NCBI RefSeq assembly: GCF_038624605.1 | Contig: NZ_CP152020.1 | Location: forward strand, 2,659,312 to 2,723,311 | Reading direction: 5' to 3' | Source: Psychrobacillus sp. FSL K6-4046 | GTDB taxonomy: Bacteria; Bacillota; Bacilli; Bacillales_A; Planococcaceae | Length of the DNA: 64,000 bases | Shown here: positions 1 to 64,000 of the stretch, piece by piece | How positions within the stretch are numbered: position 1 is the stretch's first letter | Layout: each line of letters opens with the position of its first letter | Program-made: the position numbers and the translations under genes | Notes under the pieces: model-generated | What the model was told of the DNA's origin: nothing | What the model saw: the letters and a program-made list of their open reading frames with translations, nothing else | The model's database searches: none

Positions 1-114
1 TCGTACTTGTTCTGGTTCTACTGCACGATTTTGTGTTCTAGGTTGCTGAGGTGTTGTAGTATCTTCATCCTCTTCTAAATAGAAGAAGTTTTTTACCCAA
101 TTCTTCATACTCAT
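1..114 (-). CDS. sepF: SepF, cell division protein (5' part only, runs off the window)
   Basis: Only the first 38 codons are present. The peptide starts MSMKNWVKNFFYLEEDED, which matches the amphipathic membrane-binding helix that opens SepF, followed by the acidic and Gln/Pro-rich linker. SepF anchors and bundles FtsZ at the septum. The start codon at 114 overlaps the stop of the upstream ylmE gene in an ATGA arrangement, so the two are translationally coupled. The position next to ylmE and downstream of sigG matches the B. subtilis order. The call rests on the N-terminus and context, since the SepF core domain lies outside the window. Confidence 0.85.
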   Translation of the reverse strand, partial: MSMKNWVKNFFYLEEDEDTTTPQQPRTQNRAVEPEQVR

Positions 115-800
115 TCATCCTCCTTGTCTTTGCCGACTAATGCTGTTCCTATTCGTATAAATGTAGCTCCCTCTTCAATAGCTATTTCGTAATCTCCGGA
201 CATACCCATGGATAGCTCCTTACATGGGGCGTGTGGAAGTTGTTTTGCAGCAATTCTTAGTTGAAGCTCTTTTAAGCTACGGAAAACGTTTCGTATTAAA
301 GCCTTATCTTCCGTATTCGGTGCCATTGTCATTAGACCGACTACACGTATATGTGAATAATCCTTAAGAGTGTCAATAAACAATTCAGCTTCTTCCATAG
401 ATAGACCATGCTTGGATTGTTCCTCAGAAACATTCACTTGAACAAAGCAATTTTTAACATTGTCTGCTCTTTTTTCAATTTCCTCGGCCAAGCTTTTACG
501 ATCTAAGGAGTGCAAATAATCTATCTCATTGATTACCGATTTTACTTTCCTAGTTTGCAATGAGCCTATGTAGTGCCATTTTACGTTAGCTGAAATAGCT
601 TCTAATTTTCTTTTAAGTCCTTCAGGTCTATTTTCTCCAAGATGCAATATTTCATTTTGAATAACTTCCTCCGTACGTTCTACTGAAACTTCCTTTGTAA
701 CAGCAATAAGTGTTACATCGTCAAAATTTCGATTAGAGCGTACACAGGCTTCTTCAATATGCTTTTGAATGTTAATTAAATTATTATGAACATTTGACAT
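111..800 (-). CDS. ylmE: YggS/YlmE family PLP-binding protein
   Basis: A 229-residue member of the YggS/PROSC family, a single TIM-barrel domain that binds pyridoxal phosphate and takes part in B6 and amino-acid homeostasis. The PLP-lysine segment is visible near the N-terminus (LIAVTKEVS), followed by HLGENR, HYIGSLQ, VNVSEEQSKHG, GLMTM and the C-terminal phosphate-binding stretch SMGMSGDYEIAIEEGATFIRIG, cited here in pieces. I chose the internal ATG at 800 because family members begin close to MSNVxxN; an in-frame ATG at 818 adds six residues and has no better ribosome site. It lies between ylmC and sepF; the ylmD gene found between them in B. subtilis is absent. Confidence 0.88.
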   Translation of the reverse strand: MSNVHNNLINIQKHIEEACVRSNRNFDDVTLIAVTKEVSVERTEEVIQNEILHLGENRPEGLKRKLEAISANVKWHYIGSLQTRKVKSVINEIDYLHSLDRKSLAEEIEKRADNVKNCFVQVNVSEEQSKHGLSMEEAELFIDTLKDYSHIRVVGLMTMAPNTEDKALIRNVFRSLKELQLRIAAKQLPHAPCKELSMGMSGDYEIAIEEGATFIRIGTALVGKDKEDE

Positions 801-874
801 TTTAAACCAACTCTTCATCTAGTGTTTTGTTCATTGTATCAATGAAATGGCGTTTTATCAATAAAGAACAGTAC

Positions 875-1114
875 CTATTCTCTGTTTTTAGCAACAATTA
901 TTACATCTTTTCCAATAACAGCTATATTTTGTACGCTAATTTTTTTCGTTTCCCTTTTTTTATTGAAAAATGTGGGGTATGCCCCATTAGTTTCTACAAT
1001 AAAGGAAATGATATGACCTGTTTCTTTATCTATTTCTGCATCCACTATAAAGCCCAGTAATTGCCCTGAATTAGCCTCAATGACTTCTTTTTGTTGCGCA
1101 TCTGAAAACTTCAA
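875..1114 (-). CDS. ylmC: YlmC/YmxH family sporulation protein (PRC-barrel)
   Basis: A 79-residue small beta protein of the YlmC/YmxH family, which belongs to the PRC-barrel fold and occurs in endospore formers. The conserved centre is GQLLGFIVDAEIDKETGHI followed by a strand ending in IAVIGKDVIIV. The start is TTG at 1114, preceded by a strong AAGGAGGGG site six bases away; no ATG fits. The molecular role of the family is unknown. It sits between sigG and ylmE as in B. subtilis, and the sigG terminator precedes it, so it probably has its own promoter. Confidence 0.8.
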   Translation of the reverse strand: MKFSDAQQKEVIEANSGQLLGFIVDAEIDKETGHIISFIVETNGAYPTFFNKKRETKKISVQNIAVIGKDVIIVAKNRE

Positions 1115-1153
1115 CAGTTCCCCTCCTTTTTAATAGTATATTCATGAAAATAG

Positions 1154-1186
1154 AAAAAAACGCTTTTTCTGACGAGAAAAAGCGTT
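1154..1186 (-). terminator. Rho-independent terminator after sigG
   Basis: A 12-bp stem (AACGCTTTTTCT paired with its complement) with a short loop, followed on the minus strand by a run of seven T. It lies just downstream of the sigG stop codon and separates sigG from ylmC. Confidence 0.85.
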
Positions 1187-1194
1187 AAGGATTG

Positions 1195-1977
1195 TTATTT
1201 AGGATTTAACTGATTTTGAATAGTAGATAAAGCACTTTTCTCTAGTCTTGAGATTTGAGCCTGCGAGAGACCCAGGTCGGTAGCTATTTCGGTTTGTGTC
1301 GCACCAAAGTATATTCTTTTCGTTAATATTTTCTTTTGTCGCGAGTCTAAGTTTTGAAAACTCTCTTTTACCGTAAAATAAGTAACCCATTGATCTTCTG
1401 ATACATCATTATCACATAATTGATCCATCATATAAATAGCATCTCCTCCATCACTGAAAATTGGTTCTTGAAGAGAGACAGGATCTTGAATTGCATCTAG
1501 CGATAGTAATATATCTTCTACTGGTATCTCAAGTATTTTAGACAAATCCTCTAATGTCGGTTCTTCCAAATGTTCGTTAATATATTGTTCCTTGGCTTTC
1601 ATAGCCTTATAAGCAATATCTCTTAATGATCTAGAAACTCTTACAGAATGGTGGTCACGCAAATGTCTTTTTATCTCACCAATGATCATAGGCACTGCAT
1701 ATGTGGAAAAACGCACATTATGTTTTAAATCAAAATTTTCAATGGACTTTATAAGCCCTATGCAACCTACCTGGAATAAGTCATCTGCTTGCTCGCCTCT
1801 ATAAGCGAAGCGCTGTACTAGACTTAAAACTAATCTTAAATTACCCATTACCAATTCATCTTTAACCGAATCTTCGCCAGCTTGTAAGCGAATAAATAAT
1901 GCTTTCATTTCTTCGTGGGTTAGTAAAGGAAGCTTTGATGTGTCAATGCCGCATAATTCAACTTTTGTTCTCGTCAT
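1195..1977 (-). CDS. sigG: RNA polymerase sigma-G factor (late forespore)
   Basis: A 260-residue sigma-70 family protein. Region 2 is visible (NLRLVLSLVQRFAYRG, then DDLFQVGCIGLIKSI and FSTYAVPMIIGEIKRH), and the C-terminal helix-turn-helix is TQTEIATDLGLSQAQISRLE. The N-terminus TRTKVELCGIDTSKLPLLT is typical of SigG and separates it from SigF. SigG drives late forespore genes in sporulation. The gene follows sigE by about 90 bp, as in B. subtilis, and a GGAGGA ribosome site supports the start. A SigF/SigG-like promoter can be seen in the gap upstream. Confidence 0.97.
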   Translation of the reverse strand: MTRTKVELCGIDTSKLPLLTHEEMKALFIRLQAGEDSVKDELVMGNLRLVLSLVQRFAYRGEQADDLFQVGCIGLIKSIENFDLKHNVRFSTYAVPMIIGEIKRHLRDHHSVRVSRSLRDIAYKAMKAKEQYINEHLEEPTLEDLSKILEIPVEDILLSLDAIQDPVSLQEPIFSDGGDAIYMMDQLCDNDVSEDQWVTYFTVKESFQNLDSRQKKILTKRIYFGATQTEIATDLGLSQAQISRLEKSALSTIQNQLNPK

Positions 1978-2012
1978 AGATCTTCCTCCGGACTTTTTAA
2001 TAGTTCTTAGTC

Positions 2013-2040
2013 AGTTTATCCGCCGGTTAAAAGATTATTC
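2013..2040 (-). promoter_or_regulatory. Possible SigF/SigG promoter for sigG
   Basis: On the minus strand GAATA is followed after 14 bases by GGATAAACT, close to the SigF pattern GYATA, about 15 bp, GGNNANANT. It lies 36-63 bp upstream of the sigG start, in the sigE-sigG gap, where forespore control of sigG is known in B. subtilis. Spacing is one base short, so this is tentative. Confidence 0.4.
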
Positions 2041-2066
2041 GGAGCATAGCTATCCAATTTCACCCA

Positions 2067-2774
2067 TTAGGCAATCGGTTCATTCAGTACTTCTTTTAAA
2101 TCTAAAATTATTTTTTTCTCTAATCTTGAGATATAAGATTGGGAAATTCCAAGATGATCAGCTACCTCTTTTTGAGTCATTTCCTCTTGTCCGTTAAGCC
2201 CAAAACGACATTGCATAATATATTTTTCTCTATTTCCCAATAAATTTATAGCTTCAAAAACATGCTGACGTTCTAGCTTTTTTTCGACATCCTCTATTAT
2301 TAGATCTTCACTTGTACCCAGAATATCGGAAAGCAGTAATTCATTACCATCTGAATCAGAATTTAAAGGCTCATCAAATGAAACTTCTGATTTCATGCGG
2401 TTCGTTTTTCTCAAATGCATAAGAATTTCGTTTTCAATACATCTTGAAGCATAGGTTGCTAACTTAATGCCTTTATCTAAATTGAACGTTTCTACCGCTT
2501 TTATAAGTCCGATGGATCCAATACTAATTAAATCTTCTATGTTTGTATTCGTTTGATCGAATCTTCTAGCAATGTATACTACAAGTCTTAAATTTCTTTC
2601 GATTAACACATCTCTTGCGTACTCATCTCCATCCATAAAAGCTAGTAGCATTTCTCGTTCCTCATCTCTCGTCAATGGTTTTGGTAATGATTCACTTCCA
2701 CCAATATAATGGACTCCTTTTCTTCTAAATGAGAGAATCCAATAATAAAATCGACGTAGCATATTTAATATCAT
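2067..2774 (-). CDS. sigE: RNA polymerase sigma-E factor (early mother cell), made as pro-SigE
   Basis: A 235-residue sigma factor. The first 22 or so residues form a basic, amphipathic pro-sequence ([20 protein letters not shown]) that would hold the precursor at the membrane until SpoIIGA cuts near YIGGSE, the conserved start of mature SigE. Region 2 ([34 protein letters not shown]) and the C-terminal HTH ([20 protein letters not shown]) are intact. The start codon overlaps the stop of spoIIGA by one base, so the protease and its substrate are translationally coupled. SigE governs early mother-cell transcription. Confidence 0.97.
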
Positions 2775-3616
2775 TATTTAGCACTCCTTTTTTTCAAATG
2801 ATAGTACGAGGAACTATGTAAGATACCGTCTGCCTCGTGTGGAAATTTGTCCTTACCTCTCGTTAGTACGATGTAACCTTTTGGTAAAGGTTGATCATTT
2901 ACGACCCATTCATCGAATTTAATGCCTATTACCCATGACTTTTCCTTTTGAACGGTTGCAATTGGTATTAGACGAACCTTACTCGCATACTCTTTTGGAA
3001 GCATATCCAAACCTTTATAATGTGTGCTATCCCAGCTATTTATCACATCATAAAGAAGTTCTGGAAGAATGGGACGAAGAGCTTCTGCTGCTATAAAGTG
3101 TACAGGATCATTAGAAAGTGGTTCTGTACAGACGTTCCCAGAATCAATAAATAGTGTAAGTTCCTTTGTTTGATTGAATAATTTAATGCTAGAAGGATAA
3201 ATAAGTTCTCTTTCCGATTGTGAAATATGCAGACTAAGTACGTGTTTCGTGAGGAGGTATAAACCACCAGTAGCAATTAATGCATAATTGATAATCATGA
3301 ATGAATTACTCGCATTATGGTACATTGGGGCAATTGCTGTAAGTAGTCCACCAGCAAAGATGCTTGCTAGTAATGTTAATGAAATGGCTTTGACGATTTG
3401 TGTCCTTTTTTTCCAAAACGCTATTCCAATCATGAGAAAGAAAGTCAAAAATAGCGTAATGAAATGATTAGAAAAAACGACGGTTATCAATCCCGCAACA
3501 AATGCAGACAGAAGCAGGTATCTTTTTTTGTTTTCAATCCAACCAATTCTGTTTGCAAACGCTAAAACGGTATAGTTGAAAAAGGTGTTTGTTGCAATCA
3601 TAACTTCTGCGTACAT
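2774..3616 (-). CDS. spoIIGA: SpoIIGA, membrane aspartic protease that activates SigE
   Basis: 280 residues. The N-terminal half (about 1-150) has five hydrophobic segments; the C-terminal half is a retroviral-type aspartic protease domain with the catalytic motif LFIDSGN near residue 155. It processes pro-SigE in the septum after a signal from the forespore (SpoIIR). Its gene overlaps sigE by one base, the usual spoIIG arrangement. The GGAGGAG ribosome site supports the start. No damage is seen in the catalytic region. Confidence 0.95.
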
Positions 3617-3651
3617 AGCTCTCCTCCTTTTGATAAAAGCTTAACATCCGA

Positions 3652-3706
3652 TTTATAAGAAATTTGTCAAAGGAGCGTTCAAAAGTAAATTTTTTAAACG
3701 ACAAAA
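3652..3706 (-). promoter_or_regulatory. Probable spoIIG promoter with Spo0A-like sites
   Basis: On the minus strand TTGAAC (3677-3682) and TATAAA (3652-3657) are 19 bp apart, an over-long spacer like that of the B. subtilis spoIIG promoter. A TTTGACAAA site (3663-3671) lies inside the spacer and TTTTGTCGTTT (3696-3706) just upstream. Each resembles the 0A box TGNCGAA with one or two mismatches. Spo0A control of spoIIG is established in B. subtilis; here it is inferred. Confidence 0.4.
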
Positions 3707-3856
3707 TTATAGAAAGAATTATGGTATGAGTTTTTTTCGTAACTAGTTGAATCGATTTCATAAACCTTTGATGAGACGAAGACTAAGAACAAAAAGTTGA
3801 AAAATAATGAGACCTTACATGAAGAGAAGGCACCTCACTATGTATTAAAAATAAAA

Positions 3857-3917
3857 GGTTTGTTAAAGTTTATTGGTTGATTTTGACTAAAACTTTCTTT
3901 TAGTGACTGTAAACATT
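3857..3917 (+). repeat. Dispersed intergenic repeat, copy 1 (partner at 22521-22582)
   Basis: About 60 bp that reappears in inverted orientation at 22521-22582 with roughly 85 percent identity by eye. Both copies share the blocks TTTGTTAAAGTT, ATTGGTTGATTT and AGTGACTGTAAACAT. It lies in the 470-bp gap between spoIIGA and ftsZ, where B. subtilis has protease genes. The rest of that gap shows only the spoIIG promoter and the ftsZ terminator. Confidence 0.7.
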
Positions 3918-3995
3918 ACAAAAGTGACAATTCAAACGACTAATTAAAAACATAAATAAATTCCACAGGTTCAGAATAATACAATTTCCTAAACA

Positions 3996-4040
3996 ATAAA
4001 AAAGACTATAGACATTTCAAATTTCTTTGAAAGTCTATAG
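3996..4040 (-). terminator. Rho-independent terminator after ftsZ
   Basis: On the minus strand CTATAGAC and TTTCAAA pair with their complements across a short loop (one bulged base), followed by six T. It lies 47 bp past the ftsZ stop codon and closes the division operon. Confidence 0.8.
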
Positions 4041-4086
4041 CCTGAGCAATCGCTATTAAACTGATTGCTTTTTATCTATTAATCTA

Positions 4087-5250
4087 TTAGTTTCTGCGAT
4101 TACGATTTCTTAAAAATGTTGGTATATCTAAAGCATCATCTTGGTGGTTATGAGTTGGAGCAGGACGTTCCTGCTGATAAGAAGGCTGCGGTTGAGACTG
4201 TGGCTCTTCTTTTCTAGTTTCACGCTGTGTAGTAGCTGCTTGCTGTGCACGTGCAGTTCCAAAGCCTGTCCCTCTAGGTTGTTTTTGCATAATTACTTCT
4301 TCATTAAAACCGGTTGCAATTACTGTTACTACAATCTCATCTTTCAAGTTATCATTGATAACCGAACCAAAGATCATGTTAACTTCTTCATCTGAAGCAG
4401 ATGCTACGATGTCTGCAGCTTCTTGTACTTCAAATAAGGAAAGATTTGAGCCGCCAGTGATATTCATTAATACACCTGTCGCTCCATCAATCGAAGTTTC
4501 AAGTAACGGACTAGAAATAGCCTTTTTAGCTGCTTCTGCTGCTCGATTTTCTCCTGCAGAAATACCAATCCCCATTAGTGCTGCTCCTTTGTTAGACATA
4601 ATTGTCTTAACATCGGCAAAGTCTAAGTTAATAAGACCAGGAACTGCGATTAAATCAGAGATACCTTGGACACCTTGACGAAGAACGTTATCAGCTTCTC
4701 TAAATGCTTCTAGCATTGGAGTATTTTTGTCTACAATCTCCAATAGTCGATCATTAGGAATAACAATTAGTGTATCAACGGCTTCCTTCATCATGCCAAT
4801 CCCGCCTACAGCCTGTGTAGAGCGCTTGCGGCCTTCAAAAGTAAATGGACGTGTTACTACTCCGACAGTCAAAGCACCTAAGTCACGAGCGATTTGAGCT
4901 ATTACAGGAGCTGCTCCTGTACCAGTTCCGCCACCCATTCCCGCGGTTACGAAAACCATGTCTGCACCTCTTAGTGCTTCTTCTATTAATTCTTTACTTT
5001 CTTCAGCTGCTTTTTTACCTACCTCTGGGTTAGCTCCTGCTCCTAAACCGCGAGTTAGTTTACCACCAATTTGAAGTTTTACTTCAGCTTTTGACATGTT
5101 AAGGGCTTGTGCATCTGTATTTACAGCGATAAAGTCTACCCCTTGGACGCCATGTTCAATCATACGATTTACTGCGTTATTTCCGCCGCCACCGACTCCA
5201 ATAACTTTAATAATTGCTAATTGATCTTCGTTTGTTTCAAATTCTAACAT
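4087..5250 (-). CDS. ftsZ: FtsZ, tubulin-like cell division GTPase
   Basis: 387 residues, normal for Bacillales. It has the nucleotide-binding [13 protein letters not shown] segment near residue 18, the tubulin signature GGGTGTG near residue 105, the catalytic T7-loop region with NLDFADVK, a Gln/Glu-rich flexible linker from about 320 to 370 and the C-terminal conserved peptide [12 protein letters not shown]. That peptide binds FtsA, SepF and other partners. FtsZ polymerises into the ring that organises the septum. An AGGAGG site precedes the ATG. It is the last gene of the cluster and lies 41 bp after ftsA. Confidence 0.99.
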
Positions 5251-5291
5251 GCTATTGCCTCCTATATTCTTTCAACTATGATAAAGTTTTC

Positions 5292-6584
5292 TCATTCAAA
5301 GAACTTGTCAAAAAGTTTCTTCGCCTTACTCATTGCACTCTCTTTGTTTTCATTGTTTGAATTTTTTTGTGGTTGTTTTTGTTTTTTAGTGCTTGCTACT
5401 ACTTCATTGTGTGCCATTTGAGATAATGCATGGCTATTGCCAATTTTACCATAGAAAAGATCTTCTTTATAGGCATATCTTATAAGGCCAACAGCTGTTG
5501 TATATTGTGGTTCTCTAACGCCGATATAATCTGGTGTGTACAGTCGAACACGCGATTGTAATATGTGTCTCGCCAATTGTCCGATACCCTCAAGTTTAGC
5601 AACTCCACCTGTGATTACTACTCCACCTGGGAGATCTTGTAATCCCATACGGTAAAATTCCTCAAGAATTAACTCAAATAGTTCTTCTAGACGTACTCCA
5701 ATAATCTCTGCTATATATCGTTGAGAATATTGCTCTTTCATATCAGCACCAATTACTGGTACTTCGAATAACTCATCATCCGACGCGTCATCGTAAAAGG
5801 CATGTCCATATTTTAATTTTATCATTTCTGCTTGTTCTGTAGGGGTTTTTAAAACGATAGATAAATCTTTAGTGATATGATCCCCACCTACAGGAATAAC
5901 AGTAGTATTGACTAAATGACCTTCTCTGAATATTGCAATGGTTGTAGAGCCTCCACCAATATCAATATAGGCAGTACCATGATTTTTTTCATCCTCAGTT
6001 AAGGCAAAATGTCCTGCTGCCAATGGTTGAAGGTATATCTCTCTAATTTGAAGGCCTGCTCTTTCCACACATCGTAACACGTTATGTAAAATCGTTTTGG
6101 ATGTCGTCATCATTAAACCGTCTAATTCTAGACGAGTTCCAATCATTCCGCGAGGATCTTTAATCTCTTCTAAATGATCCACGATAAATTGTTTGGGAGC
6201 AATGTTAATTAGCTCTCTTTCAGGAGGAATAGACATTACTTGAGCAGACTCTAATACGCGGTCCAAGTCTGCGTCTGTTATTTCTCTGTCCTCTCGATTG
6301 ACAGCGACAACGCCTTTAACGTTTTGTATATTCGCTAAATTAGCGGGTATACCTAACACTATTTCATGTATAGACATTCCTATCATTCTTTCAGCCTCAC
6401 CAACGGCTTTTTTAATCGATTGAACAGTTGCATCTATATCAACAATGGTGCCTTTTCTAATACCGTTTGATTTAACATTTCCTACTCCTATTACATGCAG
6501 CGAGTCATCACTCATTTCACCTATTAATACTTTAATGGAAGACGACCCAATATCTAATGATACGTACATTTCTGATTGATTCAC
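5292..6584 (-). CDS. ftsA: FtsA, actin-like membrane tether of the Z ring
   Basis: 430 residues with the actin-fold motifs YVSLDIGSSSIKVLIGE near the N-terminus, DIGGGSTTIAIF (phosphate 2) and GGVVITGGVAKLEGI (adenosine). The C-terminus SKAKKLFDKFFE is the amphipathic membrane-targeting helix, reached after a Lys/Gln/Asn-rich linker. FtsA links FtsZ to the membrane and recruits later division proteins. I start at GTG 6584, eight bases after TTAGGAGG, which gives MNQSEMYVSLDIG and aligns with B. subtilis FtsA; a GTG at 6593 overlaps the ribosome site and is unlikely. Confidence 0.97.
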   Translation of the reverse strand: MNQSEMYVSLDIGSSSIKVLIGEMSDDSLHVIGVGNVKSNGIRKGTIVDIDATVQSIKKAVGEAERMIGMSIHEIVLGIPANLANIQNVKGVVAVNREDREITDADLDRVLESAQVMSIPPERELINIAPKQFIVDHLEEIKDPRGMIGTRLELDGLMMTTSKTILHNVLRCVERAGLQIREIYLQPLAAGHFALTEDEKNHGTAYIDIGGGSTTIAIFREGHLVNTTVIPVGGDHITKDLSIVLKTPTEQAEMIKLKYGHAFYDDASDDELFEVPVIGADMKEQYSQRYIAEIIGVRLEELFELILEEFYRMGLQDLPGGVVITGGVAKLEGIGQLARHILQSRVRLYTPDYIGVREPQYTTAVGLIRYAYKEDLFYGKIGNSHALSQMAHNEVVASTKKQKQPQKNSNNENKESAMSKAKKLFDKFFE

Positions 6585-6683
6585 CCGTGGCACCTCCTAA
6601 TAACTCTTTATTTATTATTCTATTGTAAAAAACCTATAAAGTCTAAAATTTTCTAAAGAAATAGTAAATTATAGCACAAAACA

Positions 6684-7034
6684 TTATCTTTTTGTTCTCT
6701 CAGGCCATTTTGTTAATATTATTCGACGAATCACAGCTATATTTTGAAAAAGTCGAACACCGAAAGCAAAGATGGCTGCTAGATATAAATCTACCCCTAA
6801 ATGGACCCCCAGAAAGGCAAGACCAGCAGCTAAAGCAATATTAAAGAAGAAACCGGAAACAAATACTTTATCATCGTAAACTTGTTGAAGTTGTGCCCTA
6901 ATTCCTCCAAACAAAGTATCTAATGCAGCTAAAACAGCAATGGATAAATAGCTTTCATAAACCTCTGGAATTTGAATATCAGTCATTAAGCCAAGTGATA
7001 TTCCAAGTATTAATCCTAAAAACGGCAACCACAT
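6684..7034 (-). CDS. sbp: Small basic protein Sbp (DUF1290), membrane
   Basis: 116 residues with three hydrophobic segments (about 2-18, 29-43 and 59-100) and a basic C-terminus RRIILTKWPERTKR. The family is always found between the DUF881 genes and ftsA in Bacillales. The function is unknown, though the context implies a role at the divisome or membrane. A GGGGAG site precedes the ATG, and the gene follows the DUF881 gene with a two-base gap, so the genes are co-transcribed. Confidence 0.88.
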   Translation of the reverse strand: MWLPFLGLILGISLGLMTDIQIPEVYESYLSIAVLAALDTLFGGIRAQLQQVYDDKVFVSGFFFNIALAAGLAFLGVHLGVDLYLAAIFAFGVRLFQNIAVIRRIILTKWPERTKR

Positions 7035-7036
7035 AA

Positions 7037-7756
7037 CTATTCTCCCCCTGGCACTTCTTGTAAAAATTCCATATTTACTGATTGATCAAAGGCTTGTATT
7101 GTAACCTCATCTTCCGGTTCACCTATAGTTAGTCTTAGATTATCAATGTAAAAATTATCTCCAATAGGAGATGCTTGTAGCTGGTTATACATTTTCTTAG
7201 CGTCTTCTAATGTTAATGTGCCAATTTTAATAGTGAAGGGGGCCTTTTTTATTGTCAGGTTATTAACCGTCGTCCTGCCGTTTACATCCCGTATAGCAGA
7301 GGAATATACAATCCTTTTGCCATCCACTTCTACTGCCTCCGCTTTAAAGCGATTAATCTCATTAATTAATCGAATTAATAAATCAGGAGATATTTCTTCT
7401 ATTTGCTCCCCCACCATCATACTCTCTAAAGAGGGTTCAATTGTTATGGTTAGTCCTGGACCTTTAAAATCAGCTATACCAATATCCTGTTTTAATTGTT
7501 TAACGGTTTCATTTAAAGCTATTTCAGGGCTTTCATTGACCATATTGTCATACTTGCCAACTGTCTCCTCTAACAGGCGCACTTCCGACAACAATTCGGA
7601 ATGCAGCTGTGTTTCCGTGGCAAGCTCTTGGCGAATCTCCCATACATCACGCGTATCGCGAGTTTCTGGTTGTTTTACTGTATTGTATTGAATGGCAATC
7701 ATGAAACCAACGATCAACAAAATTATAGTAAACCGAATATAGACGGTTTTTTTCAT
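7037..7756 (-). CDS. ylxX: DUF881 family protein (YlxX-like)
   Basis: 239 residues: an N-terminal membrane anchor (about 6-24), a coiled-coil stretch with heptads around 35-90 and a C-terminal alpha/beta domain typical of DUF881 (GPGLTITIEP near 95, LIRLINEINRFKAEAVEVDG near 125). It is probably an outward-facing membrane protein. The function is not known. It is a tandem paralogue of the next gene upstream, and both sit between divIB and sbp as in B. subtilis. A strong AAAGGAGG site supports the start. Confidence 0.85.
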   Translation of the reverse strand: MKKTVYIRFTIILLIVGFMIAIQYNTVKQPETRDTRDVWEIRQELATETQLHSELLSEVRLLEETVGKYDNMVNESPEIALNETVKQLKQDIGIADFKGPGLTITIEPSLESMMVGEQIEEISPDLLIRLINEINRFKAEAVEVDGKRIVYSSAIRDVNGRTTVNNLTIKKAPFTIKIGTLTLEDAKKMYNQLQASPIGDNFYIDNLRLTIGEPEDEVTIQAFDQSVNMEFLQEVPGGE

Positions 7757-7780
7757 GTATTCGGCCCTCCTTTGCCTTTG

Positions 7781-8500
7781 TTAATTTTGGTCCCCACGCA
7801 AGGCAGGCATCATGATGTTACTCTTTTCTTCAACGGTGACTACGATATTATCGTTTGTTAGCTGATCTACAATACCGCCACCTAAGTTAACCGATGCTAG
7901 TAATACCTTGGGATCACCTACGGCTTCAACTGTGAAAGGCGCGGGAAAAGCTCGTCCATCGACGGTTATCACTGGGCCAGTACACGATATGTAAGATTGA
8001 GCATGAAGCCTTTGTCCATTAATAGTAATTGCTTCTGCTCCTGATATTTTTAGCTCATTTATCACTTTAAATACATGACTTTCGTGAACAATGTAATCAT
8101 TTGGGTTTTCCTGAGAAGGATTATACTCACCATCCTGCAAAGCTATTGAAATGCCTTTCCCCTCAGATGGAATGTCTCCCATTAGTAACCGAAGCATTTC
8201 AGCCTCCTTTACTAACTCTTCCACGCTTTCTTCGCTATCCACAAATGACTTTTCAAAAACTCTAATAGCCTGTTGTTTTTTATTTATCTCTTCTGTTAAT
8301 TCCTTATTCATTTCCTTCTGTTCTATTAGCTGCTCTCTGTACTTTTGTATTTCCAACGAATAGCTATTATTACCCTCTATTTCTTTATCCGCAGATGCCA
8401 TGCTATAGGAATAAGCTAAAATGAACCCTAACACTAAACTAACCAGCGAGATAAGAATACGTCCACGAAAAGGAACATTAAGACGACTCCTCTTCTTCAT
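7781..8500 (-). CDS. ylxW: DUF881 family protein (YlxW-like)
   Basis: 239 residues with a basic N-terminus (MKKRSRLNVPFRGR), one membrane segment (about 18-37), a long coiled coil around 45-105 and the DUF881 domain (GKGISIALQDGEYNPSQEN, then ELKISGAEAITINGQRL). It pairs with the downstream DUF881 gene. I start at the ATG at 8500, nine bases after GAGGAGG; this overlaps the 3' end of divIB by 23 bp. A start at 8530 would lack a site and extend the overlap. Confidence 0.83.
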   Translation of the reverse strand: MKKRSRLNVPFRGRILISLVSLVLGFILAYSYSMASADKEIEGNNSYSLEIQKYREQLIEQKEMNKELTEEINKKQQAIRVFEKSFVDSEESVEELVKEAEMLRLLMGDIPSEGKGISIALQDGEYNPSQENPNDYIVHESHVFKVINELKISGAEAITINGQRLHAQSYISCTGPVITVDGRAFPAPFTVEAVGDPKVLLASVNLGGGIVDQLTNDNIVVTVEEKSNIMMPALRGDQN

Positions 8501-9275
8501 CCTCAATGGCCTCCTCACCCTCAGTTTCATTTAAAACCTTTTGATAGGGTTCAAAATATGACCCTACCTCCATATCGATTACCCCTTTTTGATCTGGGTT
8601 TATTTGTGAAATAATCGACGGATAATAATTCATTTTACTTGAAAATGATGGGATTAGAGCTTGTACCTCATTACCATCATTCATAAAAACTTGAATGGAG
8701 TATATATCATTCTCTGTAGGGACGTAGTTTATTTGAGAGATAGTTAATAACACTTCACTATTCAACTTTTTAAGTTCTTTTATAAGACGTAATCGAATTT
8801 TTTCATCTTCAAAATCTGCGATGATTGGCCCTTCGACAGGAACAATCTCATCTTCTGGAATTATAGTCTTACCATTTTCCAAAATTATTTGAAGTGCATT
8901 TTCCTTTTCTACATATCCAACTTGTTTAAATTCTTTAACTTCGATATGAACACTGGATAGCCATTTTCTTTTAACTTGAACTGATTCTACCCAATCGCTT
9001 TTCTCCAATGAATTTTCTATGTCTTTTTCCTTAAAGCTCCACATGGAATCTCCAATTTTTAGACCACTTTGTTCAATGTAATGATTCACGGAGAAAAGCT
9101 TAGCCCCATCTAGCTCTATTTTTTGTACCTGACTATAAGACGATTGAAAATAAAGCAAGACCAATAGAGTAAAGACAAAGAGAAAAAGTAGAATGGAAAA
9201 TTTTTTGTTTGTTCTACGTCTTCTTTTTTCTTTTAAGGTAGGTATTCGATCTTCGATATCGATGACTTTTTCCAT
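8478..9275 (-). CDS. divIB: DivIB (FtsQ), divisome bitopic membrane protein
   Basis: 265 residues: a short basic cytoplasmic tail, one transmembrane helix (about 26-46), a POTRA domain (VQKIELDGAKLFSVNHYIEQ, about 50-120), a beta domain and a strongly acidic tail (EGEEAIEDEEEESS). DivIB works with DivIC and FtsL to regulate septal peptidoglycan synthesis. The start codon comes two bases after the spoVE stop, whereas in B. subtilis murG and murB lie between them. The acidic C-terminal codons double as ribosome site and start for the next gene. Confidence 0.93.
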   Translation of the reverse strand: MEKVIDIEDRIPTLKEKRRRRTNKKFSILLFLFVFTLLVLLYFQSSYSQVQKIELDGAKLFSVNHYIEQSGLKIGDSMWSFKEKDIENSLEKSDWVESVQVKRKWLSSVHIEVKEFKQVGYVEKENALQIILENGKTIIPEDEIVPVEGPIIADFEDEKIRLRLIKELKKLNSEVLLTISQINYVPTENDIYSIQVFMNDGNEVQALIPSFSSKMNYYPSIISQINPDQKGVIDMEVGSYFEPYQKVLNETEGEEAIEDEEEESS

Positions 9276-9276
9276 T

Positions 9277-10308
9277 CTACCGCCTCCCTTCTGTACTAGA
9301 TGTATTAGCCAAGTTTAAAATGATTCCGATAATCCCCCAGGTCATTACTAAGGATGACCCGCCATAGCTGATAAATGGTAAGGTTACCCCTGTGACAGGT
9401 AACAAGCCAGTTACTACTCCCATATTTAAAAACGTTTGTACAACAAGTAAGGAGGTTAAGGCTACTATCATTAATTGGGCCTCTCTTGTCTTCGCACGGG
9501 AAGCCATCATATAGCTAGTAGTGAAAAAAACAACAAAGGCAGAGATTACAACTATCCCACCGATAAATCCCGTTTCCTCCAATAAAATGGAGAAGATAAA
9601 ATCATTCTGTGGCTCTGGCAAATATAAAAACTTTTGGCGACTATTTCCGTAGCCGAAACCGAATAGACCAGCTGGACCAATGGCTAATAGTGATTGAATT
9701 GCTTGGAATCCAGAACCTAAAGGGTCTTTCCAAGGGTCCAAGAAAGCTTGGATCCTAACTAACCTATACGGAGCAGAAATGATTAGTGCTGCTAAACCTA
9801 TTACCCCAGATAATCCAATGGCGAAAAAAAACTTTAAAGGAAGTCCTGCAGCAAATAACAGCATAAATACTGCTACAACTAATACAAAAGCAGATCCAAA
9901 ATCTGGTTGAACCATTATTAAGCCTATTGGCAGCAAGAGTAGAAGTGCGCTACGCATATATAGTTTACCTTTGTTTTTTGGTTCCTTTGCTAAAGCTAAA
10001 GCCAACACGCCTAATACAGCAATTTTAGACAGCTCTGCAGGCTGAAAGTTGGTAAAACCAAGAGATATCCAACTCTGTGAACCATTCCGTACGACACCGA
10101 TACCAGGAATCAATACCCCTATAAGCAATACCACCGATATGATATATAAAACGTGCCAAAATGTGGGAAGGCGGAGAAATGATTTATTTTGTATAAAAAA
10201 TGCTCCTGCCACCCCAACTATTAAATACAAGCTCTGTTTCAAAGCGAAAGGCGTTTGCCCTTGATAATGAACCTCGCTCCAATACGATCCGGCTGAATGC
10301 ACAAACAA
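9277..10308 (-). CDS. spoVE: SpoVE, SEDS family glycosyltransferase; start region damaged
   Basis: A SEDS (FtsW/RodA/SpoVE) polytopic membrane protein. Motifs such as PGIGVVRNGSQSWISLG, QPAELSKI, QPDFGSAF, the DPLGSGFQAIQSLLAIGPAG stretch and LPFISYGGSS are intact. Its place between murD and divIB marks it as SpoVE, and a separate FtsW is encoded at 54174-55340. The frame stays open upstream through the whole first helix back to ATG 10380, directly after a GAAAGG site, but codon 3 of that frame is TAA (10374-10372). The first possible later start is TTG at 10308, which removes 24 residues and most of helix 1. SpoVE polymerises cortex glycan in spore formation. Whether it is functional here is open. 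Confidence 0.85.
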   Translation of the reverse strand: MFVHSAGSYWSEVHYQGQTPFALKQSLYLIVGVAGAFFIQNKSFLRLPTFWHVLYIISVVLLIGVLIPGIGVVRNGSQSWISLGFTNFQPAELSKIAVLGVLALALAKEPKNKGKLYMRSALLLLLPIGLIMVQPDFGSAFVLVVAVFMLLFAAGLPLKFFFAIGLSGVIGLAALIISAPYRLVRIQAFLDPWKDPLGSGFQAIQSLLAIGPAGLFGFGYGNSRQKFLYLPEPQNDFIFSILLEETGFIGGIVVISAFVVFFTTSYMMASRAKTREAQLMIVALTSLLVVQTFLNMGVVTGLLPVTGVTLPFISYGGSSLVMTWGIIGIILNLANTSSTEGRR

Positions 10309-10384
10309 AATCCCAATAATTGATAAAAATAATACAGACGATAAGAATAGTAACTTACGTTTATCTTTCGATTATTTCATCCTT

Positions 10385-11743
10385 TCAATTATTCGTTAAA
10401 GATTCAACAACCTTGATGAATTCATCCCCTCGAATTTCAAAGCTCTCATATTGATCCCAGCTTGCACAAGCGGGAGAAAGAAGAATAATGTCTCCTTTTT
10501 CTGATACCTCCACAGCTAAACGGGTGGCTTCCTCTAAATTAGAGACTCTTTTCACGAAGGGTATATGGTTCTCTTCTCCAAATTTCTGAAGTCTTTCCGC
10601 TGTTTCACCATAGTGTACAAGTGCTCTCACATTAGGTAAATAAGGAATAAGCTGATCAAACGAATGTCCTCGATCGACTCCACCCGCTATCCACACGACA
10701 GGCTCAGTAAACCCTTCTAACGCACTTTTGGTAGCCAGCGTATTCGTAGCTTTAGAATCATTGTAGAACTTACGTCCATCTGACTCTAACACAAACTGAG
10801 TGCGATGCCTTACACCTTGGAAGGTTTGTAATACAAATTTAATACTCTCTAACGAGCAGTCTGACAAAATAGCTACAGCAGTTGCAGCTAATACATTTTC
10901 CAAGTTATGCTTACCTCGTAGTGCAATAAGGGAGCGTTCAAAAAGTTGTTCACCATTCCAATATACAAATTGATCGTCGGCACTTATACCATTAGCTGTC
11001 TTTTTGCTAACATAAAAAGGAACCTTTTGTGCTTGGCTTTTATCAGCATAATCTTGAACTAACTGTTGCTCTGCATTATAGACAAACCAATCATTTTCAT
11101 CCTGCATTTTGGTAATATTAAATTTTGCGTCTGTATATTCTTGATAATCCTTATGATAGTCCAAGTGAGCCTCATATAAATTCATTAAAACTGAAATTTT
11201 AGGTTTTAATTGTTCAGTTCCCATCAACTGAAAGGAGGACAACTCCATAACAATTGTATTGTCTGCAGTCGCCTTTTCTGCGACCCCAGAGGCAACAGTT
11301 CCTATATTACCCGCAATCAATGGTTGCTTAGAAGCATGATTCAACATTTCGTATATAAGAGTCGTTGTAGTAGTTTTACCATTTGACCCCGTAATTCCAA
11401 TCATGGGAGCATCACTAATACGATACGCAAGCTCTACTTCTGTCCATACAGGAATACCTCTTTTAATAGCTTCTGCAACTACACTATTCGTATAAGGAAT
11501 TCCAGGATTTTTTACGATTAAATTAAACCCTTCATCCAGCAAGTCTTCTGGATGACTGCCGCAAATGACTGTCAATCCTTTGGTCAAAAGATATTGAGCA
11601 TTTTCATTTTGCTCAAATGGCTTGGAATCATTAACTGTTACAAATGCTCCTAAGTCATGCAAGAGCTCAGCAGCAACTGTACCGCTTTTGGCTAAGCCTA
11701 AAACAAGTATTTTTTTATGGTATACAAAAGGTAGCTGTTTCAA
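10385..11743 (-). CDS. murD: MurD, UDP-MurNAc-Ala:D-Glu ligase
   Basis: 452 residues. The N-terminal UDP-binding domain has ILVLGLAKSGTVAAELL, the central ATPase has the P-loop GITGSNGKTTTTTL (about 115) and NLYEAHLDYHKDYQEYTDAK (Mg and carbamylated-Lys region), and the C-terminal domain has NDSKATNTLAT and LLSPACASWDQYESFEIRG. It adds D-Glu to UDP-MurNAc-L-Ala in the cytoplasm. The start is TTG at 11743, nine bases after GGAGG and one base after the mraY stop. Confidence 0.97.
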   Translation of the reverse strand: MKQLPFVYHKKILVLGLAKSGTVAAELLHDLGAFVTVNDSKPFEQNENAQYLLTKGLTVICGSHPEDLLDEGFNLIVKNPGIPYTNSVVAEAIKRGIPVWTEVELAYRISDAPMIGITGSNGKTTTTTLIYEMLNHASKQPLIAGNIGTVASGVAEKATADNTIVMELSSFQLMGTEQLKPKISVLMNLYEAHLDYHKDYQEYTDAKFNITKMQDENDWFVYNAEQQLVQDYADKSQAQKVPFYVSKKTANGISADDQFVYWNGEQLFERSLIALRGKHNLENVLAATAVAILSDCSLESIKFVLQTFQGVRHRTQFVLESDGRKFYNDSKATNTLATKSALEGFTEPVVWIAGGVDRGHSFDQLIPYLPNVRALVHYGETAERLQKFGEENHIPFVKRVSNLEEATRLAVEVSEKGDIILLSPACASWDQYESFEIRGDEFIKVVESLTNN

Positions 11744-11744
11744 T

Positions 11745-12716
11745 TTACATAACCTCCATAATCACTACAAACATTGCAGCCGCAAAGTTAATAGCCCAAA
11801 ATACGGTGACAACTTTACGTTCACTCCAGCCAGAAAGTTCAAAATGATGGTGAATCGGACTCATTTTAAATATTCTCTTACCAGTAGTTTTGAAGCTAAT
11901 GACCTGTAATATAACCGATAATGTTTCTATTACAAAGATAATCCCAACGATCAATAGAAGCACTTCTTGTTGAACAAGAATTGAAACCATAGCTAGTGCT
12001 CCACCTAAAGCTAGTGATCCAGTGTCTCCCATAAAAACTTGAGCGGGATTTTTATTGAACAATAGAAAACCTAACAAGGCTCCAGCAACACTAAAGGCAA
12101 AAATTGCAATATCCGTTTGTTCGTATATTAAAGCAAGCACTCCAAAAGTAGCGAAAGATACTGATGCTGTACCAGATACAAGACCATCTAACCCATCTGA
12201 TAGGTTTACTGCATTGGAGAAGCCAACTAGCCAAAACACTAAAAAGGCAACATAGAACTGACCTAGAGAAAGCGTAATATCAGTCCATGGAATGGAAATT
12301 GAAGTATCAAATGGACCTAGCTTTAACAAGAAAAAGGCAATAATCGCAATAATTATTTGTCCGATTAGTTTTTGTAGAGAAGTTAAACCTAAATTTCTCT
12401 TTAAAACTACTTTTATAAAATCATCCAAGAACCCAATTAACCCAAAGCCCACTAATACTAACAACAATACGATTGACTGTGTCGTAAGCTTGTCAAATAT
12501 AAACGAAATAGCAAGTGTTGTCACAATGATTGAGGTTAAAAATATTAAACCACCCATGGTAGGTGTTCCAGCTTTTTTCTGATGGGATTCTGGCCCCTCT
12601 TCTCTTATACTTTGCCCAAATTTCATCCTTCTTAAATAGGGGATAATAATCGGGGCAAGTATAACAGATACTAAAAAACTAGCAATAAGTGTAATTAACG
12701 TTGTAGACAATGTCAT
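11745..12716 (-). CDS. mraY: MraY, phospho-MurNAc-pentapeptide translocase
   Basis: 323 residues, about ten membrane helices. Signature pieces include [11 protein letters not shown], the catalytic-loop [22 protein letters not shown] and the C-terminal [15 protein letters not shown]. It transfers phospho-MurNAc-pentapeptide to undecaprenyl phosphate to give lipid I. In B. subtilis murE lies between spoVD and mraY; here the gap of 53 bp contains none. murD follows at once. Confidence 0.98.
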
Positions 12717-12769
12717 AAAAAAATCTCCTTAAATACGCACAACTAATCATGAATGTACTATAGTTATTT

Positions 12770-14635
12770 TTATTTTGTGTAAACATGTATAGTCCCATCT
12801 AACGGAATAAGACTGTTTTCTTTCGGTAATTGAGTTAAGATTTCATCTCCATCGCCGTGCCAAACAATTTGAAACGGATACATGTACGATGTAATTTCTT
12901 TTCTTTTAGTTCCTACAAGATTTGGGACGCGGACAGTTTGAACATCTCCCCATCTATAATCTTTCTCTAATTGTTTACCTCCACCGGTAACCTCAAGTGA
13001 ATCTTCAATAATTTGACCTACTATTGGTGCGGCAATTACTCCACCAAACTGAGTACTATGCTTTGGATTATCAATTGCTACATATACTATAAGTTCTGGT
13101 TTATCCGCAGGAGCAAAGCCGATGAAAGAAACAATGTACTCTCCATCCATATATCGGCCGTTCTGAACCTTTTGTGCAGTCCCAGTTTTTCCACCTATCC
13201 GTAATTGGTCTCTATAGGCGTTTCTACCGGAACCATGAGCAACCACGTGTTCAAGTGCCTCACGTACTTTTTGAGAAGTTGCTTCTGATACTACTTGCGT
13301 TTTCATTTCTGGTTCTGCTGTAGATAGAATTTTATTTGTTTCTCCATCCACAATGTTCTTAACAATATAAGGCTTATACAAATAGCCGCCGTTAATAGCC
13401 GCTGCTACTGCTTGAACTTGTTGAATCGGTGTGACAGAAATACCTTGGCCAAATGAAGTGGTTGCATGTTCAACTGGCCCATAAGCATCTTTACTAAATA
13501 GAATGCCCGAAGATTCTCCAGCCATTCCAGAACCTGTGGATTGACCAAATCCAAACTTCTTTATGTACTCTGAAAGCTTGTCAGGTCCAACTCTCCTGCC
13601 TAATTCTATAAATCCCGGGTTACAGGAATTTTCTACAACTTCCAGAAACGTTTGGCTACCATGCCCTTGTCGTTTCCAGCATCGCAGTCTTGCTCCTTCT
13701 ACAATTGTGTAACCAGCATCATGAAAATGGTCATTATCTAAGTTAACAACATTTTCTTCGAGTGCTGCGCTAAGCGTAATAATTTTAAACGTGGATCCAG
13801 GTTCGAATGTCATCCAAACTGGTAAGTTACGATTGTAAATAGTAGAATCAACTTCTTGATAAGAAGAAGGGTCAAAATTTGGAGCCGAAGCTAGTGCTAG
13901 TATCTCTCCATTATTAGGATTCATTACGATTGCAATGCCTTGAGTTGCCTCATATTTATCCATTGCTTGTGACAATTCTCTCTCTACTACGGATTGAATT
14001 TTCATATCGATTGTTAATTGGACATGGTTACCATTTTGTCCATTTTTCCAACTGTCATCCACATGTGGAAGTGGAATGCCTTTAGCATCAGTAAACATTC
14101 GAATGGCTGATTCTTTGCCCTTCAAGACAGAATCGTATTGATATTCGATTCCAGCAAGCCCCTGGGCATCATATCCGGTAAAGCCTAACAATCTCGAAAG
14201 CATTTTACCATGCGGGTAATCTCTGACATAGTCAATACCAGCATACAGACCCTTAACATTTTTATCTTGAATCTGCATAGCTAAGTCAGACGTAATGTTC
14301 TTCCCTGCTGGAGCAATTTTAACAAGATAAGCTCTCTTGTTAATCTGTTCGTATAGCTTACTCTCTTCCACTTCTAACAATGGTGCAATTTCTTTTGCAA
14401 CCTTCTCTGGTTCTTTATTTTGGGAAGGCATATAGAAAAGGGTAGGAGATAGTCTGTTACCAACTATTACCTCCCCATTTCGATCAAGAATATTGCCCCT
14501 TTCAGAAGCATAAGGCAGCTCTCGGTCCCAGCTTTCCTTAGCTTTAGTAGTCAATTCACTGAACTGAAAAAACTGAAGCTGAATAAGCTTTCCCGCTACC
14601 GCCAGAAACAACAGCAGCGTAATAACCCATATCAT
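12770..14635 (-). CDS. spoVD: SpoVD, sporulation class B penicillin-binding protein; start uncertain
   Basis: 621 residues from the first ATG. It has one N-terminal membrane helix, a PBP dimerisation domain (ERGNILDRNGEVI near 50), a transpeptidase domain with active-site motif STFK (in EPGSTFKIITL), SCN (in ENSCNPGF) and KTG (in GGKTGTAQK), and one C-terminal PASTA domain, which is the SpoVD pattern. It crosslinks spore cortex peptidoglycan with SpoVE. An AAAGGAG site (14677-14683) lies too far from ATG 14635; the frame remains open upstream and would add VISKLKQVIRLR, but the codons at good spacing are GTA and ATA, not a usual start. B. subtilis SpoVD has this basic segment, so the real start may be upstream and non-canonical. 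Confidence 0.92.
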   Translation of the reverse strand: MIWVITLLLFLAVAGKLIQLQFFQFSELTTKAKESWDRELPYASERGNILDRNGEVIVGNRLSPTLFYMPSQNKEPEKVAKEIAPLLEVEESKLYEQINKRAYLVKIAPAGKNITSDLAMQIQDKNVKGLYAGIDYVRDYPHGKMLSRLLGFTGYDAQGLAGIEYQYDSVLKGKESAIRMFTDAKGIPLPHVDDSWKNGQNGNHVQLTIDMKIQSVVERELSQAMDKYEATQGIAIVMNPNNGEILALASAPNFDPSSYQEVDSTIYNRNLPVWMTFEPGSTFKIITLSAALEENVVNLDNDHFHDAGYTIVEGARLRCWKRQGHGSQTFLEVVENSCNPGFIELGRRVGPDKLSEYIKKFGFGQSTGSGMAGESSGILFSKDAYGPVEHATTSFGQGISVTPIQQVQAVAAAINGGYLYKPYIVKNIVDGETNKILSTAEPEMKTQVVSEATSQKVREALEHVVAHGSGRNAYRDQLRIGGKTGTAQKVQNGRYMDGEYIVSFIGFAPADKPELIVYVAIDNPKHSTQFGGVIAAPIVGQIIEDSLEVTGGGKQLEKDYRWGDVQTVRVPNLVGTKRKEITSYMYPFQIVWHGDGDEILTQLPKENSLIPLDGTIHVYTK

Positions 14636-14737
14636 ACGTAGCCGAATAACTTGTTTAAGTTTAGATATTACGTTTTCTCCTTTATGTCCGTTTTAGATAG
14701 CTTATGAGAAAACGTCCTTAACTATTCTAGCACTCTT

Positions 14738-16939
14738 CTAGTCTTGCGGTAGTTCTTCCAATTCTTCTTCCTCTACGCTGTTTTCAGCAATTTCCTTTGG
14801 ACTCGACAATTGAACTACAATCGGTGAATCACTAGTCACAACTGAGCCAGCTGTTAAACTTTGCTTCGACACAAAGCCATCTCCTATTATTTCTATTGGC
14901 AACCCAGAAAGTGACTTATAAATCATAAGATTTCTTTTTGACCATCCTGCAAAGTTCGGAAGTACTATTTCCCCACTCCCTTTTATAAAAGCAGTTCCTT
15001 GAGAAATAACAGAGGTGCCTGCCTTAGGATATTGCTCTAACACCTGATCCAACTGTCCAATTATAACAGTTTTTAATCCTTGAGTTTCTAACGCCATTTG
15101 GCTGTCTAACACATTTTTACCAATTAAATTAGGCATTTTTATCGGTTTAGATAATTCAAGGTTTTCTGGTTCTATATTTAAATATTTCAAGCTATTTTCA
15201 GTGACAGAATTAAATATTTCAGATACTGGCTGAGAACCAACCTCTGTATCTTTTATCTTCGGTTTCTGAACAGCAACATACACGATTAATTGAGGATCCT
15301 CTACAGGAGCCATCCCTAAAAAGGAATAGAGGAATAGCTGTCTTCCCCAAAAGTAGCTTCCATCCCCTTTTGGAATTTGAGCAGTACCAGTCTTTCCTGC
15401 AGAAGTATATCCATTCAATTTAAAGCGTTGGGCCGTCCCATGCTCCGATGTAACAGTGCTTGCCAGAATTTCCTTTACCTGATTAGCAGTGCTTGCTGAA
15501 ATAGGAGATTTCTTTTCTACTGGTTCATTGTCATCGACAATCTCTCCTGTATTAGGATTAACGATTTTATCAATAACATAAGGCTGGTACATAGTTCCTT
15601 CATTTGCAATAGCAGTCATTCCTTGGACTAATTGAATAGGTGTGACCGTTACCCCTTGCCCATAAGTCGTAGTAACTCTGTTAATAGGATATCTATCATT
15701 TACGATACCACTTGCCTCATTTGGAAGGTCTATACCAGTGGGCTGCCCAAAACCAAAACGACGAATATATTCTATAAAGGTTTCGTCACCTATTTTATTT
15801 AGTAAAAAGGCCATGGAAACGTTAGAAGATCTTTGGAATCCTTCTAGGTAAGAAATAGTTCCCCAACCAACTACATTATGATCTCTTATGGTACGATCAT
15901 ACACTTTGTAGGAGCCCGATTTAAATTGATCATTTGGATTCCACACACCCTCTTCAATAGCAGATGCTAAAGTAAAGATTTTCATCGTAGAACCCGGTTC
16001 TATCGTTTGCTCAATGGCTTCATTCAACCAATTGGTCGAAAGTCCTTCTCTCGTATTCGGTTCGAATGTCGGTCGTTGAGCCATTGCTAATATCTCACCT
16101 GTTTTAGCATTTGCAACAATGGCTGTCATTTTTTCAGGATTATACTTTTCTTCTGCTTTATTCATAGCATCTTCTAAAAAGTTTTCTATTGTTTTGTCGA
16201 GCGTCAAGTGAATGTCATAGCCATCTTGTGCTTCTGTGACCATCTTGCTTGCATTAGGAAGTAAGAAGCCTTTTGTATCGCTATGATATTCCACTTTACC
16301 TGGCACACCAGTAAGCTTTTTATCATAAATGTACTCAAGTCCCATTTTCCCCACTGCAATGGCTTCCCCATCCTTGTTCTCTTCCTTGAGAGCAAATCCT
16401 ATTAAATGAGATGCAAATGTCCCATTAGGATATAACCTTTTTAAATCTTGGCTAAACTGAATTCCAGGAAGTTCTAAACTCTTAATCTCTAACATTTTTT
16501 TATGACTAATATCTCTTCCAGCTTTGCCAAACTCGACTTGATACTTGTCCTTTTCAATACCTTTATTTAATATCTCTAGAATCTCTTGCTCTGACATATC
16601 AATATATTCTGCAAGTATTCTAGCAGTATCCTCTGGATCCACAACATGTCGAGGGACTTTACTATTACCTGAAACCTCTGCTCTCGTAATTGCAATCATC
16701 TTATAGCTTAAGGTATCTTCTGCAATTATCTCGCCATTACGATCTACAATATTGCCTCTATTTGCTGGTATTTCTTGAACACGTCCATACTTATCGTCTG
16801 CTTTTGAAGCTAAAACTTCCCCTTCTGCTGTACCTGTAACCTGAATAAATACAAAGCGGCTTAGCAATACAAAAAAGAGCCCTCCATAAAGTAAAAACAT
16901 TAGAAAGGCTCCCCATTGAAAACGAAATTTTTTATTCAT
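14738..16939 (-). CDS. pbpB: PbpB (PBP2B), essential septal transpeptidase
   Basis: 733 residues. One membrane helix (about 10-30), a dimerisation domain (IPANRGNIVDRNGEIIAED), a transpeptidase with STMK (EPGSTMKIFTL), SSN (RSSNVSMAFL) and KTG (SAGKTGTAQI), then two PASTA domains (MPNLIGKNVLDSQ and LPNFAGWSKRNLM) and an acidic tail. It crosslinks septal peptidoglycan together with FtsW. The start overlaps the ftsL stop in an ATGA arrangement. spoVD follows after about 100 bp with no terminator in between. Confidence 0.96.
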   Translation of the reverse strand: MNKKFRFQWGAFLMFLLYGGLFFVLLSRFVFIQVTGTAEGEVLASKADDKYGRVQEIPANRGNIVDRNGEIIAEDTLSYKMIAITRAEVSGNSKVPRHVVDPEDTARILAEYIDMSEQEILEILNKGIEKDKYQVEFGKAGRDISHKKMLEIKSLELPGIQFSQDLKRLYPNGTFASHLIGFALKEENKDGEAIAVGKMGLEYIYDKKLTGVPGKVEYHSDTKGFLLPNASKMVTEAQDGYDIHLTLDKTIENFLEDAMNKAEEKYNPEKMTAIVANAKTGEILAMAQRPTFEPNTREGLSTNWLNEAIEQTIEPGSTMKIFTLASAIEEGVWNPNDQFKSGSYKVYDRTIRDHNVVGWGTISYLEGFQRSSNVSMAFLLNKIGDETFIEYIRRFGFGQPTGIDLPNEASGIVNDRYPINRVTTTYGQGVTVTPIQLVQGMTAIANEGTMYQPYVIDKIVNPNTGEIVDDNEPVEKKSPISASTANQVKEILASTVTSEHGTAQRFKLNGYTSAGKTGTAQIPKGDGSYFWGRQLFLYSFLGMAPVEDPQLIVYVAVQKPKIKDTEVGSQPVSEIFNSVTENSLKYLNIEPENLELSKPIKMPNLIGKNVLDSQMALETQGLKTVIIGQLDQVLEQYPKAGTSVISQGTAFIKGSGEIVLPNFAGWSKRNLMIYKSLSGLPIEIIGDGFVSKQSLTAGSVVTSDSPIVVQLSSPKEIAENSVEEEELEELPQD

Positions 16940-17307
16940 TGTCCTGGTACTACCTTTACGTTTTGCTCATTTAGTTTCAAGCCGAGTTCCTCTGCCTTTT
17001 TCCAAATTCGATCATAGGTAGATAATTCACGTACTTGTATGGACAAGTCAGTATTTTCTTTTGAAGTAGTATCTATTTGTTGTTCAAGTAAAGATATCTC
17101 TTTCGTAGTTGCTCTAACGTCTGTTTGAGTTTGAACAATCATTAACGAAAGCACAGTTACAACGATCAATAATCCTACAAATAAAAACTTTTCACCTTTA
17201 GATAGTATTTTACTCTTTATTTTTGCCGGCTTCTTTGGCTGTGGTGGTTGCTCTGGAAAAGAAGGCCTAGCTATGTATGTCTCTGACTGATAGTTACGTA
17301 AAGCCAT
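16936..17307 (-). CDS. ftsL: FtsL, divisome bitopic membrane protein
   Basis: 123 residues: a Pro-rich basic cytoplasmic part (RPSFPEQPPQPKKPAKIKSK), one membrane helix (about 43-63) and an extracellular coiled coil with leucine heptads (ISLLEQQIDTTSKENTDLSI). FtsL, DivIC and DivIB form a complex that licenses septal wall synthesis. The start abuts the rsmH stop and the stop overlaps the pbpB start, as usual in this cluster. The call depends on position as well as features because FtsL sequence diverges quickly. Confidence 0.92.
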   Translation of the reverse strand: MALRNYQSETYIARPSFPEQPPQPKKPAKIKSKILSKGEKFLFVGLLIVVTVLSLMIVQTQTDVRATTKEISLLEQQIDTTSKENTDLSIQVRELSTYDRIWKKAEELGLKLNEQNVKVVPGQ

Positions 17308-18258
17308 TTAAACACTTCCCTTTTCGATTAGTTTTTCCACAATGCGCAGCTTGGCAGATCTTGAACGGTTATTTACTTCTAGCTCTTCTTTCGAAGGTAA
17401 AATTGGCTTTCTAGTTATTAACTTCAGCATAGGTTCCATTCCAGCCGGGATAACTGGTAAGTTTGGCGGTAACTCTGGAAGTGAGGACGCCTCCTTAAAG
17501 ATAGTCTTTGTTAGCCTATCTTCTAAAGAATGGAAAGTAATAACGCTAACTCGTCCTCCCACCTTTATAAGCTGTATTGCATCCTCGAGTGAATCCTCAG
17601 CTGCTCCCAGCTCATCGTTCACTGCTATTCGGACTGCTTGAAAAATACGCTTGGCTGGATGCCCGCCTGTTCTTCTTGCTGCAGCCGGAATTCCTGCTTT
17701 GATTAACTCAACTAACTGGAAGGTAGTTTCGATAGGTGCAGTTTCCCTTGCCTGCTCTATTTTCCTTGCAATCTGCTTGGAAAATTTCTCTTCTCCATAA
17801 CGGAAAAAGATTTTCACTAACTTTTCATAAGGCCATTCATTAATGACATGGAAAGCTGTTAATTCACTTGTTTGATCCATCCGCATATCAAGAGGAGCAT
17901 CGTAGTTATAGCTAAAACCACGCTCAGGGGTATCTAGCTGAGGTGAGGAAACTCCTAAGTCATATAAAATCCCATCAACCTTTTCAATACCTAAATCATT
18001 TAAGGATTTTTTTAAATATCGAAAATTGGAGTGAACAAAAGTGATTTGTTCCAAGTAAGGAGCTAATTTTACTTTTGCATTTTCGATAGCTGTCATATCC
18101 TGATCGAAGCAGATTAACCTACCATTTTCATTAAGCTGTTTGATTAAGTATTCGCTGTGACCGGCACCACCTAGTGTGCAGTCAACATAAATTCCATCGG
18201 GACGAATAGCTAGCCCATCTACCGTCTCGTGGAGTAGTACTGTTGTATGATGAAACAA
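17308..18258 (-). CDS. rsmH: RsmH (MraW), 16S rRNA m4C1402 methyltransferase
   Basis: 316 residues with [14 protein letters not shown] at the N-terminus, the SAM-binding [14 protein letters not shown] (about 30), [15 protein letters not shown] (about 95), the DAPLDMRMD motif and the [14 protein letters not shown] signature near 225. It methylates N4 of C1402 in 16S rRNA. It is second in the cluster, 17 bp after mraZ, with a GGAGG ribosome site. Confidence 0.97.
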
Positions 18259-18275
18259 GCTCTTCCCTCCATTTC

Positions 18276-18707
18276 TTATATATCAAAGCCGATCATATTC
18301 TCTGCAATGTCGTTAAATGAATCCTCAGAGTCTTCAAAGTATGTTTCCCAGGCTTCCTTCGCCCATATTTCCAAACGGTTGGACACCCCAAGAACAATAC
18401 ACTCCTTGTCCATTTTTGCATATGCTCTAAGATTACTTGGTATATTGATTCGGCCTTGCTTATCAATTTCTACTTCTGTAGCACCAGAAAAGAAAAAACG
18501 AGTAAATGCTCGTGCATCTTTTTTAGTTACAGGTAGTTCTTTTAATTTTTCTTCGAGCTTTCGCCATTCATTCATAGGATAACCAAATAAGCAATTATCA
18601 AGACCACGAGTTAAAACAAAACAATCCTCCAAATGCTCTCTAAATTTAGAAGGTATGATTATTCTCCCTTTAGGATCGACGTTATGCTGGTATTCGCCCA
18701 TGAACAT
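18276..18707 (-). CDS. mraZ: MraZ, cluster transcriptional regulator
   Basis: 143 residues made of two AbrB-like/MraZ swapped-hairpin repeats: [20 protein letters not shown] and [16 protein letters not shown], each with the DxKGR or DxxGR signature. MraZ binds direct repeats upstream of its own gene and controls the division cluster. I start at ATG 18707 (MFMGEYQH), as in B. subtilis; a GTG at 18716 lies inside the ribosome site. Three such DNA repeats are present just upstream. Confidence 0.96.
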
Positions 18708-18738
18708 GCTACTCACCCCACTTTATGTCAATAACATA

Positions 18739-18762
18739 CCACATCCCCCCACTTTCCTCCAC
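18739..18762 (-). promoter_or_regulatory. MraZ operator: three GTGG repeats at 10-bp spacing
   Basis: On the minus strand GTGG occurs at 18762-18759, 18752-18749 and 18742-18739, exactly 10 bp apart, matching the known MraZ-box arrangement of GTGG direct repeats. A fourth GTGG at 18718-18721 lies within the ribosome site. This implies autoregulation of the division cluster by MraZ. The 18765-19132 stretch beyond is AT-rich with no gene I can support. Confidence 0.8.
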
Positions 18763-18764
18763 AA

Positions 18765-19132
18765 TTTTTTCGTAAATTAGTGGAGAAAATTTGAAAATGC
18801 GTAATTAGTACTTGTTAAAACACATTTAGAGCAAATATGACAAGGGTTTAGGAGAAAAAAGAGCTACCCATTATTCCGAAGCTTAAACCTATATTTCATT
18901 AAATTTGCATTAAATTTAACTAACAGTCGTTGTAATAGATAAACAACATTTAATATTTCTAAAGAAGAGAAAATTAACAAAAGAACAAATTCATCTTATA
19001 ATCCCTTATTTTTCGATTTGTAATATGATTTTACAAGTCATAATTTACATCCCATGGATTATAAAAAACGACTTAATTATTTCCCTTTCATCAATTTCAA
19101 CCCATACAAATAATGCATCTCTCTCAGAAACG
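18765..19132. other. AT-rich gap between mraZ and the bshC terminator
   Basis: About 370 bp of AT-rich DNA with no open frame that looks coding and no strong hairpin. It must contain the promoter for the mraZ-led cluster, but several weak candidates exist and I cannot choose between them. Confidence 0.5.
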
Positions 19133-19164
19133 AAAAAACTCCTCTCCCAATTAAGGGAGAGGAG
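19133..19164 (-). terminator. Rho-independent terminator after bshC
   Basis: A perfect 10-bp GC-rich stem (CTCCTCTCCC with its complement) around a 6-base loop, followed on the minus strand by six T. It lies just downstream of the bshC stop. Confidence 0.9.
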
Positions 19165-19173
19165 CAAGATACA

Positions 19174-20790
19174 TTATATAGATACTACATGATGCTTACC
19201 ATTAAATTCATATGGAACCTGGAGTAATTCTTCAAGGAGGTTCTGTCCTTTTTCATTTAGTAATTGAATAGGAGAATAAGTTCTTTCCTGCAGACCACCA
19301 TTAGGCATAAGCTGAATCATTAATTGGTCATAACGATAAATAGAAGAATCTAGCTTGGTTAAAATAGTATCCTCCACTGCGTTCTCCATGAAGGTAAGCT
19401 GCTTCGCATGAAAATCTAAGTTTTTTTCTACTAAAGATGTAAGCTTAATGTCATTTCGTTTTAGTAATTGATCAAGCTCTTCATACTTACTTGCTAAATC
19501 ATCTTTAATTGACTGGATGAACGAGGAGACATCCTTATTTTGATTTTGCTCAATCATCCTAGATTTTGAAAGCTCAACCTCTCCACTCCAAACATCAGGA
19601 ATCGAGAATTCCAGCTTATCTAGTAGCGATTGCACCTTAGGAGTGACCAAAGATATACTAAGTCGCGGCGTGATAACCGGCATTTTCATATTAAATAATT
19701 GAAAGGCATCTTTTAATGTAGCCCAATATGCTATCTCGCCTGGACCACCAATAAAACTTAATACCGGAAAAACCATTTCTTGCATTAATGGTCGGGTAAC
19801 AACGTTATTACTAAGTTTCTCAGGTTGATCTTTAGCAATCGCTATAAGCTCTTCTTTGGTGAAAGAGAATCCCTTAGCATCATGTACAAAAGAATTACTC
19901 TCTCTTTCTAGAAGAAAACGTTCGCCATCCTCTACATAAAACAAATTGGCAGCTGTTTCTTTCGCTTGAATTGGAGTTCCGTACCCTAGTTGGTCAAGCT
20001 GTTGTTCCTTTCGAAATACTAAACTTGCCAAATCCGAGGACTGTTCAATCATTTGAACAAAATAGTCAGATTCCAACTGGCGAAGAGGCTGATAGGCTGC
20101 ATCAACCATAAGAAGTCCTTCTTCGTAAAATAATTCGTTCATAATTGCCGAAAAAAACGTAGTGAAGTTGGAATGTTCCTCTACAAAATGAGTGAACTTT
20201 GAGTATAGTTTTTTCGTATGGGATGTTTCAGGCAAGCTTTTGAAAATCTCTTCTAAATAGGCTAGCATCGTTTCTTTCGTAAATGTTGTCTCTGAAGCAA
20301 TTTTCTTTAACTTCGATCTTTCGGGGAAAACGAGTTTTTGGAGCTTTCTGCTTTTCTCTATGTAAACATGGTTGATTTCATCGATATCATGATCCTCACC
20401 TGCTATCCAAAATACAGGAATTACCGGTATACCTTGTATTTCTCTTTGACGTTTCGCAAGAACGATCACTGAAATGGCTTTATGGATGGAATACATAGGA
20501 CCGGTCAATATGCCTGCCTGCTGTCCACCAATTACAACCACGCCGTTATCTTTCAATTCCTCTATATGTTTTCTACTTTTCTCAGAAATACCAAACTGGT
20601 CCATATAGCTAGTAATGACGCCAGCCAGCTCAACTCTTTTATGTTTTGAGTAATCGGTCTCTTGAAGTCTTTTATTTAAATCCTCTTGGTTCCATTCATA
20701 ATGAAAAAAAGAGGAAAGACTTGCAGAGTCCTCTAAATATGCTTTATAGAATGGGGAAACAAATGGTTGTGTGTATTGCTCTAATCGCAC
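19174..20790 (-). CDS. bshC: BshC, putative cysteine-adding enzyme of bacillithiol synthesis
   Basis: 538 residues with the BshC features VVIGGQQAGILTGPMYSIHK (about 90), VFWIAGEDHDIDEINHV (about 130) and SFIGGPGEIAYWATLK (about 365). BshC completes bacillithiol by adding Cys to GlcN-malate. I start at GTG 20790 (MRLEQYTQPFVSPF), seven bases after AGAGGTG; an in-frame ATG upstream at 20832 has no site. It lies between panE/DUF3397 and mraZ, as in B. subtilis (yllA). Confidence 0.94.
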   Translation of the reverse strand: MRLEQYTQPFVSPFYKAYLEDSASLSSFFHYEWNQEDLNKRLQETDYSKHKRVELAGVITSYMDQFGISEKSRKHIEELKDNGVVVIGGQQAGILTGPMYSIHKAISVIVLAKRQREIQGIPVIPVFWIAGEDHDIDEINHVYIEKSRKLQKLVFPERSKLKKIASETTFTKETMLAYLEEIFKSLPETSHTKKLYSKFTHFVEEHSNFTTFFSAIMNELFYEEGLLMVDAAYQPLRQLESDYFVQMIEQSSDLASLVFRKEQQLDQLGYGTPIQAKETAANLFYVEDGERFLLERESNSFVHDAKGFSFTKEELIAIAKDQPEKLSNNVVTRPLMQEMVFPVLSFIGGPGEIAYWATLKDAFQLFNMKMPVITPRLSISLVTPKVQSLLDKLEFSIPDVWSGEVELSKSRMIEQNQNKDVSSFIQSIKDDLASKYEELDQLLKRNDIKLTSLVEKNLDFHAKQLTFMENAVEDTILTKLDSSIYRYDQLMIQLMPNGGLQERTYSPIQLLNEKGQNLLEELLQVPYEFNGKHHVVSI

Positions 20791-20856
20791 GATTTTCCAC
20801 CTCTTTAATATAATCCTTTTAGAGTATATCATTTCATCAGAAAGAGATGAAAATTA

Positions 20857-21243
20857 TTAGCTTATATACTTTAAAACATATCGGATTACTCCGATTATCC
20901 ATAAAAGAGCGTACATGAAGCAGAGTAGGATGAAAAACAATCTCCACACTTTCCGAAGCAGAGGCTTTATTTCTATCTCTTTTTTCATTCTCCATTCTAG
21001 AATGGTCATAATAGTTGCAATAAAAATAGCAAAAATAATAATAATAAATCCTATTTCTTTTTCAAAAATAACATTAAACACATGAGAAACTGAAAAGAAT
21101 AACAAAAACGTAGTAATATCTGCAGCTGTACCAATAGATTTTTTTCTTTTGCGAAACGCATATTTGGCAATCACAAAAGAAATGATAAATAGAATTGCTG
21201 GAACTAATACAATGATAGAAACAAGGCTGATCATATCAATCAC
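20857..21243 (-). CDS. DUF3397 family membrane protein
   Basis: 128 residues with four hydrophobic segments (about 5-27, 40-60, 65-83 and 100-125) separated by basic loops. Size, topology and the slot between panE and bshC match the DUF3397 family of Bacillales. The function is unknown. It overlaps the 3' end of panE by 8 bp, so it is in the same transcript. Confidence 0.75.
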   Translation of the reverse strand: MIDMISLVSIIVLVPAILFIISFVIAKYAFRKRKKSIGTAADITTFLLFFSVSHVFNVIFEKEIGFIIIIFAIFIATIMTILEWRMKKEIEIKPLLRKVWRLFFILLCFMYALLWIIGVIRYVLKYIS

Positions 21244-22111
21244 CTACTTTATTCATTTCTTTTAATAATAAATAAAAAGTATTTAGAATGGGCAATGACT
21301 TTTTACGACTCTCTGCTTCCGCTAGGATAGCCCCTACTATAGTATCGACTTCCATTATGCGATTGCTCTGAAAATCCTTAAGCATGGATGAGTAGTTATA
21401 CTCTGTATTTTGGCAAAGCGACACAACTTCTTCCCAAGCCAATAAGTCGTTCCAATCTTCAAAGGCTTCTATAATTTCCTCATACAGGCTTCGCAATATT
21501 TTTTTATATGATTCATTTTTAATTAGTTCACCATTCTGTACACGAGCAATGGTAGTTAAGGGATTTATCAAGCAATTAAGTAATGCTTTTTTAAACAAGA
21601 TTTGTCTAATATTTTCAGTAAGTTGAAATGGGAATTGCTCTGACTTAGATCTCAGTAGCTGTTCAAGACGCTGCCACTTTCCTTTATAAAATCCAATTGA
21701 AGTCGTTCCAATTCCTAAGTGTTGTACCGTTTCCCGATTTATTTTGGTCGCTCCGTGCAAAACAGAACCTAATAATATATTCGATTGTTTTAAAGTATCG
21801 ATAAACTGTAAATGTAGTAGACCGTTTTGTATAAACAGTAGAGGAGTTTCATTTGGTAAGGAATCTAAATTATTTTTTAATGAAGAGAGATCGTGATACT
21901 TAACTGCCACAATAATTATATCCATTGGATGTAGTGCCTCTATAGAATTGACTATCTGACATTCAATTGGTTCCGTAATGTCATTTGTTTTTATGTATAG
22001 TTCTTTTAAGCTCTTATTCCTTACTAAAAAGGATATGTCATGACCTGCTTTAGATAAATAGGCGCCAAATAGCATACCGACTGCTCCAGCTCCTATAATT
22101 CCTATTCGCAT
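21236..22111 (-). CDS. panE: 2-dehydropantoate 2-reductase (ketopantoate reductase)
   Basis: 291 residues. The N-terminal Rossmann motif is IGIIGAGAVGMLFGAYLSKAG; the middle has VKYHDL and FIQNGL, and the C-terminal helical domain has the catalytic-Lys helix ILFKKALLNCLINPLTTI. It reduces ketopantoate to pantoate with NADPH in pantothenate/CoA synthesis. In this chromosomal slot B. subtilis has ylbQ (panE). An AGGAGGTG site precedes the ATG. Confidence 0.9.
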   Translation of the reverse strand: MRIGIIGAGAVGMLFGAYLSKAGHDISFLVRNKSLKELYIKTNDITEPIECQIVNSIEALHPMDIIIVAVKYHDLSSLKNNLDSLPNETPLLFIQNGLLHLQFIDTLKQSNILLGSVLHGATKINRETVQHLGIGTTSIGFYKGKWQRLEQLLRSKSEQFPFQLTENIRQILFKKALLNCLINPLTTIARVQNGELIKNESYKKILRSLYEEIIEAFEDWNDLLAWEEVVSLCQNTEYNYSSMLKDFQSNRIMEVDTIVGAILAEAESRKKSLPILNTFYLLLKEMNKVGD

Positions 22112-22202
22112 ACTTCTTCACCTCCTACAAAATATTATATGGGGGAATAATCTACCATCCAGGGAGGTCGTCCACCAAACGTTATATTAGGTCGTATTTT
22201 CA

Positions 22203-22216
22203 GGCTATGTTAAAGG
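22203..22216 (+). repeat. Short end-repeat GGCTATGTTAAAGG, copy 1
   Basis: The same 14-mer (one mismatch allowed) occurs at 56772-56785 (+) and 57615-57628 (-), the latter right at the end of a transposase-like remnant. Here it precedes a large hairpin element. It may be the end of an insertion sequence or of a non-autonomous derivative. Confidence 0.5.
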
Positions 22217-22278
22217 TTAGGGCTGATTTATGATGCAAAGAAATTTAGATCAGAGAGTAGAGTTGATTTTTCGCCCCA

Positions 22279-22384
22279 GCCGGACGCTTTCCTCGGGGTG
22301 AGCGATAAGCCATCACCCATCGCTAGCGCGCGTGGTTGTGATGTCTTATCTGTCTCACTCATCCCGTAGGAGTCGCCGTCTGGC
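22279..22384. repeat. Large imperfect palindromic extragenic element
   Basis: About 106 bp, GC-richer than its surroundings. The left arm begins GCCGGACGCTTTCCTCGGGG and pairs imperfectly with the right arm, which ends GTAGGAGTCGCCGTCTGGC; both contain a GATAAG..CATCAC inner block and its complement. It resembles the repeated CGCTTTCC...GGAGTCGCC elements common in Bacillaceae genomes. No coding function is likely. Confidence 0.7.
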
Positions 22385-22520
22385 GCTCCAATCAATAAAC
22401 GGCGACAGCTTATCGATTGCTAAAATATTTACTCGCATAAACAAAGCTGAAAAACTGTCACCAACCCCAATTTCATCATCTATTTATGTTCTTAATAGCC
22501 ATTTGAAAGTTCCTTTGTTT

Positions 22521-22582
22521 ATGTTTACAGTCACTATAAAAAAGAATTGTTAGTCTAAATCAACCAATAACTTTAACAAAGC
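22521..22582 (-). repeat. Dispersed intergenic repeat, copy 2 (partner at 3857-3917)
   Basis: Inverted relative to the first copy, with the shared blocks TTTGTTAAAGTT, ATTGGTTGATTT and AGTGACTGTAAACAT on the minus strand. It lies at the right side of the repeat-rich gap 22112-22630, between panE and the carboxyltransferase gene. Confidence 0.7.
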
Positions 22583-22590
22583 TTATTATT

Positions 22591-22618
22591 AAAAAGGCCT
22601 ACCTCTAAGGTAGACCTA
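22591..22618 (-). terminator. Rho-independent terminator after the carboxyltransferase gene
   Basis: An AGGTCTACC stem with its near-complement GGTAGGCCT, followed on the minus strand by five T, directly downstream of the stop at 22631. Confidence 0.8.
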
Positions 22619-22630
22619 AGTTTAAAAATA

Positions 22631-24172
22631 TTATACAGGAAGGACTGGGTGTTTTCGAGGTGCAATTGCAATTTCTTTGTCTTCATAGTATCTCAAACGA
22701 TTAGCAAGCTCGTTACGCAGATCGCTCGGCTTCACAATTTCATCGATAATCATTTCAGATGCCAGCTTATAAATATCTATTTCTTCCTTATATTCTGCAT
22801 GTTTTTCTTGAACGAATTTTAATCGTTCTTTTGGGTCCTCGATTGCTTCAATCTTATTGGAATATACAGCGTTTACCGCTGCCTCAGGTCCCATAACAGC
22901 AATTTGAGCGGTAGGAAGTGCGATACACACATCAGGTTCAAAAGCTGGTCCAGCCATAGCGTAAAGACCTGCGCCATAAGCTTTTCGTACAATAACAGAA
23001 AGCTTTGGTACAGTTGCTGAGCTCATAGCAGCGATAAGCTTAGCTCCATGGCGGATAATTCCTGCCCTTTCCACTTTTGTCCCTATCATGAAGCCCGGAA
23101 CATCTGCTAAGAATAATAATGGAATGGAGAAAGCATCACAAAGAGAAATGAACTTAGCAGCCTTGTCTGCAGAATCTACGAACAGGACTCCACCTTTTGC
23201 CTTCGGTTGGTTCGCTATGATTCCTACCGGCTTCCCTTCGATTCGAGCAAATCCTGTTATTAGCTCCGGAGCAAACAGTTTTTTAATATCAAAGAAAGTA
23301 CCTTCATCGATTAATGCATCAATTGCTTCATACATATCGAAAGGTGCATTTTGGTTTTCAGGAATAATTTCCTCTAACGTTCTACCTTCTTTGGTTTGCT
23401 TCGGTTCAACCGTTTTTGGCTTTTCAGTGTAATTGGCAGGGAAGTAGCTTAAATACTTCTTCGCTTCTTCTATAGCTTCTTCTTCCGAGGAAACAAGCAC
23501 GTCGCCGACTCCACTAACTGTACAGTGCATGCGCGCCCCACCCATTTCCTCTAAGGTCACCTTTTCTCCAATTACTTTTTCAGCCATACGTGGAGATCCA
23601 AGGTACATCGAGGCATTTCCTTCCACCATAAATACAACATCACAAAATGCCGGTATGTACGCCCCTCCTGCAGCTGATGGTCCAAATAACAAACATATTT
23701 GAGGGATAAAACCGGATAATCTCACTTGATTGTGAAAAATTCTACCAGCTCCTCGGCGATTAGGGAACATTGCTAATTGGTCTGTAATACGTGCCCCAGC
23801 AGAGTCTACTAAATACAATAGTGGCACGCGATTTTTTTCAGCAATTTCTTGGATTCGAATTATTTTTTCAACTGTTCTAAATCCCCATGATCCAGCTTTT
23901 ACTGTAGAGTCATTTGCCATTACGCAAACTGTTTGTCCATTTACTTTTCCAGTTGCAGTAACAACACCATCAGCAGGTAAGTCACCTGCTTCTACATTTG
24001 CAAATCGACCGTCTTCTACGTATTCCCCATTATCAAATAACAGGTTTAAACGATCACGAACAAACAGCTTCCCCTGCTCCTTCATTTTCTCATGATACTT
24101 TGAATGTCCACCTGCATAAATAGATGATAATTTTTCTTCTAACTTATCGTTATACCCCTTTGTTTCTCCCAC
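22631..24172 (-). CDS. Acyl-CoA carboxylase, carboxyltransferase (beta) subunit
   Basis: 513 residues with the two crotonase-like halves of the MmdA/PccB family: KLFVRDRLNLLFDNGEYVED, LVDSAGARITDQ, FGPSAAGGAYIPAFCD and, in the second half, DVPGFMIGTKVERAGIIRHGAKL and RKAYGAGLYAMAGPAF. It transfers CO2 from carboxybiotin to an acyl-CoA. Propionyl-CoA and methylcrotonyl-CoA are both possible; sequence alone does not decide. Start GTG 24172 (MGETKGYNDKLEEKL) has a GGGGG site nine bases upstream. The operon order is biotin carboxylase, carrier, carboxyltransferase, resembling B. subtilis yngHA-yngHB-yngE. Confidence 0.9.
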   Translation of the reverse strand: MGETKGYNDKLEEKLSSIYAGGHSKYHEKMKEQGKLFVRDRLNLLFDNGEYVEDGRFANVEAGDLPADGVVTATGKVNGQTVCVMANDSTVKAGSWGFRTVEKIIRIQEIAEKNRVPLLYLVDSAGARITDQLAMFPNRRGAGRIFHNQVRLSGFIPQICLLFGPSAAGGAYIPAFCDVVFMVEGNASMYLGSPRMAEKVIGEKVTLEEMGGARMHCTVSGVGDVLVSSEEEAIEEAKKYLSYFPANYTEKPKTVEPKQTKEGRTLEEIIPENQNAPFDMYEAIDALIDEGTFFDIKKLFAPELITGFARIEGKPVGIIANQPKAKGGVLFVDSADKAAKFISLCDAFSIPLLFLADVPGFMIGTKVERAGIIRHGAKLIAAMSSATVPKLSVIVRKAYGAGLYAMAGPAFEPDVCIALPTAQIAVMGPEAAVNAVYSNKIEAIEDPKERLKFVQEKHAEYKEEIDIYKLASEMIIDEIVKPSDLRNELANRLRYYEDKEIAIAPRKHPVLPV

Positions 24173-24371
24173 TTTGTAAAACCCCCGTTTCAAGTAGCAG
24201 CAGCCGAGCCCTGTATGTAGGGCACACTCCGACTGATACAATTGCTTGATAGAATAAAATAAACAATTATTTTAATTGATAGATACATTTATTGAACGAT
24301 TCGTTAAACCTACTTAATGTTCTAATAGAATTTTAAATACGCAACTTACACTTTTGGTATTGGAGGTGTTT

Positions 24372-24584
24372 TTATTCGAACGTTACTAATACGTCTCCCT
24401 CATTTACGAAGTCTCCAACTTGCGCCTTTATTTCTAGAACTTTACCTGCGACATTAGATTCTACAGGAATTTCCATTTTCATCGATTCAAGTACCATAAC
24501 CACTTGGCCTTCTTGCACTTCGTCCCCCACTGCAACGTTAACCGTAAATACTGTACCTGCCATAGTTGATTCTAAATTTTTCAT
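24372..24584 (-). CDS. Stand-alone biotin carboxyl carrier protein
   Basis: 70 residues forming one biotinyl/lipoyl domain. The biotin-accepting lysine lies in VLESMKMEIPVE, and the flanking strands AGTVFTVNVAVGDEV and GKVLEIKAQVGDFV are typical. The start ATG 24584 overlaps the stop of the biotin carboxylase gene (ATGA), with a GGGAGG site. It would carry carboxybiotin between the two neighbouring subunits. A separate one-domain carrier resembles B. subtilis YngHB. Confidence 0.92.
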   Translation of the reverse strand: MKNLESTMAGTVFTVNVAVGDEVQEGQVVMVLESMKMEIPVESNVAGKVLEIKAQVGDFVNEGDVLVTFE

Positions 24585-25942
24585 TTTGAAATTTCCTCCC
24601 TTTGTTTGTCCATCCATTCCCCTAAAACGGATGTTGAATATACTCCACTTTCAAAAGTACTGTCATGTAAAAACTGGTCAAATAGTGAAATATTAGTTCT
24701 TACACCTTCTATTTTAGCAGAAGAAAATAATTTTTGTGCTTTCTCTATTGCTAATCTTCTGTTTTCTGCATGTATAATTACTTTGGAAATCATTGGATCA
24801 TAAAAAGGAGTCACCTTATTTCCTTCTTCATACCCTGCATCTATTCGTACATCCGAATCATTTCCCCATGTAAGAGTAGATATTGTTCCTGGAGAAGGTA
24901 AAAACGTTTTTGGATCCTCTGCGTAAATTCTAAATTCAAACGCGTGCCCATTAGTTGTAATTTTGTCTTGCTCCTTAACCGGCAACTCCTCACCTTGCGC
25001 AACCTTTAGCTGCCATTCTACTAAATCAAAGCCTGTTACCGCTTCTGTTACTGGATGCTCTACCTGTAAACGGGTATTCATCTCTAAAAAGTAAAATTGA
25101 TGATTTTGGTCTACGATAAATTCCACCGTGCCAGCATTCACATAATCGACCGCCTTTGCCGCATTAACCGCCGCCTCAAACAGCTTCTTCTTGGCTTCTT
25201 CTGGGAAGTTAGGAGATGGAGATTCTTCAAGAACCTTTTGATTTCTTCTTTGTACAGAACAATTACGTTCGAACAAATGCACGATGTTTCCTTTTGTATC
25301 CCCAAAGATTTGTACTTCAATGTGGCGAGAATCTTCAATAAATTTTTCTAAAAATACTATATCACTACCAAAATAAGATTTGGCTCTAGTTTTAATCGAT
25401 TCAAAGTGCTTGGTAAGGGTTGCTTCATCGTCACATTTAATCATGCCGATGCCGCCTCCGCCGGCGCTTGCCTTAAGCATAATTGGGTAGCCAATCTGTT
25501 TGGCTGCGAGAAGTGCCTCGTCCAAAGAATTAAGCCCATCCTCAGTTCCCGGTACAACAGGCACGTTTGCATGAATCATTGTTATACGGGATTCAATTTT
25601 ATCTCCCATCTTTTCAATCGTTTCTGCTTTAGGGCCAATAAACGTAATTCCAGCCGCCTCTGCTTTTCTAGCAAACTCTGCATTTTCTGACAAAAAACCA
25701 TAGCCTGGATGAATTGCATCTACACCTTCTCGTATAGCAAGCTCAATTATGTCATCAGCCTTTAAATAAGACTGTTGCACCTGACTCGGCCCAATAAGAA
25801 AAGCATAATCCGCCTCTCTTACATAAGGAAGCTGTTCGTCCGCTTCACTATAAATTGCCACAGTTTCAATATTTAATCGTTTACATGTCTTAATAATCCG
25901 TCGTGCTATTTCTCCCCGATTTGCTATTAACAGCTTTTTCAT
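24581..25942 (-). CDS. Biotin carboxylase subunit (AccC-like)
   Basis: 453 residues: KLLIANRGEIARRIIKTCKR at the N-terminus, the ATP-grasp glycine loop MLKASAGGGGIGM (about 157), ERNCSVQRRNQKVLEESPS (about 225) and the FLEMNTRLQVEHPVTE active-site segment (about 285). It carboxylates the biotin carrier using ATP and bicarbonate. It heads an operon with its carrier and carboxyltransferase, so it serves acyl-CoA rather than acetyl-CoA carboxylation. A promoter with an overlapping inverted repeat lies upstream. Confidence 0.92.
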   Translation of the reverse strand: MKKLLIANRGEIARRIIKTCKRLNIETVAIYSEADEQLPYVREADYAFLIGPSQVQQSYLKADDIIELAIREGVDAIHPGYGFLSENAEFARKAEAAGITFIGPKAETIEKMGDKIESRITMIHANVPVVPGTEDGLNSLDEALLAAKQIGYPIMLKASAGGGGIGMIKCDDEATLTKHFESIKTRAKSYFGSDIVFLEKFIEDSRHIEVQIFGDTKGNIVHLFERNCSVQRRNQKVLEESPSPNFPEEAKKKLFEAAVNAAKAVDYVNAGTVEFIVDQNHQFYFLEMNTRLQVEHPVTEAVTGFDLVEWQLKVAQGEELPVKEQDKITTNGHAFEFRIYAEDPKTFLPSPGTISTLTWGNDSDVRIDAGYEEGNKVTPFYDPMISKVIIHAENRRLAIEKAQKLFSSAKIEGVRTNISLFDQFLHDSTFESGVYSTSVLGEWMDKQREEISK

Positions 25943-25982
25943 ATGTATCTCCCCTTTGTCAAAATATTCTCCCCACTATTAG

Positions 25983-26015
25983 TCTATACGAAAGTTGAAA
26001 GTGAATTCAACTTTC
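25983..26015 (-). promoter_or_regulatory. Promoter and overlapping inverted repeat upstream of the biotin carboxylase gene
   Basis: On the minus strand TTGAAT (26005-26010) and TATAGA (25983-25988) are 16 bp apart. A perfect 10-bp inverted repeat GAAAGTTGAA/TTCAACTTTC with a 6-base loop (25990-26015) covers the -35 and spacer, a typical place for a repressor site. The regulator is not identifiable from the window. Confidence 0.5.
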
Positions 26016-26078
26016 ACATAATAATTGATTAAAATCATCTACATAACCTAGGGCCAAATAACCAACAAAAAATTACAA

Positions 26079-26111
26079 AATCGTTACAGGTGCCAGGCAC
26101 CTGTAACGATT
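26079..26111. repeat. 33-bp perfect palindrome with GGTGCC-A-GGCACC core
   Basis: Two 16-bp arms around a single central A. The core TTACAGGTGCC and complement is shared with the longer palindrome at 31758-31810. It lies between a gene terminator and the carboxylase promoter. It has no T-run, so it is a repeat element rather than a simple terminator. Confidence 0.75.
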
Positions 26112-26133
26112 CTGATATAAAATTATTTTCCAT

Positions 26134-26162
26134 TAAAAAAAGTCTCTATTTTTTAGAGACTT
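26134..26162 (-). terminator. Rho-independent terminator after the RsfA-family gene
   Basis: AAGTCTCTA stem with its complement and a short loop, followed by seven T on the minus strand, right after the stop at 26168. Confidence 0.85.
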
Positions 26163-26167
26163 CCTTG

Positions 26168-26569
26168 CTAATTTCTTTCTATGTGTTGAACACCTTGTTT
26201 GGCCCAGTTCACTAGTACCTCGTAATCTCTTTTTAGTAAATTATATGCATTAGCTATTTCATCATAGGAATTTTTCATTTCATCATAACTTTGCATGGCA
26301 AGTTGCAAATGGTTTTGAAGGGAAGTGGAATCGTTTACAGTCTCCTTGAAACTTTCTACCTTCGGGGAATCCTCTTTTGGGAAAAGTTGTGGGCGAAGAT
26401 TTTTATTCCATCTAAATGCACAAGCTTGTTTGGACCGTCCTAACAACACGCTGGCTTCCTGAAACCCTGAGATTTGGGTGTGGCCTTGTTCGATTTTCTT
26501 TAGTACTATCTCTTTTAGTAGATTGTCTTCGTCGAGGGTCCAGCTATCTTTTCTCAATTTAACATTCAC
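26168..26569 (-). CDS. ylbO: RsfA/YlbO-family transcriptional regulator
   Basis: 133 residues. The first 55 form a Myb/SANT-like DNA-binding unit (DSWTLDEDNLLKEIVLKKI ... SVLLGRSKQACAFRWNKNLR), typical of RsfA, a forespore regulator of SigF-dependent genes, and its paralogue YlbO. The C-terminal half is a coiled coil. Start GTG 26569 (MNVKLRKDSWT) follows AAAGGGTG by six bases. Position near rpmF and ylbN matches ylbO of B. subtilis, although an enoyl-CoA hydratase gene lies in between here. Confidence 0.8.
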   Translation of the reverse strand: MNVKLRKDSWTLDEDNLLKEIVLKKIEQGHTQISGFQEASVLLGRSKQACAFRWNKNLRPQLFPKEDSPKVESFKETVNDSTSLQNHLQLAMQSYDEMKNSYDEIANAYNLLKRDYEVLVNWAKQGVQHIERN

Positions 26570-26628
26570 ATTAATCACCCTTTGCTTTTTTATTAATATA
26601 TGCAAAGTGGGTATAAATAGACTCTATT

Positions 26629-27390
26629 TTATTTCTTTTTTGATAAAAAAGAATTCACTGCCTCATGGTGTACATCAGCTTCCCAAAGTATAGAGCATTC
26701 TTTCACTTCTTCCATTATTCTCTCAAATAATTTAGATTGCTCCCATTTTCGTATGATCTGTTTTTTGTAGGCCTTCAAAACTGTCGAATGGGGAAGAATC
26801 ATTTTGGAGATGAAGTCTTGTAGAGCAATCACTTTATCACCCTCAAACACTTCGGTAGCCCAACCCATTTCTAATAGCTCCGATGAATGATAAGGTGTGG
26901 CTTCTGTTAACATCTTTAGCGCTTTATCATACCTCATACCCTTTTCAAAAAGGTATGTTCCTCCACCCCAGCCACTGGTAATAGCAAGTTTACCTTGGAT
27001 AAAACCACATTTTGCTTCCTTTTTGACAAGTCGGAAATCGCATAATGTGGCTATTTCACATCCCCCACCAACTGCGGTCCCATTAATTAAAGCTATTGTT
27101 GGTACCTCGAGAGTAGCTACCTTGTAAAGTTCTTTAGCTACTTCGCTTAGCATTGCGTAAGATTCCTCCGCCGTTTTTAGCTCATGAAAAACCGATAAAT
27201 CTCCTCCTGAACAGAAAGACTTATCTCCTGCTCCTGTGATTACTACAAGCTTAATTTCTTTATTTGAATTAACCTCGGTCACAAGCTGCCTAAATCCAGC
27301 CAAAACATCAAAGTTAATAGCATTATGTATGTCAGGTCGATCAATCTCAAATATTAGGATGTTATCCTGTTCTTTTATTGTGTAAGCCAA
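26629..27390 (-). CDS. Enoyl-CoA hydratase/isomerase family protein
   Basis: 253 residues of the crotonase fold: IFEIDRPDIHNAINFDVL, the oxyanion-hole stretch AGDKSFCSGGDLSVF (about 55), and ALINGTAVGGGCEIATLCDFRL (about 105), with SGWGGGTYLFEKGM following. One typical catalytic Glu position is replaced by Gly/Trp residues, so the exact reaction is uncertain. The start is TTG after AGGAGG. It lies near the acyl-CoA carboxylase operon and could act in the same fatty or branched-chain acid pathway. Confidence 0.8.
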   Translation of the reverse strand: MAYTIKEQDNILIFEIDRPDIHNAINFDVLAGFRQLVTEVNSNKEIKLVVITGAGDKSFCSGGDLSVFHELKTAEESYAMLSEVAKELYKVATLEVPTIALINGTAVGGGCEIATLCDFRLVKKEAKCGFIQGKLAITSGWGGGTYLFEKGMRYDKALKMLTEATPYHSSELLEMGWATEVFEGDKVIALQDFISKMILPHSTVLKAYKKQIIRKWEQSKLFERIMEEVKECSILWEADVHHEAVNSFLSKKK

Positions 27391-27419
27391 CGTATGTACC
27401 TCCTAAAATGAATATAGAG

Positions 27420-27463
27420 AAAAAGGCTACCGAAGAGCCATGGTCTCTTTGGTAGCCTTTTAA
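27420..27463. terminator. Strong hairpin terminator between rpmF and the hydratase gene
   Basis: GGCTACC and AGAG blocks pair with their complements around CATGG; A-runs on one side and T-runs on the other suggest it acts in both directions. It follows the rpmF stop on the minus strand. Confidence 0.85.
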
Positions 27464-27478
27464 GGAACAAATACTGTA

Positions 27479-27652
27479 TTATTTGCTCACTACTTCTTTC
27501 CCTTTGTATTGACCGCATGATTTACAAACTCGGTGAGCCAATTTCATTTCACCACAATTTGAACAAGCAACCATACCAGGTACGGATAATTTAAAATGTG
27601 TACGACGTTTTCTTTTTACAGTTTTAGAAGTTCTTCTAGCTGGTACTGCCAT
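27479..27652 (-). CDS. rpmF: Ribosomal protein bL32
   Basis: 57 residues, [19 protein letters not shown] at the start and a four-cysteine zinc ribbon (CSNCG ... CKSCG). It is a 50S subunit protein. This is the zinc-binding C+ form. Start ATG 27652 lies eight bases after AAGGAGG. It follows ylbN by 24 bp, the standard ylbN-rpmF operon. Confidence 0.98.
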
Positions 27653-27676
27653 TGGTGGCACCTCCTTACAGATCTA

Positions 27677-28216
27677 TTATTCGTCTGTTTGATCAAAATA
27701 CTTAGCTAAATCAGCAAGTCTTGGATCCAATTTTGGTTGGTCATCTTCTTGCAATTCTTTAAGATCTTCATCAGTAGTAAAGCTCCAACCTGTCCCACCC
27801 TCGTGTTTAAATTGGTCTGCACCTTCTTTATACACTTGCAATGGTATTTCTAAAAGAATTAATTCTTCCAGAACAGGATCGACATCAATGACATCCCCTT
27901 CTACGATATGATAATTATCATACGCTTTAGCAGAAGCGAGTGCAGTGTCGGACCAGGTGAATACTTCATCCGAATGAATCTCAAATGGAAATTCTACATC
28001 TTCCCAAGTGCGTGCACATGGTAAGGTTAAAACTCCAGAAAGCTGAAAATGACAAGTCATTTGCGCTGCACCAAATGTGCAGTGCCCTTTTACATGAACG
28101 GGTGAAATCTTTCGAACGTCTTGATTTCGCTTCTTCACATTTTCGAGTTCCACGAATTCATCTATATCTAGACCATTCTCACGATATTTAGAAAGCTGAC
28201 TAATTGCCCATTTCAT
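27677..28216 (-). CDS. ylbN: YceD/YlbN family (DUF177) protein
   Basis: 179 residues with KGHCTFGAAQMTCHFQLSGVLTLPCARTWEDVEF split over the core, where cysteines of a putative metal site sit, and an acidic C-terminus with DPRLADLAKYF. The DUF177 family is encoded next to rpmF in most bacteria and is linked to 23S rRNA/ribosome metabolism. The exact role is not settled. Confidence 0.92.
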   Translation of the reverse strand: MKWAISQLSKYRENGLDIDEFVELENVKKRNQDVRKISPVHVKGHCTFGAAQMTCHFQLSGVLTLPCARTWEDVEFPFEIHSDEVFTWSDTALASAKAYDNYHIVEGDVIDVDPVLEELILLEIPLQVYKEGADQFKHEGGTGWSFTTDEDLKELQEDDQPKLDPRLADLAKYFDQTDE

Positions 28217-28417
28217 ACGATTATCACCTCAAGACAACAAAGTTGATTATATAATGCTTAGTTTTAGATGTCAAGATAATTTCTTGTCACTACTTTATTT
28301 TAACATTATACTTTCAGTAAGGAAAGTATTTAAGATTGGTCCAGATTTAACAGACAAAACAAGGATAGCAAAGACTACCAGCTAGAAGATCAGAAAATTT
28401 AAGGGGGATTAATTATA

Positions 28418-29632
28418 ATGAAAGCCACAGGAATTGTTGTAGAATACAATCCATTTCATAATGGTCATCTACACCATTTACAACAGTCCATTAAACAGAC
28501 GGATAGCGAACTTTCAATCGCTGTCATGTCCGGCAACTTCTTGCAGCGTGGAGAGCCAGCGCTTGTAGATAAATGGACTAGAGCTAAAATGGCAGTAGAT
28601 GCTGGTGTCGATTTAGTTATAGAGTTACCATATGCATTTGCAACTGCACAGGCAAGTGATTTTGCTAAGGGAGCTATTTTTTTATTGGATGCATTAAAAT
28701 GCGACAGCTTTTGTTTTGGAAGTGAGGAAGGGTCAATAGAGTCTTTTAATCATACAGTTAAGTTGTTAACCTCTAAAAAGAATGAATATAACGAGGCTAT
28801 CTCCCAATTTATAAAAAAAGGGATTAGTTATCCAAAAGCACTGAACGAGGCATATCATGTATTGGCAAATGAAGCAACTGAACCTCTAGTGGATTTGTCT
28901 AAACCGAATAACATCTTAGGCTACCATTACATGGAGGCTGCACGTCAAATAAATTCATCCATCAAGCCAACTACAATTCAACGCATTGTGGCTAACTATC
29001 ACGATGATGCTAAAAAAACAGAATCGATTGCGAGCGCTACTGGAATTAGAAAGGTGCTCTTCGAAGAAAAAGAGCTTTCTAAAATTCATCCATATTTACC
29101 CGACACAAGTCTTATGGGTCTAACCAAATGGATTGACCAGGCAGAAAGCTTCGGTAGCTGGGAGCGTTTTTATCCTATTTTGCGCCTAATTATTTTGCGC
29201 CAGGATAAACATAGCATTGCAAAGTATGCAGAGGTGACGGAAGGCATTGAAAATGCTATTTGGAACGCTGCTGCAAAGCATGACAGTTTCTTCCCATTTA
29301 TGGAGCAAATAAAATCCAAACGATTTACCTGGACAAGAATACAAAGAATGTTGACCCATATTTATAATGCATTTACATGGGAAGATTTAAGAGCTATTGA
29401 GTACCCTACCTATATCCGACCACTTGCAATGAGTCAAAAAGGACAGACCTACCTCCAATTCATAAAAAAAGACTTGCAGCTCCCTCTAGTTAGTAGGGTG
29501 GCTGCAAGCAAGGATAATATACTACTGCAGCTTGATATTAAAGCCGCAAATCTATATTATTTAGGACTTCAAACTAAATTTGGTTCATCCATGGTTGGGA
29601 GCGAATTTAGAAAGATACCAATTAGAATTTAA
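28418..29632 (+). CDS. tmcAL: TmcAL (YlbM), tRNA-Met cytidine acetate ligase
   Basis: 404 residues. The N-terminus has the nucleotidylyltransferase pattern VVEYNPFHNGHLHHLQQS (HxGH-like), followed by VMSGNFLQRGEPALVDKW and a C-terminal helical domain. YlbM/TmcAL makes N4-acetylcytidine at the wobble base of elongator tRNA-Met using acetate and ATP. An AAGGGGG site precedes the ATG. It is divergent from ylbN and its stop codon directly abuts the stop of ylbL, with no bases in between. Confidence 0.94.
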   Translation: MKATGIVVEYNPFHNGHLHHLQQSIKQTDSELSIAVMSGNFLQRGEPALVDKWTRAKMAVDAGVDLVIELPYAFATAQASDFAKGAIFLLDALKCDSFCFGSEEGSIESFNHTVKLLTSKKNEYNEAISQFIKKGISYPKALNEAYHVLANEATEPLVDLSKPNNILGYHYMEAARQINSSIKPTTIQRIVANYHDDAKKTESIASATGIRKVLFEEKELSKIHPYLPDTSLMGLTKWIDQAESFGSWERFYPILRLIILRQDKHSIAKYAEVTEGIENAIWNAAAKHDSFFPFMEQIKSKRFTWTRIQRMLTHIYNAFTWEDLRAIEYPTYIRPLAMSQKGQTYLQFIKKDLQLPLVSRVAASKDNILLQLDIKAANLYYLGLQTKFGSSMVGSEFRKIPIRI

Positions 29633-30679
29633 TCATTTAGGTTCTAGGTTATCTAAATATTCCATTGCATCGTCAATGGTTTTCACTGGCACAATTTTCA
29701 TCTTTGTGCCAATTTTTTTTGCCGTTTTTAAAGCTTCTTCATAGTTAGAGGTAAGATCTGGGTTTTTAGCAACAATTTCTTCAGGTATATCATCGTCGGG
29801 TGCAAACATGAAATCTACCCCTTTTTTATCTGCAGCAATTACTTTTAAGTCAATTCCGCCTATCCTTCCAACAGTACCATCTTGTAGCATTTCACCAGTC
29901 CCTGCAATATTGTAGCCTTTTGTTATGTCCTCTGGAAGCAGTTGGTTTAATAACTCAAGGGTAAACATTAGACCTGCCGATGGACCCCCAATATCGTCGG
30001 ATTTAATCTCTACAGACGGGGTGGTTTCTACTACCTTGTTTTCAGTATAGGAAATACCAATACCAGCCTTTTCAAGGACCCCTGGGACCGATTTAAGGGT
30101 TACCTCTTTAATAAGCACCTTTTCTTCCCGCTCGACCTTTAAACGAACGGTATCGCCCTCTTTTTTATCCGCTAAGTACTTAGCAATCACGTCTCCCGTC
30201 AGATCAGACAAATCATCCATTTCTAAAATTTTGTCTCCTGGTTTTAGAATATTGTGAGCGCCCCCTCCATCCACTACATTAAAAATAAATATTCCGTGAT
30301 TAATAACGGTGTATGGTTTTTTCGCTCGATCGAAAGCCACCGTAATAGCATTAAACTGAGAATCAGACATAAGCTTTAATTGACGTACATTATATTCCTC
30401 TTCATCTTCGTCCTCTTGGCGAATTTGATCGGCAGGATAAATCTTTTGACTATCTGTTACTTTCGCGTACGCATACGTGAGAGGAGTCGCCTTTGATAGA
30501 GCAATAGTTAGAAGACTTAATGTACCCTCGTCATCCTCATCTCCATTTTCAACATGTACCAATGGTGAAAGCTCATAAGCTCCGCCTGGTCTTGAAATGT
30601 AGGATTCCATTGGATAGAAGCCTAATGCCAAAATAATTACAACAATAAAAAGAAGGACTATTGGTTTTATCTTCTTCAT
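29633..30679 (-). CDS. ylbL: YlbL, membrane-anchored PDZ and Lon-type serine protease (SepM-like)
   Basis: 348 residues: an N-terminal membrane helix (about 5-24), a PDZ domain (about 130-200; ILKPGDKILEMDDL) and a Lon-type protease domain with catalytic Ser in IGGPSAGLMFTLELL (about 235) and Lys in GGIDLKVIAADKKG. B. subtilis YlbL degrades the damage-induced division inhibitor YneA. The ylbK gene found beside it in B. subtilis is absent. Confidence 0.92.
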   Translation of the reverse strand: MKKIKPIVLLFIVVIILALGFYPMESYISRPGGAYELSPLVHVENGDEDDEGTLSLLTIALSKATPLTYAYAKVTDSQKIYPADQIRQEDEDEEEYNVRQLKLMSDSQFNAITVAFDRAKKPYTVINHGIFIFNVVDGGGAHNILKPGDKILEMDDLSDLTGDVIAKYLADKKEGDTVRLKVEREEKVLIKEVTLKSVPGVLEKAGIGISYTENKVVETTPSVEIKSDDIGGPSAGLMFTLELLNQLLPEDITKGYNIAGTGEMLQDGTVGRIGGIDLKVIAADKKGVDFMFAPDDDIPEEIVAKNPDLTSNYEEALKTAKKIGTKMKIVPVKTIDDAMEYLDNLEPK

Positions 30680-30881
30680 AAGTTATCCCTCTCTTTCATA
30701 AATAATTAAATATAAATATAAGTTTATCACTTCCAATTTTGACTGACAAAACATATTAAGAAAATATTGCTAACTCTGGAAGATTTAAAAGAATGAATAA
30801 CTCTGTTCAAGAAAGAAATCTTACAAAAACTACGCTTTGAGGAAAAAATGTTTTCCTTTAAGAGATAAGGAATGACGCAAA

Positions 30882-31760
30882 ATGCATATTATTGTTACAG
30901 TTGGCAGTTGGGCACTTATTATTCTCTTATTTTTACAGCCTGGAGTTTCACATAAAGGTGCATTAGAAGGGATGCGCATCTTCACTACATCTCTCATGCC
31001 TTACCTATTACCTTATTTGGTGATCACTCAAATGTTTATTCGCACTCAGAAAAAATTTTTAACTACCAGTAACAAATTTAAACTTTATTTTAATATTTAC
31101 CTCCTGACAGCTCTTGGGGGCTTCCCTAGTGGAGCAGCCATTATATCCTCCTTAAAGGAGATAGGCACCTTAAACGCCCGGAATGCAAGCTGGCTATTAG
31201 CTATTTGCCACGCACCTAGCCCAATGTTTGTGATTGGATTTGTGGGAATTGAAATATTTAATGCAGAAATAGCGGGGCTTAAATTATTAATCATCATTCA
31301 TGTAGTCAACCTTATTTTCCTACTAGTATTCATTATTTTCTCCAAGCCTATTCAAATGAATACATACAAAAAAGAAGCTAACACCTCTCCCTTCCAAGAG
31401 AGCATAAAAGAAACCTATCAAATCCTTTTACTTATTGGGACGACCGTTATCTTCTTTACTACAATTAGCTATATCGTATTTGAATCTTTAAAAGAAATCA
31501 TCCCAACTATTTCACCAACTGTCCTAGTTTTTGTATCCTCACTTTTTGAAATGACGGGTGGGATTAGCCTTGCCGGACAAATACTATCAGGATCCTACTA
31601 CCTTCCTTTTATCATTGCTCTTATTATTGCTTTTAGCGGTTTAAGTATTCATATGCAAATAATTGTTCTTGCTCAAAAAGCAGGCATACCCATTCGGAAA
31701 TACCTCATGTTCCGTTTGCTCAACATGCTCATCATTCCACTATTTTTCATACTTGGCTAA
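30882..31760 (+). CDS. ylbJ: YlbJ-like sporulation integral membrane protein
   Basis: 292 residues, about eight hydrophobic segments, with the Gate/nucleoside-recognition type motif LGGFPSGAAIISSL near 85 and HAPSPMFVIGFVG near 110. B. subtilis YlbJ is near 400 residues, so this one is compact; both halves of the domain seem represented. YlbJ is a SigE-controlled sporulation protein of unclear function. The gene is on the plus strand, opposite to coaD, unlike a simple B. subtilis order. Its stop codon lies within the arm of a perfect palindrome. Confidence 0.75.
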   Translation: MHIIVTVGSWALIILLFLQPGVSHKGALEGMRIFTTSLMPYLLPYLVITQMFIRTQKKFLTTSNKFKLYFNIYLLTALGGFPSGAAIISSLKEIGTLNARNASWLLAICHAPSPMFVIGFVGIEIFNAEIAGLKLLIIIHVVNLIFLLVFIIFSKPIQMNTYKKEANTSPFQESIKETYQILLLIGTTVIFFTTISYIVFESLKEIIPTISPTVLVFVSSLFEMTGGISLAGQILSGSYYLPFIIALIIAFSGLSIHMQIIVLAQKAGIPIRKYLMFRLLNMLIIPLFFILG

Positions 31761-31810
31761 ATGACAGAAGTGTTACTGGTGCCAGGCACCAGTAACACTT
31801 CTGTCATTTA
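31758..31810. repeat. 53-bp perfect palindrome with GGTGCC-A-GGCACC core
   Basis: Two 26-bp arms, perfectly complementary, around a central A at 31784. The left arm begins with the TAA stop of ylbJ. It shares TTAC-N-GGTGCCAGGCACC-N-GTAA with the palindrome at 26079-26111. There is no T-run, so it may be a mobile palindromic unit that also stops convergent transcription. Confidence 0.85.
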
Positions 31811-31822
31811 TTGATCGGAGGC

Positions 31823-31849
31823 AAAAAAATACCTTGCCCGAGGGCAAGG
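31823..31849 (-). terminator. Rho-independent terminator after coaD
   Basis: CCTTGCCC pairs with its complement with a 2-base loop; a run of seven T follows on the minus strand. It begins immediately after the coaD stop. Confidence 0.85.
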
Positions 31850-32906
<1,057 letters not shown>

Positions 32907-32922
32907 ACTATTTCTCCCAGCA

Positions 32923-34338
32923 TTAATTAGACGTTTCTTCTTGTAAATGAATTCGTCCGTCCTCTTTATCTATGTTCAACAAAAACAAACGAATCATCCA
33001 CGTCTCTTCTATATAAAATTTTGAACCGATTTTTTCAAAGGGCTCGGACATGGCATCATATCTTTTTTGATTATAAACATAAAATGGTTCTTGAATAGGA
33101 AATCTAAATGCCCTAGTTTCATTTTGGACGTATAAACCTTTATCTGTGTCGTCATACGTATAGCCCAACACATCTAATAATGGTTCTGCTGCATACAAAA
33201 CCTTTCCATCCTTAAATAGGACGTCGATGTCCTTTTGTATGCCATCGTTAATATATACAAGTCGTGAATCTTCAAACAACAATGGGAACTTGTCGTTTTG
33301 CAGATCATTCCATTCGAAAAATGAAGTTTTGGAGTCCAGAAGAGATGACAATAGCTTATCCAACTTCTCCGCACTTAACTCCTTCTGATTTTCCAACAAG
33401 GACTTCCATTCTGACAATTGACTATTAGTCAAATAATTAGTTATGGTCTCATACATCCATATTGACTTTTCAGCCCCCACAGGAGACTCCATTAAAAAGC
33501 TGCTTACTACTTCTGCTAGCAGAAGATTTTCGGTCGGTAAATTATAGCCATCCTGAATATTTTTAACAGCTATATCTCTCTGTATAGAAGGCAAGTCCTC
33601 ATTTTCCAAAAATAAAATATTGGTTGCGTTCACTTTGTACTTATTATCCTCAACTAAAATAGAAGAATGTCTAGTGTTAGGTAATTGTAATTCATCTAAA
33701 AGCTTTTGTAGACCAACCGCTACCGGCTCCTTGGAATAGACCGAATAATGATCATTTTGGTATTGAATCGGTAAAGCTTCTTGTTGCCAATATAACTCTT
33801 GTACAGTACCTTCTCCAATAGAAAGTGAGTAGTCAATTAAGTCTAAAGAAGAGTTACCAATCTTAGGTAGTCCACTTACCCACATTCCTCCTCTTTTTAA
33901 AGAGTCTGTTATATGTAATGTTGTATAGGTTACATCACCATTTTCTAGCTTTAAGAGAAAATCAGAAAGAACGACTCCTTCTTTTAAACCATTTGGCAAA
34001 GGAAAAGTATAGGATACACTTTGACTGGAGACTTCATCTTCAAGAAAGCTACTCAAGTCTTCTGCAAAACGTTTACAGCTATCTCCAGCACCGTTTAAAC
34101 AGCTCCTATTTTCACTAGCAATTGGCCATAAAATAGAGACTTTCTCCTTTGGTAAGTTAAAAAAGTGATGATTTACTTGTATACTATTTTCAAATAATTG
34201 GATATCTACTTCTTGCTCATATGAAAAGTCCTGTACTTCTTCATCTATATTGGAGGAGTACACCTCATATTGAAATAATAATAAAACGCAATTTGTTACT
34301 ACTAAAAGCATAGATATAAAGCCTACAATAATTTTCAT
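32923..34338 (-). CDS. Membrane-anchored protein of unknown function with stalk-like C-terminal domain
   Basis: 471 residues that I do not recognise as a named family. One N-terminal signal-anchor (MKIIVGFISMLLVVTNCVLL) is followed by a large extracytoplasmic part. Two cysteines (in NRSCLNGAGDSCKRF) may form a disulfide. The C-terminal 110 residues (DIDVLFKDGKVLYAAEPLLDVLG ... RYDAMSEPFEKIGSKFYIEE, read in pieces) resemble the copper amine oxidase N-terminal stalk domain found in Bacillales cell-surface proteins. It probably faces the wall. Start ATG 34338 has a GGAGG site. It has no counterpart at this site in B. subtilis. Confidence 0.55.
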   Translation of the reverse strand: MKIIVGFISMLLVVTNCVLLLFQYEVYSSNIDEEVQDFSYEQEVDIQLFENSIQVNHHFFNLPKEKVSILWPIASENRSCLNGAGDSCKRFAEDLSSFLEDEVSSQSVSYTFPLPNGLKEGVVLSDFLLKLENGDVTYTTLHITDSLKRGGMWVSGLPKIGNSSLDLIDYSLSIGEGTVQELYWQQEALPIQYQNDHYSVYSKEPVAVGLQKLLDELQLPNTRHSSILVEDNKYKVNATNILFLENEDLPSIQRDIAVKNIQDGYNLPTENLLLAEVVSSFLMESPVGAEKSIWMYETITNYLTNSQLSEWKSLLENQKELSAEKLDKLLSSLLDSKTSFFEWNDLQNDKFPLLFEDSRLVYINDGIQKDIDVLFKDGKVLYAAEPLLDVLGYTYDDTDKGLYVQNETRAFRFPIQEPFYVYNQKRYDAMSEPFEKIGSKFYIEETWMIRLFLLNIDKEDGRIHLQEETSN

Positions 34339-34390
34339 GGAATTGTCCTCCAACATAGTGGTAAGATGAATTGGAAAGGAAGTGTTTTCA

Positions 34391-34777
34391 TTGATCCAAC
34401 GTTTTATAGAACTTGGCGAAGGTTACGGAGATACATTTGAGCTATGTGAATTAGCACGTGTAAACAAGGAACGTATTTACAGAGCATTTATCTTCTCTTC
34501 ACCAAAAAATGGGAAGGACTATATTTCTATAGCAATTGCTCTAAAACCCATAAATGATACCAAATTTTTCCCAATTTACATTTGCCGTGAGGGCATTCCC
34601 CAGTCACAGCCAGAATCCAAAAGACTAAGTACATTTAAAGAAACTTTAAACGAGTTACAGGTTGAACCAATAAAAATATCTATTAAGCATTCCTCGACGT
34701 TTGCAGATACGCATTTATTTTATCAGTATATCATTGGAATCCTAAGATTAAACCATTATATACCACCATTCCAATAA
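34391..34777 (+). CDS. Conserved hypothetical protein (possibly DUF7147)
   Basis: 128 residues, soluble, beginning MIQRFIELGEGYGDTFELCEL if started at TTG 34391, which is eight bases after AAAGGAAG; a GTG at 34382 also lies in frame inside that region. I have a weak memory of similar proteins beside ylbG/rsmD in other Bacillales (DUF7147). No catalytic motif is apparent. It is divergent from the stalk-domain gene and ends five bases before the ylbG stop. Confidence 0.6.
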   Translation: MIQRFIELGEGYGDTFELCELARVNKERIYRAFIFSSPKNGKDYISIAIALKPINDTKFFPIYICREGIPQSQPESKRLSTFKETLNELQVEPIKISIKHSSTFADTHLFYQYIIGILRLNHYIPPFQ

Positions 34778-34781
34778 AATG

Positions 34782-35054
34782 CTATAGACCGATTTTATAA
34801 TCATACTCTTTAGCTTTATCTGGTTTACTATTTTCAAATTCTGTTTTTACAAACGGACGATAGGACTCTAATATTTCTTTTACAAAAGGAAGTTTATTCA
34901 TCTTTTGTTTAGCCGCTTCTATCTGATCCTGATCACAATATAAAACGACATATTTCATTTTTTTAGAAATATAATGGACATGCCCGTATTTTCTTAAAGA
35001 TTTAGCCTGCTTTAAATGATGCACATAGACAATTAGTCCTTGTCTTTCTGTCAT
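34782..35054 (-). CDS. ylbG: YlbG family protein (UPF0298)
   Basis: 90 residues starting [28 protein letters not shown], the usual start of YlbG proteins, with a ferredoxin-like alternation of strands and helices. Function unknown; it is next to ylbF and rsmD in most Bacillales. Confidence 0.88.
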
Positions 35055-35231
35055 ACGCTTCCCCTCATTTCTTCCTTCAAGAATAACATATGGAGGATTT
35101 TGATAGCAACAACAACTAGCTGACAGCTAAATATCAATTGGCTATAATTAAAGAAATCGTCGCAACATAAGTGAGTTAAGTTCCTATTATCTTGCTACAA
35201 TTTGAATAAGTCCAAAAAGGGGGATTAAAAT

Positions 35232-36134
35232 ATGGGGAAAAAATCTAATGTAGCTCTTGCAATTGCTGCTGCTGCAGGTGCCGCTTGGGCTAGTACAAAA
35301 GCTTTATCAAAGCCGGATAGCCGCCCTTCAAAGGAAGCATTAAAGTATGAACATCCCATTATTCTTGCACATCGAGGAGGACTAGCCCTTGCTCCTGAAG
35401 GCTCCATGGCTGCTTTTGATAATGCTGCAAAATTAGGAGTCCATGGCTTTGAAATTGATTTGAGATTAACTAAAGACGAAGAAATCATTGTATTTCATGA
35501 CGAAACATTAGAAAGAACAACAGATCTTACAGGCAAGGTTGCAGACTACACGTTGTCTGAGCTTAGAGCTGCAGATATAGGGTATCATTTTAAAGATATA
35601 AAAGATGGCTTTTCTTATAGAGGCAAAGGTGAACGAGTGGTAACACTTGGTGAGTTAATCGATGCTTATCCACAAATGCTCATTAATATGGACATAAAGG
35701 ACAACCCTGCGACTTATGAAGGTAGTCTAATGCCATCTAAGCTATGGAGATTGATAGAAGAAAAACAAGCCTTTGATCGGGTAGTTGTAACAAGCTTCTT
35801 TGATGAACAAATTGATCGTTTCAATCTCTACGCTCAAAACAGAGTTGCTTTAGGTGCCGGAGAAAAAGAAGTGAAAAAAGCATACACAGCTTACACTTCA
35901 CAATTTAGACATTTATATCATCCAAAGGCGGACATTTTTCAGTTACCGCTAAGAGCCAAAATGGTTTCTCTGGACAGTCCTGGATTTATAAAATTTTTAT
36001 CTACTTTAAATATCCCGGTACATTATTGGACCATCAATGATCCAGAGGTAATGAAAAAGCTTATTCAAAATGGAGCAAAAGGGATTATTACAGATAGACC
36101 TGACCTAGCAATTGATGTATTAAAGTTGAACTAG
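35232..36134 (+). CDS. Glycerophosphodiester phosphodiesterase family protein
   Basis: 300 residues. An N-terminal hydrophobic Ala-rich segment (about 7-24) could be a signal or membrane anchor. The GDPD domain has ILAHRGGLALAPEGSMAAFD (catalytic HRG), GFEIDLRLTKDEEIIVFHDETLERTT (metal ligands and catalytic His) and NMDIKDN. It hydrolyses glycerophosphodiesters to glycerol-3-phosphate and alcohol. It is a single gene with an AAAAGGGGG site, and is not part of the B. subtilis ylb set. Confidence 0.9.
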   Translation: MGKKSNVALAIAAAAGAAWASTKALSKPDSRPSKEALKYEHPIILAHRGGLALAPEGSMAAFDNAAKLGVHGFEIDLRLTKDEEIIVFHDETLERTTDLTGKVADYTLSELRAADIGYHFKDIKDGFSYRGKGERVVTLGELIDAYPQMLINMDIKDNPATYEGSLMPSKLWRLIEEKQAFDRVVVTSFFDEQIDRFNLYAQNRVALGAGEKEVKKAYTAYTSQFRHLYHPKADIFQLPLRAKMVSLDSPGFIKFLSTLNIPVHYWTINDPEVMKKLIQNGAKGIITDRPDLAIDVLKLN

Positions 36135-36144
36135 AATTTTATGA

Positions 36145-36183
36145 GTAAAAAAAGGATGTGCACAATTAATGTACACATCCTTC
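36145..36183. terminator. Hairpin terminator between the phosphodiesterase and ylbF
   Basis: GGATGTG and GT/AC blocks pair with their complement; a run of seven T follows on the minus strand and a weaker one on the plus strand. It probably serves ylbF mainly. Confidence 0.75.
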
Positions 36184-36245
36184 CTAATTTATTTGGTGCA
36201 GCTATCCATTTGTTTGATTAGCTGACTTTTAATTTTGTGATTTTC

Positions 36246-36695
36246 TTAAGCTGAGCAAGAGCACGACCCGCCGGTTCCACAGCCACTACCGCAGCTTGAA
36301 CCGCTAGAAGCGAAAAATGGATTACTTACAGGTACTTTGACTCCTTCTGAGACTGTTTTACCAATAATCAAGCTTACCTCATCGAGGAGGTCCTGTAACT
36401 CGTTTTCAGCCACCTTAAGAGCTGCTATTTCATCTACCATATCAAGATTACGTTTAGTTACACGAATGTCTTTCATGACTCTTGAGTAATCTGGATGGTA
36501 TTTTCCAAAGCGTTGAACCTCTTCATATTGGTCCTTCAGTCGGGTAAAGCTATTGATTTCCCGCACTAGTTCAGGTTTTGTATATACAGCACGATGTGCA
36601 TTTAAGTAAAGGTAAAATGGTTCAGAGGATAAAATCATTGTACATAATAGGTCTGAGTGATCCATTATATCCACCCATTCATCAGTCATAATCAT
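36246..36695 (-). CDS. ylbF: YlbF, Y-complex (RicF) RNA-processing regulator
   Basis: 149 residues: a helical YlbF/YmcA domain (about 10-120) and a Cys/Gly/Ser-rich tail ending CGSGCGTGGSCSCSA. In B. subtilis YlbF, YmcA and YaaT (RicFAT) form a complex with [4Fe-4S] clusters that works with RNase Y and influences sporulation, competence and biofilm decisions. The tail cysteines are the likely ligands. Start ATG 36695 (MIMTDEWVDIM) lies eight bases after GGAGG. Confidence 0.92.
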   Translation of the reverse strand: MIMTDEWVDIMDHSDLLCTMILSSEPFYLYLNAHRAVYTKPELVREINSFTRLKDQYEEVQRFGKYHPDYSRVMKDIRVTKRNLDMVDEIAALKVAENELQDLLDEVSLIIGKTVSEGVKVPVSNPFFASSGSSCGSGCGTGGSCSCSA

Positions 36696-36779
36696 AAATA
36701 AAACCTCCAATCCTGTTTATCATAACAGAAAACTGGAGACAATTGTTAAACTAATAACTTAAGTGTTAGGAGAATTTCT

Positions 36780-37271
36780 ATGGAAAATTTACAAACTCTA
36801 TTTGAACAAGTTACAAAAGAAGCCTCAGAAACGGAAAAAGGCTTACTGACAGACTTCCTTACCGGATTAAAAAAGAAACAAGAAGGACTTGCCCCTACAT
36901 ACCTAAATGCGACGTTTCAAATGGACACTCGTTTTGAGGACAACCAATGTATTGTAACACTTCCTGTTACCCCACTAATTCATAACAGCTTTGATATGCC
37001 TCATGGTGGTGTCATTGCAACTTTGGTCGATAATGCTATGGGATTTTTAGTGAACAAAGACCTTCATCCAGAAGGAAAAGGTGCCGTTACAACTAATATG
37101 ACGATTAACTACATAAAAGCTTCATCCGAAAAGCAACTGATTGCTACATCTACGTACTTACATAAAGGAAGACAAACGCTAGTAATGGAATGCACGGTTA
37201 CCCAACCGGATGGGAAAAAGATTGCTCATGCAACCGGATCATTTTTTGTTATTACACCTTCATCAAAATAA
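36780..37271 (+). CDS. Hotdog-fold thioesterase (PaaI-like)
   Basis: 163 residues of the 4HBT/PaaI type: a leading helix, then NSFDMPHGGVIATLVDNAMGF holding the HGG motif and Asp, and GAVTTNMTINYIKASS. It would hydrolyse an acyl-CoA whose identity is unknown. Its last 46 bp overlap tail to tail with the murE-like gene, so the two mRNAs are partly antisense. Confidence 0.85.
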   Translation: MENLQTLFEQVTKEASETEKGLLTDFLTGLKKKQEGLAPTYLNATFQMDTRFEDNQCIVTLPVTPLIHNSFDMPHGGVIATLVDNAMGFLVNKDLHPEGKGAVTTNMTINYIKASSEKQLIATSTYLHKGRQTLVMECTVTQPDGKKIAHATGSFFVITPSSK

Positions 37272-38680
37272 GACTGAACTACTTCAAGATCAGAAAAGGG
37301 TAAAACAACTTCTTTAATAATTTGTTCTTTTTCATGCCCTTTTCCCGCTATTAGAACGACGTCTCCTTCTTGAGCGGTAGCTAATGCCAAGCGAATTGCA
37401 TTTCTTCGATTAGCTTCCACCATTACCTTGCTAGGGTCTATCCCTTGAATAATCTCTGCGATAATTGCTTCTGGTTCCTCATTTCGTGGGTTATCAGAAG
37501 TGATAATTGCCTTAGTAGCATATTTGGAAGCTACTTCTCCCATCCATTTTCTCTTTTGCTTATCACGATTTCCTCCACACCCAAAGACAACGAATATATT
37601 TTTCTTCGCATAAACTGTAATAGAAGACAAACAAGCTTCTAATGCATCAGGTGTATGTGCGTAGTCTATCAATACTTCAATCCCCTTATTATTCTGTACC
37701 CTTTGTAGCCTTCCAGCCGGTAAATTTACTGGATAGATCATCTCACATGGGAGGCCAAGCCCTAACATTGCACCAAGTGCAGCAGCTAAATTCATCCCAT
37801 TATGATATCCACTATTCCTCATGATGACAGACGTCTCTTTTCCATTTACTTCATATTCATACTTAACTTCTTCATTTAAATATTTTTCATTACTAAAAAT
37901 TACATCGTTACCTTTCTGATTTCCGAATCGTATTGTTGGTATATATGCTTTTTGTGCAACTGAACGACACCATTCATCATTATTATTAACTACTAGCTTT
38001 CTCGCCAATGGAATGAGTAGCTCCTTAGATTTTTTATATGGCACCATGCCGCCATGAAACTCTAGATGGTCTTTTCCAATATTTAAAAATACAGCTACGT
38101 CCATTGGATAACTTCCTAATCGATTATCCAACAAGCCTTGAGAAGAGGCTTCTAATACGATGTATTCCACATCATAGTCATAACAATACCTCACTACCTG
38201 TATGAAATCATAAAAAGGTAGAGTGGTATTGTTTCTAAATTGTCTTTCCAATTTTTCACCATTCACATAGACCCCTAGAGTACCAATTACACATACTGAC
38301 TTCTGTTGTTGCTTCAATAGCTGCCCAATAAAAGAAGCAACGGTAGTTTTACCATTGGTACCTGTAATGCCTACTGTCTTTATTTTTTGTCCATATTTTT
38401 TATAGGTTAAATACGCAATCTTGTCTTTTAGCAAAAACATATCAGATGGAAGAACGATTTGTGGAACACTACAGTCTGGAATATAATGCTGAGTAATGAC
38501 TAGATTAGCCCCTCTTTGGATTGCTTCTTCTACAAAGGTACGATTGTTGGATTCCCAGACAAATACATCTCCAAGCTGTATTTGTTTGGAATGATCTATA
38601 AAACGATGAACCGTTATACCATTTAAATCTCCAAATATCTTATATTCCAGACCCTCTAATAGCTCTTTTATTGGATAAAT
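37226..38680 (-). CDS. murE: MurE-type UDP-MurNAc-tripeptide ligase with the DAP motif; ATT start
   Basis: 484 residues if started at ATT 38680, the first possible codon after an in-frame TGA. The three Mur domains are complete: N-terminal (GDLNGITVHRFID, GDVFVWESNN, EEAIQRGANLVI), central ATPase (GITGTNGKTTVAS; NIGKDHLEFHGGMVPYKKSK) and C-terminal (VLIDYAHTPDALEACL; FGCGGNRDKQKR; ITSDNPRNEEPE; GKGHE). DNPR is the MurE motif that selects meso-DAP over Lys. The first ATG, at 38440, would delete most of the N-terminal domain; GGGAG lies nine bases before ATT. The enzyme adds the third amino acid to UDP-MurNAc-Ala-Glu. It is the only murE in this window and lies outside the wall cluster. Confidence 0.85.
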   Translation of the reverse strand: MYPIKELLEGLEYKIFGDLNGITVHRFIDHSKQIQLGDVFVWESNNRTFVEEAIQRGANLVITQHYIPDCSVPQIVLPSDMFLLKDKIAYLTYKKYGQKIKTVGITGTNGKTTVASFIGQLLKQQQKSVCVIGTLGVYVNGEKLERQFRNNTTLPFYDFIQVVRYCYDYDVEYIVLEASSQGLLDNRLGSYPMDVAVFLNIGKDHLEFHGGMVPYKKSKELLIPLARKLVVNNNDEWCRSVAQKAYIPTIRFGNQKGNDVIFSNEKYLNEEVKYEYEVNGKETSVIMRNSGYHNGMNLAAALGAMLGLGLPCEMIYPVNLPAGRLQRVQNNKGIEVLIDYAHTPDALEACLSSITVYAKKNIFVVFGCGGNRDKQKRKWMGEVASKYATKAIITSDNPRNEEPEAIIAEIIQGIDPSKVMVEANRRNAIRLALATAQEGDVVLIAGKGHEKEQIIKEVVLPFSDLEVVQSYFDEGVITKNDPVA

Positions 38681-38696
38681 AGTAGCTCACTCCCTA

Positions 38697-38724
38697 CACC
38701 ATTCTTGTTAAATCGCATACAGTA
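38697..38724 (+). promoter_or_regulatory. SigK-like (mother-cell) promoter for the short aspartokinase gene
   Basis: AC (38698-38699, in CACC), 16 bases, then CATACAGTA (38716-38724) match the SigK consensus AC, N16-17, CATANNNTA at every fixed position. CATACAGT also fits the SigE -10 (CATACANT), but no SigE -35 is seen. The expected start of transcription lies about 55 bp before the ATG at 38789. Confidence 0.6.
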
Positions 38725-38788
38725 AAATGAATTCCTTGTATTTTATGAACGGAGTGTTTGAAATGTCACGAAAAGAGTGGTTGAAAAT

Positions 38789-39520
38789 ATGATTGTGCAA
38801 AAATATGGAGGAATTGCGATGCAGGATACTTCGAATAGACAATTAGTCATCGAAAGAATCCAAAAAGCAATCACTGCCCATAAGAAAGTGTTAGTTGTTG
38901 TATCCGCCATGGGAAGAAGAGGTCAACATTACTCTACCGATACATTGCTTGACCTTATACCAAGCTCGCCACACAGTGTAGAGACAGATTTACTTTCTGC
39001 ATGTGGAGAGCTCATTAGTGCATCTGTACTAGTAGCAGAATTGAAACAAAATGGTGTTCATTCAACTATTTTGTATGGTAAAAATGCTGGGATTATTACT
39101 AACGAAGAATTTGGCAATGCAAATATAGATAAGGTAGACACCACACAAATTTTAAAAACATTTGAGGACTACCCATGCATCGTAGTTCCTGGGTTTCAAG
39201 GAGTTACAGAAGGTAGTAACAATTTTACTACCCTTGGAAGAGGTGGAAGTGATTTAACGGCTGTCGTATATGGCTATTATTTAAAAGCAGATGTTGTAGA
39301 ATTTTACAAGAATGTGCCAGGAGTGATGTCAGCAGATCCTTCTACTAATAGCGAAGTGGAATTAATATCCCATATGACGTATGATGAGCTTCAACTTAAA
39401 ATAAATGAACCTGTAGAAGTCATACAAAAAAGAGCAGCAAATTTTGCTGCCCTTCATGGTGTCCCACTTCATATTCGCTCTTTGTACGAAGAAACAAATG
39501 GTACTTTTGTTCATCTATAA
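38789..39520 (+). CDS. Aspartokinase-like protein without ACT domains
   Basis: 243 residues that cover only the catalytic amino-acid-kinase domain: IVQKYGGIAM at the start (KFGGTSV in standard aspartokinases), VVVSAMGRRG, LSACGELISASVL, FQGVTEG, LGRGGSDLTAVVYGYYL and NVPGVMSADPS, ending at HIRSLYEETNGTFVHL, where the two ACT regulatory domains usually begin. It should phosphorylate aspartate, the first step to DAP, Lys, Thr and Met, but without the usual feedback site. The Thr-Ser of KFGGTS is changed to Ile-Ala, so activity is not certain. GTG 38777 is an alternative start. It is divergent from murE and its stop abuts the ylbC stop. Confidence 0.75.
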   Translation: MIVQKYGGIAMQDTSNRQLVIERIQKAITAHKKVLVVVSAMGRRGQHYSTDTLLDLIPSSPHSVETDLLSACGELISASVLVAELKQNGVHSTILYGKNAGIITNEEFGNANIDKVDTTQILKTFEDYPCIVVPGFQGVTEGSNNFTTLGRGGSDLTAVVYGYYLKADVVEFYKNVPGVMSADPSTNSEVELISHMTYDELQLKINEPVEVIQKRAANFAALHGVPLHIRSLYEETNGTFVHL

Positions 39521-40588
39521 TTATTCTAGATTATCTTTTTTCTCAATAAAGTTTTGCGTATAGTAATTACTGTAGACTCCTACACCGGTATGAGTATATG
39601 ACCTACCTAATAAAGTTTGTCGATGGTCTGGGGAATTCAACCAACCATTCACAGCTTCTCCAGCATCAAAGTAAAAAGCAGCAGTATTACCACCAGCGCG
39701 ATTAAAATCCAGTGATGCTTCTTTAAGCTTATCTTTAAACCTTGGTATCTCAAAGTTATCGTTTGTAACAATATTATTCTTTGCCATCTCTTCACTGTGC
39801 ATATCAGCCAAGTTCTGGAGGTTAACGTCTGATTCTAAAACACGTAACCCATGTCGAAGCCTTAAAATATTTGTTATCTCCACAACTTGGATAGCAGTAG
39901 CTCTATCCGCCTTTACTTGAAGATTGGAAGATGGTGTTTTAGATTCAATGACTTCCCCACTATATAAGATATCATACGGTTTATGCAGGAGAAGAGTTTG
40001 TGAGTCACTAAATCTGACAGCCTCTAGCTGTTGATCCTTTTGATCAATATAGAGCATCGCGAACAAATCATCAAATTGAACCAGCAGTCTAGTTTTAATA
40101 TCATTTTCGTTTAAGGAAAATATATATGTGTTGTCGCCAATATTCATTGTTACTTCGGATTGCACTAGTGTGAACCGGTAGATGTCTTCAAGAGACTGAC
40201 CAATCTTGTAAGGGGAAGTATCAACATGATTTCCTATTGCAAATGCCTGTGTTACTTTGTCTTCTTTAACTCCTATTAACATATAGTCGGAGAAAGTCTT
40301 ATTATATACCCACCATTCATATCCATAAATGGAAGGGTCAATTCTAGCTGGATTTCCATAAAGGGTCCTCACTTCCTTTACTGACTTTCCTATTAAAGTG
40401 GAGATTCCCTCCTTCGGCCTTGTGAATATACTAACGGTTTCGACTACTTCTTCTCTTTCAACTGGAATTAGCTGGCCGTTATTATTTGAACCTGTTATTA
40501 AATCGTTTTCTCGAACTGGTGAATCAAAATATATGAATATTAATAATATAATAGCCATGCCAACTAAAATATGAAATAAAGTTTTCAA
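39521..40588 (-). CDS. ylbC: YlbC-like CAP-domain protein
   Basis: 355 residues: a signal-anchor (about 4-22), an N-terminal CAP-associated domain with two related modules (IGKSVKEVRTLYGNPARIDP and IGQSLEDIYRFT) and a C-terminal CAP/SCP domain (LRLRHGLRVLESDVNLQNLADMHSEEMA, then GGNTAAFYFDAGEAVNGWLNSPDHRQTLLG, in pieces). It is probably exported and anchored. The function of YlbC is unknown. The gene order next to ylbF and the cta genes fits B. subtilis ylbC. Confidence 0.88.
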   Translation of the reverse strand: MKTLFHILVGMAIILLIFIYFDSPVRENDLITGSNNNGQLIPVEREEVVETVSIFTRPKEGISTLIGKSVKEVRTLYGNPARIDPSIYGYEWWVYNKTFSDYMLIGVKEDKVTQAFAIGNHVDTSPYKIGQSLEDIYRFTLVQSEVTMNIGDNTYIFSLNENDIKTRLLVQFDDLFAMLYIDQKDQQLEAVRFSDSQTLLLHKPYDILYSGEVIESKTPSSNLQVKADRATAIQVVEITNILRLRHGLRVLESDVNLQNLADMHSEEMAKNNIVTNDNFEIPRFKDKLKEASLDFNRAGGNTAAFYFDAGEAVNGWLNSPDHRQTLLGRSYTHTGVGVYSNYYTQNFIEKKDNLE

Positions 40589-40741
40589 CTTTTTTGGCTC
40601 CTTCGAAGTTCCTTCATTTTCATTAGTATATCAAGGATATGTACAAATACACAATGTTGTCATTGCAACATTTTTGAATTTGAATTAATATTAATAAGAA
40701 CAGATTCTTAGTATAACTTCAATGTGAAGGAGGACAATTCG

Positions 40742-41107
40742 ATGTATTTTGAAAATACAGGTATAGAAGACAAAGTCTTAGACTTAAATGTATTAGACGA
40801 CATAATGAAAAAACATGGTTTAATCCGCGCCGGACAATGGGATTATGAACGTGTGACTTACGATAAGAAATTCGAAATTAAAGAGGGTATCTTCTACCTT
40901 CGTATATTCGGTTTTACAAAAGAAGGAGATGTTGGTGCACACGAAGCTAACATTACACTTTTAAAACCGGTTTTAGGAAAACACTATTATCCGCATGGTG
41001 TGGAATACGGTGAAGGTGAAGTATTCCCGAACCATCTAGTTAAATCTTGTGTAACTACTCTAACAGCTTTAAAAGCTGAATTAGATGAATTTGCTATCCA
41101 AGGTTAA
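40742..41107 (+). CDS. YugN-like family protein
   Basis: 121 residues, soluble, with GLIRAGQWDYERVTYD and LLKPVLGKHYYPHGVEYGEGEVFP, typical of the YugN-like family of Bacillales. The function is unknown. Start ATG 40742 has a GGAGG site eight bases upstream. A strong terminator follows. Confidence 0.82.
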   Translation: MYFENTGIEDKVLDLNVLDDIMKKHGLIRAGQWDYERVTYDKKFEIKEGIFYLRIFGFTKEGDVGAHEANITLLKPVLGKHYYPHGVEYGEGEVFPNHLVKSCVTTLTALKAELDEFAIQG

Positions 41108-41113
41108 CTAATG

Positions 41114-41148
41114 AAACGTTAGAGAAAAATTTCTCTAACGTTTTTTTA
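41114..41148 (+). terminator. Rho-independent terminator after the yugN-like gene
   Basis: ACGTTAGAGAAA pairs perfectly with its complement over a 2-base loop and is followed by seven T. Confidence 0.92.
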
Positions 41149-41211
41149 TCTGTTAAAACTGGTATTCCTTGTATATACTTAAAGGAACGATCTATAAAGG
41201 AGCAAAATAGA

Positions 41212-42276
41212 ATGGTTTTAAAAGCGTTTAAAAAAGAAAACATTAAGTATATAATCCTATTTATTTTTATTCTGTTCATTTCTATTTTCATCCTACCAGT
41301 GTCAGTTCCGATTATTTTAGCGTTACTTACTGCGATAGTTATTGAACCAGTTGTAAAGTTTACTCAAAGGGTATTTAAATGGAAACGAAAACCTGCAGTT
41401 ATTACCAACTTCATTTTTTTTCTAACCATCATTTCGGCCCTCTTATATTTCATTGTAACTAAGCTTATAAGCCAACTCCTTTATACTTCAAAAGTAATCC
41501 CTTATCATCTTAATAGTTTGACTGGGATATGGATAAATATTCAGAATAACGTCTTTCAGTATACCGAAGGGCTACCTCTTGAAGTAGTACAGTCCATACA
41601 AGATAAGTTTAATGCTACCTTAACAAGTATGAAGGATGCGCTTCTAGATCTTTTAAGCTACTCAAATATTTCGGCCCTGCTAACTAATATTCCTGAGTTT
41701 CTTATAAACTTCATAGTTTTTATAATTGCTCTTTTTCTATTTATGTTAGACCTAGAAAACCTAAGCCAAAAATTCTTTTTCTTCCTGAAGGATGGGACTG
41801 CTGAAAAGGTACGCGTCATGACTTCTAGCGTAAAGAAAGTAACCATTGGTTTTATGAAGGCTCAAATATTAGCTAGCTTCATCATTTTAGGCGTTTCTTT
41901 AATAGGATTGTTATTTATTGTTCCATTTAAGATAGCCATCATAATGTCTCTAGTTATTTGGATCATAGATGTTATTCCTATTTTAGGATCGATTGCTGTA
42001 TTAGCTCCATGGGCAGGATATTTATTCCTTGTAGGTGATACTGTATTCGCCACAAAGCTCACGGTTCTTGCTATAATTTTACTTATAATTAGAAGAGCTG
42101 TAGAGCCTAAGTTAATGGGTAGTCAAATGGGTATATCCCCTTTAGCGATTCTTATCGCCATGTTTATAGGTGCTAAATTGTTTGGCTTCCTTGGGTTCCT
42201 AATCGGGCCACTGGTCGTCATATTATTTATAACCGCAAGAGAAGCGGGCATGATTCGATTAAATTTTAAATTATAA
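41212..42276 (+). CDS. AI-2E family transporter, YtvI-like
   Basis: 354 residues with about eight membrane segments: two N-terminal hairpins, an amphipathic central region (about 90-155) and a C-terminal group including VIWIIDVIPILGSIAVLAPW and ILLIIRRAVEPKLMGSQMGI, the AI-2E/PerM signature. The YtvI subgroup is sporulation-linked in B. subtilis, but that assignment is tentative. An AAAGGAG site supports the ATG. Confidence 0.82.
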   Translation: MVLKAFKKENIKYIILFIFILFISIFILPVSVPIILALLTAIVIEPVVKFTQRVFKWKRKPAVITNFIFFLTIISALLYFIVTKLISQLLYTSKVIPYHLNSLTGIWINIQNNVFQYTEGLPLEVVQSIQDKFNATLTSMKDALLDLLSYSNISALLTNIPEFLINFIVFIIALFLFMLDLENLSQKFFFFLKDGTAEKVRVMTSSVKKVTIGFMKAQILASFIILGVSLIGLLFIVPFKIAIIMSLVIWIIDVIPILGSIAVLAPWAGYLFLVGDTVFATKLTVLAIILLIIRRAVEPKLMGSQMGISPLAILIAMFIGAKLFGFLGFLIGPLVVILFITAREAGMIRLNFKL

Positions 42277-42298
42277 TTCGATTACAAATATACAACAC

Positions 42299-42337
42299 AA
42301 AAAAGGTGAAATTGCATGTCGCAATTTCACCTTTTTA
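42299..42337. terminator. Bidirectional hairpin terminator between the ytvI-like gene and ctaM
   Basis: AAAAAGGTGAAATTGC pairs with its complement over a 5-base loop, so both strands end with a T-rich arm. It can serve the plus-strand transporter gene and the minus-strand cta operon. Confidence 0.88.
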
Positions 42338-42433
42338 TGTTGCTGAGACTAATTTTACCCCAAGCCTCGTCATTCTATTTCTTATTGAAATTCCATTGCT
42401 TAGAAATGAGTCTACTACAGGGAACATAAGTTA

Positions 42434-42895
42434 TTATCCACCGAGAATTGCTTTGAACACGGAGGTAGTGTCCCCGCCTTTATAGAATATATAAAGCAAT
42501 GAATACACTGCCACTCCTGTGATTGCGACAAAGAACCATATAACACTAGTAATAGGTCCAAGCTTACGGTGTTTCTTTATATTGTTCTTATATCCTAAAT
42601 AAATTGTAACTAATCCAAATACTGCCCCAGTAGTGGCTAAAATAATATGGAATATTAAAAATACCGTATAGTAAATTTTAATATCATCCGGCCCACCAAA
42701 GGCTGTATTTCCTATAAATAATGTTCGAGACACATAAATTATGAAAAACGTAAGCGCTGAGATTGCGGCTGCAAACATTGTTTTTTTATGAGCTTCTATT
42801 TTTCTCTGCTTAACTAAAATCCAACCAACCGCAACAAGCACAGCACTTAAAACAATAAAAAATGTGCTGATTGTAGGTAATACTGGAACACTCAT
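42434..42895 (-). CDS. ctaM: CtaM/YozB, DUF420 membrane protein for oxidase assembly
   Basis: 153 residues with four to five membrane helices and conserved histidines (KIEAHKKTM, LIFHIILATTG, KKHRKLGP). DUF420 proteins such as Staphylococcus CtaM are needed for heme-copper oxidase activity. Start ATG 42895 (MSVPVLPT) follows GAGGAG by seven bases. It follows ctaG by 24 bp at the end of the cta operon. Confidence 0.85.
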   Translation of the reverse strand: MSVPVLPTISTFFIVLSAVLVAVGWILVKQRKIEAHKKTMFAAAISALTFFIIYVSRTLFIGNTAFGGPDDIKIYYTVFLIFHIILATTGAVFGLVTIYLGYKNNIKKHRKLGPITSVIWFFVAITGVAVYSLLYIFYKGGDTTSVFKAILGG

Positions 42896-42919
42896 TCTCA
42901 TTCTCCTCATATATAAAAA

Positions 42920-43831
42920 TTATAGTTTAGCTTGTACCTTTAAGTCGTCTAATGCTTTTTGAGTTATTTGATCTGCATTATCCTGCTCATTTTTATACCA
43001 TGCAAAGAAGATGGAGAATAAGAATGCAGCATATATAATTTCTTGAATAATTTTCATTACTATTCCGCCCAGCTGTTGATCCTCTAGTGGATCTAAGTTA
43101 GAGAACAACTCAGGACCAGATAGGTTTAGACCGGCTAATGTATCTGTAGGTACACATAACTCCATGTTCTTTAACCAAACATCAGAATCTGTATATGTGT
43201 CATACATTGGACTATTTGAGAAAATGATTAGTGCACACGCTGGGGTGATTAATACTGCACTCGCAACGATAAAACCAATTTTCTTTAGGCCATGTAATTT
43301 TTTTTCCGACTCCAGCACGTCCACAATGGACCACCACATAAAGACAGCCGTTAAAAATAGCATTAAAGTATAAGCCCCGTGAAGAACCTCGTTCATCTTA
43401 ATAGCATCAAAAACCAAAGGAATATGATACAACGAGAAAGTCATAGTAAATAATACTAATGATAACAGTGGCTTTGTAAAGAAAGGAATGAGCTTTCTTA
43501 ATACCGGTAACTCAAGAACCACTTTCCATACCCACCATGGAATCCCTTTCATAAGTAGGGGTGGTACTAGTAATAACAGAAGTGCCATCTGAACCATATG
43601 GAATGTAAACATGATATGTGCCATTAAATCCAAAGGAGAGCCTTTTACAATATATAAAAGAACTAAACCAGAAATAAAATAAATTGCTTCTTTTCTTTTT
43701 AGTGGCTCGGAAACTTTAAAGTCATTTCTCCATTTGACAGTAATCAAGAAATATAAAATAGCTATACAAACTAATAATCCTAAAAGAATAGGACTCCATA
43801 AAGCTTGGAAGCCGAATATGCTAATAGACAT
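42920..43831 (-). CDS. ctaG: CtaG, caa3 oxidase assembly membrane protein
   Basis: 303 residues with about seven membrane helices and histidines in DLMAHIMFTFHMVQMALLLL and LYHIPLVFDAIKMNEVLHG. CtaG delivers copper to subunit I in Bacillus. It is separated from ctaF by 374 bp and appears to have its own promoter with a palindromic operator-like site. An AAGGAG site precedes the ATG. Confidence 0.93.
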   Translation of the reverse strand: MSISIFGFQALWSPILLGLLVCIAILYFLITVKWRNDFKVSEPLKRKEAIYFISGLVLLYIVKGSPLDLMAHIMFTFHMVQMALLLLLVPPLLMKGIPWWVWKVVLELPVLRKLIPFFTKPLLSLVLFTMTFSLYHIPLVFDAIKMNEVLHGAYTLMLFLTAVFMWWSIVDVLESEKKLHGLKKIGFIVASAVLITPACALIIFSNSPMYDTYTDSDVWLKNMELCVPTDTLAGLNLSGPELFSNLDPLEDQQLGGIVMKIIQEIIYAAFLFSIFFAWYKNEQDNADQITQKALDDLKVQAKL

Positions 43832-43918
43832 ACTTATACGCTCCTTTTTAAGTTGCTACCCCTATTATATAGGGCAGTTCAATTAACATCAAATGAACGA
43901 ACTATGACAATTATTACT

Positions 43919-43946
43919 ATTATAAAATTTGTGACAGACTGTCACA
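43919..43946 (-). promoter_or_regulatory. ctaG promoter overlapped by a TnrA/GlnR-like palindrome
   Basis: A perfect 17-bp palindrome TGTGACAGACTGTCACA (43930-43946) fits TGTNA-N7-TNACA, the GlnR/TnrA box. Five bases downstream on the minus strand is TATAAT (43919-43924), with GTGACA from the palindrome as a possible -35. It is about 90 bp before the ctaG start. Confidence 0.5.
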
Positions 43947-43949
43947 CAT

Positions 43950-44164
43950 TGATTTAGATATAAAGGCGATTATAATGAAATCAAATTTCATGAATCACTC
44001 TCTGCCGGTTAATTGCACGGATCAGTTCTATTAATGATTCAGAGACAGGCGTCACCTCCATTGGTGCAGATAATATATCATAACGTGCACCTGTAAAGCA
44101 TCCCAGAAGTTGAATTTAGTCCATATTTTTATATTAAAACAGGAATTATGAAGTTATTTTATCT
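43950..44164. other. Gap upstream of ctaG with a short open frame
   Basis: No full gene is seen. On the minus strand a 44-codon frame (44115-43981) without a start reads like protein (RYDILSAPMEVTPVSESLIE, then a basic end) and might be a gene remnant. I could not name the parent. Confidence 0.3.
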
Positions 44165-44200
44165 AAAAAAAAAAAGAGCTAAGAAAAATCTTAGCTCTTT
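44165..44200 (-). terminator. Rho-independent terminator after ctaF
   Basis: AGAGCTAAGA pairs with its complement over a short loop, followed by about ten T on the minus strand. It lies directly after the ctaF stop and separates ctaF from ctaG. Confidence 0.92.
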
Positions 44201-44205
44201 TAGTA

Positions 44206-44541
44206 TTACCACCAAACAATTGTTATGAAAGTTAGTAGGAATGTAAAACCAACCATTGCTGCAAAATAGATGAAATAAGCAGGAATGTTATGATTTTTTT
44301 CACTCATATGCATAAAGTAGTAAAGTTGTAACACTACTTGAACTGCAGCTAACAATAAAATGATTGGGATAATGTAGTATTTTGAAAAACCTGCTACTAC
44401 TGCTGTAAATGAAATTAACGTCAAGAAAATCATGATAGAGAATGTCGTTACTTGTGTACGCATATTCTCTCTTCTTTTTCGCTTCAAATATTCAAATTCA
44501 GTTTGAGATCTAACGTAAACATGATTGTCATGTGAAGACAT
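44206..44541 (-). CDS. ctaF: CtaF, cytochrome c oxidase subunit IVB
   Basis: 111 residues with a charged N-terminus (SSHDNHVYVRSQTEFEYLKR) and three membrane helices, the CtaF pattern. Start ATG 44541 overlaps the ctaE stop by one base. It is the small fourth subunit of the caa3 complex. Confidence 0.92.
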   Translation of the reverse strand: MSSHDNHVYVRSQTEFEYLKRKRRENMRTQVTTFSIMIFLTLISFTAVVAGFSKYYIIPIILLLAAVQVVLQLYYFMHMSEKNHNIPAYFIYFAAMVGFTFLLTFITIVWW

Positions 44542-45167
44542 TAGTTCACCACTCCCATCAAGTATACTACTGTAAAGATGAATACCCACACAACGTCAAT
44601 AAAGTGCCAGTATAAAGATGCAGTATAATATTTTGGTGCATTGTATAAGTTGAATCCACGTTTAGCATTACGTAGAAGTAATAAGATGATCCATCCTAAA
44701 CCAATAACTACGTGAAGACCGTGAGTACCAACTAACGTAAAGAATGCAGTTGAGAAAGCACTTTGTCCATAGTGGAATCCTAAATGTACATAGTGATTGA
44801 ACTCATAAATTTCTAATCCTAGGAAAACTAGACCTAACAATACAGTAATAGCCATCCAAGTTTGTGTACCGCGGAAATTATGGTTTTTCATATGGTACAT
44901 AGCATAAACACTTGTTAACGATGAAGTTAACAGAATCATTGTCATGATAAAAACTAGAGGTAATTCAAATAACGTATTTGTACTGAATTCCATACCCTCT
45001 GGCCCTTTATTTTTAAGGGCTAAATAAGTTGCAAACAAACTAGAAAATAGTACAGTTTCACCGGCTAAGAACAACCAGAAACCTAAGAATTTATTCTTAC
45101 CTTCCATTGTTGCTTGTTCTGGATGATCTGGCCAAGTTTGTGGGGTGTACTTTTTATTCACGTCCAT
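44541..45167 (-). CDS. ctaE: CtaE, cytochrome c oxidase subunit III
   Basis: 208 residues with five membrane helices. GFWLFLAGETVLFSSLFATY and HGLHVVIGLGWI, plus YWHFIDVVWVFIFTVVYL at the end, are subunit III signatures. Start ATG 45167 lies eight bases after GGGGG, just behind the ctaD stop. It supports proton uptake and stability of subunit I. Confidence 0.96.
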   Translation of the reverse strand: MDVNKKYTPQTWPDHPEQATMEGKNKFLGFWLFLAGETVLFSSLFATYLALKNKGPEGMEFSTNTLFELPLVFIMTMILLTSSLTSVYAMYHMKNHNFRGTQTWMAITVLLGLVFLGLEIYEFNHYVHLGFHYGQSAFSTAFFTLVGTHGLHVVIGLGWIILLLLRNAKRGFNLYNAPKYYTASLYWHFIDVVWVFIFTVVYLMGVVN

Positions 45168-45168
45168 C

Positions 45169-47031
45169 TTATTTACCCCCTTTGTCATTCATTAAATCTT
45201 CTTTATGAATGTGATATCCGTGGTCGTCTTTCAATGAACGAACAGCCATAGAAGCAACTGTAATTGCAAGTCCTAGTACTAATACTGGAACAGCCCAATC
45301 TTTTTCACCATTGTAAAGTGCACCGAACGCTGCGATAAATAAACCTAATGTCATTACGAAAGGAATGAAAGAATTGTTAGGCATATGGATATCCGAAATT
45401 GGCTCTGCATATGTCATGCCTTCTTTGTTTCCTTCTTGTTTTTCAATCCAGAAAGTATCTAAACCACGAACTAGTGGAGTTTGTTTAAAGTTGTAGAATG
45501 GAATTGGTTGTGGAATAGCCCACTCCAATGTACGTCCATCTTCCCAAGGGTCATTTCCAACTTTTTCGTTTTTAACAATTGTGATAACGATATTAATTAC
45601 AAGGATAATTACACCGATTGCCATGAATACGGCACCACCGGAACTGATTGCGTTGAATAAATCCCAACCTTGATCTGCTCCGAACGTGAATACACGACGT
45701 GGCATACCCATTAATCCTAAGAAATGCTGAACAAAGAATGTTAGATGGAAACCGATAAAGAAGAACCAGAAAGTCCACTTACCTAATTTTTCACTTAACA
45801 TTTGGTTGAACATTAAAGGCCAATATAAATGTAATGCAGCTAAGATAGCAAGTACTACCCCACCAACGATTACATAATGGAAATGGGCAACGATAAAGTA
45901 AGAATCATGTACTTGGTAGTCAAGTGGAGCCGCGGCTTGCATGACACCAGTTACACCACCTGCTACGAATGAAGGGATAAATCCTAATGCATAAAGCATC
46001 GGAACTGTAACTTTAATACTTCCTCCCCAAATTGTAAGCAGCCAGTTAAATATTTTCATACCAGTTGGTACAGCAATTGCCATTGTTGCAACTGCAAAAA
46101 TTGCGTTAGCTGTTGGCCCTAATCCAACTGTAAACATGTGATGGGCCCAAACCATGAATCCTAAGAATCCGATCAATACTGTCGCAAATACCATGGATGA
46201 ATATCCAAATAGACGTTTACGAGCAAATAATGAGAAGATTTCTGAGAAAATACCGAAAGCAGGTAAAATCAGAATATATACCTCAGGATGTCCAAATATC
46301 CAGAATAAATGCTCCCAGATAATTGTATTTCCTCCCATTTCATGATTGAAGAATTGTCCTCCAAACATACGGTCGATGATAAGGAAGAAAAGACCGATTG
46401 TAAGTGGTGGGAATGCAAATAAAATTAATGCACTTGCCACAAATGTAGTCCAAGTGAACAATGGCATACGCATATATGTCATACCAGGCGCACGCATATT
46501 AATAATTGTTACAAGGAAGTTAATCCCGGCAATATACGTACCAGCACCGGATATTTGTAGTCCGAGTGCATAGAAGTCAATACCGTGACCAGGCGATGCT
46601 AAGGACAGTGATGCATAAGAAGTCCAACCAGCATCAGGAGCTCCACCCATAAACCAAGAAAGGTTTAGGAAGATACCACCAAATAAGAATAACCAAAATC
46701 CAAGTGCGTTTAAGAACGGGAATGCTACGTCACGTGCACCGATTTGTAGTGGCACGACGGCATTCATATAACCAAATAATATCGGCATGGCTGCAAGGAA
46801 AATCATCGTAGTACCATGCATTGTTATAATTTCATTGAAAAGACCTGCACTTACAAAGTCGTTATCCGGTTTAGCCAATTGGATACGAATAAGCATTGCC
46901 TCGATACCACCGATTACGAAGAACAAACCACCGGCAGCGAGATACAGGACAGCAATCTTTTTATGGTCTACTGTTGTCAAATAGTCCCATAAAGTTGCGC
47001 CAAAGCCTTTTTTCTTAGCTATAGAACTCAC
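45169..47031 (-). CDS. ctaD: CtaD, cytochrome c oxidase subunit I
   Basis: 620 residues, at least twelve helices plus extra C-terminal ones. Heme and copper ligands are visible: MHGTTMIF (heme a His), FWIFGHPEVYILILP (CuB His with crosslinked Tyr), AHHMFTVG (CuB His pair) and VAHFHYVIVGG (heme a3 and a His). It reduces oxygen and pumps protons. It is in the operon ctaC-D-E-F. Confidence 0.98.
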   Translation of the reverse strand: MSSIAKKKGFGATLWDYLTTVDHKKIAVLYLAAGGLFFVIGGIEAMLIRIQLAKPDNDFVSAGLFNEIITMHGTTMIFLAAMPILFGYMNAVVPLQIGARDVAFPFLNALGFWLFLFGGIFLNLSWFMGGAPDAGWTSYASLSLASPGHGIDFYALGLQISGAGTYIAGINFLVTIINMRAPGMTYMRMPLFTWTTFVASALILFAFPPLTIGLFFLIIDRMFGGQFFNHEMGGNTIIWEHLFWIFGHPEVYILILPAFGIFSEIFSLFARKRLFGYSSMVFATVLIGFLGFMVWAHHMFTVGLGPTANAIFAVATMAIAVPTGMKIFNWLLTIWGGSIKVTVPMLYALGFIPSFVAGGVTGVMQAAAPLDYQVHDSYFIVAHFHYVIVGGVVLAILAALHLYWPLMFNQMLSEKLGKWTFWFFFIGFHLTFFVQHFLGLMGMPRRVFTFGADQGWDLFNAISSGGAVFMAIGVIILVINIVITIVKNEKVGNDPWEDGRTLEWAIPQPIPFYNFKQTPLVRGLDTFWIEKQEGNKEGMTYAEPISDIHMPNNSFIPFVMTLGLFIAAFGALYNGEKDWAVPVLVLGLAITVASMAVRSLKDDHGYHIHKEDLMNDKGGK

Positions 47032-47064
47032 AACTTTTTACCTCCCTCATTTTTATCTATGGAA

Positions 47065-48150
47065 TTATTTTTCAATAGATAGTCCCATTAAGTATTCTGC
47101 AAGAGCATCTAATTGCTCGTCTGTAAATGGTTTACCGCCATTTAATTGTTCATCAGCAGGCATGATGTTACCTGGTTTATACTCTTGAGGATCACTGATC
47201 CATTTTTTTATATTTTCTTTATTGTGTTCCATGAAGCCTGCCACGCGGTTACGATCTCCAAATGTAGCTAAGCTTGGTCCCATTTGACCAGCCATACCTT
47301 CGCCACCAGTTGCGTGACATCCAATACAAGTAGCTGTTTGGAATAATTCTTCCCCTTGTTGAGCAAGATCCCCTTCTGCAGTATGTACAGTGGTTTTCAT
47401 TGCTTCTGCCCACTCATTGAAATCTTCACGATTCATTGATTTTACTTTAAAGTCCATTAATGCATGGGATGGTCCACATAATTCAGCACATTTTCCGTAG
47501 AAAACTCCATCTTCTAATCCTGCAGATTCTTTATCGAATACAAGGTAGAATTTGTTTACGTTTTCAACGTTTGTATCTAATTTACCACCGATTGATGGAA
47601 TCCAGAATGAGTGTTTTACATCAGCAGCCTTCAAATTGAAGAATACTTGCTCATCTGTAGGAACAACTAGTTCTTGTGCAGTTACTATTCCTAAGTCCGG
47701 ATACTCAAATTCCCACCAGTATAACTTTGCAGTTACATTTACTGTTAGGTTTGTTTTGTTTCCTTCTTCATCCACTTGATCCATAGCTGCAACATCTGCA
47801 TGCTTATACGTGTAATAAACAGTTGGAATTGCAAGAATAACTAAAAGTATAATTGGAATAACTGTCCAAATAATTTCAAGTGTGTGACTTCCTTCAACCT
47901 GTTTAGGAATCACATCTTCTCCAACCTTTTTGCGACTATATCTCGTTAGAGCAATTACATAAATTATCACTACTACTATAATAACTAATGCCATAATAGC
48001 TGATGCTAGTAGTAATAGATTAAATTGATCTCTTCCGACTTCTCCCGCAGGTGATAGCGTTGATAAATATTCTTCGCCACAACCCGACAGAAAAATCGTA
48101 AGAGCTGCTAACAGTGAAAAAAGTCGCCATTTTTTAAGCCCTTTCATCAT
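47065..48150 (-). CDS. ctaC: CtaC, cytochrome c oxidase subunit II with cytochrome c domain (caa3 type)
   Basis: 361 residues. A lipoprotein-type signal ends at LTIFLSGC, then two membrane helices, the CuA cupredoxin domain (YGKCAELCGPSHALMDF with Cys, Cys, His, Met ligands) and a C-terminal cytochrome c domain with CIGCH and the distal Met in GNIMPAD. It takes electrons into the oxidase. I start at ATG 48150 (MMKGLKKWR), giving a normal signal; upstream in-frame ATGs would add an unlikely extension into the ctaB end. Confidence 0.96.
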   Translation of the reverse strand: MMKGLKKWRLFSLLAALTIFLSGCGEEYLSTLSPAGEVGRDQFNLLLLASAIMALVIIVVVIIYVIALTRYSRKKVGEDVIPKQVEGSHTLEIIWTVIPIILLVILAIPTVYYTYKHADVAAMDQVDEEGNKTNLTVNVTAKLYWWEFEYPDLGIVTAQELVVPTDEQVFFNLKAADVKHSFWIPSIGGKLDTNVENVNKFYLVFDKESAGLEDGVFYGKCAELCGPSHALMDFKVKSMNREDFNEWAEAMKTTVHTAEGDLAQQGEELFQTATCIGCHATGGEGMAGQMGPSLATFGDRNRVAGFMEHNKENIKKWISDPQEYKPGNIMPADEQLNGGKPFTDEQLDALAEYLMGLSIEK

Positions 48151-48247
48151 AGCTAAATCAAACCCCTCTTTCATTATTGTTTTCAAGTACATTTGGACTG
48201 TGGTTCTTTTATATGAATTCTTGTTGACTAAGAAAGAATCCCAAAAA

Positions 48248-49171
48248 TTAAACAAACATAGAGAAGATAATCATTGATACAAATAGAATTGTCATATAGT
48301 TCAATGAATAAACGAACATTTTAGTCGCCCATTTAATATCGTCTTCTACTTTAAATCCTTTAACAGCTAAAACTAGCCATCCAATGTTTAACGCTGTTGC
48401 AAGTACAACAAAAGCTGTTCCTAGTTCCATCAAAAATAGTGGAAGTGGGAATAGTAAAATCACCCACAGTAGCATAGAAACCTTTGTACGCTTGAAACCT
48501 TTGACTACAGGTAGCATTGGAATATTAGCTGCACGGTATTCTTCCACACGTTTCATAGCCAAAGCGTAGAAATGAGGTGGTTGCCAAGCAAACATAATGA
48601 AGAACAAGCCTAATGCTCCTAAACTTAAACCTGGCTCTACAGCCGCCCAGCCGATTACCGGTGGGATTGCACCAGAGATACTACCCACAATAGTATTACT
48701 GACATGCTTTCTTTTCGACCACATAGAGTACAAAACGACATAACTGATTATACCAGCTAATCCCCATATACCTGCGGAAGTAGATGCCATAAATAAGAAA
48801 GCCTCACCTACAACTAAAAACGTGAAAGAAGTAATGAGCACGGCTGTCGGGTTAAATCTACCTGTGACAGTTGGTCTACCCTTCTTACTCTGCATCACTG
48901 GGTCGATATCACGATCGATAAAATTGTTCATCGCAGCGGAACCTGCAATTATTAACGCGGAACCAAAAAGCGTGAAAAACAATAAATCTAGCTCGTGAAG
49001 AAAGTTTGTATTCGTAAACTGGAAAGCTAACCATAAACCTGTAAAAGTAGTAACTAAATTAGAATTGACAATTCCAATTTTAATCAATGAAAGGAAGTCT
49101 TTCAAAAAAGAAGAAGTTACCGGATCTCTGTCGGTTTTGGTCGTAGCGGTTATAGTATGACCATTTGACAT
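48248..49171 (-). CDS. ctaB: CtaB, heme O synthase (protoheme IX farnesyltransferase)
   Basis: 307 residues with about nine membrane helices. The prenyl-diphosphate-binding signature AAMNNFIDRDIDPVMQSKKG (about 85) and the second site YALAMKRVEEYRAANIPMLP are present. It converts heme B to heme O for the oxidase. Start ATG 49171 has an AGGAGG site. ctaA, the next enzyme, is divergent across a 325-bp gap. Confidence 0.97.
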   Translation of the reverse strand: MSNGHTITATTKTDRDPVTSSFLKDFLSLIKIGIVNSNLVTTFTGLWLAFQFTNTNFLHELDLLFFTLFGSALIIAGSAAMNNFIDRDIDPVMQSKKGRPTVTGRFNPTAVLITSFTFLVVGEAFLFMASTSAGIWGLAGIISYVVLYSMWSKRKHVSNTIVGSISGAIPPVIGWAAVEPGLSLGALGLFFIMFAWQPPHFYALAMKRVEEYRAANIPMLPVVKGFKRTKVSMLLWVILLFPLPLFLMELGTAFVVLATALNIGWLVLAVKGFKVEDDIKWATKMFVYSLNYMTILFVSMIIFSMFV

Positions 49172-49496
49172 GCTGCACCCTCCTTTCAAAGTTGTAAGCA
49201 TATTCCGCTACCTTATACTATAGCGAAAACTATAACATATTTCTACACAGAAAAGAATTTTCGCATAATAGTACCTAGTAATTTATGTTTCTAAACTGAA
49301 CATATCAATAGTAAATCATTTGCCCCCCTCATGTGTGAATACTAATTAACGATTTTATGAACAATTTGTGAATAGAGTTTGTCTTATTTAAGTGTTTCGT
49401 TGTTTTACATTGTATTTTTGCTCAGGTTTCGATATTATCTAGTAGCAGATACCGCTTTTATTAAGCGAGCAATATATACATAAAGTAGGTGACGTA
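49172..49496. other. Divergent ctaB-ctaA promoter region
   Basis: AT-rich regulatory gap with no gene. Toward ctaA, TTGTAT (49410-49415) and TATTAT (49433-49438) with a 17-bp spacer form a good SigA promoter. The promoter toward ctaB is less clear. ResD or CtaA-type control, known in B. subtilis, could act here but no site is certain. Confidence 0.5.
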
Positions 49497-50408
49497 TTGC
49501 ATATAAACAAATATTTAAAATGGCTAGCTGTAGCTTCAACAATTGGTATGCTCCTAATTCTTTTAGGTGGAGCACTTGTTACAAAGACTGACAGCGGCAT
49601 GGGTTGTGGTAGACATTGGCCTGGCTGTAATGGACAGCTTATACCAGATGTAATTACCGCTGAAGTTTTAATTGAGTTTTCACATCGCCTAGTTACAGGG
49701 GCAGTTGGAATATTAATTGTAGCATTATCCGTATGGGCTTGGCGCGCATTGGGTCATGTTCGTGAGACTAAGTTCTTATCCTTTATGGCTTTCTTTTTCC
49801 TTGTGTTGCAAGCATTAATCGGAGCCGCTCAAGTTAAATGGGGACAGGGCGACTTTATCCTCGCACTTCATTTTGGAATTTCCCTAATTTCCTTTGCAGC
49901 AGTATTACTTTTGACACTTCTAATTTTCGAGGTAGACAGAAAATTTGATACTGATAAGATTAAAATCGGTAGGACACTGAGATTTCATACCATTGGCGTG
50001 GCCTTATATTCCTACATTGTTATATACACGGGGGCATTAGTTCGTCACACCGAGTCAAGTTTAATCTGTAATGACTGGCCACTATGTAACAATGATGGCT
50101 TTGCCTTACCAACCAATATGTATGAATGGGTTCAAATGGGGCACAGAGCAGCTGCCGGCCTAATCTTTATCTGGATTTTAATCATTGCTATTCATGTCAT
50201 CAAGAACTATAAGGATCAACGTGCGATTTACTGGGGCTGGATTATTTCCCTCATACTTGTGTCCTGCCAGGTAGTTACAGGTATGGTTGTAGTATTAACT
50301 AAATTAAACCTTTATATCGCCTTACTTCATTCTTTATTTATTTCTCTTTTATTTGGTTTGTTATGTTATCTCATATTATTGTTATCGAGAAGTAAAACAA
50401 GCAACTAA
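49497..50408 (+). CDS. ctaA: CtaA, heme A synthase
   Basis: 303 residues in eight helices as two similar halves. Heme-ligand histidines are in EFSHRLVTGAVGI, LALHFGISL, VQMGHRAAAGLI and IALLHSLFIS, and the cysteine pairs GMGCGRHWPGC and LICNDWPLC are kept. It oxidises heme O to heme A. The start is TTG at 49497 after an AGGTGA-type site. Confidence 0.96.
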   Translation: MHINKYLKWLAVASTIGMLLILLGGALVTKTDSGMGCGRHWPGCNGQLIPDVITAEVLIEFSHRLVTGAVGILIVALSVWAWRALGHVRETKFLSFMAFFFLVLQALIGAAQVKWGQGDFILALHFGISLISFAAVLLLTLLIFEVDRKFDTDKIKIGRTLRFHTIGVALYSYIVIYTGALVRHTESSLICNDWPLCNNDGFALPTNMYEWVQMGHRAAAGLIFIWILIIAIHVIKNYKDQRAIYWGWIISLILVSCQVVTGMVVVLTKLNLYIALLHSLFISLLFGLLCYLILLLSRSKTSN

Positions 50409-50454
50409 ATACAGAAGTAAAATAGACTTAGCAGTAAGATTCTTCTTTTCTTTT

Positions 50455-50505
50455 AAAAAAAACGTAAGCAGACTAGTATCCTTCTAGCATGCTTACGTTT
50501 TTTTT
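50455..50505 (+). terminator. Rho-independent terminator after ctaA
   Basis: AACGTAAGCA pairs with its complement with a 19-base loop, with T-runs on both sides. The rest of the gap to pycA holds only the pycA terminator. Confidence 0.85.
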
Positions 50506-50611
50506 CATTGGTCAACTCAATAAAGACATATATGGACTAAAGAATCCAATAGCTTACCAGCTTGCTTAATATCCTATATAAGATTCGCTCGCATCTGGTA
50601 ATCAACTTTAT

Positions 50612-50674
50612 CTCCTTTTTAAAAGAAAAGACTGTAGGCAAACTCCATAATTCACGATGTTTGCCTACAGTCTT
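50612..50674 (-). terminator. Rho-independent terminator after pycA
   Basis: A perfect 16-bp stem (AAGACTGTAGGCAAAC and complement) with a 15-base loop; a T-rich tail follows on the minus strand. Confidence 0.8.
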
Positions 50675-50720
50675 AGATATCATAAATTTTAACTCTGATA
50701 CCTTTGAGCTATTTTACTTA

Positions 50721-53700
50721 TTATTTTTCCATTTCAATTAATAAATCACCGGTTGCAATTGCTTCTCCTGCTCCTACATGGATAGCTTTTACAATACCAT
50801 CAAATGGTGCTTGGACGGTCGTCTCCATTTTCATTGCTTCTGTAATAATTAGATGCTGACCACGTCTTACTTCATCACCCGTGGCAACCTCTACTTTCAA
50901 TACAGTTCCTGGCATAGTAGCACCAATGTGGCTTTCATTAGACGGTTCAGCTTTAAGCTTAGAGAAACTACTTACTTCCATGTTCATATCCTGGATAGTT
51001 ATTTCCCGTGGCTGGCCGTTGAGCTCGAAATAGATAATTCTATTTCCTTCTTTGTCTGGTTTACTAATCGAAACTAGTTTAATGATCAAGGTTTTACCAA
51101 CCTCTATTTCTACCTCAATCTCCTCACCCAGTCTCATTCCATACAAGAAAGTAGGTGTATCAAGAACCGAAACGTCACCGAAGTTTTTCTCAGTTGCACA
51201 GTACTCATCAAACACTTTTGGATATAAAGTATAGGCTAATATTTCCTGACTATTTACCGGACGCTCTAATTTGTTGAATAGAAGCTCTTTAACCGCATTA
51301 AAGTCTACTGGCTCTAATAGTTCACCTGGTCTCACTGTAATAGGTTCACGATCCTTTAAAACCACTTTTTGAAGCTCTTCAGGGAAACCACCATGAGGTT
51401 GTCCGATATATCCTTCAAAAAATTCGATAACAGAGTCTGGAAAGTCAATTTTCTTCCCTCTCGTAACAACGGATAGCTCATCTAGGTTATTTTGAACCAT
51501 AAATAAAGCCATGTCTCCAACAATTTTAGACGAAGGGGTAACCTTTACGATGTCTCCAAATAAAAGATTCACTCGTGAATACATCGATTTTACTTCTTCC
51601 CATCTATCCCCTAGTCCTACAGCCTTCGCTTGCTGCTGAAGATTGCTATACTGACCTCCAGGCATCTCATGGACATATATTTCAGAATGCGGGCTAATCA
51701 TGCCACTTTCAAAGTCTTGATAATATTTACGAACATCTTCCCAGTAGCTAGAAAGTTTTTCAAATGCTTCGACATTACCAATAACATTGCGACCAGATCC
51801 CTGCATGGCATAGCTTAAGCTACTAGCACTAGGTTGTGATGTTAATCCAGCCATAGTTCCCAATGCTGTATCAACAATATCTACTCCAGCATCAATTGCT
51901 TTAGCATAAGTATAAATACCATTTCCACTTGTATCATGTGTATGTAGATGGATTGGAATATCTACGCTTTCTTTTAATTCTGACACTAAACGATAGGCTG
52001 CTTCCGGTTTTAACAATCCTGCCATATCCTTAATCGCTAAAATATGAGCCCCTAAAGCCTCTAACTCTTTTGCCATGTCTTTATAGTATTGAACGGTATA
52101 TTTGTCTCTAGAGTCATTTAAAATGTCTCCAGTGTAACAAATAGCTGCCTCTGCAATCTTACCGGATTGACGCGTAGCATCAATCGCTACTTCCATTCCT
52201 TTTATCCAGTTAAGGCTATCAAATATTCGGAATACGTCTACTCCTGCTTCAGCAGATTTTGCTATAAATTCACGAATCACATTATCAGGATAGTTTTTAT
52301 AGCCTACTGCATTTGCTCCTCGGAATAGCATTTGAAATAAAGTGTTTGGGATCATTTCACGCATTTTGATCAAGCGGTCCCAAGGATTTTCCTTCAAGAA
52401 GCGATAAGCTACATCAAACGTTGCTCCTCCCCACATTTCATATGAGAAAAGATTATGCATACCATGTGCAGATTCTTTGGCAATATTAAACATATCGAAA
52501 GAGCGCACTCGAGTTGCAAGTAAAGACTGGTGGGCATCTCGGAATGTCGTATCTGTCAATAGAACATCCTTCTGCTCCTTTACCCACTGAATCAGACCAT
52601 CAACGCCTCGCTGATCTAAAATATCTTTTGTCCCTGCTGGTGGGTTAGAGGATAAATCGAAAGTTGGCTTTCTAACCGAGCCGAACTCTGGTTTTATCTT
52701 TTTCTCTATACCTGGAAACCCATTAATCGTTACATTACCAATGTAATTTAATAGTTTAGTCCCTCTATCCTTTCTTTTAGGAAACAGGAATAATTCAGGT
52801 GTAGAATCTATAAAACTTGTATTAAATTTCCCTGACAGGAACGAAGGGTGTTTAACTACATTTTCTAGGAATGGTATGTTTGTTTTAATACCACGGATCC
52901 TGAATTCTTGTAAATTCCGATCCATTTTAGCTGCTGCTTCTTTAAATGACATTCCCCATGTGGAAACTTTTACTAGCAAAGAATCATAATATGGAGAAAT
53001 AATAGCACCTTGGAAGCCATTACCTGCATCTAGACGGACCCCAAATCCTCCTCCTGAACGATAAACGGCTAATTTACCAGTATCTGGCATGAAATTATTC
53101 AAAGGATCCTCAGTAGTTACACGCGATTGAATTGCAAAACCAAATAACGGAATGTCAGCTTGGTCAGGTATACCCATTTCAGGAGCATTTAAAGGGATCC
53201 CATCTGCTATTTTTATTTGAGCATGAACAATATCTATTCCCGTGATCATTTCTGTAATCGTATGTTCTACCTGGATGCGTGGGTTTACTTCGATAAAATA
53301 ATATTCATCATCCGTCACTAAAAATTCTACAGTTCCTGCATTTATATAACCTACATTATTCATCAACTTTACAGCTGCCTGACATATTTCATCTCTTAAC
53401 TTAGGACTTAATGAATTGGAAGGAGCAATCTCTACAACCTTTTGATGCCTACGTTGAATAGAACAATCTCGCTCGTATAGATGGATTAGGTTTCCTTCTT
53501 TATCTCCTAAAATTTGAACCTCAATATGCTTTGGCTCATATACACACTTTTCTACGTAAACCTCATCAGAGCCAAAAGCCGCTTTTGCTTCTGATTTTGC
53601 TCTATCGTAAGCGCTCTCAAGATCTTCCTCAGTTTGTACTACTCTCATTCCACGACCACCACCACCAAGAGAAGCTTTAATCATTAGAGGGTAGCCATGC

Positions 53701-54158
53701 TTTTTACCAAAATCACGAATGGATTCCAAGTCTTCTAGTGGTCCATCACTTCCCGGTATAACAGGAATTCCAGCTTTTACAGCTTGTTCTCGTGCCTTTA
53801 CCTTATCTCCAAACATATCTAAATGCTTAGATGTTGGACCAATAAAAATAATGCCTTCTTCTTCACATCTTTTTGCGAACTCTACGTTTTCTGATAGAAA
53901 ACCGTAGCCTGGATGTATAGCATCGGCCTTACTTTCTTTTGCAATGCGAATAATATCTTCAATGTCTAGATAAGCATCGATCGGTTTTTTATCTTTACCC
54001 ACCAAGTAAGACTCATCTGATTTAAAGCGGTGGAAGGAACCGCTATCTTCTTTTGAATAAATAGCTACGGTACGCAAATTTAACTCGGTACAAGCACGAA
54101 ATATACGAATAGCAATCTCGCCTCTATTTGCTACTACTATTTTTTTAATATTATTCAT
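50721..54158 (-). CDS. pycA: Pyruvate carboxylase
   Basis: 1145 residues, full length. Biotin carboxylase domain (1-450; VVANRGEIAIRIFRAC, MIKASLGGGGRGMRVV, ERDCSIQRRHQKVVE), carboxyltransferase TIM barrel (about 530-800; DTTFRDAHQSLLATRVR, MWGGATFDVAYRFL, HTHDTSGNG metal site), allosteric part, and C-terminal biotinyl domain (ITEAMKMETTVQ). It converts pyruvate to oxaloacetate. Start ATG 54158 gives MNNIKKIVVANRGE; an in-frame GTG at 54170 is closer to the AAGGAG site and possible. ftsW lies just upstream, as in B. subtilis. Confidence 0.98.
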   Translation of the reverse strand: MNNIKKIVVANRGEIAIRIFRACTELNLRTVAIYSKEDSGSFHRFKSDESYLVGKDKKPIDAYLDIEDIIRIAKESKADAIHPGYGFLSENVEFAKRCEEEGIIFIGPTSKHLDMFGDKVKAREQAVKAGIPVIPGSDGPLEDLESIRDFGKKHGYPLMIKASLGGGGRGMRVVQTEEDLESAYDRAKSEAKAAFGSDEVYVEKCVYEPKHIEVQILGDKEGNLIHLYERDCSIQRRHQKVVEIAPSNSLSPKLRDEICQAAVKLMNNVGYINAGTVEFLVTDDEYYFIEVNPRIQVEHTITEMITGIDIVHAQIKIADGIPLNAPEMGIPDQADIPLFGFAIQSRVTTEDPLNNFMPDTGKLAVYRSGGGFGVRLDAGNGFQGAIISPYYDSLLVKVSTWGMSFKEAAAKMDRNLQEFRIRGIKTNIPFLENVVKHPSFLSGKFNTSFIDSTPELFLFPKRKDRGTKLLNYIGNVTINGFPGIEKKIKPEFGSVRKPTFDLSSNPPAGTKDILDQRGVDGLIQWVKEQKDVLLTDTTFRDAHQSLLATRVRSFDMFNIAKESAHGMHNLFSYEMWGGATFDVAYRFLKENPWDRLIKMREMIPNTLFQMLFRGANAVGYKNYPDNVIREFIAKSAEAGVDVFRIFDSLNWIKGMEVAIDATRQSGKIAEAAICYTGDILNDSRDKYTVQYYKDMAKELEALGAHILAIKDMAGLLKPEAAYRLVSELKESVDIPIHLHTHDTSGNGIYTYAKAIDAGVDIVDTALGTMAGLTSQPSASSLSYAMQGSGRNVIGNVEAFEKLSSYWEDVRKYYQDFESGMISPHSEIYVHEMPGGQYSNLQQQAKAVGLGDRWEEVKSMYSRVNLLFGDIVKVTPSSKIVGDMALFMVQNNLDELSVVTRGKKIDFPDSVIEFFEGYIGQPHGGFPEELQKVVLKDREPITVRPGELLEPVDFNAVKELLFNKLERPVNSQEILAYTLYPKVFDEYCATEKNFGDVSVLDTPTFLYGMRLGEEIEVEIEVGKTLIIKLVSISKPDKEGNRIIYFELNGQPREITIQDMNMEVSSFSKLKAEPSNESHIGATMPGTVLKVEVATGDEVRRGQHLIITEAMKMETTVQAPFDGIVKAIHVGAGEAIATGDLLIEMEK

Positions 54159-54173
54159 CCCATTGCACACTCC

Positions 54174-55340
54174 TTATGATTTAGTCTTTTCAAGTTTAAC
54201 AAACATTGACACATTCATCAGTATACCAATGGCAGCAGATAAGATAATGATGGAGGTCCCCCCGTAACTTATAAAAGGAAGTGGTACACCAGTAAGCGGG
54301 ATTATTCCAAGCATACCGCCAAGGTTGACAAATGTTTGAAACCCTATGATGCTTGCGATTCCAGCAGCTATCATTCTAGCCTGAGGATCTCTAGTTTTTA
54401 TACTAATCATTATCGCCTTAAACACTAGGAAGAACAAACCGCATAACACAATCAGAACACCTACCAAGCCTAACTCCTCAGCAATAATGGCCATGATAAA
54501 ATCTGTATGTGGCTCTGGTAAATATCCATACTTTTGGTTAGAATTTCCCAAGCCCAGCCCTGTCAGCCCGCCTGATCCAATAGCAATATATCCATTTACT
54601 ATTTGGTAGCCAAAGCCCTGTTCATAATCAAAAGGATTGAAAAATGCTTCAAGTCTACCTAACCTACGTTCTGTCAGAAGCGAATCTTTTAAGAAATATA
54701 TAAAAGTTAAGGCAATAACTATTAGTATACCAATTAATCCCATTAGTTTGGAGTATGACTTAAATTTGATACCGCTTGCAGCAATAACAGATATGGCTAC
54801 AAAACTTATAATCATTGTATTTCCAACATCAGTTTCAAGCATAATGAGAACAAATACGAAAAATAAAACTAACAAAGGAGGTCCTACAGACTCATTCAAC
54901 TTATCCAAGGTTCCATTTTGATATTTTTTCGTAAAGATACTAGCAAAGTATAAGACTATTACAATTTTAGCAATTTCTGATGGCTGTACATTACCAAAAC
55001 CTAAACTCAGCCAACTTTGGGATCCACTTTCTCCACCTACTCCAATAAAATGAACGAGAATGAGTAGGATAAACATTACTCCAAGCATCAACTGCATCAT
55101 AAATCGACTCTTATAATGCTTGTACGGAAACAACGCAGCTAAAAAAAACACAGGCAAAGATAATAACAAATTAAGCTTTTGCTTGTTGAAGAAATAATCT
55201 GGGGTCCATCCATACCTTTCAACGGACCAAACCATGCTCGCACTATATATCATTACTAGACCGAATAAACAAAGAGCGATGTAAACAAAAAATACAGGAT
55301 AGTCAAAGTTTTTAATAAAACGTTTTATATAAGCATTCAT
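54174..55340 (-). CDS. ftsW: FtsW, septal SEDS glycosyltransferase
   Basis: 388 residues with ten helices and SEDS motifs VMIYSASMVWS, QPSEIAKI, ETDVGNTMI, the FNPFDYEQGFGYQIVNGYIA stretch, YLPEPHTDFIMAIIAEELG and LPFISYGGTS. It polymerises septal glycan with PbpB. Unlike the SpoVE copy its N-terminus is complete. The pycA-ftsW-ylaN order matches B. subtilis. Confidence 0.95.
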   Translation of the reverse strand: MNAYIKRFIKNFDYPVFFVYIALCLFGLVMIYSASMVWSVERYGWTPDYFFNKQKLNLLLSLPVFFLAALFPYKHYKSRFMMQLMLGVMFILLILVHFIGVGGESGSQSWLSLGFGNVQPSEIAKIVIVLYFASIFTKKYQNGTLDKLNESVGPPLLVLFFVFVLIMLETDVGNTMIISFVAISVIAASGIKFKSYSKLMGLIGILIVIALTFIYFLKDSLLTERRLGRLEAFFNPFDYEQGFGYQIVNGYIAIGSGGLTGLGLGNSNQKYGYLPEPHTDFIMAIIAEELGLVGVLIVLCGLFFLVFKAIMISIKTRDPQARMIAAGIASIIGFQTFVNLGGMLGIIPLTGVPLPFISYGGTSIIILSAAIGILMNVSMFVKLEKTKS

Positions 55341-55365
55341 ATGAAAGACCTCAATTTCTTTATAG

Positions 55366-55399
55366 AAAAAAACTCAAACAGTCTGCTTGTTTGAGTTTT
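55366..55399 (-). terminator. Rho-independent terminator between ylaN and ftsW
   Basis: ACTCAAACA stem with its complement and a run of seven T on the minus strand, between the ylaN stop and the ftsW start. Confidence 0.85.
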
Positions 55400-55403
55400 A
55401 ACA

Positions 55404-55685
55404 TTATTTTTCTGTGTGAATCTCGTGTAAAACAGACAACTCTTTTTCAAGTGAAGCAATAATCTCTTTACCTTCACTTTTTTCTAAAAGTCCAAGTTTT
55501 ACCGCGAAATCTATTTCACGAGATAATCCAAACATTTGCGTGTCTAAAACCTCTTCATAAAGAGGGCATTGAGGCATTGTTAAGTTATCCATTTGCACTT
55601 TTATCAATTGGGCAATTTTTTCAGCATCTTTTTTTAAGAGCACTAAAGCTTTATCTTGATAGGAAAGTTCTATATTAGTATCCAT
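55404..55685 (-). CDS. ylaN: YlaN family protein (UPF0358)
   Basis: 93 residues, all helical, with [20 protein letters not shown] and [26 protein letters not shown] read in pieces. YlaN of B. subtilis and S. aureus is linked to iron homeostasis and Fur. A GGGGG site precedes the ATG. Confidence 0.93.
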
Positions 55686-55863
55686 GAGGACGCCCCCATT
55701 ATTATTATTTCTTGTTCTTTACCTCCCTAAAGTGTATCTTTTGATTGGAAAAATTGCAAGTGTTCTCTCGCTTAGGTTTAATCGAAAAGGAAATATTCTT
55801 TTTAAATTTCACCTTTTATCTGTATACTAATATAGATTAGACAGTTAAGAGGAGGCAATTTGC

Positions 55864-56361
55864 ATGGAATTTATAATACCTATTACAGGAGCAGTTAAAT
55901 TTAATATAACGTTGGATCCCACTGTGTGGATTTTTGATGATCGTAGAATTGACCTAGATGAGTTTTTTGAAGGTAAATATGAGTATAAAGATTTAGACGA
56001 GGAATACACAAAGGTCACTTCAGCTCATTGGTCTCGTGAGATTATAGAGGGATCTACAAATCCCCCTACATTAAAATCAGAAAAGAAATATGAAAAGACT
56101 AAAATGCTTTCTAACACTTATGGCATTGAGTTAACACCATTTATTCAAAATGCTGAACCATTAAAAGAGGCAAAGCACTTAATAATTGAAACAAGCGAAG
56201 GAAATCATACTATTTCCTTAGATGAAATGGATGATATTCTAGTTAAATTTAGTCACAAGGGCAAGCCTCTTCGTGAAGATGGTCCCGTCCATATTATAAA
56301 AAAAGATGGAAGTAACCTGAATGATCCGATTAGATACGTAACTGCATTTCGATTAGAGTAG
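55864..56361 (+). CDS. Conserved hypothetical protein
   Basis: 165 residues, soluble and acidic, beginning MEFIIPITGAVKFNITLDPTVWIFDDRR in pieces, with FEGKYEYKDLDEEY in the middle and RYVTAFRLE at the end. I do not recognise the family. AAGAGGAGG precedes the ATG and it is followed by ylaI 11 bp later, so the two form a small operon divergent from ylaN. No membrane segment or metal motif is visible. Confidence 0.7.
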   Translation: MEFIIPITGAVKFNITLDPTVWIFDDRRIDLDEFFEGKYEYKDLDEEYTKVTSAHWSREIIEGSTNPPTLKSEKKYEKTKMLSNTYGIELTPFIQNAEPLKEAKHLIIETSEGNHTISLDEMDDILVKFSHKGKPLREDGPVHIIKKDGSNLNDPIRYVTAFRLE

Positions 56362-56372
56362 GAGTGTTGTAT

Positions 56373-56576
56373 ATGAAAGTGCAATGTGTGATATGTGATC
56401 GAATTGATGAAATTTCTTCTGATTTACCACTAGCAAAAAAATTAAGAAACCGACCTATTCACACTTATATGTGCGAAGAATGTCATGATCGAATCGAGTA
56501 TAAAACGAAGGAACGCCTAGCTACTGGTAAGTATATCTCCTACAAAAGTTCTCGATTAATTGAAAATGAGTTTTAA
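56373..56576 (+). CDS. ylaI: YlaI family zinc-ribbon protein (DUF2197)
   Basis: 67 residues with two CxxC knuckles (VQCVICDR and YMCEECHDR) and the family signature AKKLRNRPIHTYMC. It probably binds zinc; its role is unknown. Start ATG 56373 lies eight bases after GGAG. Confidence 0.85.
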   Translation: MKVQCVICDRIDEISSDLPLAKKLRNRPIHTYMCEECHDRIEYKTKERLATGKYISYKSSRLIENEF

Positions 56577-56613
56577 TTAATCAAGACTAGGACCATACTT
56601 ATCTTCCAAATCA

Positions 56614-56660
56614 AAAAGACCTAAAATTTTTACTTACAGAAAATTTCTAGGTCTTTTTTT
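56614..56660 (+). terminator. Rho-independent terminator after ylaI
   Basis: AAGACCTA and AAATTT blocks pair imperfectly with their complement and are followed by seven T. Confidence 0.8.
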
Positions 56661-56716
56661 CTGCTTTTACTTATAAGAGAATAAAAACGAAGCTAGTACA
56701 TAATTAGTTTCATTTT

Positions 56717-56764
56717 ACGCAAAAAGAGAATTGCTTTGTGGAATTCTCTTTTTGCGTTTTATTT
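56717..56764 (+). terminator. Second, orphan hairpin terminator after ylaI
   Basis: A perfect 16-bp stem (ACGCAAAAAGAGAATT and complement) with a 9-base loop and TTTTATTTT tail, but no gene ends just before it. It may be a backup terminator or the end of a lost gene. Confidence 0.7.
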
Positions 56765-56771
56765 TGAAAGT

Positions 56772-56785
56772 GGCTATGTTAAAGG
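56772..56785 (+). repeat. Short end-repeat GGCTATGTTAAAGG, copy 2
   Basis: Identical to the copy at 22203-22216 and followed here by a similar GGTTGATTTT stretch. Confidence 0.5.
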
Positions 56786-56804
56786 TAAAGGTTGATTTTA
56801 AATA

Positions 56805-56846
56805 CACATAAAAATGAGCTAGGATATTTCCTCCTGGCTCATTTTA
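56805..56846 (-). terminator. Hairpin terminator after the signal peptidase gene
   Basis: AAAATGAGC and AGGA blocks pair with their complement; the minus strand ends in TTTTTATG. It is 75 bp past the stop codon. Confidence 0.65.
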
Positions 56847-56921
56847 CTTTGATACTGAGTTTTTACTAAAGCACTCGTTAGCTTAATAAATATTTCCTCA
56901 TTTCACTTACAAACCACTTTA

Positions 56922-57494
56922 TCATTTTATTATCTTTAAATTATCTAGGGGTAAAAATACTATTTTTGCGGTACCTAATATTTTTTCCTCTGAAACAAAT
57001 CCAACACGAGGGTCCCTGCTATCTGTGCTATCACGGCGATTATCTCCTAGTACAAAAAAAGTACCATCTGGTACAGTTGTTTCACCTAATTTTTCCTCTA
57101 ATGTAAAGTCTCCAGTAAGTGTATCATTGTCTAACAAAGCTTTTTTATATTCCTCTAAGTAGGGTTCTTCGTACCTCTCACCGTTAATAAAAAGTTCATC
57201 GTTTTCATAAGCAATGCGGTCACCAGGAATACCAATAATACGTTCGATGTAGTTAGTATCTTCTTTGGCTTCAAATACAATTACATCAAATCTTTGATAA
57301 TCAATCAATTCTGGTCCGATTTTGTTCACTACTACTTTGTCACCATTTTCAAACGTTGGCATCATAGAGGCACCGTCAACCACAATAGGTTCAAATAGGA
57401 AAAATCGAATACCAAATGCAAATAAAAGTGCAATTCCTATTGTCTTTATCCATTCAAATAATTCATTTTTTTCTTTTGTTTTTCTCAACGTCAT
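56922..57494 (-). CDS. Type I signal peptidase (S26) with catalytic Lys replaced by Glu
   Basis: 190 residues: one membrane helix (about 14-34), box B with nucleophile Ser43 (DGASMMPTF), box C (RFDVIVFE), box D reading NYIERIIGIPGD and box E (FVLGDNRRDSTDSRD). In active P-type enzymes box D is KRxxGxPGD and its Lys is the general base; here that residue is Glu84 (codon GAA at 57245-57243). All other boxes are intact and length is normal. It should cut signal peptides outside the membrane, but catalysis is doubtful or altered. It stands alone in the yla region, so other signal peptidases likely exist in the genome. Confidence 0.88.
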   Translation of the reverse strand: MTLRKTKEKNELFEWIKTIGIALLFAFGIRFFLFEPIVVDGASMMPTFENGDKVVVNKIGPELIDYQRFDVIVFEAKEDTNYIERIIGIPGDRIAYENDELFINGERYEEPYLEEYKKALLDNDTLTGDFTLEEKLGETTVPDGTFFVLGDNRRDSTDSRDPRVGFVSEEKILGTAKIVFLPLDNLKIIK

Positions 57495-57610
57495 AACCCC
57501 TTTCTCTTTATAAACACTTACATTTAATAATACCTACTACTTAAACTAAACTACCTCATTAGTTTAAGTATAACATTTCACAAACTAAATCGCTTCACGA
57601 AAAAACAACC

Positions 57611-57830
57611 CTAGCCTTTAACAGAGCCTTGAAAATATATAATGAGATGCCATCCTCGTACTGCATATTTTCTAAAATTTGTGACCATGGATGCGAGCCC
57701 AAGAGCTTCGTCTAACTTCGTCTTTCCTAGAACGCCTAACTGGGGTAGCCATTGTTCTCCGTTACTGTGAACGCTTTCCTGTGGCCTATAGTCTCTTTCT
57801 AGTAGTCGCAACCTTCACTCCGAACAACTA
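57611..57830 (-). pseudogene. Probable transposase 3' remnant with a terminal repeat
   Basis: The minus strand encodes GKTKLDEALGLASMVTNFRK followed by YAVRGWHLIIYFQGSVKG and a stop; this resembles the C-terminal end of DDE transposases (LGLAxMVxNxRKxA pattern). The frame is short and begins without a plausible start, so it is a fragment. The stop overlaps a copy of the end-repeat GGCTCTGTTAAAGG (57615-57628), as expected at the end of an insertion sequence. The rest of 57495-57983 holds only the ylaH terminator. Confidence 0.4.
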
Positions 57831-57875
57831 ATATTACTTCTATAAGCAGATAATCTCTACATGGTTTCGGAAGAA

Positions 57876-57932
57876 GATATAAAAAGAAAGCAGACCGAAT
57901 TTTACTCATCGTAAAATTTGATCTGCTTTTAA
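57876..57932 (-). terminator. Hairpin terminator after ylaH
   Basis: AAAGCAGA and ATTTTAC blocks pair with their complements around a small loop, with CTTTCTTTTTAT downstream on the minus strand. Confidence 0.75.
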
Positions 57933-57983
57933 TTTTGAGGTGGATTATGTCTCAGCCTCGTTTATAGATTTAAAGTAGTCTAC

Positions 57984-58307
57984 CTAAGTAGTCGAACCTC
58001 TTTTTTCTAGTTTTAATCGTATTTTATATATGATTAATATCAATGCAGCAACTAACAATGCTTCCACTACCGGAAGGAAAAATGCTAAGAAGGTCAACAT
58101 TAAGCAACCTAACAAAAGGAAAATATAGATAACTACATTTTGCTTAAACACTAACTTCTTTGCAAATCCAAGCTTGTACACTAGCACCGACAATAAAAAT
58201 ATGACGATAAATAAAACATAGCCTGATACAGTAAAGTTGGGCATTGTTTCATATATAAACCTAGCGATAGAAGACATTCTACCCATTACTAGATCTTGTT
58301 CCTCCAA
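57984..58307 (-). CDS. ylaH: YlaH-like membrane protein
   Basis: 107 residues with three hydrophobic segments (about 30-45, 55-75 and 80-97) and a basic end ([12 protein letters not shown]). Position directly after bipA and topology fit YlaH of B. subtilis. Function unknown. It follows bipA by 21 bp, so the genes are co-transcribed. Confidence 0.8.
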
Positions 58308-58328
58308 GGCTTGTCACCCTTTCAGTTC

Positions 58329-60176
58329 CTATTCCTGATCTGCACTTTTCTTTTTCTTCGTTACGCGTTCACGTTCGCTCTTCTCAAGAATTTTTTTACG
58401 TAAGCGAATAGACTCTGGTGTTACTTCCAGGTATTCATCATCGCCAAGGAATTCTAATGCTTCTTCTAAAGTTAAGATACGTGGGCGTTTAATAACATTT
58501 GTTTGGTCTTTATTTGCTGAACGAATGTTTGTTTTTTGTTTCATTTTAGTTATATTTACTGTGATATCAGCATCACGAGTATTTTCACCAACAATCATAC
58601 CTTCATAAATTTCAGTACCTGGCTCTACGAATAGAGTTCCACGGTCTTCAATTTGCATCATACCATAAGTTGTTGCTTTTCCTGTTTCCATAGAAACAAG
58701 TACACCTTGGTGACGTCCGCCAACGCGACCTGCCACTACTGGTTGGTAGCTGTCAAATGTATGGTTAATGATTCCGAACCCTTTAGTCAAGGACATGAAT
58801 TCAGTTGAATATCCGATTAATCCACGGGCAGGAACCATGAAAATCAAACGTACTTGGCCATTCCCACTATTAATCATATCTACCATTTCGCCTTTACGTG
58901 TACCCATAGACTCAATGATTGAACCTACACAGTCTTCTGGTACATCAATTTGAACGCGTTCAACCGGTTCACATTTTTTGCCATCAATTTCACGAATAAT
59001 AACTTCAGGTTTAGATACTTGAAGCTCAAAACCTTCACGACGCATGTTCTCTATTAATATAGATAAGTGGAGTTCTCCACGACCAGAAACAACCCAAGCA
59101 TCAGGTGAATCTGTATCTTCTACTCGTAAAGAAACATCTGTTTGTAATTGTGAACGAAGACGTTCTTCAATTTTACGAGATGTAACCCATTTACCTTCAC
59201 GACCAGCAAACGGTGAGTTATTTGTTAAGAATGTCATTTGTAGCGTTGGCTCATCGATACGTAATGGAATTAAAGCGTCAGGATGGTCTGTAGGACAAAC
59301 TGTTTCCCCTACGTTAATTTCTTCCATACCAGAAACCGCTATTAAATCTCCAGCTTTTGCAGATTCAATCTCTACACGTTTTAAACCGAAGAAACCAAAC
59401 AATTTAGAAACACGGTAATTTTTAACTTTGCCATCTAATTTCATTAATGAAACTTGTTGACCTACTTCAATTGTACCGCGGAATACGCGACCAATACCGA
59501 TACGGCCTACATAGTCATTATAGTCAAGTAATGCAACCTGGAACTGTAATGGCTCATCTGAATTATCAATTGGCGCTGGAATAGATTCAATGATTTTCTC
59601 AAATAAACACTTCATATCTTCTTCTTGGTTAGCTGGGTCAGCGTCTAAAGAAGCAGTCCCATTAACACCTGAAGCATATACTACTGGGAAGTCTAATTGA
59701 TCGTCATCTGCACCTAACTCTATGAAAAGTTCTAATACTTCATCTACTACTTCTAGTGGACGAGCAGAATCTTTATCTACTTTGTTAACTACAACTATTG
59801 GTATTAATTTTTGTTCTAATGCTTTCTTCAATACAAAACGTGTTTGAGGCATACAACCTTCATATGCATCTACAACTAGTAAAACACCATCTACCATTTT
59901 TAAGATACGCTCTACTTCTCCACCAAAATCAGCATGGCCAGGTGTATCCAAAATATTGATGCGTGTGTCTTCATAATTTACAGCTGTGTTTTTTGCTAAT
60001 ATAGTAATTCCACGCTCGCGCTCTATATCGTTTGAGTCCATTGCTCTTTCGTCAACGTGTTCATTAGAACGGAACGTTCCTGATTGTTTTAATAATTGAT
60101 CGACTAAAGTCGTTTTTCCATGGTCAACGTGTGCTATAATAGCTATGTTTCTTAAATCTTGACGTAATTTTGTCAT
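58329..60176 (-). CDS. bipA: BipA/TypA, ribosome-associated translational GTPase
   Basis: 615 residues. G1 [15 protein letters not shown], the switch-I region [12 protein letters not shown]3 [12 protein letters not shown]4 NKVDK, then EF-Tu-like domain II, EF-G-like domains and the BipA C-terminus ([19 protein letters not shown] near 505). It helps 50S assembly, notably at low temperature or under stress. B. subtilis ylaG. Confidence 0.98.
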
Positions 60177-60264
60177 ATTTCCACTCCATATTCTTTTTTC
60201 ATGTCCATAACTGTGCTATTATAACACAAGTAGAACTAAAGTTATAATATTTTTAATTATTTTC

Positions 60265-60468
60265 TTGGGGGTAATTGTTTTGAGTAACATTAAATGGGTT
60301 TTTGTATTGTTTTCTCTAGGCGCAATGTTGTCTATGGGTTTAATAGGAGTTGCTATTGCATTACGTAATATTCCGTTAGCATTATTGTTTTTAGCAATGT
60401 TATTTGTAGTAATGGGATTTGGCTTTAAAACGAAAAAGAAAATGCGTGAACAAGGGTTATTAGAATAG
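60265..60468 (+). CDS. ylaF: YlaF family small membrane protein (DUF5325)
   Basis: 67 residues with two hydrophobic helices (about 10-28 and 34-52) and a basic tail TKKKMREQGLLE. The place divergent from bipA and the size fit YlaF/DUF5325. Start could also be the TTG at about 60280 (MSNIKWVFVLF), which lies closer to a GGGGG site. Function unknown. Confidence 0.75.
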   Translation: MGVIVLSNIKWVFVLFSLGAMLSMGLIGVAIALRNIPLALLFLAMLFVVMGFGFKTKKKMREQGLLE

Positions 60469-60538
60469 GAAAATCTAAATAAGCCCGAGTTTTTTATAAT
60501 TATAGCTGGGTAGTTTATCAATTCTTTCTACTTCAGTA

Positions 60539-60580
60539 GAGGCTGGTCCTGACTAACGTCACTGACCAGTCTCTTTTTTT
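60539..60580 (+). terminator. Rho-independent terminator after ylaF
   Basis: GAGGCTGGTC pairs with GACCAGTCTC (one mismatch), followed by seven T. Confidence 0.85.
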
Positions 60581-60677
60581 AAAGCCTTAATTCTTATCAA
60601 CGATTACTTGTATGGTTTTCGACAATATAATTTTATAAGATTCTATTATATTTTTTAAATATATGAAACGAACTCAT

Positions 60678-61469
60678 TTATTTTAAAATAATATATTTTG
60701 ATAATAGTTGTTCATGAAGATTAGGCTTAGAGACTATAAATGAATTTTGTTTTAACAGATTTATAGGCTCGTTAGATAAGTTAGTAACAACTGCTCCCAC
60801 TTCGTTTGCTATTACCATTCCTCCAGCGATATCCCATGGTGAAAGTCTCATGGACAAATATGCATCTAATCTTCCAGTGGCTACATAGGCAATCTCAATT
60901 GCAGCAGACCCAAAGGATCTAGTTCCTCTAGACGTTTGCACGAGCTCTATCATTCCATCGTGATGCACCATTCGATTTGGTACAACCCAACTAGCATTCA
61001 CCCCTATAATAGATTTCTCTACTGTCGTACTCTCAAGCCGAGGGATCCTCACGTCGTTTAGGTATGCCCCTTGTCCCGAAGCAGCACTTAGTAAATCATC
61101 ATCCATAACATTATAAATATAACCAAGAATTCCTTCGCCGTCCTTGTAAATACCTAACGATATAGCAAAGTTTTTCTTGAAGTGAATAAAGTTAGTAGTC
61201 CCATCAATTGGATCTAGCATCCAAACGTAGCCATCCAAATTTTCTATCTTATCTCCAAACCCTTCCTCTCCAAATATACGATGGTTTGGAAAATCTTTTT
61301 TAATATGTCTAATAAAAAACTTTTCTGTTTCCTTATCAATATTAGTAACTAAGTCATTCGCTTCCGACTTAGATTCGATAATTAACTCCTCCGAGAATGA
61401 GCTTCTTATTTGAGTCGCAGCTTGTTTAATCAATGATTTTGCATACTTATCAAGTATATGTAAGTCCAT
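60678..61469 (-). CDS. Inositol monophosphatase family protein (SuhB-like)
   Basis: 263 residues with all metal-site motifs of the FIG/IMPase fold: IFGEEGFG (about 70), LDPIDGTTNFIH (about 85) and SPWDIAGGMVIANEVGA (about 205). It dephosphorylates inositol phosphates or related sugar phosphates; B. subtilis YktC is the likely counterpart, given the nearby yktB and yktA-like genes. Confidence 0.93.
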   Translation of the reverse strand: MDLHILDKYAKSLIKQAATQIRSSFSEELIIESKSEANDLVTNIDKETEKFFIRHIKKDFPNHRIFGEEGFGDKIENLDGYVWMLDPIDGTTNFIHFKKNFAISLGIYKDGEGILGYIYNVMDDDLLSAASGQGAYLNDVRIPRLESTTVEKSIIGVNASWVVPNRMVHHDGMIELVQTSRGTRSFGSAAIEIAYVATGRLDAYLSMRLSPWDIAGGMVIANEVGAVVTNLSNEPINLLKQNSFIVSKPNLHEQLLSKYIILK

Positions 61470-61541
61470 GTTACCACCCCTTCTATGTTCCTGTTAACTG
61501 ACCGTCATACATGCTTTGCATATACTTAGTCTTAGTATAAA

Positions 61542-61583
61542 GAAAAAAACACCGGCTGTCTTTCAAGATTAGCTGGTGTTTTT
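61542..61583 (-). terminator. Hairpin terminator after the 65-residue hypothetical gene
   Basis: AACACC and GCT blocks pair with their complement; a run of seven T follows on the minus strand. Confidence 0.8.
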
Positions 61584-61607
61584 CATGGTGCTATTAGTGA
61601 CGACAAC

Positions 61608-61805
61608 TTAAGTAAACGCATTTAGTTCATCCAGTGACTGATGAAGCTCTGTTAATCGCATCTTCGCTTCGCTAATTACTTCTTGGTCTCCATCTTGCAT
61701 TGCATCGTATAAAGTAGCTAATTGATAATCCATTTCCAATTTCAATGTTTGAATTTTTTCCTTTTCCATATCATATTTACGAATTATATGCACAACCTGT
61801 TTCAT
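61608..61805 (-). CDS. Small coiled-coil hypothetical protein
   Basis: 65 residues, helical, with heptads across EKEKIQTLKLEMDYQLATLY and MRLTELHQSLDEL. Start ATG 61805 follows GAGAGGTG by six bases. I do not recognise the family. It lies between suhB-like and yktB genes with its own terminator. No membrane or Cys motif is seen. Confidence 0.65.
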   Translation of the reverse strand: MKQVVHIIRKYDMEKEKIQTLKLEMDYQLATLYDAMQDGDQEVISEAKMRLTELHQSLDELNAFT

Positions 61806-61957
61806 AGTTAACACCTCTCCATAATCATTTTATCTTAATATTCAGAACTTTATACTTACATTATGCTACAAATCGATTTGTGTTAATAAATACTGCTTAC
61901 AAGATTTTTACCCAAAAATCCGCTAAAATAAACATAGAAATTGAAAGGAGTTAATAT

Positions 61958-62587
61958 ATGAGTAAAACTTTTTGGCAAGAAAAAGATTTTGAAGTGTTTC
62001 AAATTGAAGGATTAGAAAATAGAATGACTGCTCTTATAGAGAATGTTCGACCTAAGTTTGAAGAACTTGGTAAACAATATAGCCTTTATTTTTCTGGTGT
62101 TCTTGGAGATGAGTTTTTTAGCCATGTAGCTAAGCACGCTCGTCGATCAGTTAACCCTCCAAAGGATAGTTGGGTAGCTTTTGCTCCTTACAAACGTGGT
62201 TACAAGGCTTTGCCTCATTTTCAAATTGGCTTATGGGGTACGCATTTATTTATCATAGTAGCAGTTATTTATGAAGCACCCGATAAAGTTGCAATTGCAG
62301 AGCGTTTGCTGCAACAAATGAGTCTATTTAAAAAGCTTCCAGATGATTTTATCGTTTCTGGGGACCATATGAAGCCAGAGGCCTCTTCCTTGAGGGAAGT
62401 TAATCAAGAGGGAGTAGAAGAGCTTCTAACGCGTCTGAGAGACGTTAAAAAGGGTGAATTTTTAGTTGGGCGTCATATACCTAAAGAAGAAGCTGTTAAA
62501 TTAACAGAAACAGAATTATTCGACTTAGTAGAAAATACGTTTGAACAGCTTCTACCCATTTACAAAACTATGACCAATATAAAATAA
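61958..62587 (+). CDS. yktB: YktB family protein (DUF1054/UPF0637)
   Basis: 209 residues beginning MSKTFWQEKDFEVFQIEGLENRM in pieces, with FFSHVAKHARRSVNPPKDSWVAFAP and GLWGTHLFIIVAVIYEAP, characteristic of YktB. Function unknown. A GAAAGGAG site precedes the ATG. Confidence 0.92.
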   Translation: MSKTFWQEKDFEVFQIEGLENRMTALIENVRPKFEELGKQYSLYFSGVLGDEFFSHVAKHARRSVNPPKDSWVAFAPYKRGYKALPHFQIGLWGTHLFIIVAVIYEAPDKVAIAERLLQQMSLFKKLPDDFIVSGDHMKPEASSLREVNQEGVEELLTRLRDVKKGEFLVGRHIPKEEAVKLTETELFDLVENTFEQLLPIYKTMTNIK

Positions 62588-62622
62588 GACAAGCTTTCCC
62601 TCCTTTTTAAGGAGGGATTACT

Positions 62623-62892
62623 TTATCCCTTTATAATTGCTTCGTTAGTTTGTTCTTTCATTTTTTTTATGATTGGGAAGCTTGCATATCCACTTTCTTT
62701 TTCAAACTCCCGAAAATATGTCTTTTCTTCCGCTATAGACGGAACTATTTCTTTAAAGCGACGATATTTATTCATCAGTTCTTCTCGCTTTATGCCTTTT
62801 TCATAAGCATTTTCAATTGCTTCAAAAAACTGTACTACGTCTACTATTTCTTTTGTAGACCAATCTAACGAAAAAGGGTATGTGTATTCCAT
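62623..62892 (-). CDS. yktA: YktA family protein (UPF0223)
   Basis: 89 residues, [20 protein letters not shown] at the start and a helical body with [18 protein letters not shown]0223 proteins have this form. Start ATG 62892 lies six bases after GGAGAG, partly within the end of the upstream gene. Function unknown. Confidence 0.9.
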
Positions 62893-62903
62893 TTTCAACT
62901 CTC

Positions 62904-63863
62904 CTATAATTTCCATTTTTTTCGTATATCTAGTGCCTCAGCTGCCATTCTGTCGATGAGCTCTTTCGTTGTAGGAATGTCATGAATCATACCTATTACT
63001 TGCCCTGCCCAAGCAAAGCCTTGGTCTTCGAAACCGTTATAAATAAATTGCTTGTTGGCTTCTCCACTAATATGATGCTTCAAATGCTCATATGTAGGGT
63101 TTTCCTTTTCCATAGTCAAAATAGTTTCGGTCCAACTATTACGGATAGCCCTTGCTGGCGACCCTAGCTCTTTTTTAATAACAACTGTATCTGTTTCCTC
63201 TTTTGATAATATGGCATTTTTATATGCTTCCGATGCATGGATACATTCCTTTGTTGCGATAAAACGAGTCCCCATTTCTATCCCTTCTGCTCCTAGAGCA
63301 TGAGCAGCCATCCAGCCTCGCCCATCTCCAATGCCACCAGAAGCAATGACAGGTAATGAAACAGCATCTACAACTTGAGGGATAAGTACCATAGTTCCAA
63401 TATCATCTCTCCCTAAGTGACCGCCACCCTCTTGCCCTACAACCATCACAGCGTCGGCCCCTAGCTGTTCTGCTTTTAAAGCCTGTCGCTTAGATGCGAC
63501 TAAAACAAGCTTTTTGATATTCGTCTTATCTAGGGCATCTAAAATTGGCGCAGGATTGCCTCCAGTCATTGAAACTACTGGAACGTTTTCTTCGATAGCG
63601 ACTTCAAGCATATGTTCATAAGGTCTACCTGTTTGCCCAATAGCAAAGTTTACGCCAAAAGGTTTATTTGTATGTTCTCTCACTTTATCAATCTCTTGGC
63701 GAAGCTCCTCCGGTGTTGAGAGACTCATAGCAGTTATCTGTCCTAAGCCACCCGCTTCTGAAACCGCAATGCATAGATCCGAATACGCAAGATATGCTAG
63801 TCCACCTTGTACTATAGGATATTTTGTTCCTAATAGATCTGTAACCCTTGTTTGAAATGACAA
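62904..63863 (-). CDS. Nitronate monooxygenase / FabK-like flavoprotein
   Basis: 319 residues, an FMN-binding TIM barrel: [20 protein letters not shown] at the start, [21 protein letters not shown] with the catalytic-type His, [20 protein letters not shown] and [13 protein letters not shown]. The family covers 2-nitropropane dioxygenases and FabK enoyl-ACP reductases, and the sequence alone does not separate the two. It is followed closely by yktA. The region 63864-64000 shows no gene. Confidence 0.85.
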
Positions 63864-64000
63864 ACTAATCCCCTCCCTTTATAGTAGTGTAAAGAAAATT
63901 TAATTAGGATTCAATCTATCTATTAAAGGATAGAATTTTAAATGAGCCGTTTTAAATCCTTAAAGTAGGTTATGTATGTATTAGAAGACTCTAACAAGAC

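Follow-up and report, generated by a model that had tools for sequence, protein, structure and literature searches.

Why should a bacterium keep a complete DAP-type MurE ligase far from its wall gene cluster, back to back with an aspartokinase that carries no ACT domain? This is the question raised by a locus of Psychrobacillus sp. FSL K6-4046, which we have examined within a stretch of 64,000 nucleotides (hereafter the window, with a G+C content of 35.6-37.8%). The vegetative walls of the Planococcaceae mostly use Lys, and the formation of a DAP-containing cortex by a cell whose vegetative wall is devoid of DAP is a known phenomenon, the enzyme activity behind the cortex DAP precursor having been known for about fifty years. 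We will argue, with a probability of roughly 80%, that the MurE of the window is a DAP-type ligase dedicated to the spore, where it would serve the cortex, that the vegetative wall is made by another MurE, and that the adjacent ACT-less kinase accompanies the spore ligase in six genera.

The murE gene, its start codon and its motif

The minus-strand frame 37226-38692 is open throughout and encodes a whole MurE, which passes both the NCBIfam murE model TIGR01085 (380.6 bits for a cut-off of 257.3) and NF001126, the equivalog model for DAP ligases (402 bits for a cut-off of 373). The dcw cluster, with spoVD at 12770-14635 and mraY (named by recognition) at 11745-12716, contains no murE, and the sole other Mur_ligase_M match inside the window, L005, is one that we take to be MurD. 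The claim of the original prediction that a complete MurE with a DNPR motif lies far outside the wall cluster is confirmed in the form of a 484-aa frame. The features of the locus, and the two other MurE genes of the genome, are collected in Table 1.

Table 1. Features of the murE-kinase locus and further MurE genes of the genome (window positions unless a locus is named)
Feature	Position	Strand	Remarks
YlbF/YmcA-type protein (PF06133)	36246..36710	-	flank
Hotdog thioesterase	36780..37271	+	convergent with murE, overlaps its 3' end
Spore-type murE (putative), DAP-type UDP-MurNAc-tripeptide synthetase	37226..38680	-	484 aa, ATT start
DNPR motif of MurE	37484..37495	-	residues 396-399 with the ATT as codon 1; alignment with E. 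coli MurE (1e8c)
Proposed murE ATT start codon	38678..38680	-	preceded by AGGGAG; constant in the genus
Weak promoter candidate of the kinase	38696..38724	+	ACACC-N14-GCATACAGTA, read by eye
Sigma-E-like promoter candidate of murE	38740..38769	-	GTGACATT-N12-TTCATAAAAT, ends 59 nt before the ATT
Putative aspartokinase without ACT domains	38789..39520	+	243 aa, ATG 38789; earlier placed at GTG 38777
CAP-associated N-terminal and CAP domain protein	39521..40588	-	flank
L002 MurE	L002 919-2505 (G000:C1:3783635 region)		DNPx absent; GCQGMD where others show GKGHE
L003, third MurE type	L003 1180-2631		own copy DDLN

The gene was earlier given a start at ATG 38440, the first canonical start past the ATT. 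We place the start upstream of it, because the 80 codons that precede this ATG are conserved in the genus with the substitution pattern of a coding sequence (mean pairwise differences among the genus loci of 0.29 at the first, 0.17 at the second and 0.50 at the third codon position), and because the homology extends further upstream. The window sequence has no in-frame ATG, GTG or TTG upstream of 38440, and no other such codon common to all 19 genus loci was found in the first 80 codons. An ATT occupies the proposed start in each of these 19 loci (L013-L031, two of which represent one species), and AGGGAG stands ahead of it in all of them except L031. The protein most likely begins, as this comparison suggests, at the ATT 38680-38678, and such a conserved ATT start would fit a gene that is held at a low level. 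Codon 81, at window position 38440, is an ATG in 18 of the 19 genus loci and a TTG in the other, and an internal start at this codon might also give rise to a shorter MurE. While the genus appears to use ATT, it is a TTG that opens the matching segment in the 11 loci read of genera g3, g5 and g14.

The window MurE bears DNPR, the motif of meso-DAP-type MurE, and its alignment with the E. coli enzyme matches both DNPR and GKGHE. According to PMC3829189, the Asn and the Arg of this motif bind the mDAP carboxylate, and an Ala-to-Arg change that restored DNPR in the MurE of S. aureus yielded no mDAP activity, so that DNPR alone is no proof of specificity. The D, N and R of DN.R are retained in all 60 spore-type loci read: 53 have DNPR, and seven from g13, g18 and g19 (L126-L129 and L176-L178) have DNAR, DNSR or DNCR, which keep the mDAP-holding residues. 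The vegetative MurE outside the window's genus is of the DDPR type in the 14 genes read (13 of g7, and that of genome G002). The window MurE would with high probability be a DAP-type, spore-dedicated ligase.

Distribution of the spore-type MurE and the vegetative ligases

Our sample consists of 200 genomes of the family, 131 of which match the window MurE at E <= 1e-80. The 70 genomes without that match or without SpoIVA were searched again with an alignment (A1) at E <= 1e-90. Among the 20 SpoIVA-positive genomes that lacked the first match, A1 gives 487-724 bits in 15, and in four it matches the first half only, with intact frames and 309-377 bits; the murE loci of these four all adjoin the kinase, and the one that was read holds DNPR. 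Neither the window MurE nor A1 found a spore-type MurE in the SpoIVA- and SpoIIE-positive G020, of genus g2, in which either sporulation is decaying or another amino acid is used in the cortex. The genome of G020 measures 2.7 Mb and consists of one contig. G099, which has SpoIIE but no SpoIVA, does match A1, with 631 bits. In the other 49 SpoIVA-negative genomes, the best A1 match reaches 344-381 bits in 46 (with the motif read for 13), and there is none in three, which belong to g2. These values are close to those of the second MurE (340-360 bits) that sporulators of other genera searched with A1 hold in addition to the spore-type one.

SpoIVA is present in 150 of the 200 genomes, and SpoIIE in the same set plus G099, that is, in 151. 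The spore-type MurE occurs in 150 of the 151 SpoIIE-positive genomes and in none of the 49 SpoIIE-negative ones; with respect to SpoIVA, it occurs in 149 of the 150 positive genomes and in one of the 50 negative ones. Its distribution thus tracks that of the sporulation genes, and it may serve as a genomic marker of sporulation in the family.

This joint change can be followed on an RpoB tree. Of the 67 genomes chosen for it, 66 were included, no rpoB match having been obtained for G031. The supported branches of this tree provide six independent SpoIIE contrasts, with MurE changing in the same direction in five, in the opposite direction in none and showing no difference in one; with SpoIVA as the marker there are seven contrasts, of which five go in the same direction, none in the opposite one, and two show no difference. 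A sign test on the SpoIIE contrasts gives p = 0.0625, five informative pairs being unable to reach 0.05. The non-sporulators are scattered over the tree (g8 within g3, g9 with g17, g6 with g14, g7 with g12, g16, and g2 next to the genus of the window), with weak support at some of these positions. The contrast method itself is blind to loss versus gain, and we infer that loss was the direction.

In a tree of MurE proteins, the spore-type sequences form one clade (22 rows, 100/100) that is separate from the vegetative DDPR clade and that includes L043, from Sporosarcina highlanderae. The stem of the window's genus is long (1.02 changes per column). In this tree, sequences of neighbouring Mur ligases had replaced several rows of the outgroup, which make up a distant block; the long branches of L002 and L003 cannot be joined safely, and the tree does not resolve where the spore-type clade falls among the MurE of Bacillaceae.

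The genome holds seven Mur_ligase_M matches, of which three are MurE-like by sequence, and the second MurE to be sought elsewhere in the genome turned out to be two genes, L002 and L003, neither of them with DNPR. The L002 type is found in 19 of the 19 genus members (82-100% identity), in the four g2 genomes (68-71%) and in one g10 genome (58%), and its C-terminal part gives 150 bits with the pseudomurein ligase model pMurE, which is below the cut-off of that model. Nine genus members have no L003 match; L002 is the sole other MurE that these searches found there, and so the likely vegetative enzyme in these nine. At a guess, its substrate could be ornithine. The L003 type, mostly with DDLN and FGFRG, is patchy over the family, several of its matches being interrupted by a stop. 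It was rejected both as the spore enzyme and as the vegetative one, because at E <= 1e-90 it occurs in 10 of the 19 genus members and in 38 of the 200 genomes, including those of the non-sporulating g7 and g12. In both neighbourhoods read outside the genus (G190 and G002), the vegetative MurE lies beside prfC, a gene named by recognition.

The DNPR MurE is present in the 19 genus members searched and is the only DNPR MurE of the genome, as would be expected if it were the ordinary vegetative enzyme of the genus, making a DAP wall from a gene displaced from the dcw cluster, with L002 doing something else. We hold this to be very improbable. Indeed, the sister genus g2 is devoid of the spore-type MurE in four genomes out of four, SpoIVA and SpoIIE being absent as well from three of these, and it keeps the L002 type in all four; within the window's genus, the L002 type is the better conserved of the two (lowest identity of 82% versus 61%). 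Moreover, in the sporulators of other genera with two MurE, the non-spore one, as read in G002, carries DDPR and sits beside prfC, and the ATT start would be more at home in a weakly expressed gene. We will thus keep to the reading of a ligase dedicated to the spore.

The divergent kinase and the intergenic control region

The kinase matches PF00696 with 117 bits over its 243 aa, no other Pfam domain is found in it at E <= 0.001, and no ACT region is present in the 16 aligned members of its clade. Its divergence from murE and its lack of feedback domains were both correctly foreseen. The genome encodes two more aspartokinases, of 405 and 454 aa, which we take to be of the LysC and AKIII types. 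The NCBIfam model that the kinase resembles best is that of aspartokinase NF006068/PRK08210, presumably the model of Bacillus subtilis DapG, which it matches over the kinase domain only and with 254 bits for a cut-off of 474. None of the 200 genomes has a match over this cut-off; 81 have lower ones, that of the window's genome being L008, of the LysC type. Of 14 control genomes, three give a signal, Bacillus subtilis being one of these, and one exceeds the cut-off. The simplest reading of these sequences is that the kinase would be a DapG-like enzyme that lost its feedback part and was then coupled to the spore ligase.

At E <= 1e-45, the kinase is found in 72 of the 200 genomes, all of them SpoIVA-positive (g1, g3, g4, g5, g11 and g17), and murE adjoins it in 72 of 72, with 91-252 bases between the matches. 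At the same threshold it is absent from 78 of the 150 SpoIVA-positive genomes. The hotdog thioesterase beside murE is conserved in many loci, and the CAP protein, which by its arrangement we take to be YlbC-like, adjoins the pair elsewhere too; six g14 loci retain murE, the thioesterase and the CAP protein without the kinase. The expected conservation of the pair across the Planococcaceae thus extends beyond the genus, to six genera, but as the kinase is found in 72 genomes and the spore-type MurE in 150, it is the MurE, and not the pair, that constitutes the unit. The kinase is a lineage-specific partner of the spore-type MurE.

Where other aspartokinases have KFGGTS or KYGGSS, the kinase has KYGGIA, and none of the 16 aligned clade members has a Thr or Ser at the TS positions of KFGGTS, which makes its activity less than certain. 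It might then no longer be an active aspartokinase, and have a regulatory or other role. We consider this unlikely, since the same 16 members retain CGE, GFQG and GRGGSD, and since the identity inside the genus (67-100%) and the strict linkage to murE suggest a selected function.

What an active kinase would feed is less clear-cut. The dpa operon of this genome reads ymxH-dpaA-dpaB-asd-(505-bp gap)-dapA, these genes being named by recognition (the dpaA match, of 74 bits, is below the cut-off of its model), and it lacks the dapG that sits between asd and dapA in Bacillus subtilis. Because dapG is missing, the kinase may equally supply dipicolinate, either in addition to the DAP of the cortex or in its place. 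The MurE would then work for the spore and the kinase mainly for dipicolinic acid, a possibility that we place somewhat below even odds. The gap in the operon and the absence of NF006068 matches over the cut-off in the sample, when this is the very model that the kinase resembles best, both speak for it. However, one would hardly expect such a kinase to be linked to murE in every genome that has it, and the 78 SpoIVA-positive genomes that lack it have no NF006068 match over the cut-off either. The two uses are compatible, as the pools are shared. In the gap itself (L155 2549-3053), the frames repeat each other and AVAEELPPRISPFACRG occurs twice, in the manner of a repeat element; inspection of its listed frames by eye revealed no dapG remnant or ACT domain. 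As for the original prediction that the pair provides both DAP and the DAP precursor for the cortex, its ligase half is well supported, MurE tracking the two sporulation genes almost perfectly, but its kinase half is weakened by the restricted distribution of the kinase and by its possible role in dipicolinate supply.

A mother-cell-type promoter had also been predicted between the two genes. According to the Figure 4 legend of PMC517825, a sigma-E promoter consists of an 8-nt -35 element, a spacer of 12+-1 and a 10-nt -10 element. The consensus letters with which we scored 38 of the 60 loci do not come from that paper (seven loci were dropped by the DNPR filter and 15 for an unclear start; L188, which lies in the wrong place, and L193 were left out). 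In the 29 scored loci of g1, g3, g5 and g17, GTGACATT-N12-TTCATACGAT or a near variant is found 59-64 nt before the murE start, without exception; the -10 block of the window itself is TTCATAAAAT, and a search of both strands of the window finds the strict form, GTGACATT-N14-CATA, a single time. Six g14 loci have another element, with the same spacer of 12, at 24-26 nt before the start, and three spore-type loci of g10 have neither element at those places. The window murE scores 20, a value reached by 16 of 2000 random 160-mers of the window, while the spoIVA upstreams of 12 loci, intended as a positive control, score only 15-19, the vegetative MurE upstreams 13-19 (15 DDPR rows of 14 genes) and seven L002-type rows 15-18. 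The argument is therefore one of conservation and not of score, given the origin of the letters and the overlap with the controls: what stands of the predicted promoter is an element of two conserved blocks, spaced as for sigma-E, to which the consensus score adds little. On the kinase side, the scores of 15-17 are within the background. A nine-codon open reading frame (38763-38792, plus strand) starts with ATGTCACGA, and its TGA overlaps the ATG of the kinase; this could be a leader peptide, or no more than the -35 region of murE.

A proposed route to the cortex and its known counterparts

The gene content, the motifs, the orthology, the joint change with sporulation genes, the linkage and the promoter-like element can be read directly from the genomes, and they suggest the following model. 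In growing cells, the wall would be built by another MurE. In the sporulating cell, and most likely in the mother cell, the spore-type MurE would be expressed from the putative sigma-E promoter and would add meso-DAP as the third residue of the stem peptide destined for the spore cortex. The adjacent ACT-less aspartokinase, which is present in six genera including that of the window, would simultaneously open the aspartate pathway; DAP, and probably also the precursor of dipicolinate, could then be made despite the restraint that lysine and threonine exert on ordinary aspartokinases. More tentatively, the window's genus and its sister may have replaced their vegetative ligase with the L002 lineage, which is devoid of the third-amino-acid motif. 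This would be one part of a wall-chemistry switch made of exchangeable parts, in which a near-universal spore ligase is kept off during growth by a sporulation promoter and an AUU start, and to which a feedback-free aspartokinase has been coupled in several lineages, a scenario that we find possible and rather doubtful.

An extra MurE that tracks sporulation suggests that the spore wall is built from a different block than the growing wall. This locus offers a candidate gene for the cortex DAP-precursor activity of bacteria that have a different amino acid in their growing wall, and it opens the question of why DAP is required in the cortex to a direct test through one gene. The MurE paralogues of one cell also form a natural set of enzymes with differing pockets for the third amino acid.

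Several known systems can be set beside this one. In E. coli, murE is single and essential, and its product, a meso-DAP ligase, shares DNPR and GKGHE with the window MurE, whose gene differs by its position outside the dcw cluster and by its ATT start. The closest solved relative by sequence is 4bub, which we take to be the MurE of Thermotoga maritima; it carries the PDB name LD-lysine ligase and has DDPR, like the vegetative MurE sequences examined from other genera, whereas the window MurE has DNPR. The DapG of Bacillus subtilis (aspartokinase I) provides the best model for the kinase domain, but the window kinase has no ACT domains, remains below the cut-off of that model and has murE as its neighbour where DapG has asd and dapA. 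Tipper, Pratt and Linnett reportedly described a sporulation-specific meso-DAP-adding enzyme in Bacillus (Lysinibacillus) sphaericus, that is, a second third-position ligase for the cortex, as we propose for the window MurE; there it is known as an activity, and here it takes the form of a gene clade with its linkage, its distribution and, in six genera, its extra kinase. A literature search, with most subscription journals outside its scope, revealed no gene assigned to that activity, and no description of the spore-type clade and its joint change with sporulation genes, of the ATT start of murE or of an ACT-less kinase as a partner of murE. Finally, Clostridioides difficile has wall synthases of the dcw type that are dedicated to sporulation, as described in PMC10693644: wall genes appear to have been re-dedicated to sporulation in both cases, with synthases of the wall there, and here the ligase that provides the third amino acid of its precursor.
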